From IMG/VR virus record IMGVR_UViG_3300013103_000035, positions 1 through 31,489 of that record: a DNA stretch of 31,489 nucleotides; one strand, 5' to 3'. This DNA comes from a virus. The notes beneath the pieces are model-generated. The model had not been told where the DNA came from. It searched no databases and saw nothing but the letters and a program-made list of their open reading frames with translations. This document shows positions 1 through 31,489 of this stretch, in pieces; position 1 is the first letter of the stretch, and every line of letters starts with the position of its first letter. A program made the position numbers and the translations under genes.

Positions 1-40
1 AGTCAAGGATCCGGTACGACTGTACTAGATGTACATAAGA

Positions 41-120
41 TAATCTAGATCCGGTACCGGCTATACTAAACTAGCCGGCTAGACCGGTCAGATATAGCTA
101 GTTAATCTAGATCCGGTACC
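41..120. repeat. 18-bp exact direct repeat pair
   Basis: TAATCTAGATCCGGTACC occurs at 41-58 and again at 103-120, 62 bp apart and without mismatch. A shortened third copy, GATCCGGTAC, is at 8-17. The repeats contain the palindromes ATCTAGAT and GGTACC and flank the palindrome at 71-82. They could be iteron-like binding sites for a phage initiator or regulator; that role is inference. Confidence 0.75.
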
Positions 121-149
121 AGGCTAAGTCATGTCATCAGTAAGACAAT

Positions 150-180
150 ATCTCCACCTGTCATTTGAATTGGTCTCTCC
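150..180 (-). repeat. Left copy of the inverted element flanking the replication block
   Basis: Read on the minus strand this 31-bp stretch begins GGAGAGACCAAT, continues CAAATGACAG and ends GTGGAGAT. It matches 3952-3983 on the plus strand with only a few differences and one single-base length difference. The two copies lie outside both ends of the minus-strand gene block and point outward. The element is not itself palindromic. It could be a promoter for a phage polymerase, a binding site or a recombination site. Confidence 0.7.
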
Positions 181-236
181 AAGAGTACATCTAGTCTACT
201 TGGTACACTAGACTATTAGACCATTTGTCCTCCTGT

Positions 237-258
237 TCGTACATGCACACATGTACGA
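237..258 (-). terminator. Perfect 9-bp hairpin downstream of the leftward operon
   Basis: TCGTACATG (237-245) and CATGTACGA (250-258) pair perfectly around a 4-base loop, about 25 bp beyond the stop codon of the last leftward gene. The position fits a transcription terminator for the leftward operon. No T-run follows in that direction and the stem is only moderately GC-rich, so intrinsic termination is doubtful. It may instead be a binding site or processing hairpin. Confidence 0.3.
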
Positions 259-283
259 GAACCAAACCCATCTACCCATCCGC

Positions 284-454
284 CTAGCTGCCCAGTAGCC
301 AGATGAGGACGTTGAGCAATATGATCACCAGCAAAAACAGCGCCATACTGTAGAATACGAGGCGGAAAATGACCACTGCTAGACCTCTCAGGAGAGGGAG
401 GATGGAGGAGTCGGGGTAGTAACCGCGGTTATTGCTGTTGTCATTGTTTTTCAT
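284..454 (-). CDS. Small single-pass membrane protein (56 aa)
   Basis: The product is a short protein with a polar, Asn-rich N-terminus followed by a hydrophobic stretch over about residues 29-53, rich in Leu, Val and Ile and ending just before the C-terminus. It should insert in the host membrane. I chose the ATG at 454, which has GGAGG 12 bases upstream and lies 7 bp after the preceding stop. A TTG at 481 would add nine residues and overlap that gene. It is the last gene of the leftward operon. Small phage membrane proteins can be holins or superinfection-exclusion proteins, but nothing here selects a function. Confidence 0.6.
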   Translation of the reverse strand: MKNNDNSNNRGYYPDSSILPLLRGLAVVIFRLVFYSMALFLLVIILLNVLIWLLGS

Positions 455-461
455 CTTTAGT

Positions 462-737
462 CTAGTCCTCCGTAGTTTCAAATGGCAAGATGGTCATCAA
501 AGCATCACGAAGGAAGTCGTGCAGAGCGTTGCAGAGGTAGTCGACTACCTCGAAGTCTACCTTTGCGGGGTCGATGCCAAACGATTCTAACAGGTTGTGC
601 GCTGCTTCAAGCTCGACGTCTTCCAGCGTTCTCCCACGGGCCGCCTTATCAAGGTCGAGTCGCACGCCATTTTTCTCGATGACCCCGCCGGCCGTGTATT
701 CGACCGACGATGCTGTTAACTTGGGCTTCTCTCCCAT
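462..737 (-). CDS. Hypothetical protein (91 aa)
   Basis: I do not recognise this protein. It starts MGEKPKLTASSVEY, is acidic, and its second half (about residues 35-85) looks mainly helical. The ATG at 737 is preceded on the minus strand by GAGGAG at good spacing, so the start is well supported. It lies downstream of the primase gene in the leftward operon, separated from it by about 60 bp that contain a fourfold heptamer repeat. A role as a small replication or host-takeover accessory is possible only by position. Confidence 0.65.
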   Translation of the reverse strand: MGEKPKLTASSVEYTAGGVIEKNGVRLDLDKAARGRTLEDVELEAAHNLLESFGIDPAKVDFEVVDYLCNALHDFLRDALMTILPFETTED

Positions 738-757
738 TTTCTATCTTCTCCTCTCTC

Positions 758-785
758 GTTACAGGTTACAGGTTACAGGTTACAG
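758..785. repeat. GTTACAG heptamer repeated four times
   Basis: Four exact tandem copies of GTTACAG fill the gap between the primase stop and the Shine-Dalgarno sequence of the 91-aa gene. In the leftward transcript they fall in the intergenic leader. A related heptamer array, ATAGGTT three times, occurs at 4053-4073 in the control region; as rotated units the two differ by one base (CAGGTTA and TAGGTTA). Confidence 0.9.
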
Positions 786-799
786 AATGGATACCACGT

Positions 800-1738
800 C
801 TACAGGATGGAACGGATAGCGCTGTCCAGTACACGAACGAGCGCTTCCACTCCCTCCTCCTTCAATATGTCGTTAACGTCTTTATACTTCGTGTCCAATT
901 TTAGAATCGCCACACGAACGTTATCCCTATTAAGCGATTTCCACAGCTTCCTTGCTCCCTCCATTCCCGCTCTATCGTTATCGAAGACAATGTAGATAAT
1001 CTCATCCTTTAGCCAAGGCAGCTCTCTATTACACGTCCCACCAGTAGCAATCGGGAACGGCTTATCGCCGAGGGATAGCTCAGCTGCCTGGAACAGGGTG
1101 ATTGCATCTATTGGGCTCTCACAGACAAATAGGAATGGACTTGGAGGTGGTGGGTAAACGGGAAAGTATGCGCTCCCTTTCCTCGGCCCTCTAGTGTAGA
1201 CGCGCGCACCAGGAGCAATGGGCTTATACTCTAAGCTCTGGACATCTCCCTTCCCATCTCGGAATGGGAATACGATGTGATTTCCCTCTTTATCCTGCCG
1301 ATATTCTACAGTATCGGAGATAATCGGATCAATTTTTCTCTCTTTCACCAGATATTGACGAGCTACGGTTGCATCGCCTTGCCTTAACTCCTCCCAGAGT
1401 TTCCGAACCGCTACTGTTCTGCGCTTGCTTGTTACGTGTCGCACTGATGCTGATGACGGCGGCGGCGGCTTACCTTCTAGGAACGCAATAAGATCGTCAA
1501 TGTTATCGATGCCCTCTCGCCGCATTATGTAGCTCACGACACTTTCAGCATATGCGCAGTTATTCCGCCTGTTGCAAACTATCATTCGGAGTGGTTTCTT
1601 ACCGAATGCGCGACGAAGTCTGCATTGCGGGCAGATCATTTCGTAATAGGTTCCTTTATCCTGAGGCTCCAACTCTCCGATGAGGTATCTTGGAGGTAAC
1701 CTTTCAATAATGCGCGATAGCTCTTTATACCGTGTCAT
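800..1738 (-). CDS. DnaG-type primase with zinc finger and TOPRIM domain
   Basis: This is a 312-aa primase that would make RNA primers at the phage replication fork. A zinc-binding motif is visible near the N-terminus with Cys36, Cys39, Cys55 and Cys61. A TOPRIM domain follows from about residue 200, with the catalytic Glu207 in CESPIDAITL and the DxD pair Asp253/Asp255 in VFDNDRAG. DVNDIL (287-292) matches the conserved segment after TOPRIM. The protein is about half the length of cellular DnaG and lacks its C-terminal helicase-binding domain, as in many phage primases. It lies directly downstream of the helicase gene, 18 bp away, so the two are probably co-transcribed and work together. The ATG at 1738 sits in a short tandem repeat that includes a weak AGAAG ribosome site. 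Confidence 0.9.
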   Translation of the reverse strand: MTRYKELSRIIERLPPRYLIGELEPQDKGTYYEMICPQCRLRRAFGKKPLRMIVCNRRNNCAYAESVVSYIMRREGIDNIDDLIAFLEGKPPPPSSASVRHVTSKRRTVAVRKLWEELRQGDATVARQYLVKERKIDPIISDTVEYRQDKEGNHIVFPFRDGKGDVQSLEYKPIAPGARVYTRGPRKGSAYFPVYPPPPSPFLFVCESPIDAITLFQAAELSLGDKPFPIATGGTCNRELPWLKDEIIYIVFDNDRAGMEGARKLWKSLNRDNVRVAILKLDTKYKDVNDILKEEGVEALVRVLDSAIRSIL

Positions 1739-1769
1739 ATTACTTCTATATTACTTCTATATTGCTTCG
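1737..1769. repeat. 11-bp tandem repeat at the helicase-primase junction
   Basis: ATATTACTTCT occurs twice in a row (1737-1747 and 1748-1758) followed by a degenerate third copy, ATATTGCTTCG. It covers the primase start codon, the gap and the end of the helicase gene. On the minus strand each unit supplies an AGAAG sequence, so the duplication may have created the ribosome-binding site of the primase. Confidence 0.75.
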
Positions 1770-2956
1770 TACATCGCCATGTGTTCTTTCTTGAACTTCA
1801 ATCGGACGACTTTCCCATCCCCACCGATGCGGCTACCAGCGATAAAAAGCCGCATTTCAGGGGGATTCCGCCTGCTTTCGTCTTTAGTCTGCGATAGGGT
1901 GAGGATCATATCTGCCAGCATCAGACTGCCTATGCCCCAGCGGCCGTCGCTGGCCGTTATCAGGCTCTTCTGAAGCCCCTCCTTGTTCGTGTGCTGGGCT
2001 GTCAGTATAGCCGTCTTATGCCTCATTCCAATCTGCCGCAGATCAGTTACGACTCGCTCTTGAACTACGACGGGGTTCTCGGACTGTTGAATCGGCTCTA
2101 CCTGTGTGAGCATGTCTACTATTGTGATCGAGGGGGCCAGCCCGTGGGCTCGTAGCGAGAGGAGAGTGGCTTCTAGCGCTAGAGCTGAGCTCGACCCCCT
2201 CATTCTTTCCTGGATCGCAATTTTGTTTTTTCGCTCTTCTAGCCATTTTAGAACCCTTTCTCTCCTCTCTTCATCGTGTGCTGCGAGCTCATCTATGGGT
2301 AATGCGGCAATTCGAGCATCTAGTCGTTTTTCAATTTCTGCTCTTTTTATTTCCATCGTATAATATAGCACGTCATGTCCTGACATTACCGCCGCTAGTG
2401 CGGCATTCAGCAGGAATGACGACTTGCCAATTTTAGGAGGGCCTATGAGAACATAGAGGTAGCCGACAATCCAACCTCCGTTCAAGTAGGATGTAAGAGT
2501 ATTCCACGGCGTCGTTATCCTTGGTGGTTCGGGCTCGGTCTCCTCCTTGAGGTGGTCGCCGTAGATTGCCCAATCTTCTCCTGACGCTTCCCCTATGGCC
2601 ATTATGCGGGTCAGCTGTTCGAGCACCTCGTTCCCGCCGCCGGAGGCCCACCTATCAGCTGCCCCGCTTAGAATATACGTCCTGCCTAAATATCGTCTAG
2701 CTGCCTCTGCCGTCTGCCGTATCAGATTAATACGACTTTCAGTCGACATAGGCTCAAGTATTGATAACTGCTTCCTACTGAGATTCCATTGCTGCAGTAT
2801 GGGGTCAGGGAGGAGATCGTGGCATTGTTTGTAGTGTTCTATCGCTGCCTTTACTATCTCCTGTTCTCGGAGGCCGAACATTGCCGCTGGAAGCCATTCC
2901 GCAACTTCAGACAGGAAACAGAGGTCTGTCAGTAATGCCACTACGGTCGGCGTCAT
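1757..2956 (-). CDS. DnaB-type replicative DNA helicase
   Basis: The product is a 399-aa RecA-fold helicase of the DnaB/phage replicative type. Walker A is GPPKIGKSS (172-180), the YYTMEI segment (198-203) corresponds to the DnaB motif around SLEM, Walker B is ITIVD (277-281), and Gln321 in LTAQHTNKEG fits the sensor motif. Near the C-terminus, GSRIGGDGKVVRLKF (374-388) resembles the DnaB arginine-finger and strand segment. Residues 1-140 form a helical N-terminal region comparable in position to the DnaB N-terminal domain. It would unwind DNA as a hexamer and load with the adjacent primase. The ATG at 2956 has a weak ribosome site. A 10-bp repeat around the start creates a second ATG 21 bp upstream that opens only a 6-codon frame. 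Confidence 0.9.
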   Translation of the reverse strand: MTPTVVALLTDLCFLSEVAEWLPAAMFGLREQEIVKAAIEHYKQCHDLLPDPILQQWNLSRKQLSILEPMSTESRINLIRQTAEAARRYLGRTYILSGAADRWASGGGNEVLEQLTRIMAIGEASGEDWAIYGDHLKEETEPEPPRITTPWNTLTSYLNGGWIVGYLYVLIGPPKIGKSSFLLNAALAAVMSGHDVLYYTMEIKRAEIEKRLDARIAALPIDELAAHDEERRERVLKWLEERKNKIAIQERMRGSSSALALEATLLSLRAHGLAPSITIVDMLTQVEPIQQSENPVVVQERVVTDLRQIGMRHKTAILTAQHTNKEGLQKSLITASDGRWGIGSLMLADMILTLSQTKDESRRNPPEMRLFIAGSRIGGDGKVVRLKFKKEHMAMYEAI

Positions 2957-2973
2957 CTATGCAACACTCAGCG

Positions 2974-3177
2974 TCATCTACTTGAACTTGGCCTTCCCGC
3001 AACAATATCGATTATGCCACATTCGTCAGTAGTAGTAGTAACTATGCATCTATCACTGCCACACTTTTTGCAGCCCTCAAATTTCTCCCCTGGCTTTATC
3101 GCGTCTCCATAACCACACTCTAAACAGACGTAATGCCGTTCGGTTACTGGCTTTCTTTTTCTCCACTTCAATACCAT
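2974..3177 (-). CDS. Small zinc-ribbon protein (67 aa)
   Basis: The protein shows a classical zinc-ribbon pattern: CLEC (Cys18, Cys21) and CKKC (Cys36, Cys39), plus Cys44 and Cys53. The N-terminus is basic (MVLKWRKRKP), consistent with nucleic-acid binding. The start codon abuts the stop codon of the upstream gene (TAAATG), which points to translational coupling. Its place ahead of helicase and primase suggests a replication or transcription accessory role, but the ribbon fold alone does not define a function. Confidence 0.75.
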   Translation of the reverse strand: MVLKWRKRKPVTERHYVCLECGYGDAIKPGEKFEGCKKCGSDRCIVTTTTDECGIIDIVAGRPSSSR

Positions 3178-3708
3178 TTAGTATATTCCCATTGTTCGTA
3201 GCATTTTTCGCAGCTCTTTCACCTTCTCCTCAGCCCAGTCAAATTTGGGAATCTCGGCATCGGGATTCCGAGCTGCAATAAGTAAGTCCCTGAGAATTGC
3301 TGGGGCTCCGATACTTCCCGCTATTAGCCCAATTATGGCGTCTGGTATTGCCCACTCGGAATAGGACTTCATCGCCTCTCGCAACTTTGCCATAGCGTCG
3401 TCCACCTTTTCCTCCAGAGGGCGTATCTCGTAGCCGTCCGCTATTTGATACTTCAGATATTCTTGTGCGAGAACAATGTGCTTCTTCAGCTTCGGTTGGA
3501 AGATTCTGCTATTGCCAATAATGCAGTCAACTGCTGCTGGAATATCCCCGATCTTCTTCGCTACCTTTACCGTCTGCGCTAACATCTTGTTCCTGAACGT
3601 TTCGGCCATCTCAGGATGCTCTGCAAGCCTCGATTCCATATAGTAGGTAACCTTGGCCTCCAAGTCTGCCTCTGCGTCTGCTTGCGTCTTTGTCTTTTTC
3701 TTTCCCAT
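3178..3708 (-). CDS. Hypothetical protein, first gene of the leftward operon (176 aa)
   Basis: I do not recognise this protein. It begins with a lysine-rich segment (MGKKKTKTQ), is strongly charged, and appears almost entirely helical, with one small apolar stretch around residues 123-147 (AIIGLIAGSIGAPAIL). It has no cysteine cluster or nucleotide-binding loop. The ATG at 3708 follows GAGGAG at ideal spacing, and a strong sigma-70-like promoter lies about 55 bp further upstream. As the promoter-proximal gene of the helicase-primase operon it could be a DNA-binding or helicase-loading factor; this is only positional inference. Confidence 0.75.
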   Translation of the reverse strand: MGKKKTKTQADAEADLEAKVTYYMESRLAEHPEMAETFRNKMLAQTVKVAKKIGDIPAAVDCIIGNSRIFQPKLKKHIVLAQEYLKYQIADGYEIRPLEEKVDDAMAKLREAMKSYSEWAIPDAIIGLIAGSIGAPAILRDLLIAARNPDAEIPKFDWAEEKVKELRKMLRTMGIY

Positions 3709-3761
3709 CTGGTTCTCCTCTACGAGAATTGTTATTTTATCTGCTCTCTACCTCTAACTTA

Positions 3762-3790
3762 ACTATAATCCCTCGTAGTGAATTTGTCAA
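3762..3790 (-). promoter_or_regulatory. Sigma-70-like promoter for the leftward operon
   Basis: On the minus strand TTGACA (3790-3785) is followed after exactly 17 bp by TATAGT (3767-3762), one mismatch from the sigma-70 consensus. Transcription would start near 3755 and reach the ATG at 3708 after about 47 bases that include the GAGGAG ribosome site. This is the best promoter in the window and should serve the whole 3708-284 gene block. Confidence 0.85.
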
Positions 3791-3800
3791 GTCTTTTCTC

Positions 3801-3872
3801 ACACCACCCTCGTTCCGGTCAGTCCGGCTGAAAGTAACACCACCCTCATTCCGGTTAGCCCGGCTAAAAGTG
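3801..3872. repeat. 36-bp tandem repeat with palindromic operator-like boxes
   Basis: Two adjacent 36-bp units (3801-3836, 3837-3872) match at 31 of 36 positions. Each contains a short dyad: TCAGTCCGGCTGA (3819-3831, one mismatch) and TTAGCCCGGCTAA (3855-3867, perfect). A third related palindrome, GGCTAAATAGCC, follows at 3890-3901, so the three centres are spaced 34-36 bp apart. They lie just upstream of the leftward -35 box and could be repressor or activator sites. Confidence 0.75.
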
Positions 3873-3889
3873 GCTCCATTTTTTTCTAA

Positions 3890-3901
3890 GGCTAAATAGC
3901 C
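3890..3901. promoter_or_regulatory. Palindrome GGCTAAATAGCC
   Basis: This perfect 5-bp dyad with a 2-base centre uses the same half-sites (GGCTA/TAGCC) as the boxes in the 36-bp repeat and as CTAGCCGGCTAG at 71-82. It is a plausible operator for the same DNA-binding protein; no such regulator gene lies in the window. Confidence 0.45.
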
Positions 3902-3922
3902 GACGACCCGTCAAAAATGGCA

Positions 3923-3951
3923 TCAAAAATCAGGTGATTTTGACATATAAT
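3923..3951 (+). promoter_or_regulatory. Possible rightward promoter with overlapping operator
   Basis: A perfect TATAAT lies at 3946-3951, directly after a TTGACA-like string (3940-3945) that is too close to serve as its -35 box. No good -35 is found 16-18 bp upstream. An imperfect dyad with half-sites TCAAAA and TTTTGA spans 3923-3943 and would overlap the promoter. The arrangement fits an activator- or repressor-controlled promoter for the terminase/virion operon. Confidence 0.4.
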
Positions 3952-3983
3952 GGAGAGACCAATAACAAATGACAGATGGAGAT
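3952..3983 (+). repeat. Right copy of the inverted element flanking the replication block
   Basis: This copy starts GGAGAGACCAAT immediately after the TATAAT box and continues through CAAATGACAG to GATGGAGAT. It matches the minus strand of 150-180 over 31-32 bp. Here it would form the very start of the rightward transcript or be a binding site just downstream of the promoter. The surrounding bases of the two copies are unrelated, so the shared block is specific. Confidence 0.7.
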
Positions 3984-4012
3984 GTGAAATTTTGTGGCCC
4001 TATAGTGAAGCG

Positions 4013-4055
4013 TATGGATCAAATGTCTATAGAGCGAACCATAGAATGATCCATA
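4013..4055 (+). other. Long-loop hairpin in the virion operon leader
   Basis: TATGGATCA (4013-4021) pairs with TGATCCATA (4047-4055). Inside the loop, CTAT (4027-4030) can pair with ATAG (4041-4044). There is no downstream T-run, so it is not an intrinsic terminator. It could be an mRNA leader structure or a protein site. Confidence 0.4.
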
Positions 4056-4073
4056 GGTTATAGGTTATAGGTT
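4053..4073. repeat. ATAGGTT heptamer repeated three times
   Basis: Three exact tandem copies of ATAGGTT lie in the leader of the rightward operon. The rotated unit TAGGTTA differs by one base from CAGGTTA, the unit repeated at 758-785. Confidence 0.85.
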
Positions 4074-4120
4074 GTGCTGCGTTAAACACAGAAATGCAAA
4101 TTATCGTAGTTCAACTGCAA

Positions 4121-4200
4121 AGCCGAAAGAGCCAATTATTGTAGTCTGGCTTATACATAGAACCAAAAGAGCCACTTGTTATAGTTTGGCTTAAACATAG
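4121..4200 (+). repeat. 40-bp tandem repeat ending on the first virion start codon
   Basis: Two adjacent 40-bp units (4121-4160, 4161-4200) agree at 33 of 40 positions. Both contain AAAGAGCCA and TGGCTTA, which can form a small AGCCA/TGGCT stem, and end ACATAG. A partial, weaker copy (AATTATCGTAGTTC) precedes them about 35 bp upstream. The last base of the second unit is the G of the GTG start codon of the next gene, which lacks an obvious Shine-Dalgarno sequence. The repeats may bind a regulator in DNA or control translation in the mRNA. Confidence 0.7.
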
Positions 4201-4601
4201 TGAAACTAAAAAAGAAGGATATTATAGTTCAGGCTGCTGAGGAATTCGGCGACGATCCTGTCCGTATAGCCACCATAACAGGTGAGAGCAAAGACACAAC
4301 GCGGATGACACTCGCGCGGCTTAGGCTGGATGATGTGAAAGTCCCAGCGAGGATAGCGCAGGAGTTGGAAGATGTCCGCCAAAGGATTGTTGCCCTCTAT
4401 GAGGAGGCAGATGATCCCAACAAAACAAAAATCGTAAAGGTCAAGACGGACATCCTAAAGGTTCACCTCCAATTTCTAGCAACGTTGGAGCGGATGTCCG
4501 CTGGCCTGCCCCAAGTAAATATGGGGAAGGATAGCGCAAAGCTGCTAGCGTCCCGGACGACGAAAGTGGAAAAGATATACGGAACTCCACCGGCCAACTG
4601 A
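4200..4601 (+). CDS. Putative small terminase subunit (133 aa)
   Basis: The protein is small and mostly helical. The segment around residues 10-40 (IVQAAEEFGDDPVRIATITG onward) reads as a helix-turn-helix that could recognise the packaging site, and residues 45-100 could form the oligomerisation helices. Its stop overlaps the ATG of the large terminase gene by one base (TGATG), the usual arrangement for terminase subunits. It would bind phage DNA and present it to the large subunit. The GTG start has no clear ribosome site; no better in-frame start exists before residue 30. The assignment rests mainly on position and the HTH-like segment. Confidence 0.65.
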   Translation: MKLKKKDIIVQAAEEFGDDPVRIATITGESKDTTRMTLARLRLDDVKVPARIAQELEDVRQRIVALYEEADDPNKTKIVKVKTDILKVHLQFLATLERMSAGLPQVNMGKDSAKLLASRTTKVEKIYGTPPAN

Positions 4602-6301
4602 TGAGTGTAATAGCTGCACATCCCGACGGCGTATGTTTGAGTGAAGACGAGGAGCGCGACCTACTACGGTGTCAGCGCGATCCCGTGTTTTTCATTAACA
4701 ATAGGCTTTCACTCCAGACGGCGCGCCTTAACCTCGGTGAATCTCAGTTTACACCATTTCGCCTATGGCCGTTTCAGGAGAAGTATGTCAGGATAGCAAC
4801 AGGAGAAAGCGATAAGCCGGTAAAGATAATCATCAGGAAAACCCGCCAACTAGGAGCGACGTGGACGAGCTTGGCTATTATCCTTTACTATCTTCTATTC
4901 CATCCGGGTAGCGTCGCGGCGCTTTGCAGCCGTAAGGAAGAGCTAGCACTTCGACTAATGGATCGTTTGATCATCTTATACGACAGCCTGCGAATGTACC
5001 CGTGGCTGCGTATTCCCCGTAAGTTCCGAAGTGCTAATGTCCGTCGGAGATTGGTGTTGAAGAACGAGAGCGTTGCCCTGGCCTTAGCCACTACTAGCTC
5101 GACGGGAATTGGGGAAACTCCGACTATATTCTTCGCTGATGAGGCGGCGAGGAACGAGCTGTTCGGAGAGGTTCTAGGCGCCTTCCTGCCGAGCACGGCG
5201 CGTTGGGGGCGCGTGCTGATCGTCAGTTGCTCCCGCTGTTCGAGGAAGCACGCATACGCGCGATTATGGGATGATGCAGTGGCAGGCAGAAATGAGTTTA
5301 TCCCACTCGAATGGTTTTGGTGGGAATATCCAGGGTATCACAATTCCGACGGAACCCCTAATGCGAGAGGGTTAGAATGGCTTGAGACTATGCGCCGCGA
5401 GCTGCCCACAGTAGAATTTCAAACGGAGATTCTTCACAATTGGATTGGAGCCGAATATCCGTTCTATGATGTTGAGGCACTCAGAACTAGGCTGGATGAG
5501 CTGCGTGAACTCGGCACCGTTGAAATAGATCGGAAGTATGGCGGGCACCTTAAGGTGTTCTCAAAGCCAAGCCCCGGCCACCGCTACGTTATAGGCGTCG
5601 ATAGCAGCATGGGGATTGGAAAGGATTGGCAAGCTGCTCAAGTAATCGATTGTAACACGTTAGAACAGGTTGCAGTTTATCACTCTCAGGAGAAGCCAGA
5701 CGTATATGCCAACGTTTTAGCTTCAATTCACCGCGAATACAATTTTGCCGATTTGGCGATAGAGAACCAGGGACCGGGCGGCATTGTTGCGACCACTCTC
5801 AATCAGCTTGGCCTCGGTCGTTTTATCTGTACTTTGGATCGTCCAATGATTGAGGTTCTGCGCCCTACGCGCGACCTTTATCCTGAGAATATCAATGAGA
5901 AGCAGCCGGGTATCGCAATGACGCGAAACCTGAAGCATAAGGCCCACCATTCTGTAGACGTAGCTTTACGCCGAGGCCAGCTGACTCTTTACGACGATGA
6001 GACAATCTTTGAATTGACTAGTATGACTGCAACGTCTAGTGGGATTATCGAAGCGGCAGGCGGCGGGCACGACGATTTGGCAGATGCGCTTGCCATAGGA
6101 TATTACGTAGTTACTGAGAAGTTTGGGTATGGAAGAGAATCGGTAGCGTTAACAGCGAGTAGCATTAACAATATCTACGATGCTATCGATGATACAAGCA
6201 CTGATGATATTCAATCTGTAAGGATTTACGAAGACAATGACATTCTGGAAATATCTCCCCTTTTGGAAGAGGAAAGAGCCGGACAAGGGTTCCTTACCTA
6301 A
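4601..6301 (+). CDS. terL: Large terminase subunit (packaging ATPase and nuclease)
   Basis: This 566-aa protein pumps DNA into the prohead and cuts it. The N-terminal ATPase has a Walker A-like loop in RKTRQLGATWTS (79-90) and Walker B TIFFADEAA (175-183) with the catalytic Glu181. The C-terminal RNase H-like nuclease shows Asp334 in YVIGVDSS, Glu388 in LAIENQG and the HDDLADAL cluster (490-497) with Asp491, Asp492 and Asp495. Length is normal for the family. It overlaps the small subunit by one base upstream and the portal gene by 65 bases downstream, so the three are translationally linked. Confidence 0.95.
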   Translation: MSVIAAHPDGVCLSEDEERDLLRCQRDPVFFINNRLSLQTARLNLGESQFTPFRLWPFQEKYVRIATGESDKPVKIIIRKTRQLGATWTSLAIILYYLLFHPGSVAALCSRKEELALRLMDRLIILYDSLRMYPWLRIPRKFRSANVRRRLVLKNESVALALATTSSTGIGETPTIFFADEAARNELFGEVLGAFLPSTARWGRVLIVSCSRCSRKHAYARLWDDAVAGRNEFIPLEWFWWEYPGYHNSDGTPNARGLEWLETMRRELPTVEFQTEILHNWIGAEYPFYDVEALRTRLDELRELGTVEIDRKYGGHLKVFSKPSPGHRYVIGVDSSMGIGKDWQAAQVIDCNTLEQVAVYHSQEKPDVYANVLASIHREYNFADLAIENQGPGGIVATTLNQLGLGRFICTLDRPMIEVLRPTRDLYPENINEKQPGIAMTRNLKHKAHHSVDVALRRGQLTLYDDETIFELTSMTATSSGIIEAAGGGHDDLADALAIGYYVVTEKFGYGRESVALTASSINNIYDAIDDTSTDDIQSVRIYEDNDILEISPLLEEERAGQGFLT

Positions 6302-7598
6302 GAAAGCCTATATCTACGCCGAGAACGAGATAGAGCGCTTTCTGTCTGAAGAGGTCTTTGAAAATCCTGATGACCTCGTGAGACGATATGGCGATTACTC
6401 TGTTTACCAGGAGATGGTGAAGGATAGTGTTGTGGATGCCGCCGTGTCTCGCTTAGTTCTGACGGCCGTTCCTAAGAGGTGGCGCGTAACGACACCGGAC
6501 GGAAAACAGAACAGAGTTACCCGATTCTGTGAGGATGCTCTCTCGGATATGGAGAGGTCTCTTGCAGATGCCGCCCGTGAGCTGGTTTTCTCTGCTGTTG
6601 TCTGTGGTGTGGGGTTTGCCGAAATAGGGATAGCACCACCCCTACGGGTGCTCGATTTGAAAGTTCTCGACCCAAAGAACGTTCGCTACGAACGGGATAA
6701 ATATGGGGTTGTTACAAACCTACGGTTTAGAAATGCTGATGGCGAATGGACTCCTCTGAATCCTTACAAATTTTTAGTGATGGTAAGAAATAGAAGGTTC
6801 AATAACCTGTACGGAGTCAGCGATCTACGGTCAGCATATCTTCCTTATCGCGTTAAGGGCATTCTTCAGAAGGCAAGGGCTCTATATTTGGAGAAGTTTG
6901 CCCATCCCCCGCTGTTTGCCTATTTGCCTCCATCAATGAAGGCACAATCCAGCGAGGCTGGGCGAATTAGAACACTCCTTGAGAATCTACGAAAGCGACA
7001 AGTGCTAACTATTCCTGCTGATGTCAGGATAGGATTTATGGAGGTGGTGCGTGCAGAGCGAAACGAATTTGAGAGCGCAATGAACGCGTTGTCGAATGAA
7101 ATTAGAACTGGAATTCTTACTGCCTTTCTAATGGCAGGGGAGGGCCTGTCTAGCACTAGCCGATCGGCAGCAGAACTCCATGAGGCTTCCGCGATGGTTA
7201 AAATCCTCACCGTCCGAGAGCAGATTGAGGATGTGCTATCGAGGCAGCTTCTATATCGCATAGCTGCTTATCGGTACGGGAAGCGAGAGGCCGAATCTGC
7301 CCGGCCCACCTTGGAATTCATTGCCCGGCCCACTGCTAATCCTCAAGAGCTAGCTAATACTATTTTAGCTCTGAAGGAGGCTGGCTATAAGACCGACGTT
7401 AAGTATCTATCCGATCGGTTTGGAATGCCATTGGAGGACGATGAGATTGATACGGGTGCGGACGTTGGCACCTACGATCCGAAACAACAGATAAAGGACA
7501 GACGCCGTTACATCCCCTGGTCTCAGAGAAAGGGAAGCCAAGAGGTAACTAGCGGCAAGGGGAAAGAGGCGCCAGTGGCTGAGGTCGTGCCCGTCTAG
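6237..7598 (+). CDS. Portal protein, Mu gp29-like (DUF935 type)
   Basis: The 453-aa protein has the features of the Mu gp29 portal family: an N-terminal region that opens WKYLPFWKRK, the conserved VSRLVLTAVPKRWRV segment (71-85), a core containing VLDPKNVRYERDKYG, and the late helices ending with the IAAYRYGKR stretch before a polar tail. It would form the dodecameric ring at one capsid vertex through which DNA passes. Its start lies inside the terminase gene (65-bp overlap), with AAGGA about 12 bases upstream. The Mu gp30 (MuF) minor head gene that usually follows is absent; the protease gene comes next. Confidence 0.85.
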   Translation: MTFWKYLPFWKRKEPDKGSLPKKAYIYAENEIERFLSEEVFENPDDLVRRYGDYSVYQEMVKDSVVDAAVSRLVLTAVPKRWRVTTPDGKQNRVTRFCEDALSDMERSLADAARELVFSAVVCGVGFAEIGIAPPLRVLDLKVLDPKNVRYERDKYGVVTNLRFRNADGEWTPLNPYKFLVMVRNRRFNNLYGVSDLRSAYLPYRVKGILQKARALYLEKFAHPPLFAYLPPSMKAQSSEAGRIRTLLENLRKRQVLTIPADVRIGFMEVVRAERNEFESAMNALSNEIRTGILTAFLMAGEGLSSTSRSAAELHEASAMVKILTVREQIEDVLSRQLLYRIAAYRYGKREAESARPTLEFIARPTANPQELANTILALKEAGYKTDVKYLSDRFGMPLEDDEIDTGADVGTYDPKQQIKDRRRYIPWSQRKGSQEVTSGKGKEAPVAEVVPV

Positions 7599-7620
7599 GC
7601 CATGAGGTAGTGAGGAACCG

Positions 7621-9429
7621 ATGCCGGAGGAAACGAAAGATTACATACGGTTGCCTACTAAGCAGTCTCGTGGGTTCAAGCCGGTTAGATATAGATATGG
7701 AAAGCCATTTTCTAATGGTGTGCGACCGCTATTTGGTATCAATAGTGAGGGTAAGACAGTGATTGTTACGTTGCTATTTCCGAAGGATAAGTTCGATTGG
7801 GAATCTGCAAGAAAGTGGAAGGAGAGCCATAACTTCGCAGAAGCCGATATCGAACTTGTCGATTCAATAAATAGCGTCCAAATCCTCGAGCTTGACCATG
7901 CATCAGAGAGGTTTTCGGATAAGCCGTGGGATGCAAATGCCGTCCGTTGGAAATTAGGTAAGGACGGCTTCCTATGGGCAAAAGGCGATAATCGTTCCGA
8001 CTGGAAATTCCCCTACAAGTTTCTGGATGGGACAATATCGACAAAAGCCGTTGCAGCTGCAAAGAGGATGTTACTGGGCGCGCGGTCGGGGAAGAATCTC
8101 GTTAATAAGTATCCCGGCGTACTGGAGCGCGTTAATGCTCTCTTGAAAGCAATTGCAAAATGGCGTGCTTCTCAGAATCACAGCGAGCGCATTGCATCTC
8201 CGCTGGAATACGCCGAATTCAAGGGAGAGAAAATCTTCCGAGAGGGAATCTTCACGTCCGCTGAGGGTATCACGCGCGAATGGACATCAGAGGATATCGA
8301 CACCATTATAGCCAATCATGTCGCGTTTGGGATTGAACCTAATGTTACTACGGGAGATCATTCGCGAACTGGTAAAGGCAAAGTCGGTATTGCTACTAAT
8401 CTGCGGAGAGACCCGGATGATCCGAGATGGATCGTAGCGGACATCTACGTTCCCGACGAGTACGCTAAATATGTCGGATGGGAGAAAGCGTTTTCTCGTC
8501 CGAGCGTTTCAATAGTCCCCGACCTGACAATCGATGGGGTCAGCTACGGCCCTGCAATCAAGTCGGTTACGCTATTGGGCGATCTCTGCCCGGCTATACC
8601 AGACATCCCACATATCGGGAAGGAAATAAGCTGGAATCCGCCTGAACAGAGGCCTGAGCTCCAAGCTTATTTCTCTGAGGACAAAAACAAAGACAAGAAC
8701 TATAGTATGTCAGTTTCAGCATTTAACGTAGAGGACAAGAGGATGCCATCTAACACGGAAACAAACAAGTCAACTTCTGCTACGACAACCGAAGCGGCTA
8801 AGGCCAACCATGCAAGTGGAGACGAGAGTACTCCTGCCGTGGAGAAGCTTGAGCAACAGTTTGCTGAGGCAGTGCGTCAGAATGAGCAGCTCCAAGCGCT
8901 ATTAAAGAAGCGCGAGGAGGAGATGAAGAAGCGGGATGCGCTGCTGATTCAGAATGCTCGCAAACTGGCGGAGATTGAAGTTGATACGTTCTGTGAAGAC
9001 ATGATAAACAAGGGCGTCGCTACGTGTATCGTTGAGGCAGCCCGCCCAATCCTTCTCGCTACCTCCTATCCTGACACTAATACCGTCAACTTTAGTGAGA
9101 AGGAGAAGGGCCTGTCTTTTGCAGATGCGTTCAAGAAATTCATCTCCGTTCTGATTGAGAACAAGGCCAATGCTTTCGTTGATTTCAGCGAGCAGGCCGA
9201 TCAGAAGCAAGCGGGTTCCCCCGGTGAGGAGGCCGGCGCTGCTGCCGATTCTGGTGGAGCTAAGGCTTCCGCAGCCGACATAGAGGTAAGTCTCTCTGGG
9301 GCTGATAGAGAGCTGCTGGATGGTATTTCCGCAGCTACGGCGGGGGACGGTATTAAGATCACCGAAGAGGATATAAAGGCTTTGCAGAGCGGGAAGCTCG
9401 AAGCCTCGTTTGTGTCTAGCGTAAAATAG
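7621..9429 (+). CDS. Head maturation protease fused to scaffold, Mu I/Z-like
   Basis: The 602-aa protein reads as three parts. Residues 1-185 resemble a domain often found before phage head proteases (FPKDKFDWESARKWKESH, then a segment ending KAVAAAKRMLLGARSG). Residues about 196-350 look like the Mu I-type protease, with GDHSRTGKG (His in GDHS) and FSRPSVSI as likely catalytic His and Ser. Residues from about 375 on are a low-complexity linker, a coiled coil (VEKLEQQFAEAVRQNEQLQA) and an acidic Ala/Ser tail, as in scaffolds. It would shape the prohead and then cleave itself. The ATG at 7621 follows GAGG. An internal in-frame ATG at 8743 has its own ribosome site and could yield scaffold alone. 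Confidence 0.85.
   Translation: MPEETKDYIRLPTKQSRGFKPVRYRYGKPFSNGVRPLFGINSEGKTVIVTLLFPKDKFDWESARKWKESHNFAEADIELVDSINSVQILELDHASERFSDKPWDANAVRWKLGKDGFLWAKGDNRSDWKFPYKFLDGTISTKAVAAAKRMLLGARSGKNLVNKYPGVLERVNALLKAIAKWRASQNHSERIASPLEYAEFKGEKIFREGIFTSAEGITREWTSEDIDTIIANHVAFGIEPNVTTGDHSRTGKGKVGIATNLRRDPDDPRWIVADIYVPDEYAKYVGWEKAFSRPSVSIVPDLTIDGVSYGPAIKSVTLLGDLCPAIPDIPHIGKEISWNPPEQRPELQAYFSEDKNKDKNYSMSVSAFNVEDKRMPSNTETNKSTSATTTEAAKANHASGDESTPAVEKLEQQFAEAVRQNEQLQALLKKREEEMKKRDALLIQNARKLAEIEVDTFCEDMINKGVATCIVEAARPILLATSYPDTNTVNFSEKEKGLSFADAFKKFISVLIENKANAFVDFSEQADQKQAGSPGEEAGAAADSGGAKASAADIEVSLSGADRELLDGISAATAGDGIKITEEDIKALQSGKLEASFVSSVK
8743..9429 (+). CDS. Possible nested scaffold protein from an internal start
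   Basis: The in-frame ATG at 8743 (residue 375 of the fusion) is preceded by GAGG eight bases upstream, and a second AGAGG abuts it. Translation from here would give about 228 aa: the Ser/Thr/Asn-rich linker, the coiled coil and the acidic tail, without the protease. Nested scaffolds of this kind are known from lambda (Nu3 within C) and Mu (Z within I). Whether this start is used is inference from the ribosome site and the domain boundary. Confidence 0.45.
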   Translation: MPSNTETNKSTSATTTEAAKANHASGDESTPAVEKLEQQFAEAVRQNEQLQALLKKREEEMKKRDALLIQNARKLAEIEVDTFCEDMINKGVATCIVEAARPILLATSYPDTNTVNFSEKEKGLSFADAFKKFISVLIENKANAFVDFSEQADQKQAGSPGEEAGAAADSGGAKASAADIEVSLSGADRELLDGISAATAGDGIKITEEDIKALQSGKLEASFVSSVK

Positions 9430-9441
9430 TAGGAGGAACAA

Positions 9442-9915
9442 ATGCCTGATCCTGGAGAGCTCTTTGGCGCTGCGAATAGGACGTATTCGAGCCGAAGAAA
9501 GACTGGAGAGGTAATCACGTGTTCTGTTGCAGATGGGGAGACCATCTATAAGGGCACGCTGGTTTGTTATGAGTACGACGGTGGCCTCACCGGCTACGTC
9601 GTCCCGGCTTCTGACACCGCGGATTACAAGTTCGCCGGTGTCGCAATGGAGACCTGCGAAAACACCAGTTCCGCTCTCCATCGTCGAGATGAGATAAACC
9701 TGTGGCAAACGGGTGATTTTCTGTTCGAGATGGATGTTGGCCCGGACACTGGTGGCGCTTGGGCCGCCCTGTTGAAGACGGCGGTCTATATTGTGAATGA
9801 CAAGACTGTCGATGTTGTTGCAAACACCACGAATGATATTCTGTGTGGTTACATAACGAAAGTGGAAGATGAGAACCACGTGTGGGTTCGCATCGATTCC
9901 GCTACGTATAAATAA
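9442..9915 (+). CDS. Capsid decoration-like protein (157 aa)
   Basis: A small beta-rich protein encoded between scaffold and major capsid, the usual position of a head decoration protein. The pattern of GETIYKGTLVCYEYDGG, a VVPASDTADYKFAGVAM segment and a GDFLFEMDVG strand resembles the DUF2190-like decoration fold. It would bind the capsid shell after expansion and stabilise it. The ATG follows AGGAGG at ideal spacing. No catalytic motif is seen. The family assignment is by overall look and position. Confidence 0.6.
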   Translation: MPDPGELFGAANRTYSSRRKTGEVITCSVADGETIYKGTLVCYEYDGGLTGYVVPASDTADYKFAGVAMETCENTSSALHRRDEINLWQTGDFLFEMDVGPDTGGAWAALLKTAVYIVNDKTVDVVANTTNDILCGYITKVEDENHVWVRIDSATYK

Positions 9916-9937
9916 GAAGGGAAGCTAGGAGGCGAAT

Positions 9938-10873
9938 ATGGGTTTTGGAACCGGCGATCTGCCGAAACTCACGGCCCCGGCACTGAACACCCTATTTATC
10001 AAGACGTTCAACAAGTTCGCTGATGCTACTAAGTGGAAGCAGTATTGTCAGGTTCTCCCGTCAAGTAGTCAGTATGAGGACTACGCCTGGTTTGCAGAGC
10101 AGATCGTAGTGCGGGAGTTCAAGGATTCCAGACAGCTCAGCGATTTTGGGGAGCTGAGATTCCAAGCCGAGAACATTAAGTTTGAGGCTACGATCCAGAT
10201 TCCTCAAGACTTGATTGACGATGCTAAGTATGGTGTCATAGGTCAGTTGATCCGCCAGCTTGCTATCAAGATGGCGCGCGATCCTGACAAGAGGGCCACT
10301 AATCTTCTGAAGGCCGCGCATACCACTACTTGCTACGACGGGACTTACTGGTGCGGCACTGCCCACCCCGGCGTAGATGGCGGCCCAACCATCTCCAACT
10401 ATACTACGTCCGGCTTTGGCCCCGATGCGCTGAAGGAGGCGCTGAAGAGGCTTACGACTTGGCCGGATAGGACCGGTGAGATTTACGACGTTAACCCTAA
10501 CCTGTTGATCGTTGGCCGCGACGACGAGTTCACTGCTAGGCGGTGGCTTTCGTCCCAGACTATCGTTACTGGGAACACCGCGGAGATTCCATCGCAAAAC
10601 ATTTACTCCCAGCTTGGGATAAAGCTGCTGGTTCTCAACCAGCTGACAGCTGGGCAGTGGTTCCTGATGGATACCGGGTTTGGGATTATGCCGATTATCT
10701 TCCAACAGCGCCAGAAGATAACAACGGGATTCGTCCCCGGCCCCGGTCGAGCGGATGAGGGTGGCGACGCTTTCACGTTCATGCACGACTGCAAGATTTT
10801 TGGCGCTAAGTATCGTGGCGTTATGGTTCCCACTCACCCATACCTAATCTACATGGGCGAGCCGGGGGACTAA
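9938..10873 (+). CDS. Major capsid protein, Mu gpT-like
   Basis: At 311 aa this matches the length of the Mu T major head subunit. Family-like features include an N-terminal segment with LNTLFIKTFNKF, the DLIDDAKYGVIGQLIRQLA helix, a CYDGTYWCGTAHPGVDGG segment (Mu-type proteins have a similar FFDTDHP stretch here) and a C-terminal segment GAKYRGVMVPTHPYLIYMG. It assembles the icosahedral shell on the scaffold encoded just upstream. Strong GGAGG-type ribosome site (AGGAGGCGAAT), as expected for the most abundant virion protein. Confidence 0.85.
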   Translation: MGFGTGDLPKLTAPALNTLFIKTFNKFADATKWKQYCQVLPSSSQYEDYAWFAEQIVVREFKDSRQLSDFGELRFQAENIKFEATIQIPQDLIDDAKYGVIGQLIRQLAIKMARDPDKRATNLLKAAHTTTCYDGTYWCGTAHPGVDGGPTISNYTTSGFGPDALKEALKRLTTWPDRTGEIYDVNPNLLIVGRDDEFTARRWLSSQTIVTGNTAEIPSQNIYSQLGIKLLVLNQLTAGQWFLMDTGFGIMPIIFQQRQKITTGFVPGPGRADEGGDAFTFMHDCKIFGAKYRGVMVPTHPYLIYMGEPGD

Positions 10874-10919
10874 TCTGAAAAAGAGAAACACTATGTATAA
10901 CGTTGAGAGTAGAGGAAAA

Positions 10920-11696
10920 ATGGATATGAGCAAGTTTGCAGTGCTGACCTCCATTGCGGGTCTAGTGCTCCTTCTGGTGTTGTCCTCTGCGTTTGCGGAG
11001 AATTTCACCGTATGGAAGGATGCCGTTGTCTGTGGTGCGGCTCACACTACGCTCAGTGAAGCCCTCGACTACACCGATACTGGTGCCACGTCAGTTGGTA
11101 GCGCGGATGTTCTCGCCGATTACGGATGGGTTATTATCGAAGAGGGCACTACCGACGCTACCTATAGGGTTGGGACGGAGATTGTCTATTACAACCGCAA
11201 GGATGATACCTCCGATCAGATATGGATCACCCGGCGCGGTGAGTTTGCCACCGCTGCGAATCGGCATAATATCGGTTCGTATGTCTATCAGGTGGCCGTT
11301 AGCGACATCTTCGTCAACGATAAGGGGACCGGGTTCTCCTTTTTCCTGGACATCTGTGGAGTTCAGGCTGACCATACGTCTACAGTTGCTAGCGTCTCCA
11401 TACTGGCTTTCGCTGCAACCGTCTGGCCGCCGGACGACACTTTCCCGACTAGCCCAGCCCCTCAGACGTGGTTTAAGATAGATGATACTAGTGGAAAGTT
11501 TACAAATGGGGTTTATGCGTTCGATGTAGATAACTATACTGCATCGATCCCCTGCGATAGCATTTGGGCATATTTCAATACGCCTAATGCAAAGGCTTTC
11601 CGCTTTATCGCTATCCCAACTACTTGTCAGGAGAGTGGCTTTGCGCAGGACGCCGACCACTATATTGTCTTGAATGGCCAAGTTTGGCAGAAATAA
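10920..11696 (+). CDS. Signal-peptide protein within the head operon (258 aa)
   Basis: The protein starts with a textbook secretion signal: MDMSK, a hydrophobic core over about residues 6-21, and a likely signal-peptidase I site after SAFA (cleavage before ENFTVW). The mature part is beta-rich, with a TEIVYYNRKDDTSDQIWITR segment followed by REGEFATAANRH-like text, a pattern seen in short repeats of phage structural proteins. I chose the ATG at 10920, which has AGAGG four bases upstream; an in-frame ATG at 10893 lacks a ribosome site. Capsid genes do not normally encode exported proteins, so it could act at the cell surface or periplasm, or be a membrane-tethered head component. Function unknown. 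Confidence 0.7.
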   Translation: MDMSKFAVLTSIAGLVLLLVLSSAFAENFTVWKDAVVCGAAHTTLSEALDYTDTGATSVGSADVLADYGWVIIEEGTTDATYRVGTEIVYYNRKDDTSDQIWITRRGEFATAANRHNIGSYVYQVAVSDIFVNDKGTGFSFFLDICGVQADHTSTVASVSILAFAATVWPPDDTFPTSPAPQTWFKIDDTSGKFTNGVYAFDVDNYTASIPCDSIWAYFNTPNAKAFRFIAIPTTCQESGFAQDADHYIVLNGQVWQK

Positions 11697-11708
11697 CAGA
11701 GGTTTGTA

Positions 11709-12641
11709 ATGAGTATACAGATCAGCTACTCGTACTATCGAGCAAGTGATGACACGTTACAGACCAAGACGATATCCGTTGATCTCGTTGAGAAGGACTT
11801 ACCGAGTTCCGGGACGCCTCAGAAAGAGTACGTTCTCAAAGGGACAGCTGGCGGAACGACTTCGTATGAGCGAAATGTAACCAACCTGATAACCGACGTC
11901 ATCGAGGGCGGATGCTATCGCCCGCGGACGGTCGTAGCGGGCGGGGCGGTTGACAGTCAGATTGGCGCGGCAGATACTACCGTGAAAGTCAATGTTGACG
12001 TTACGCCTGTCGTTGGCGATGTGGTTGTGTTCGCTCATGACTTCAACTTCGATTCCAACAGCGCGGTAATCCTCCGCGAGATAACTAATGTATCCGGCTC
12101 GTCCAATCCGTTCACGCTCACTATTACCGCTACTGGTGTTCAATATGAGTGCGGAGAGCCAGTGTGGATCATACGAAAGGATGACCACTACGACATCCTG
12201 AAGCACTCTCTGAGCTACAACATGAGAACGCCTGGTATCGGTATCCAGCTGCAGCGCCCCAGTGCGCTCAGTGGGGTAACTTGGAACGACACGACTAAGA
12301 AGCTAGAATGGACGTTGTCAACCGATCCGCGTGTCGTCCAAAACGGAAGCATTTGGGTGTATGCATCGGATACGCCGTTTGGTAGTGTAGAGGATTGGAG
12401 CAAAATCGCGAACATAGAGCCCGATGGTTGGGCCGCTGGAAGCGATACGACAACGGCGGCTACCATCACGACTAAAGGCGGTAAGAATAAGGGCACGGCG
12501 TTAGGGACGGGGACGAGGTATTTCCTCGCCTTGGCTTGTCTGAATAAGACGCTGGCCGAGTCTGACTGTACCGCTAATGGCGATATGTTGAATCCAATCT
12601 TGGGAGCGTGGCACGCTAGCTATAGTGCTAATGTAACCTAA
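11709..12641 (+). CDS. Putative structural protein (310 aa)
   Basis: I do not recognise this protein. It appears beta-rich, with Thr, Gly and Val throughout and little charge, and ends in a Thr/Gly-rich region (residues 245-275). A segment around residues 80-145 (VDSQIGAADTTVKVNVDVTP and following) resembles short beta domains seen in virion proteins. The ATG follows AGAGG at good spacing, 12 bp after the upstream gene. Between the capsid and connector genes, it may be a head fibre or second decoration protein. Confidence 0.6.
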   Translation: MSIQISYSYYRASDDTLQTKTISVDLVEKDLPSSGTPQKEYVLKGTAGGTTSYERNVTNLITDVIEGGCYRPRTVVAGGAVDSQIGAADTTVKVNVDVTPVVGDVVVFAHDFNFDSNSAVILREITNVSGSSNPFTLTITATGVQYECGEPVWIIRKDDHYDILKHSLSYNMRTPGIGIQLQRPSALSGVTWNDTTKKLEWTLSTDPRVVQNGSIWVYASDTPFGSVEDWSKIANIEPDGWAAGSDTTTAATITTKGGKNKGTALGTGTRYFLALACLNKTLAESDCTANGDMLNPILGAWHASYSANVT

Positions 12642-12657
12642 AGCGGAGCATTAGCAA

Positions 12658-13107
12658 ATGTTTTCGTCGGCGGATGATGTAAGACAACGCGCGGAACAGC
12701 TTACATCTGCGGACGATTGGAGCGTATCGAAAATAGAGGAGAGGATTCAGCGGGCGGATGCTGAGATAAAGCAAGTTTTGGCCGCCCGCTTTTCCTCTTA
12801 TTTTTCGTCGTGGGCGACACCTTCGACTACGCCCCCTAAGATAAAGAACATATCCGCAGACTGGGCCGCCGCACTTTGTCTTCTCGATGCATATGGGATA
12901 GATGCGCGCGCGTCAGATTATGCGCAGCTTTTAGAGGAACGGTGTAAAGCAGCACTGCAGCAGGTGCTGGATGATAATTTTCTCTACGGAGCTGATGGGA
13001 CGGTAATCTATGGCGGCGATCCCAGAATAGGCGTGTCTGATTTCAACTATGATGATTTAGATATCGACGAAGATGATGTCGATGTCTTCAGTGGCATAGT
13101 AGAGTAA
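12658..13107 (+). CDS. Head-tail connector, Mu gp36-like (DUF1320 type)
   Basis: The 149-aa protein matches the gp36/DUF1320 pattern: an N-terminal MFSSADDVRQRAEQLTSADDW segment, helices beginning KIEERIQRADAEIKQVLAARF, a central ISADWAAALCLLDAYG helix and a long helix to about residue 120, then an acidic tail (DDLDIDEDDVDVF). Proteins of this family sit under the portal and join head to tail. It lies where expected, between capsid and gpG-like genes. GGAG lies nine bases before the ATG. Confidence 0.75.
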   Translation: MFSSADDVRQRAEQLTSADDWSVSKIEERIQRADAEIKQVLAARFSSYFSSWATPSTTPPKIKNISADWAAALCLLDAYGIDARASDYAQLLEERCKAALQQVLDDNFLYGADGTVIYGGDPRIGVSDFNYDDLDIDEDDVDVFSGIVE

Positions 13108-13111
13108 CGTT

Positions 13112-13184
13112 GGGGGTGATGGGCACGACCGAGCAGGAAGGTTATTTACTGTTCAGCACTCCGGTTCAACTCCGGACACCTCCA
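13112..13184 (+). ncRNA. tRNA-like fold (T-arm and acceptor) in an intergenic gap
   Basis: Inside a 108-bp gap in an otherwise packed operon, TCCGG (13160-13164), the loop TTCAACT and CCGGA (13172-13176) form a textbook T-arm; the loop fits the TTCRANY consensus. The next seven bases, CACCTCC (13177-13183), pair with GGGGGTG (13112-13118) with a single G-U pair, and total length is 73, as in a tRNA without CCA. However, no normal D-arm or 5-bp anticodon stem can be drawn between them, and no CCA is encoded. It may be a decayed tRNA, a tRNA mimic or chance. Confidence 0.35.
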
Positions 13185-13215
13185 CGACAACTACACATCT
13201 ACCGAGGTTAGTGGT

Positions 13216-13743
13216 TTGGTCTTTGTGCAGCGAGCGGCATCTAAGGTAACATTTCACGGTCGCTGGATGGAAATTGCGTTGAAGTGGGCTGAACGAACGC
13301 TGGATGGGCAGTTCAGCGTGGAGATAGGAAACGCGTATCGTGGCTATGTGAACAGGAGTTTCCAGAGGGAAGCAGCCCCAACGTCGCCTAGTGCGACCAC
13401 TAGGACTAGATGGGCTCCTTTAATGGATTCTACTGTAAAGAAAAAGAAACGCCTTGGTGTTCGCGATCCTTCTCGTGTTCTGCATGAGACTGGCAAGCTG
13501 AAGAATAGCATTGTCATCCACCATCACAGGAAGACGATTACAATTGCCGCATCATGCCTAGACAGATATGGCAGAGAATATGCGGCAATTCCTCACACTG
13601 TTGGAGGGAGGGGTTTCCGCTCTCGCAAAGGTCAAATACAAAGACCATACCTGTACGTTCCGAGGGGATTCATAATAAACTTTCTGCTGAAAAAGCTTCA
13701 AGAAATGGGATGGACCGGGCTAACACTACATAGATACTGGTAG
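13216..13743 (+). CDS. Virion morphogenesis / tail completion protein, Mu gpG-like
   Basis: A basic 175-aa protein with an N-terminal helix including RWMEIALKWAERTL, a middle region LGVRDPSRVLHETGKLKNSIVI and a C-terminal segment with a YLYVPRGF stretch and final helix. The RxLxxTGxLxxSI pattern is typical of Mu G / phage virion morphogenesis proteins that help join tail to head. It has TTG as start codon, with GAGG eight bases upstream; the frame is open upstream to 13120 but has no other start. Position between the connector and terminator genes supports the call. Confidence 0.7.
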   Translation: MVFVQRAASKVTFHGRWMEIALKWAERTLDGQFSVEIGNAYRGYVNRSFQREAAPTSPSATTRTRWAPLMDSTVKKKKRLGVRDPSRVLHETGKLKNSIVIHHHRKTITIAASCLDRYGREYAAIPHTVGGRGFRSRKGQIQRPYLYVPRGFIINFLLKKLQEMGWTGLTLHRYW

Positions 13744-13755
13744 GCGAGATAGAAC

Positions 13756-14721
13756 GTGCGAAATCTGGAAATACTAGAAGCTATTGTAAACGAGCTAATC
13801 GGAGATAGCCGCGTAAATGCGATCGTTGGAGATCGTGTCTACATGGTGTCTGATTTCCAAGTGATGCTGCGCGCAAAGCCAACAATACAGGTGATGCCAG
13901 ATACAGTTAGTCGGGCGGACGAATACACCTGGCAGCATGTCTTTCGCATCGTAACCCATCTAGCCGATCCGACTAAAGTTCTGGAGGGCAGACAACTGAA
14001 GAAGATTCTCCAGCTGCGAGAGTCTATTATGAGCTGCCTCAAGCATTCAACCTTGAATAATCTCCTTACTGAGAAGGTTCAATTCTTGAGCGCAAGTGTT
14101 CAAAGTGTGGCGGCGGAGGACGTAAAACTCCAGCTGGACACGATGACCATTGCCTGTTTCGAGCCCTATAAGGACAATGACGATGATGTGGTGTTTACAA
14201 AGGAACAGGAGTTCTATATCGGTACCCCTAGCTACGGAACCGGGAACTATACAGACGTTACTGACTGGTCTCTGCTGAGTAAGCGAGTAGAGATGCAATT
14301 CAACTACGATGATTTCCCTCGTTATGAGGGTGGCCCGGGTGGCAATCTTCCTCTTCTGAAACAGCCCTTTACTAGACCTGGGCACACCGTTGCAGCTAAG
14401 GTATCGAAAGGAACCCTCGAGGTACTGGAAATGTTCCGTTGTATCGAGGATGACCAAGGGCAAGTGCGGCATTACATAACGCACCAGGAAAGCAGGGAAA
14501 TTCCTACCGTTGCTGGCCTATATCTGGTTCGCCTATCGGATGGTACGTATTGGAAGTCATATTTCCCTGTAATGCAGCCACTTCCCGAGGAGGATTCAGG
14601 AATTAGTCCCGATTCACCCATATTACTTATCAACTTTTTATCTCTTGTGGACGAGAATCAAATAGATGGTTGGCAGTATGGGTATTCTGTAATCGAGGCT
14701 AGTTCAACACCAAAACCGTAA
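13756..14721 (+). CDS. Tail terminator-like protein with a long C-terminal extension
   Basis: Residues 1-140 fit a Mu gp37 / tail-terminator-like domain: MRNLEILEAIVNELIGDSRV, then IVGDRVYMVSDF, paired strands and LQLDTMTIACFEP. Such proteins cap the tail tube and connect it to the head. Residues 141-321 are an additional, acidic, aromatic-rich region that I do not recognise; usual terminators are only about 130-180 aa. The start is GTG at 13756, 12 bp after the gpG-like gene, with a weak AGGCGAG upstream. The extension may be a fused second tail domain. Confidence 0.55.
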   Translation: MRNLEILEAIVNELIGDSRVNAIVGDRVYMVSDFQVMLRAKPTIQVMPDTVSRADEYTWQHVFRIVTHLADPTKVLEGRQLKKILQLRESIMSCLKHSTLNNLLTEKVQFLSASVQSVAAEDVKLQLDTMTIACFEPYKDNDDDVVFTKEQEFYIGTPSYGTGNYTDVTDWSLLSKRVEMQFNYDDFPRYEGGPGGNLPLLKQPFTRPGHTVAAKVSKGTLEVLEMFRCIEDDQGQVRHYITHQESREIPTVAGLYLVRLSDGTYWKSYFPVMQPLPEEDSGISPDSPILLINFLSLVDENQIDGWQYGYSVIEASSTPKP

Positions 14722-14743
14722 GATATAAAGTAGTGAGGTTAAA

Positions 14744-15529
14744 ATGACAATTCCTAACCCCGACTATTGGAGCACAGATACGGGCTCGACTATTAACATT
14801 CGTCGTGATCCTGTTCTGATTTGGCAGCCTGATGGTCTCGGAGAAGTCCAGAGGATACAGTGCTTCACTAGGACACTCGACGAGACTGTCCCAATCACCA
14901 GTATGGGGGGAATTCACACTGGGACGGTGCAGACGATAGGTGCCCCGATAACGACGGTATCTATCACTCAGACCGAGCTCTATTTTGGGCCTCTACAGGT
15001 AACCGCTCTTGGGACGAATGCACCATCGGAAGTCGATCCGACAAAGCGTTTTACAAAGTATCTCCCTGTTTCTATAAGGGCATTAGAGGAAGTAATCACC
15101 GTAACGGGAACGGTCTCCGCTATTCGGAATGGTTCTAAACTCCCTGCCGATTGGCAGAAAGGCAACCAGGGTCAGAATATGACCGGTTCTTATGTGTTCA
15201 AACCGGCGGGTGGAGACGGTAGTATTACGATTACGATTGATGATACTTACGTTCTTACGGAGATTACTGAGGCAAGCGATCCCGGAGGGCTGACAACGTC
15301 CACCTGGACATTTAGACGAGTAACTCCCACGTCTGATGAAGTCAATATGGCAACACGGCTAATTGAACCGGTAACTGATTATTATATTATCGATATTGCT
15401 GAGTTCGGCGGCGGCCCACTCGTTGAAGGGGAAAGCGTGTATACGTGGACGCAGACTATCGATTTCAGTGCGGATGATGTGGTAACAGCTAGGCTTTCGA
15501 TAGTCGTTTATCCCCATACGGATGCGTAA
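14744..15529 (+). CDS. Putative tail tube protein (261 aa)
   Basis: The protein is beta-rich and Thr-rich, with no helix-forming N-terminus, and ends in strands such as TARLSIVVYPHTDA. Its place directly after the terminator-like gene and before the chaperone and tape measure genes is where the major tail tube gene normally lies. GAGG precedes the ATG at ideal spacing. I see no diagnostic motif, so the assignment is by position and composition. A sheath role is unlikely because sheath proteins are usually larger. Confidence 0.5.
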   Translation: MTIPNPDYWSTDTGSTINIRRDPVLIWQPDGLGEVQRIQCFTRTLDETVPITSMGGIHTGTVQTIGAPITTVSITQTELYFGPLQVTALGTNAPSEVDPTKRFTKYLPVSIRALEEVITVTGTVSAIRNGSKLPADWQKGNQGQNMTGSYVFKPAGGDGSITITIDDTYVLTEITEASDPGGLTTSTWTFRRVTPTSDEVNMATRLIEPVTDYYIIDIAEFGGGPLVEGESVYTWTQTIDFSADDVVTARLSIVVYPHTDA

Positions 15530-15559
15530 TGACCAACATAATAGGAGAAACAGAGAGTA

Positions 15560-15601
15560 ATGGTCAGTATTGACCGGCACAGGGAGAGGGGTGAGAAGTA
15601 A
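15560..15601 (+). CDS. 13-codon mini-ORF coupled to the next gene
   Basis: ATG at 15560 is preceded by AGGAG and opens a 13-codon frame (MVSIDRHRERGEK) whose stop overlaps the next start (TAATG at 15599-15603). The bases around this ATG (TAATGGTCAGTATTG) resemble those of the following gene start (TAATGGCCAGCATTG). It may be a leader for translational coupling, or the relic of a duplicated start. Confidence 0.3.
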   Translation: MVSIDRHRERGEK

Positions 15602-15975
15602 TGGCCAGCATTGCAGGAGAAGTCTGGTCTGAGGCTCAATTTACTTCCATTCCTGCTGTATCTGCTACGATGACGGCAGATGCAAGTGATGAGGTTTATG
15701 TCGAAGACCACGGATACATATGGCGCGCTGTGTTTCGAGGATTCATGATTCCCAGCGGGAGTCTCAATCAGTGGAGGGACTATTTCGTCCGAGAGGGCGT
15801 TTGGACTGGAGCTACTCCGACCGGTGGAGACGGCGCATCTGCCACTTTCTCCCTCCCCTCAGGCGCTCCAACATCAGACAAGTTTGTATTCAAACGGTTA
15901 ACCGTTACACCTGTTGATAGATCGGGAATTTTTGTAAACGCAACGCTAGTGTTTCAAGCGCTAAAGAAACCGTAA
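15601..15975 (+). CDS. Putative minor tail protein (124 aa)
   Basis: A small beta-rich protein starting MASIAGEVWSEAQF, with a Gly/Ala/Ser loop around residues 75-90 and ending VNATLVFQALKKP. I do not recognise its family. It lies between the tube candidate and the chaperone genes and has a good GAGGGGTGAG ribosome site before its ATG. It could be a second tube or tube-associated subunit. Confidence 0.55.
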   Translation: MASIAGEVWSEAQFTSIPAVSATMTADASDEVYVEDHGYIWRAVFRGFMIPSGSLNQWRDYFVREGVWTGATPTGGDGASATFSLPSGAPTSDKFVFKRLTVTPVDRSGIFVNATLVFQALKKP

Positions 15976-15993
15976 CAATGGAGGAGAAGCAGT

Positions 15994-16620
15994 ATGAGCG
16001 ATCTCGACATCAAAACCATAGACGATCTATCTCCAGAGGAGCAGGAGGAGTACAAAGCTCTCATCCCCGGTAAGGCCAAGAAGTTCTACTTCTGGATTGG
16101 GGAGAACGGATATCCGTTTGATGCTAATATGATGCCAACTGGAGCACTAAGCTACGTAAACGACTACGTGCGAAAACACGCGCAGAAACAGCCAGATAGA
16201 ATACTCGATTACTACGATCCTGAGTTTGTTGTTACGTTCCTGTGGAAAGCACTCTCCCCATACTACAAAGAATCTCTGGTCAGCCCCAACGAGATCAATA
16301 AGCGGATTACCACGCCTCAGGTGAAAGATGCGCTTAGACGGATTTTCCAACTCTGCTTTACTGCTGAAGACCTTCCGAAGGAGACCGAGGATTTTTTCTC
16401 CAAATTGACCCCTCTAGCTATCTTGGTAAACACTCCTTGGACACCAGAGGCATTGCTCATGATCCCTCAAATGTTGGAGGAGTACGGGGACAGACTAGTC
16501 GAGATAGTAGAGCGCATAGAAGTCTTGGAGAAGAAAACATCCTTGTTCGATGGAGCGACCTCCAAAGCTACCGATGGTACCTCGTCGCCTTCACAGCAAT
16601 CACAAGGAGAGTCCCAGTAG
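15994..16620 (+). CDS. Putative tail assembly chaperone, first part (208 aa)
   Basis: An acidic, helical protein directly upstream of a second overlapping frame and the tape measure gene, the typical site of gpG-type chaperones that coat the tape measure protein during tail assembly. The C-terminus from about residue 180 is a Ser/Gln/Thr-rich tail. It has a strong ribosome site (GGAGGAG). In its own frame the sequence T TTT TTC (16392-16398) is a canonical -1 slippery heptamer, and the -1 frame is open from 16368 to 17156. Slippage there would give a fusion of about 387 aa. The call is from position and layout, not from a sequence motif. Confidence 0.6.
   Translation: MSDLDIKTIDDLSPEEQEEYKALIPGKAKKFYFWIGENGYPFDANMMPTGALSYVNDYVRKHAQKQPDRILDYYDPEFVVTFLWKALSPYYKESLVSPNEINKRITTPQVKDALRRIFQLCFTAEDLPKETEDFFSKLTPLAILVNTPWTPEALLMIPQMLEEYGDRLVEIVERIEVLEKKTSLFDGATSKATDGTSSPSQQSQGESQ
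16392..16398 (+). promoter_or_regulatory. Candidate -1 ribosomal frameshift site T_TTT_TTC
   Basis: The codons are GAT TTT TTC in the frame of the 208-aa gene, giving a perfect X_XXY_YYZ heptamer. In the -1 frame the last stop is at 16365-16367, 25 bases upstream, and the frame then stays open through the next gene. This is the geometry used by tail assembly chaperones (for example P2 E/E' with T_TTT_TTG). No clear stimulatory stem-loop was seen downstream. Confidence 0.45.
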
Positions 16621-16634
16621 AGCAGGCAAGATTT

Positions 16635-17156
16635 ATGGTAAACGACTACGACATACAAGCCGCAACAGCCGTGTTAACCGTCCTGAGGAACCAGATAGCA
16701 GCTGGAATTGGAGAAGCTGCACAAGCTATGTTAGGGAAGGATACTAGGAGAGTGAAACCTACGCTGAAGAGACGTCAGCATGGATTCCCTCACAATATCA
16801 AGTATCCAGCCCCCGATGCTGGATTTATAGCGAGTAAAGCCAAGCTTACAGATCAAGTGCTTCAGAAGGTAGACCCCAAAACTGGGGTTGCGACACCTAA
16901 GCCAATATCTGAAGTTCCAGCAAGAGCTCTTGCAATTCTCTGGCCTCCTCGGAGAAAGATGATGTACAGGAAAGGGACGCCATATGAGAAGGCCATTGCA
17001 TACCACGATGGGCTCTGGGCTTGGTACCTTCTCCATCCCGATGCATCTGAAGACGAAATAAAACGACAATATGAGGCTGGGAAGTATCGATTTACTAAGG
17101 AAGACCTTTCTAACCTACGAAAGATAGTCGAACACTTGTTTACTGTAACGGAATAG
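16635..17156 (+). CDS. Putative tail assembly chaperone, second part (173 aa)
   Basis: The protein is basic and helical: a helix with AATAVLTVLRNQIAAGIGEA, a Lys/Arg-rich middle including RRVKPTLKRRQHG, and a C-terminal ASEDEIKRQYEAGKYRFTKE segment. It stops 3 bp before the tape measure ATG. The ATG at 16635, 15 bp after the previous stop, has AGG eight bases upstream and allows independent translation. The same frame is open back to 16368, so it may also be made as the T part of a G-T frameshift fusion. I cannot tell which from sequence alone. Confidence 0.6.
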   Translation: MVNDYDIQAATAVLTVLRNQIAAGIGEAAQAMLGKDTRRVKPTLKRRQHGFPHNIKYPAPDAGFIASKAKLTDQVLQKVDPKTGVATPKPISEVPARALAILWPPRRKMMYRKGTPYEKAIAYHDGLWAWYLLHPDASEDEIKRQYEAGKYRFTKEDLSNLRKIVEHLFTVTE

Positions 17157-17159
17157 ACA

Positions 17160-19973
17160 ATGCCCGCAGAGCATAAAGAACAGATAAAAGTAACAATTCT
17201 CTTCGACGATAAGCAGACGCGGGATGCATTCAGACGCACCTACAAAGCGCTCAATCGCGATCTCCCTAGGGCAGCTGAGAAATTCGGCTTAGCTCTCAAG
17301 CGGACAGCTGTAAAGACCGGGGCTGCATTCAAACAGATGGCCTCCACACAGCTCATAGGTGCATTCCGCCAGACGAGCTACATGCTCATTCGTCTCACTA
17401 CACGACTCACGTCGAGAATTCTCTACTCCTTCCAACGAATGTTCTTTATGCTCAGACTTGCTGTAGCTGGCTTTGTCGCCTACTTCACTAAGCAGTGGTT
17501 GGAAATGGGGAAAGCCGTCGAGCGATGGAGGGTCAGTCTCGCAACTGCCTTCAAGAAAACGGGTGGCGGCTTCGCTTGGGGAGCTGCGGAAAAATGGATG
17601 GATTGGGCGCGCAAGATCGCAATGACCATCCCGGCAACAATCGCAGAAGTTACTGAAACTGTTAAGTATCTTGGCATTGTCCACATGAATATAAAGAAGT
17701 GGATGCCAATCATTGCAGACATGCATGCGATGTTCCTGGGAATGGGAAGAACGCTAGAAGATGCTGCGAAGGCAGTAATGATGGCCAGAGGCGGCAGGTT
17801 CAGACGACTGCTCTACTACGGTGTGAAGCGTGAGGACATAGCCGCTTATGCCAGGGAAACTGGAATTGGAGAAATTTTCACCGGTGGCGTGTACGGCGCG
17901 ATTGCCGACCGTGCTAAATTCGACCGCGCGCTCTACGGGTATCTCAGGAAGACGTTTGGTGGTGCCGCGCAGGAAATGATGAGAAGTGTTGTTGGGCTCG
18001 TGTCGAATATCAAAGACGTCTTCCTTAATATGCTTATTGAGGTGAACAAAGCATCGGGCAGCGCATACGACCTCCTGAGAGCCAGGCTCGACGATATTCT
18101 CCAGCGGTTGCACGAATGGCGAATGTCGGAAGGCTACACACGTGCTAAGGCGAGGATTCAAGCGGTAGGCAAATACGTTGTTGGCACCGGTTACGAGTAC
18201 CTGATGAGAGGGACTAGATGGTTCACCTCCGAGTATGAGAAACAGCTAGGAGGCCGCGAAACCCCTAAAGCCTACTTGGAGGCATTCGCTGCAACGTCCG
18301 TAAAAGGGATGGGGAAAATAATTGAGGCGTTTCTATCCCAGCTCGATACGGCAATTACAGGAGGTAAGTTCGATTCTATCATCGCTAAGATTATAGATAT
18401 ATTCGTTGCCAGCCTGAAGAAAGCGATGCCTCATATCAGCAAAATCCTTGGCGAGCTAGCGAGTATAATGGGCCCGGTTGCTGGCAGATTCTACATGGAG
18501 ATGATGCAATCTGTTGCAAAGGGCATCTGGCGATTTGTTGCCGAATCCATAAAGACGCCATCACGCTGGGGCGGGCTCCTCGCGCTATTAAGCATCTTTG
18601 CAATACGAGCGGGATTCGGACAGCTACTAGTCGGCCTTCTGAAGGGCGGTAAGGCAAGAGGCGGGCCAATCGATCCGCGCCATACTGGCCCTGAGCGGCT
18701 AATTTTAGCAGAGGCAGGAGAATACGTTGTTAATAAGCGCGCAGCTGCCAAATGGCGCCCTCTACTCGATGCTATAAACAGCTACCAATCTGGTGGTGAG
18801 GTATCTGTCAAGGGCCTTACACTATGGCGCGACCCAATTACCGGGCGCTTTGTAAAGCCGTATACTCCTGGGGCTGTTCCAGAGCTGGGCATTCGAGCAG
18901 GGAATAGATTTATCCCAGGATCAACATTCCCATCCAGTGAATTTCCTCTGACACCAGGCGAGGTTACAACGGGGCCAACTCATCTAGGTTGGAAATCGTT
19001 CACTGGTAGACCAATGACTACTATGGAATGGCTGAAGGATTTGAAATTCCAACTTGCTGAAAAATCTTCATCTTGGGGGAGATACGCCACGCGCGCTTGG
19101 AATTGGATGCGAACACGCGCTTGGAATTGGCTGCGGGGGAGCAAAGTAGGCAGATGGGCTGGTACATGGGCAGAAGGAATAAGGGCGGGATGGCCCCTCG
19201 TTTCAAAAATCACAACAGCACTCGCATTCCTACCAGAATTCTTTGCAGCTGGAGAACAAGCAGCAGAACAGGCTGGCTTGGCTGGCCCAGAGGCACTCGA
19301 ACAGCGAATTTGGAGGAATTATCGTTTGAGTCAGATGGGATTAGGCGAGTGGATGGGGCCAAATTGGTGGGAAGCTTGGAACCGAAACCTTAGTCCATAT
19401 GCTTGGGCGGAATATGGCACGGCAAAGCTATTTCCCCCATCTCAAGCTCAGCTAGTACAGACGTTCACAGGCTTACAACCTGGGGATAAAAACTACGCTC
19501 GCTTCATGCAGCAGTATCCGAAGACGGTGCGGCGGATGGAGGAAGAGCGACTGAAACGGCAAGCTGAGAAAGATTTGGATGCACTGGTGGGCGCTACGGC
19601 GATAAAACAAGCCCGCCTAGCGGCGGCAGCTGAGCAGAGTGGATTTACACTGCCGGCCCCCATAACCGCAGAAGAGGCAGCCGCACTTGCTACTCAGGCT
19701 GGATGGAAGCCCGGCACAGAGATGTACAAGCGGTTTGTTTCAGCATATACAGAGCCAGAGAGCTTGCTCGCTGATACGGTTGAGCCGGCTAAAACATCAG
19801 AAGGGCCACCTGAAGGATTCGATGCAATTCTCTGGGACGCTGGGTATCGGCCGCAGGAAACGATGACATCGGAGGAGGCTGGGGCAGTATCAAGTGGTAC
19901 AGCTGCATCGAAACGTTGTCCTTCTCTCGGTTCCTTTGAAACTGGCAATACGCCAATCTGGTCTCCGGTGTAA
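17160..19973 (+). CDS. Tape measure protein (937 aa)
   Basis: The longest-range marker of a long-tailed phage. The N-terminal 300 residues are helical, basic and amphipathic, with a hydrophobic segment at about 95-110. A second lies at about 471-493 (LLALLSIFAIRAGFGQLLVG). The stretch from GGPIDPRHTGPERLILAEAG to EYVVNKRAAAKWRPL and on to YQSGGEV (about 500-545) matches a motif recurrent in tape measure C-terminal regions. A short tandem duplication, TRAWNWM/TRAWNWL, lies near residues 643-658. The protein sets tail length (by the usual 0.15 nm per residue, about 140 nm) and is ejected into the host envelope. It is flanked by chaperone genes upstream and tail-tip genes downstream, as expected. 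Confidence 0.85.
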   Translation: MPAEHKEQIKVTILFDDKQTRDAFRRTYKALNRDLPRAAEKFGLALKRTAVKTGAAFKQMASTQLIGAFRQTSYMLIRLTTRLTSRILYSFQRMFFMLRLAVAGFVAYFTKQWLEMGKAVERWRVSLATAFKKTGGGFAWGAAEKWMDWARKIAMTIPATIAEVTETVKYLGIVHMNIKKWMPIIADMHAMFLGMGRTLEDAAKAVMMARGGRFRRLLYYGVKREDIAAYARETGIGEIFTGGVYGAIADRAKFDRALYGYLRKTFGGAAQEMMRSVVGLVSNIKDVFLNMLIEVNKASGSAYDLLRARLDDILQRLHEWRMSEGYTRAKARIQAVGKYVVGTGYEYLMRGTRWFTSEYEKQLGGRETPKAYLEAFAATSVKGMGKIIEAFLSQLDTAITGGKFDSIIAKIIDIFVASLKKAMPHISKILGELASIMGPVAGRFYMEMMQSVAKGIWRFVAESIKTPSRWGGLLALLSIFAIRAGFGQLLVGLLKGGKARGGPIDPRHTGPERLILAEAGEYVVNKRAAAKWRPLLDAINSYQSGGEVSVKGLTLWRDPITGRFVKPYTPGAVPELGIRAGNRFIPGSTFPSSEFPLTPGEVTTGPTHLGWKSFTGRPMTTMEWLKDLKFQLAEKSSSWGRYATRAWNWMRTRAWNWLRGSKVGRWAGTWAEGIRAGWPLVSKITTALAFLPEFFAAGEQAAEQAGLAGPEALEQRIWRNYRLSQMGLGEWMGPNWWEAWNRNLSPYAWAEYGTAKLFPPSQAQLVQTFTGLQPGDKNYARFMQQYPKTVRRMEEERLKRQAEKDLDALVGATAIKQARLAAAAEQSGFTLPAPITAEEAAALATQAGWKPGTEMYKRFVSAYTEPESLLADTVEPAKTSEGPPEGFDAILWDAGYRPQETMTSEEAGAVSSGTAASKRCPSLGSFETGNTPIWSPV

Positions 19974-19979
19974 TGTCCG

Positions 19980-22469
19980 ATGGCTGAGATAATCAACACA
20001 AATGTTAGAGTATCTGGAAAGCTGAGAACTGATGATGTTCTCGCTCTCGCAGTACAGTATAATCCTCAGCTAGCATTTGCCGACCAAATAACGCTCGATG
20101 TTGCTTATGATAAGGTAGACGACATTGACGTAGCCGATAGCGACGAAAACAAGAAAATCACAGTTCGCTTTCCATCCGCAGAGGAGTTGCACCTATTCAT
20201 TGAGGACATGGAGCAAATTGTAGGAGCTCCTAACGAACGCTCTATTATGAGGATTACAGCTCATAGTGATGCAGCAAAAATTCTCCGTCAGTCGCTCAAT
20301 ATGAGAATAATGTTTGCGTCGTTCAAGCGGAGCGAGTACATAGCCTGGTTGAAAAATGTGAAAGGAACGACAGACTCGCTGGTAACCTACAAGGAAGGGG
20401 ATAAGCTAGTCCGCTACAAGCCATTCATAAAAATAGTCGAGGATGAGGGTTACTGGCGCGCTCATGAGATTATGAGAAAAGTTGCCGATCTCTTCGGCAT
20501 AAGTGTTTCGATTACTACCTACGATTACGAGGTCAAGCAGAATATCATTTATTTAGATTGGCAGGAGAACCTCACCTCCATAGTGCGAACGCTATGGCCG
20601 AAATACGTCAAGGTTGTTTACCAAGAGAAATCTGACACGCTCCATATATTCGACATGTTGGAGCCTTCTACTAATAGATTACACCTCGATTACAAGCCTA
20701 AGGTTGCCATCAATCACAACCACCCTATCCTTACTGAGGATGCCAGGTACCAGCTCGATGGAGGAGACGTAGACTTTAATACGGAGCGGTATCATCTGAG
20801 CAAACTTTGGACAGAACGCTGCGATCCACCTAGCATTTATTATTACACTGATTTGATGCGCCGAATTGCAAGCCAGGAAACAATGTTCCCTGATATTGCT
20901 GATTATATCACTAGATACGATTATCATTGGTTTGCTGAGGCTTATCATTTCTACTGCGATTACAAAAAGACAGTAGATATAAGTAGGGGTAAGTTTCAGA
21001 AGACGAGGACTACTAGATATTGGGGAAAGAATATATTCGGAGACGATTGGGTTCAGCTATTCACGACTGTGGAAACGTGGCGGCGCGACACTCCAGCACA
21101 ATTCAAGAAGCGACTAGAGGAATATCCTGAGGAAGGTGTGGGGACGCTTGAGTTTGGTAGCTGGAACTGGCGGCTGTATCAGATAGACCAGACTATATTC
21201 TTCTACTATCCCATCTATATGATTTTGAAACAGCCGCGGCTAGCATACTCGATTACAGTAACTAGTAAAGCAATCCCCCAGTACGTATGGCGAGTAAATA
21301 GATATATAAATGGCACGGGGGGAATATCTAGTAGTCTCAGGAGTTATGGATCGAGAGCAAGAGACTTATACTTCAATGAAGAGTGTGTCGGTTCCGACTG
21401 TGATAAACGATTGATCTGGGTCTGGGAGCCATATGTGTCTGTTACTAAAAGGATTTTGAAATATGATAGATATGGCTACCAGACTGAGGAGATAACTGCA
21501 CGGCATGCTATCACAGTCGAATTAGAACAAAGTCTAGGCCAGCGCAAGCAGAAGTCCTCTACGATTCCTCGGGTAGAAGATTTGGAAGAGCAGGAAGAGC
21601 TCGCTGAAGAGCTTGGTTATGACGAGTCCGTATCTCAAGGTGATGCTGAATCTCACATGAATACTACTGATAGCAGCCTGACGGAAAATGCAAGGGATTC
21701 TGAAAAACGACGCCAATACACGCGCGCGGCGATTATGTACTATACTCAAAAGTCTCTTTCTGCAGAGACCGCAGGAGCCATCGCTCGTGAAATTACTGAG
21801 TACCTGAAGACACTTACTACGGATGTCCATCGGTATGAACTCGGAAGAATAGAAACCGATGAGCAAGCAAAAGAGATATTGGACGGCGCTATTTACACTC
21901 ACCACAGGCCATTTTCCTGGAATGTAATATCTCTTGACCCTGCTACACTCGTCCAGTTGACACATACGCGTTGGGTTCAGGTTACTGTGGATTCAGCTAG
22001 GATGGATGTAGAGGAATGGACGTTACAAGATGGGGTGCTGGTAAGGGACGTCTATTCCACACACAAAGCTTACAACCAAGTCCCCTATCACCCAGAAGAG
22101 CGATTCCAAATGACATGCAGATATGAGGTTAACTATCCAGGTCTGCAAGATCAGCTGGAGGTCAAAGACCTTGGAATTCACGAGAATATGGTCGGTGTTG
22201 ACAGCTGGGATATTATCGACCGCTACGGAGAGGCAAGAGTAAAACACCTTACAGAGAGCCTAGACGGCTACCAGCTTGTTGACCTCCCCGGCTTTATCAT
22301 ACCGCCCATAAACACTGAAGTTGAATTCACCGTTGCAGAACGGAGAGCGCGCCGTGAGAGAATTTCAGAGGAGCGCATAGAGGCACAAATAGTAGGCTGG
22401 TCTCTTAGGCGAACAAATGTAGGGAAAGGGATAACAACCATTACAGCTAGAAAGAAGCTGGTGCTATAA
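19980..22469 (+). CDS. Putative tail hub / tail-tip protein (829 aa)
   Basis: A large charged protein directly after the tape measure gene, where distal tail and hub proteins are encoded. Residues about 160-225 (HEIMRKVADLFGISVSITTY, then the IIYLDWQENLTSIVRTLWPKY region) resemble the domain of phage hub proteins in which a helix and strands precede a binding loop. A polar Glu/Gln/Asp-rich linker lies at about 510-565. The C-terminal 100 residues contain a possible coiled or basic segment (ERRARRERISEERIEAQ). It would form the tube end that contacts the tape measure protein and fibres. Family assignment is tentative. No strong ribosome site precedes the ATG, so coupling to the upstream gene is likely. 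Confidence 0.55.
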   Translation: MAEIINTNVRVSGKLRTDDVLALAVQYNPQLAFADQITLDVAYDKVDDIDVADSDENKKITVRFPSAEELHLFIEDMEQIVGAPNERSIMRITAHSDAAKILRQSLNMRIMFASFKRSEYIAWLKNVKGTTDSLVTYKEGDKLVRYKPFIKIVEDEGYWRAHEIMRKVADLFGISVSITTYDYEVKQNIIYLDWQENLTSIVRTLWPKYVKVVYQEKSDTLHIFDMLEPSTNRLHLDYKPKVAINHNHPILTEDARYQLDGGDVDFNTERYHLSKLWTERCDPPSIYYYTDLMRRIASQETMFPDIADYITRYDYHWFAEAYHFYCDYKKTVDISRGKFQKTRTTRYWGKNIFGDDWVQLFTTVETWRRDTPAQFKKRLEEYPEEGVGTLEFGSWNWRLYQIDQTIFFYYPIYMILKQPRLAYSITVTSKAIPQYVWRVNRYINGTGGISSSLRSYGSRARDLYFNEECVGSDCDKRLIWVWEPYVSVTKRILKYDRYGYQTEEITARHAITVELEQSLGQRKQKSSTIPRVEDLEEQEELAEELGYDESVSQGDAESHMNTTDSSLTENARDSEKRRQYTRAAIMYYTQKSLSAETAGAIAREITEYLKTLTTDVHRYELGRIETDEQAKEILDGAIYTHHRPFSWNVISLDPATLVQLTHTRWVQVTVDSARMDVEEWTLQDGVLVRDVYSTHKAYNQVPYHPEERFQMTCRYEVNYPGLQDQLEVKDLGIHENMVGVDSWDIIDRYGEARVKHLTESLDGYQLVDLPGFIIPPINTEVEFTVAERRARRERISEERIEAQIVGWSLRRTNVGKGITTITARKKLVL

Positions 22470-22484
22470 AGCAAGCTTGGAGTT

Positions 22485-24755
22485 ATGTCTGACAGGGACG
22501 CGCTAACAAGATTCGGATCAAGATTTATGGTAAGGAGAGATGGGACGCTTGTCCCTGTTGATCGCATTACCAAAGGCGCAGATGCCGGCTTAGGATGGCT
22601 GACTCCTCACGAAACGGTGAGGTATGAGGAGTATAGACGCCGGCATGAAGCTTTCCGAACTGTTACCACATACTATCACTATAAGAACAATGTAAAAATA
22701 CATCCTTGGCGGCGAGATCGGAGCCCTCTTCCAATTCTGACTGATAAACGTGCTGTTAGTGCGTTCAAATTATGGCCTCGGGATAAGAATCTGCCACACT
22801 GGGAATCAGGTCTAAAATGGCGTTATCCTTTCACGTCCTATCTCTACTGGCCATATAACGATTATCTAGCGGAATTCAAGCCTCTTAGCTTGCAAGGAAA
22901 ATTCGAATATGCATCGCACGCCTGGATTGGAATGGCTGCTACTTTCCTCGACTATGTAATTTATTTCTATCCGGCAATAGTAGGTGGAATCGATAACGTC
23001 TATCTCGATTGGCCTGATTTCACAGAAGACGACCTTCAGGAATGTGCGTACTTATGGAACCGATACGGCGATAGTGAAACGTTTCCACCTATTAGACATA
23101 TTGTTGATTGGAACGATAACGTTGTCGTTGGCATTCAAGATGAAAATAAATCCAGGGTTACACTGGAAGTCAATGAACCAGTATATCAATATGGCAAGTA
23201 TAGAGGTAGAAAGGGCCACTACGAAATAGCAGGCGAGAAAGAGATAATTTGGACGGCCGAATACCTGTGCCGTCCAGCCCCTCCGGCTATAGGGAAAGGC
23301 CCTAGGCCTCCTAGGTATGGATGCCATCCTGTTGGCACGAAACTATGGGGGCCTGATTATGGGCTTCCTGTCGTTCCTGGTGATGCCGACTACAACGCTA
23401 ACTGGTGGACAGTTACCGGGCACGGAAATAAAACATACTCTTACCGAGGTTTTCCATACATAACAGAGTATGCGATGACTAAATTTACCGCGAAACTATA
23501 CAAGTGGGTTTGGGAATCTGGAGATGCCCCCGTATATATCAAATGGGCTCGTGCTTTCGATTGGGAACAGAGAGCAGAAGGCACAATAATTCTAGCCGAT
23601 AGAGGAACTGGAGACCAGCTTGCCACCATGCACGGCTACACAATGGTACAGTATGACAATCAGCACACCTCGCTCTTCGTCAGAAACAATCAAAAAGAAA
23701 TCTTCTGGAGCAATGTGGGGGGAATAACAAGGGTTTACGATCTTCACGTTCCACTAGTACTAGATGACGACAAGATCATTACGATCAACTACCTCGAACG
23801 CTGGTTATGTCGTGGCATTCTCGACCAGTGTATAACCGCTGGCCTGTTTGATAAAATGGATGAAGAGTTAGACGATGGGAAGATGCTCGAAGATAGAACG
23901 GCATCCGAGCTGCTTCTATATCTGTTCAAACAGGGAACAGAGATAGAGAAAGAGAAAAAGGATGTCGAGGGTAAGTGGCTGGATGTGCTGGATTGGGCTC
24001 CGACTGGAATAGGGGGTAAAGGGCTCGTTAGCGCTATGTTATCAGAGCCAAACCCTTACCCGAAAGATAAGAAACTTCGTGCTCGTCTGCTTTCATTTTT
24101 AGACAGCTGGGATGAATCTACAGAAGGGGAAGTATACAGAGAGTATGCACGGGTTTCATTTAGCATATACAAATATAGTGAGAATGAGGATGGGGAAGGC
24201 AGTCTTGAGACTATAGGCCCTTTGAAATTCTCAGATATTTCTGATGAGAACGATGAGTTCAATTGGGAGCTATCGATAGGCTCAACAGATAGACGGCAAA
24301 GAAAAGTGGTGGACGAAAAGGGGAGAGCTTCAATCGAACCACTAGAAGATACAGAGAAATCGGTTTGGCTCTTCGACAGGTGCATCCTAAGTGCTTGGAC
24401 AGCTGATCGTTATCTCTACCTTAGATATGTGGCGGGGAATCCAGCCATACTATCTTCAGACGTGTACGGCGGTCTTTTCCCGACTGCTCGATATCCCATC
24501 TCTATTGGCACGTATGCAGTTGACATTGAGGACGTAGAAGCTGGCCCGGAACAAATGGCAATTTCAGCTGCATTCAGTCAGACTGTCAATATCTTCAATG
24601 AGGATCGGTTTATTATTTACTCTAACTTGAAAAATATAAACAGGGCAACGGAACAACACTACACGGTCTATTTAGTCAAGGATACTGTTCTCCCCGCTGA
24701 CTTCCTGATAGGATTTGTGAACGATAAGAATGTTAGGCTAAGGAGACGTGTATAA
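22485..24755 (+). CDS. Unrecognised large tail protein (756 aa)
   Basis: I do not recognise this protein. It is unusually rich in Trp and Tyr, especially in residues 55-330, and basic at the start, with Pro/Gly-rich loops (PAPPAIGKGPRPPRYG, about 262-277). The C-terminal third is more acidic and ends VRLRRRV. Between hub-like and fibre-like genes, it probably belongs to the baseplate or tail tip, where aromatic surfaces often bind carbohydrate. GGAG lies two bases before the ATG. A second, slightly different copy of its 3' end lies 42 bp downstream. Confidence 0.6.
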   Translation: MSDRDALTRFGSRFMVRRDGTLVPVDRITKGADAGLGWLTPHETVRYEEYRRRHEAFRTVTTYYHYKNNVKIHPWRRDRSPLPILTDKRAVSAFKLWPRDKNLPHWESGLKWRYPFTSYLYWPYNDYLAEFKPLSLQGKFEYASHAWIGMAATFLDYVIYFYPAIVGGIDNVYLDWPDFTEDDLQECAYLWNRYGDSETFPPIRHIVDWNDNVVVGIQDENKSRVTLEVNEPVYQYGKYRGRKGHYEIAGEKEIIWTAEYLCRPAPPAIGKGPRPPRYGCHPVGTKLWGPDYGLPVVPGDADYNANWWTVTGHGNKTYSYRGFPYITEYAMTKFTAKLYKWVWESGDAPVYIKWARAFDWEQRAEGTIILADRGTGDQLATMHGYTMVQYDNQHTSLFVRNNQKEIFWSNVGGITRVYDLHVPLVLDDDKIITINYLERWLCRGILDQCITAGLFDKMDEELDDGKMLEDRTASELLLYLFKQGTEIEKEKKDVEGKWLDVLDWAPTGIGGKGLVSAMLSEPNPYPKDKKLRARLLSFLDSWDESTEGEVYREYARVSFSIYKYSENEDGEGSLETIGPLKFSDISDENDEFNWELSIGSTDRRQRKVVDEKGRASIEPLEDTEKSVWLFDRCILSAWTADRYLYLRYVAGNPAILSSDVYGGLFPTARYPISIGTYAVDIEDVEAGPEQMAISAAFSQTVNIFNEDRFIIYSNLKNINRATEQHYTVYLVKDTVLPADFLIGFVNDKNVRLRRRV

Positions 24756-24797
24756 TAAGTACCAGCACTAAGTGTTAGACTGAGGAGGCGCGTATAA
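24732..24797 (+). repeat. Duplicated gene 3' end (24-bp direct repeat)
   Basis: The last eight codons of the 756-aa gene (24732-24755) are repeated at 24774-24797 with 20 of 24 bases identical. The four differences are all silent: AGG/AGA, CTA/CTG, AGA/AGG and CGT/CGC. Both copies encode VRLRRRV followed by TAA. The second copy has no start codon of its own. It looks like the leftover end of a diverged homologue, as expected after recombination with a related phage; it may also supply the GAGGAGG ribosome site of the next gene. Confidence 0.85.
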
Positions 24798-24800
24798 CAG

Positions 24801-24995
24801 ATGGCAACGCAAAAGTGTATCGCTGTCTATAATTTACAGCTTCAGGAATATCTAAGGAGAATAGCACCATTCTCAGACGATTACGTGCCGGGGAAACGAC
24901 ATTTTGAAATGCATACAACTCCCATTTCTCCGCTGGGAAAGAAAATCGATATTGTGTTCCCACGAGGATATTCTATTACAAAGAAAATCGTATAA
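24801..24995 (+). CDS. Hypothetical protein (64 aa)
   Basis: A small basic protein (MATQKCIAVYNLQLQ at the start, SPLGKKIDIVFPRG near the end) without recognisable motifs. GAGGAGG lies about 12 bases before the ATG, inside the duplicated gene end. It stops 6 bp before the next gene. Its place among tail-tip genes suggests a small structural or assembly protein. The long spacer makes the start a little uncertain. Confidence 0.5.
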   Translation: MATQKCIAVYNLQLQEYLRRIAPFSDDYVPGKRHFEMHTTPISPLGKKIDIVFPRGYSITKKIV

Positions 24996-25001
24996 ACAGC
25001 G

Positions 25002-25916
25002 ATGGGCTACGTTCTCCACACGTATAACTGCTTCCCATACAAGAATAGGGCCAATCAGGTTGGGAACAGAGTTACCATCTGGTTTGAGGAATACGATACG
25101 CCAATTGAGCCTGGGCACGTGCCTAGAATCGACTGGGGCTCGATTACAATGCAGTGGAAATACGATGGGGAATCGAATTGGGAGGACATAATTACGGGCG
25201 GTCAAGTGGTGAACCGATACCTTCGGACTGCAACACTCGCACCGGTCAATCAGGGTGTTGGGAGCTTTGGAACTGGACAGGAGGAAACGGGGAATTGCTG
25301 GGCTCGTGGTGTTGCCCACTGGAAGGTTCGACCATCGTTTGCGCGTGGGGAAAAGGTCTGGATACATTTCGCTTTCGATGACATCTATGGCAATTCGTTC
25401 GATGAGACCTATTGGTTTCAGGTGGCGGCACGAACGACGGTACCTCTGCCAAAGTTTACGTATGAGGGAACACATATGTTAGGCCCAACACCGTCTGGGC
25501 GCGATACGACGCTAACAGCAACAATGTGGTGGTGTAAAGGAACGACAATATGGAACAATGCTTACGAAGTTTGGATTGATCCAATCTACGTTCCAGATGA
25601 CATAACCGCGCACATTCAAATTGATGACGGAACCTGGAAACCTCTGTCATCTCTGATAGTCGATAAAAATTGGATGCAGAATACTGCACATACGCTGAAG
25701 TTTCGTATCAGTCCAGAGGTAGCAGAAACGCGATGGGATAGAATAGAAGTAACCTTCAGAGCGGTGGGTTATGCCCATACTGGCTGCTTCAGAACAAACC
25801 GTGAGGGAACAGGAGGATTGGCATTTATGGATACATACTATTTGACGCTCGCAGGTTACTTCATGAGCAGAGAAACAGTAAATTACTATAATAGTATAGG
25901 GGTATCAATAATATGA
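25002..25916 (+). CDS. Unrecognised tail protein (304 aa)
   Basis: I do not recognise this protein. It looks beta-rich with many Trp and Tyr residues, for example IDWGSITMQWKYDG and TATMWWCKGTTIWNNAYEVW, and no signal peptide or membrane segment. It overlaps the next gene by four bases (ATGA), so the two are translationally coupled and may act together, for example as a connector between baseplate and fibre. The ATG at 25002 has no clear ribosome site and lies 6 bp after the previous stop, also suggesting coupling. Confidence 0.6.
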   Translation: MGYVLHTYNCFPYKNRANQVGNRVTIWFEEYDTPIEPGHVPRIDWGSITMQWKYDGESNWEDIITGGQVVNRYLRTATLAPVNQGVGSFGTGQEETGNCWARGVAHWKVRPSFARGEKVWIHFAFDDIYGNSFDETYWFQVAARTTVPLPKFTYEGTHMLGPTPSGRDTTLTATMWWCKGTTIWNNAYEVWIDPIYVPDDITAHIQIDDGTWKPLSSLIVDKNWMQNTAHTLKFRISPEVAETRWDRIEVTFRAVGYAHTGCFRTNREGTGGLAFMDTYYLTLAGYFMSRETVNYYNSIGVSII

Positions 25917-28807
25917 GCGAACCGACACTGGCACTAGATAGTCTTATCGATGCTACGGAAAGCTCGTCGCAGAAAATAGATGAAGCTCACTACTTTACCG
26001 TTACCGATCTGACGCAATCGCTCGATTACGCAATTGACCCAACAGCAAATGGCACTGCACCTCCAATCATAACGTGCACTGAGGGCTTGACTCCAATATA
26101 CACAGGCACGCCCAATGTCGGAGAGTTTCTCTGTAATCTGCGCGCGAGCACTATCACACTTAACCCAGCCGAGCCTGGGCTACCGGGGACTTTTCATTTC
26201 ACCTATTGGGGATTCGGCACGCCCAACAACGCCCACTTTCTGGGGCAGACGCACGAGCCTCTACAGGACACCTACGGGGCCGCTATGCGATGCTACGTTT
26301 CCCTGAATGAAGCAGATGCGACAAAGGTAGATGTTAAGGAAGGCAACTTCTCAATTGGTGGTGTACCGGTAACATATGGGGGAGGCACGTATGACGTTGA
26401 CGCCAACGTTCCAATCCCCGGCGGAAAATGGACACAGGTCGAAATTTGGCTCCAGACCAATGGAACGCTTACCTGCACCTACTCCGATCCAGCAGACTCG
26501 AAGGGAGCAACGACATCACCTCCAGTCCTCACGGATGCTGCCCCTCTCGCTCGCATCTATTTCCATAAAGGCGCATCAATTGTCGAGACTGATATTGAGC
26601 CGCATGCATCCACGGCCTACGGGGGTAGTGGAGGGAACCCCGACGAAAGTGTTACATACGAGTGCGATAGCTCAGTAAGGACAGGGGCATCTGTCTGCAT
26701 GCCCGATCCAGGGACGCCGTTAGTTGAAGCTAATGCATCAGAAGATAATCAGATGCCTGTATTCGGTTTCTGCTCTACAAAACCAACAGATACTACTTGT
26801 ACTGTCGTCCGTTCAGGCCCGTTCGACTTTTCTGATAAGACCGTCAATGCATACTCATTTAACACATCGGCAAGAGGCACAGTATATCAAGCCAGATCGG
26901 ATGGTACAATACAAGAGGGGACAGAAGGCCTTAAAGTCGATGGTGGTTGGCTGCAATCCCTTGGCCGCGTAATAGGCGAGAAGATGATATATGTCGAAAT
27001 AGGCAATGCTACTCGCTATAAGGCAGGCGAGGGAGATGGAGATGACGGTGATGGCGATGGGGATGGAGACGGCGGCGGCAAGGATGTCGTCTTCTACTAC
27101 GACCCTGCTGAAGATATTCAAGTAGGGGATTACGTGTATCCCGATGCATCTCTCTACGTGCATAAGGCGCAGACTAGCATAGGCCCCGATAACGCCGATG
27201 GTTCTAAATGCGCAAAGTATGTTGTAACTGCGCTAGATACTACAAACAATCAATGTACTTGTAGAAATCAATTCACTTGGCATTCTGACGACTATGACGG
27301 AGAGACGCCGGGACACTGTGGAACAGCTGGCGTAGAATATGACCAATGGTACTATTTGTCGACAGAAACCAACGGAGAAGCCACCGAGATAGGAATAGCG
27401 AAGCCAGACAACTGGGTTCAGAAGCTCCACCAGCTAAAGAATAGTGCCGAACCATCCTTCTATATCGATATAAAAGACCCCACGCTTCCAGACCCAACTC
27501 CACCTCCATACGACTACGACTGTGATAGCAGCGTGAGAGTGGGAGATGCGGTGTATCTCGATGGAGGCAAGGCTTACAGAACCGATCCGACCGACGATGA
27601 CAAGTGCAATCCTGTGGGGATTGTTACTGCCGTTGATAACGAAAGCTCTCCTACGAGGTGCAGTATAGCTGGGAACGGAGAAAAGACAGATAAAGCTGTC
27701 CTTGCCTACCCTGGAGATAATTACCTATGGCCCCACAACACACCAGGAACCTACAGGTCAAACGTGGTATGGACGCCTGGCGTATGGCAAGTTAAAATCG
27801 GTACTGTTATTCCCGCTTCTACGTATACGCCCGGCTTCATGATTGTGGACATACAGAATAAGGGGAAGATAGTTGATCCTGACGAGGGAGGTGGAGGCAT
27901 CGAAACACCCGGCGGGGATGACGGAGAAATCGGGACGGGCATTGCCTACTACAGGTCTACATCTGCAATTGCAGCCGGGAAAGCAGTAGAAAAAATTTCA
28001 GCACTCTATGTATCTGTTGCGAAAAGAAGCACTAAAAACCCACTAAGAGGTATTTCACTCGGCTCAACACACGTTACGGAAAATGGCTATTCTTATTATA
28101 GAGTAAAAGTGCGCTTCAGTGGAGTATATGATCCCGACGGCTCATATGAGGAGGCCGCTTACTACTACATTTCCGATGATAACGGCTCGTATTCTCCAAT
28201 ACAGTCCCCCGGATACTACTGCAAACAGATAGGAATAGGTTGGGTAGATGGGAAGGGGCTTTATGTGGCCATAGGCCCAGTAGGCCCCCGAAGCGTCCTG
28301 TGGACACCTTATGCCGGAGACCCAACCCCCGTGCTCGATTGGGCAAATACTGGAGATAATCCCGAGGTTAATCGCCACAACATCGATCATCACGATGGAA
28401 CCACATCAGGAAGCAGGATAACACTCGCTTATACTAGCACGACGGAATGGCCCTGTTTTGGGGAGACGGTAGTTGCTTCCTACGATGTGGGATTGGAGAA
28501 TTCTGGAGTAGCAGCATCGGGGACACCTTATATTGAGTTCGATCTGGTAGATGAGGCAGGAACATCCTTACTTTCTACTACGGGTAAGATTCCGCCTGCT
28601 TCGGGGGCAAGGCGAGATACACTCCCCGACTCGTCGAACAATACGGGAACGACTAGACCTGTAATTGATTCGAGCAAACTGCCTCTAGCTGCGGGTAAGA
28701 CCATACGAGTTAAGTACACAATAAATACTACTGGCGGAACCTATTTAGGCGGGTCGGAACCGTATGGAGCTTGGTTCAGATTAGTTACGTACCAAGTGAA
28801 AGAATAG
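25913..28807 (+). CDS. Multidomain tail fibre with four divergent repeats (964 aa)
   Basis: Residues 1-235 form a beta-rich N-terminal part that includes GKWTQVEIWLQTNGTLTCTY, resembling a jelly-roll strand pair. Four related repeats follow at about 247-366, 392-520, 533-648 and 677-788. Each begins with a form of YxCDSSVRxGxxV, has a central aromatic/Gly turn, and ends with a strand such as MIYVEIGN or FMIVDIQN. They are joined by linkers of Gly/Ser, alternating Gly/Asp (372-389), Pro (523-533) and Gly/Asp/Glu (656-674). Residues 800-964 form a Cys-poor beta domain. Cysteines are frequent in the first three repeats. It is probably a trimeric fibre or receptor-binding protein. The coupled ATGA start fits the operon. 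Confidence 0.65.
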   Translation: MSEPTLALDSLIDATESSSQKIDEAHYFTVTDLTQSLDYAIDPTANGTAPPIITCTEGLTPIYTGTPNVGEFLCNLRASTITLNPAEPGLPGTFHFTYWGFGTPNNAHFLGQTHEPLQDTYGAAMRCYVSLNEADATKVDVKEGNFSIGGVPVTYGGGTYDVDANVPIPGGKWTQVEIWLQTNGTLTCTYSDPADSKGATTSPPVLTDAAPLARIYFHKGASIVETDIEPHASTAYGGSGGNPDESVTYECDSSVRTGASVCMPDPGTPLVEANASEDNQMPVFGFCSTKPTDTTCTVVRSGPFDFSDKTVNAYSFNTSARGTVYQARSDGTIQEGTEGLKVDGGWLQSLGRVIGEKMIYVEIGNATRYKAGEGDGDDGDGDGDGDGGGKDVVFYYDPAEDIQVGDYVYPDASLYVHKAQTSIGPDNADGSKCAKYVVTALDTTNNQCTCRNQFTWHSDDYDGETPGHCGTAGVEYDQWYYLSTETNGEATEIGIAKPDNWVQKLHQLKNSAEPSFYIDIKDPTLPDPTPPPYDYDCDSSVRVGDAVYLDGGKAYRTDPTDDDKCNPVGIVTAVDNESSPTRCSIAGNGEKTDKAVLAYPGDNYLWPHNTPGTYRSNVVWTPGVWQVKIGTVIPASTYTPGFMIVDIQNKGKIVDPDEGGGGIETPGGDDGEIGTGIAYYRSTSAIAAGKAVEKISALYVSVAKRSTKNPLRGISLGSTHVTENGYSYYRVKVRFSGVYDPDGSYEEAAYYYISDDNGSYSPIQSPGYYCKQIGIGWVDGKGLYVAIGPVGPRSVLWTPYAGDPTPVLDWANTGDNPEVNRHNIDHHDGTTSGSRITLAYTSTTEWPCFGETVVASYDVGLENSGVAASGTPYIEFDLVDEAGTSLLSTTGKIPPASGARRDTLPDSSNNTGTTRPVIDSSKLPLAAGKTIRVKYTINTTGGTYLGGSEPYGAWFRLVTYQVKE

Positions 28808-28818
28808 TGGAGGTAAAC

Positions 28819-28965
28819 ATGGCATACGGGAAACGTGATGGTTCAGGTCGAGGTGTAGGCCGGCTTGGTGGTGGACGACGTAACGCGAATAGAGGGCCTT
28901 GTAAGTTTGGCGGCCCTGGTTATGGAAGAGGAGGCGGTCGTGGTAAAGGAAAGGGACGAAGGTGA
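28819..28965 (+). CDS. Small Gly/Arg-rich protein (48 aa)
   Basis: The protein is mostly Gly, Arg and Lys, with MAYGKRDGSGRGVGR at the start and a GRGGGRGKGKGRR-like tail, and one Cys (PCKFGGPG). It is highly basic and probably disordered, like RGG segments that bind nucleic acid. A perfect ribosome site (GGAGG, five bases, ATG) supports this start over upstream in-frame codons that lie inside the fibre gene. Function is unknown; it might be packaged, bind RNA or DNA, or be a tail-tip accessory. Confidence 0.65.
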   Translation: MAYGKRDGSGRGVGRLGGGRRNANRGPCKFGGPGYGRGGGRGKGKGRR

Positions 28966-28973
28966 TTTGAAGA

Positions 28974-29429
28974 ATGCCCTGGTCGTATCAACCTGGCCCA
29001 TATCATCTCAAGTTGCGAGGTTTTACGTCGGGCGATGCGGCGAGGCGATATGCAGAGAGGCAGCGTGAGAAGGAAATGAAGAGCAAGAATCGATTCCGCG
29101 AATCAGTAAGTTATCGGCGGACGGGAGACCCAAACATCATAGAACGGGTTCACGTGAGTTATATTGACGTGGGTCGGCTGAAACGTCGTATCGCCGAGAT
29201 TGACAAAGAACTTAAGGCTTTGCCAAGGCCAAAGGAACCTCCAAGCCGAGAGGAGTTTGAGAAGGATTATCGGATACCGGGATGTAGTTACGATGAGTTT
29301 GTGGAGCTGACTATGATGCGAAATGAATACCTACAAAGTGCCGCGGAACGCCAGGCATTAGAAGAGGAAAAACAGCGTCTTGAGGCTAAGATAGACAAAC
29401 TCAAGCAGATGGCGACAGAGCGAGAGTAG
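28974..29429 (+). CDS. Coiled-coil protein (151 aa)
   Basis: A charged, helical protein. Residues 68-85 (GRLKRRIAEIDKELKALP) and 118-148 (YLQSAAERQALEEEKQRLEA and onward) are predicted coiled coils; the segment between contains PRPKEPPSREEFEKDYRIPG. I do not recognise its family. It sits between the Gly/Arg-rich gene and the last open frame. Possible roles include a fibre assembly chaperone or a trimerising connector, by position and coiled coil only. The ATG at 28974 lies after an AAGG/GAAG-rich stretch. Confidence 0.6.
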   Translation: MPWSYQPGPYHLKLRGFTSGDAARRYAERQREKEMKSKNRFRESVSYRRTGDPNIIERVHVSYIDVGRLKRRIAEIDKELKALPRPKEPPSREEFEKDYRIPGCSYDEFVELTMMRNEYLQSAAERQALEEEKQRLEAKIDKLKQMATERE

Positions 29430-29431
29430 TA

Positions 29432-31489
29432 ATGCCCTGTACTCTCAAATCGCTTGACAAACCATCAATAGATTCGCTGACTTTGCTCGAAGGTGGCGAT
29501 TTAGAGCCAAATACAACTTATTATTATCGGATATGTTCAGTAAGCAAGGATTGGAGGAGTCCCGATTGCATTTATTCTCCCTGGTCTGACATCGTTAGTA
29601 TAACCACCACAGCAACGCATCGGACGGTCAGAGTTGATTGGACGCCTGTGTCGGGTGAGTACAAGGCGATAGTGCTGCGGTCGCTTGATGGTAATGATTG
29701 GACAGTTAAAGATAAGAAAGCAATAGGGCCTTACTACCGGATTCTTCGGAGACCGCCGTTTGAAGATGATGGGACAGAGTCTATGTCTCGACTTTGGTAT
29801 CGACCGGAGGGCGTTCGAGTTTTGTATTTTTGGGGCGATATACGCAACAACAATGACAGTATGGCGTGGCTTTATGAGCAGGACAAATTAAATGGGTGGA
29901 ATTTAATCAAAAAGATTGAAGCACCTAATGATGTAGAGTGGGCGCCAGACTGGAGTGGAGTTTCGCCGCCCCGGAAGACTTTTGGTAATACCTATGTTAT
30001 AGACGGCTCTGTAGTTGTAGGCGAGAACCCAGATGGTGCCACCACCGACACTTATTTTTCGCAGTATAATGCGACTATTTGGATACTGGGTGGGTTATCA
30101 TTCGATGAGACCTATAACAAGTTGTTTCAATTAGGTAATCCTTACGGCCCGAGAGATGGATGTCAATTGTTGTTGGCCAGTAACAGCGACCTTGTGTTAA
30201 AGGGAGTGGTGAGGTTCTATGCTAGTTTGATTATGGATGCTGGCAGAACTCGGATGGTCGGGTATACTACGTATGAGGCGGGATTCAATTGGATAAGATT
30301 TTTCTCGGAGGCGGTGTCAGGTAGTGAGTTTAAGCACAACCGTTTTGCGAATTTCTGGTATGTTCACAACAAAGACCCGGATGCGGTATGGGCTAACAAC
30401 TCGTATGAGCGTATGGACGCGGCTTGGCGAGGTGACGGTTTACTATATGAGAATCTGCTTGCCTATGCCTGTACAGAAGGCCCATCTATGCATGACTGTG
30501 ATGGCTCGAATACTTTCCGTCGCTGTGTAACTACGCCGACCTGTGGCTATGATTTACGGTGGGGAAGCACTGGAAAATATGAGGGACGCCCTCAGTATCT
30601 TGATGATTGCACTTGGGGCAAGGCGAATCCTAACAACCCAAGAGACCCGAAGGGGATATGGTATGGTTACAGGTACATTAAGGATGGTGGGATGTTAGTG
30701 TTTCGGACTTACGGCCGTTTATGTGTGCGAGATAGTAATAATGAGCCGATTGTTGGGGCTCATGTTTGTGTTATAGATAGCACAGGGAAAATGGTTTATG
30801 ATGAGGAGACTGATGCTGAAGGTTGTACGACAGCAAAGTGGGTTCCTTGGTGGATTATCACTCCTAATCCTGTTTATCGGTATTATTTGGGAACCCGGTA
30901 TTTAAGTGAAGCAATTGCCTTAGGACATTATTTTGAAGACAATCGCTTGCCGTTTACAATCACAGTATCAAAGCCTGGCTACGAGACAGTAACAGTCAAG
31001 CGTGATGCTCTAAGCGAGATTATCAATCTTCAACCCCTTGAAGTCTATCCTACTATCACCAGCATCGACATAACCGGCGACAAGGACAACCTGCAGATAG
31101 GCCAAACCTATCCCGTGCAGGTAATCGTCGATGCAACGGGTTGCGACAAGACCTACTACGTCCGATGTTATGCTACCTGCCCACGTGGGCTTGGTGTTCA
31201 AGGCTTCCCATCGGATTGGGTTCAGATAGCACCTGGCGAAACTCACACGTTCGAAGGCACGATCACACCAGCAGAAGCGGGGGGGATAGACAATCTGGCA
31301 TTTCGGATCTATGCAGCCGAGGAGATACCTGACGAACTACCCCAGATAGCCGACCAGATGGAGATAGATATAACGGTGGCTATTCCATCGCCATTAACAG
31401 GAGAACCGGTTATTTTCACAACTCAAGTCAATTCTTCCAATTTTTCCACAGACAATTCCCCAGCTGTATTCACAAACATATTGCAGAAA
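29432..31489 (+). CDS. Receptor-binding/fibre protein, 3' end beyond the window (686+ aa)
   Basis: The frame is open from ATG 29432 to the last base of the window, 686 codons without a stop, so the gene is partial at its 3' end. Residues about 20-90 resemble a fibronectin III-like module (LEPNTTYYYRICSVSKDW to VDWTPVSGEYKAIVLRS). Residues 120-420 are an aromatic, Asn- and Cys-containing region that I do not recognise. Residues about 425-535 resemble a carboxypeptidase regulatory-like beta domain (GRLCVRDSNNEPIVGAHVCV, TDAEGCTTAKW, VSKPGYETVTV). Residues 540-650 resemble an Ig-like domain. This architecture fits a surface-binding adhesin or fibre. The start is two bases after the previous stop, with only a weak GAGAG ribosome site. 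Confidence 0.7.
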   Translation, partial: MPCTLKSLDKPSIDSLTLLEGGDLEPNTTYYYRICSVSKDWRSPDCIYSPWSDIVSITTTATHRTVRVDWTPVSGEYKAIVLRSLDGNDWTVKDKKAIGPYYRILRRPPFEDDGTESMSRLWYRPEGVRVLYFWGDIRNNNDSMAWLYEQDKLNGWNLIKKIEAPNDVEWAPDWSGVSPPRKTFGNTYVIDGSVVVGENPDGATTDTYFSQYNATIWILGGLSFDETYNKLFQLGNPYGPRDGCQLLLASNSDLVLKGVVRFYASLIMDAGRTRMVGYTTYEAGFNWIRFFSEAVSGSEFKHNRFANFWYVHNKDPDAVWANNSYERMDAAWRGDGLLYENLLAYACTEGPSMHDCDGSNTFRRCVTTPTCGYDLRWGSTGKYEGRPQYLDDCTWGKANPNNPRDPKGIWYGYRYIKDGGMLVFRTYGRLCVRDSNNEPIVGAHVCVIDSTGKMVYDEETDAEGCTTAKWVPWWIITPNPVYRYYLGTRYLSEAIALGHYFEDNRLPFTITVSKPGYETVTVKRDALSEIINLQPLEVYPTITSIDITGDKDNLQIGQTYPVQVIVDATGCDKTYYVRCYATCPRGLGVQGFPSDWVQIAPGETHTFEGTITPAEAGGIDNLAFRIYAAEEIPDELPQIADQMEIDITVAIPSPLTGEPVIFTTQVNSSNFSTDNSPAVFTNILQK

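Follow-up and report, generated by a model that had tools for sequence, protein, structure and literature searches.

Two outward-pointing copies of a 31-bp motif around the replication block of a phage from an uncultured bacterial lineage: a possible leader signal

Bacteriophage HK022 carries two similar non-palindromic sites, putL and putR, located downstream of PL and PR (in one case some 270 nt after the start site) and read in two opposite early transcripts; a put site spans about 70 nt with two stem-loops and suppresses termination with no need for added proteins (PMC9378689). Lambda-type nutL and nutR form an outward pair around a control block, and phage mEp021 has a multi-site nut system in which nutR2 lies downstream of a gene inside the operon (PMC11893012). 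Short asymmetric repeats have also been described as the 13-bp start-associated sequences (SAS) of Cluster K mycobacteriophages, present in 11-19 copies immediately upstream of gene starts and in some cases with an inverted repeat just upstream (PMC3203893), and as the Cluster A stoperators, multi-copy 13-bp repressor sites oriented with transcription (PMC4351075). Here we analysed a phage locus with two outward-pointing copies of a 31-bp motif, which most likely constitute a control signal for two outward transcripts.

The phage contig and its motif pair

The window, meaning the whole stretch of 31,489 bases that was analysed, is contig 17 of a 2.1-Mb bacterial assembly and represents an incomplete tailed-phage genome, for which neither a terminal overlap (circle) nor a linking contig was found via common ends. 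The host of the phage is an uncultured bacterial lineage, recognised as bacterial from the RNA polymerase alpha-subunit and L17 genes on contig 30, which were assigned by reading the sequences. The gene blocks surrounding the motif pair are:

284-3708, minus strand: leftward replication operon (small membrane-like protein, 91-aa, 67-aa and 176-aa proteins, primase, helicase)
800-1738, minus strand: Toprim primase, within the leftward replication operon
1757-2956, minus strand: DnaB-like helicase, within the leftward replication operon
4200-7598, plus strand: start of the rightward virion operon
4200-4601, plus strand: putative small terminase, named from position and small size only
4601-6301, plus strand: large terminase
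6237-7598, plus strand: portal

From 4200 onwards the rightward operon also codes for a protease, a Mu gpT-like capsid protein, and neck and tape-measure proteins. Its head module (4601-10873), of which no close relatives were found in IMG/VR, is mosaic, combining a large terminase nearest to those of T4-like cyanophages with the Mu gpT-like capsid protein. GTTACAG occurs four times in tandem at 758-785, between the primase and the 91-aa gene, and a related GTTATAG repeat lies past the replication block at 4057-4070.

The initial annotation had described an inverted 31-bp element at 150-180 (minus) and 3952-3983 (plus), and we recovered it with the same order, spacing and orientation and with the additional base in the right copy; one extra matching T lies 5' of the element in both places (181 and 3951), so that the copies read as follows:

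150-181, minus strand: left copy, TGGAGAGACCAATTCAAATGACAGGTGGAGAT (sequence, self-alignment, randomisation)
3951-3983, plus strand: right copy, TGGAGAGACCAATAACAAATGACAGATGGAGAT (sequence, self-alignment, randomisation)

Read along minus 181-150 and plus 3951-3983, both follow the pattern TGGAGAGACCAAT-(TC/AAC)-AAATGACAG-R-TGGAGAT, and their local alignment is identical in 30 of 33 columns, with one 1-base indel. Self-BLAST of the whole window matched the left with the right copy at E = 0.004, and their alignment score of 25 compares with a best score of 18 in 2,000 Markov-randomised pairs (Gumbel p ~2e-6, referring to the two intergenic regions 1-283 and 3709-4199). Chance is excluded as the source of this likeness. 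Since the flanks diverge fully, in line with their earlier description as unrelated, while the copies agree beyond chance, constraint on the motif alone is implied. Both copies lie in non-coding DNA, outside plausible genes, and point outward, as had been annotated, from a block that does encode the Toprim primase and the DnaB-like helicase, the right copy standing in front of the virion operon with its terminase, portal, protease and capsid genes. The 31-bp motif is non-palindromic, and TGGAGA recurs within it as a direct repeat at a distance of 25-26 bp. No stable fold was predicted for the motif alone, its two-sequence consensus fold carried no folding energy, and neither Rfam nor tRNA searches gave a match.

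A gapped-motif scan of the window, in which both real copies score 30/30 core matches, detected no third copy, the best unrelated site reaching 20/30 (shuffled maxima 19-22); three ways of searching the 2.1-Mb host assembly (MAG) likewise yielded none. The motif core was absent from 98 other related genomes and from IMG/VR. A search of 84,980 genomes gave a single match, which we attribute to chance because it lies within a coding gene of a Bacteroidetes contig and has a different spacing. Thus, of the two findings that the initial annotation had named as speaking against its reading, one, the lack of further copies ahead of operons in this genome, was indeed obtained. Close relatives of the phage were found neither by exact-peptide scans of IMG/VR (terminase, helicase, capsid, portal) nor by an exact-peptide terminase scan of the genome collection; class- and phylum-wide protein searches returned only pieces 21-41% identical, and self-comparison of the contigs carrying them, in regions without detailed annotation, revealed nothing plainly comparable to the motif pair.

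Surroundings of the copies and the case for a transcribed signal

Between the right copy and the first gene of the virion operon lie 216 bases. The left copy follows the final gene of the leftward replication operon after 103 bases, in that operon's sense direction; the one strong leftward promoter is some 3.6 kb upstream of this copy, and the contig end is reached 149 bases beyond it. Their surroundings contain:

1-149, minus strand: palindrome-rich non-coding DNA, fold z -2.1 as minus-strand RNA, with the contig ending inside it
190-212, minus strand: imperfect dyad TCTAGTGTAC-CAA-GTAGACTAGA, centred 21 bases upstream of the left copy
3762-3790, minus strand: predicted promoter of the leftward replication operon, TTGACA-N17-TATAGT (11/12)
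3801-3872, plus strand: tandem pair of 36-bp repeats carrying CCGG-N5-CCGG dyads, next to the leftward promoter on its upstream side
3926-3941, plus strand: perfect 7-bp dyad AAAATCA-GG-TGATTTT, centred ~18.5 bases 5' of the right copy
3946-3951, plus strand: TATAAT, candidate -10 box read in the sequence, adjoining the right copy
3984-4199, plus strand: predicted structured leader, from the right copy to the first rightward gene, fold z -2.3

The leftward promoter (3790-3762) had the top score of a promoter scan covering 20 kb, and the 36-bp repeats upstream of it, which are 86% identical, are possibly an operator, activator sites or origin iterons. The palindrome-rich stretch 1-283, possibly an origin or terminus, perhaps caused the assembly break; GATCCGGTAC occurs in it three times and CTAG eight times within 240 bases, and the left copy is enclosed by an inverted pair of 11 bp (24-34/185-195). 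On the other side, the leader 3' of the right copy holds two 38-bp hairpin repeats (4123-4200) and a partial third one (4096-4110); these repeats, each able to form an AGCCA/TGGCT-type hairpin, lie directly 5' of the first virion gene, whose start codon is GTG, with no clear ribosome site.

The proposal that the element is a promoter held up by half, with TATAAT directly upstream of the right copy and no convincing sigma-70 hexamers before the left one, where only TACTCT was seen and no -35-like hexamer. No good -35 was present at 16-18 bases from TATAAT (3946-3951), a site that the two-hexamer scan did not return. Moreover, since the sequence common to both copies sets in only downstream of the -10 position, promoter identity cannot explain the motif. 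A shared sigma-70 promoter at both copies is therefore not supported, and a phage promoter set, for sigma-70 or a phage polymerase, does not describe a locus with two copies only, TATAAT at one of them and nothing conserved upstream. We also considered the motif tail as a -35 (TGGAGA-N18-TATAGT, 3977-4006), and rejected it for want of a corresponding -10 at the left copy.

The outward sense of both copies, the lack of promoter identity and the similarly placed dyads together favour a transcribed leader signal: the two copies would be a cis-acting control signal that two outward transcripts carry in sense orientation, early in their untranslated leader, a reading to which we give a probability of about 40%. 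A leader element would also be the best fit among the options raised by the initial annotation. Each copy lies in the sense of its neighbouring operon and has a short dyad before it and fold-prone sequence after it, the downstream leaders folding better than shuffles (z -2.1 left, -2.3 right). That the dyads stand at nearly the same distance with unrelated arms fits a hairpin better than an operator, which is suggestive only; strict dyads are rare in the contig (centred 15-25 bases 5' of ~0.4% of plus-strand positions), a figure for a window picked after the data had been seen and to be set beside a left region that is palindrome-rich throughout. The one-base length difference in the middle of the motif is easier to accommodate in an RNA or a flexible site than in a recombination core. 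Against a leader signal, there are only two copies and no relatives were found, hence no covariation, and the left copy lies past the last gene and far from the leftward promoter; if TATAAT is a true -10, the transcript would start inside the motif. No antiterminator protein was recognisable, and the lack of a stable motif fold and of an Rfam match also tells against this reading.

By inference, the motif functions at the RNA level, transcription begins near 3958, and the leftward transcription unit runs on beyond the contig end. RNA polymerase leaving the replication/control block would transcribe the motif, which a factor, presumably of the phage or the host, or else the RNA itself, would recognise, and this recognition would set the fate of the downstream transcript through antitermination, stability or translation.

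Competing explanations

A possible but doubtful alternative is that the motif is a double-stranded DNA site, at both edges of the block, for a phage protein such as a late activator, an alternative sigma factor or its partner, a replication initiator or a packaging protein. A non-palindromic 31-bp sequence with a TGGAGA direct repeat would suit such a protein, as would the TATAAT adjoining the right copy, the dyads and 36-bp repeats resembling protein-binding DNA, and the nearby terminase genes. However, promoter hexamers are not common to both copies, known late-promoter or stoperator sets have more than two members, and no sigma factor, phage RNA polymerase or initiator was recognised in the window.

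The existence of exactly two copies, with none elsewhere in anything searched, is also what would be expected of an evolutionary residue, namely a functionless short inverted duplication that arose by template switching or when the replication block was captured and its edges copied. We regard this as unlikely, given that a neutral duplicate would decay evenly, whereas here the edges are sharp, with 30/33 identity inside and none outside, and that it would rarely land in both intergenic edges with the same outward sense.

In both copies GGAGAG is followed by ATG, which might be where ribosomes bind and begin two small leader peptides, MTGGDIVLLMT and MTDGDVKFCGPIVKRMDQMSIERTIE; this is improbable, as the 10-11 base spacing is longer than at the clear ribosome sites of this phage, conservation spans the untranslated part without a synonymous pattern, and the peptides diverge after residue 5. 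Least probable of all, and correspondingly disfavoured among the earlier suggestions, is that the copies are the ends of a replication cassette that recombines or transposes, as terminal inverted repeats or the borders of an invertible segment. The inverted arrangement around a single functional block would suit this, but the block contains no recognised recombinase or transposase gene, no target-site duplication flanks it, the copies are unequal in length mid-motif, and the motif contains no dyad.

Comparison with known phage signals

Should the pair be a leader signal, it would point to the way in which replication and virion transcription are connected in a phage of an uncultured bacterial lineage, and would offer a defined 31-base target for reporter work; for now, it adds a further example to the paired control sites of phages. 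We consider it very improbable that phages of this lineage have here a novel type of antitermination/leader RNA, protein-free or phage-specific, whose single-stranded 31-nt recognition sequence follows a variable hairpin in both outward transcripts.

Like the SAS, the motif is a short asymmetric repeat with an inverted repeat just upstream, but it has two copies far from gene starts, the right one 216 nt from the next gene (PMC3203893). It shares with the stoperators its asymmetry and its orientation with transcription, and differs from them in having two copies of 31 bp and no recognised repressor (PMC4351075). Unlike lambda nut, it shows no boxA-like octamer by eye and no boxB hairpin in the shared part; the N-like arginine-rich protein encoded near lambda nut has no recognised counterpart in the window of this incomplete phage genome, and the block enclosed consists of replication genes rather than an immunity region. 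Unlike the HK022 put sites, the copies share 31-33 nt that do not self-fold (PMC9378689); two 95-nt stretches around them fold differently, with a consensus folding term of ~0. The put sites lie in early transcripts downstream of divergent promoters; here the right copy stands beside TATAAT and the left one far downstream of the leftward promoter. What the pair has in common with these systems is two similar non-palindromic sites per genome, as in HK022 (PMC9378689), placed outward around a block, as in the lambda-type nutL/nutR, and with the left copy situated past a gene, as nutR2 of mEp021 is (PMC11893012); by analogy it would resemble the lambda nut and HK022 put pairs in geometry only.
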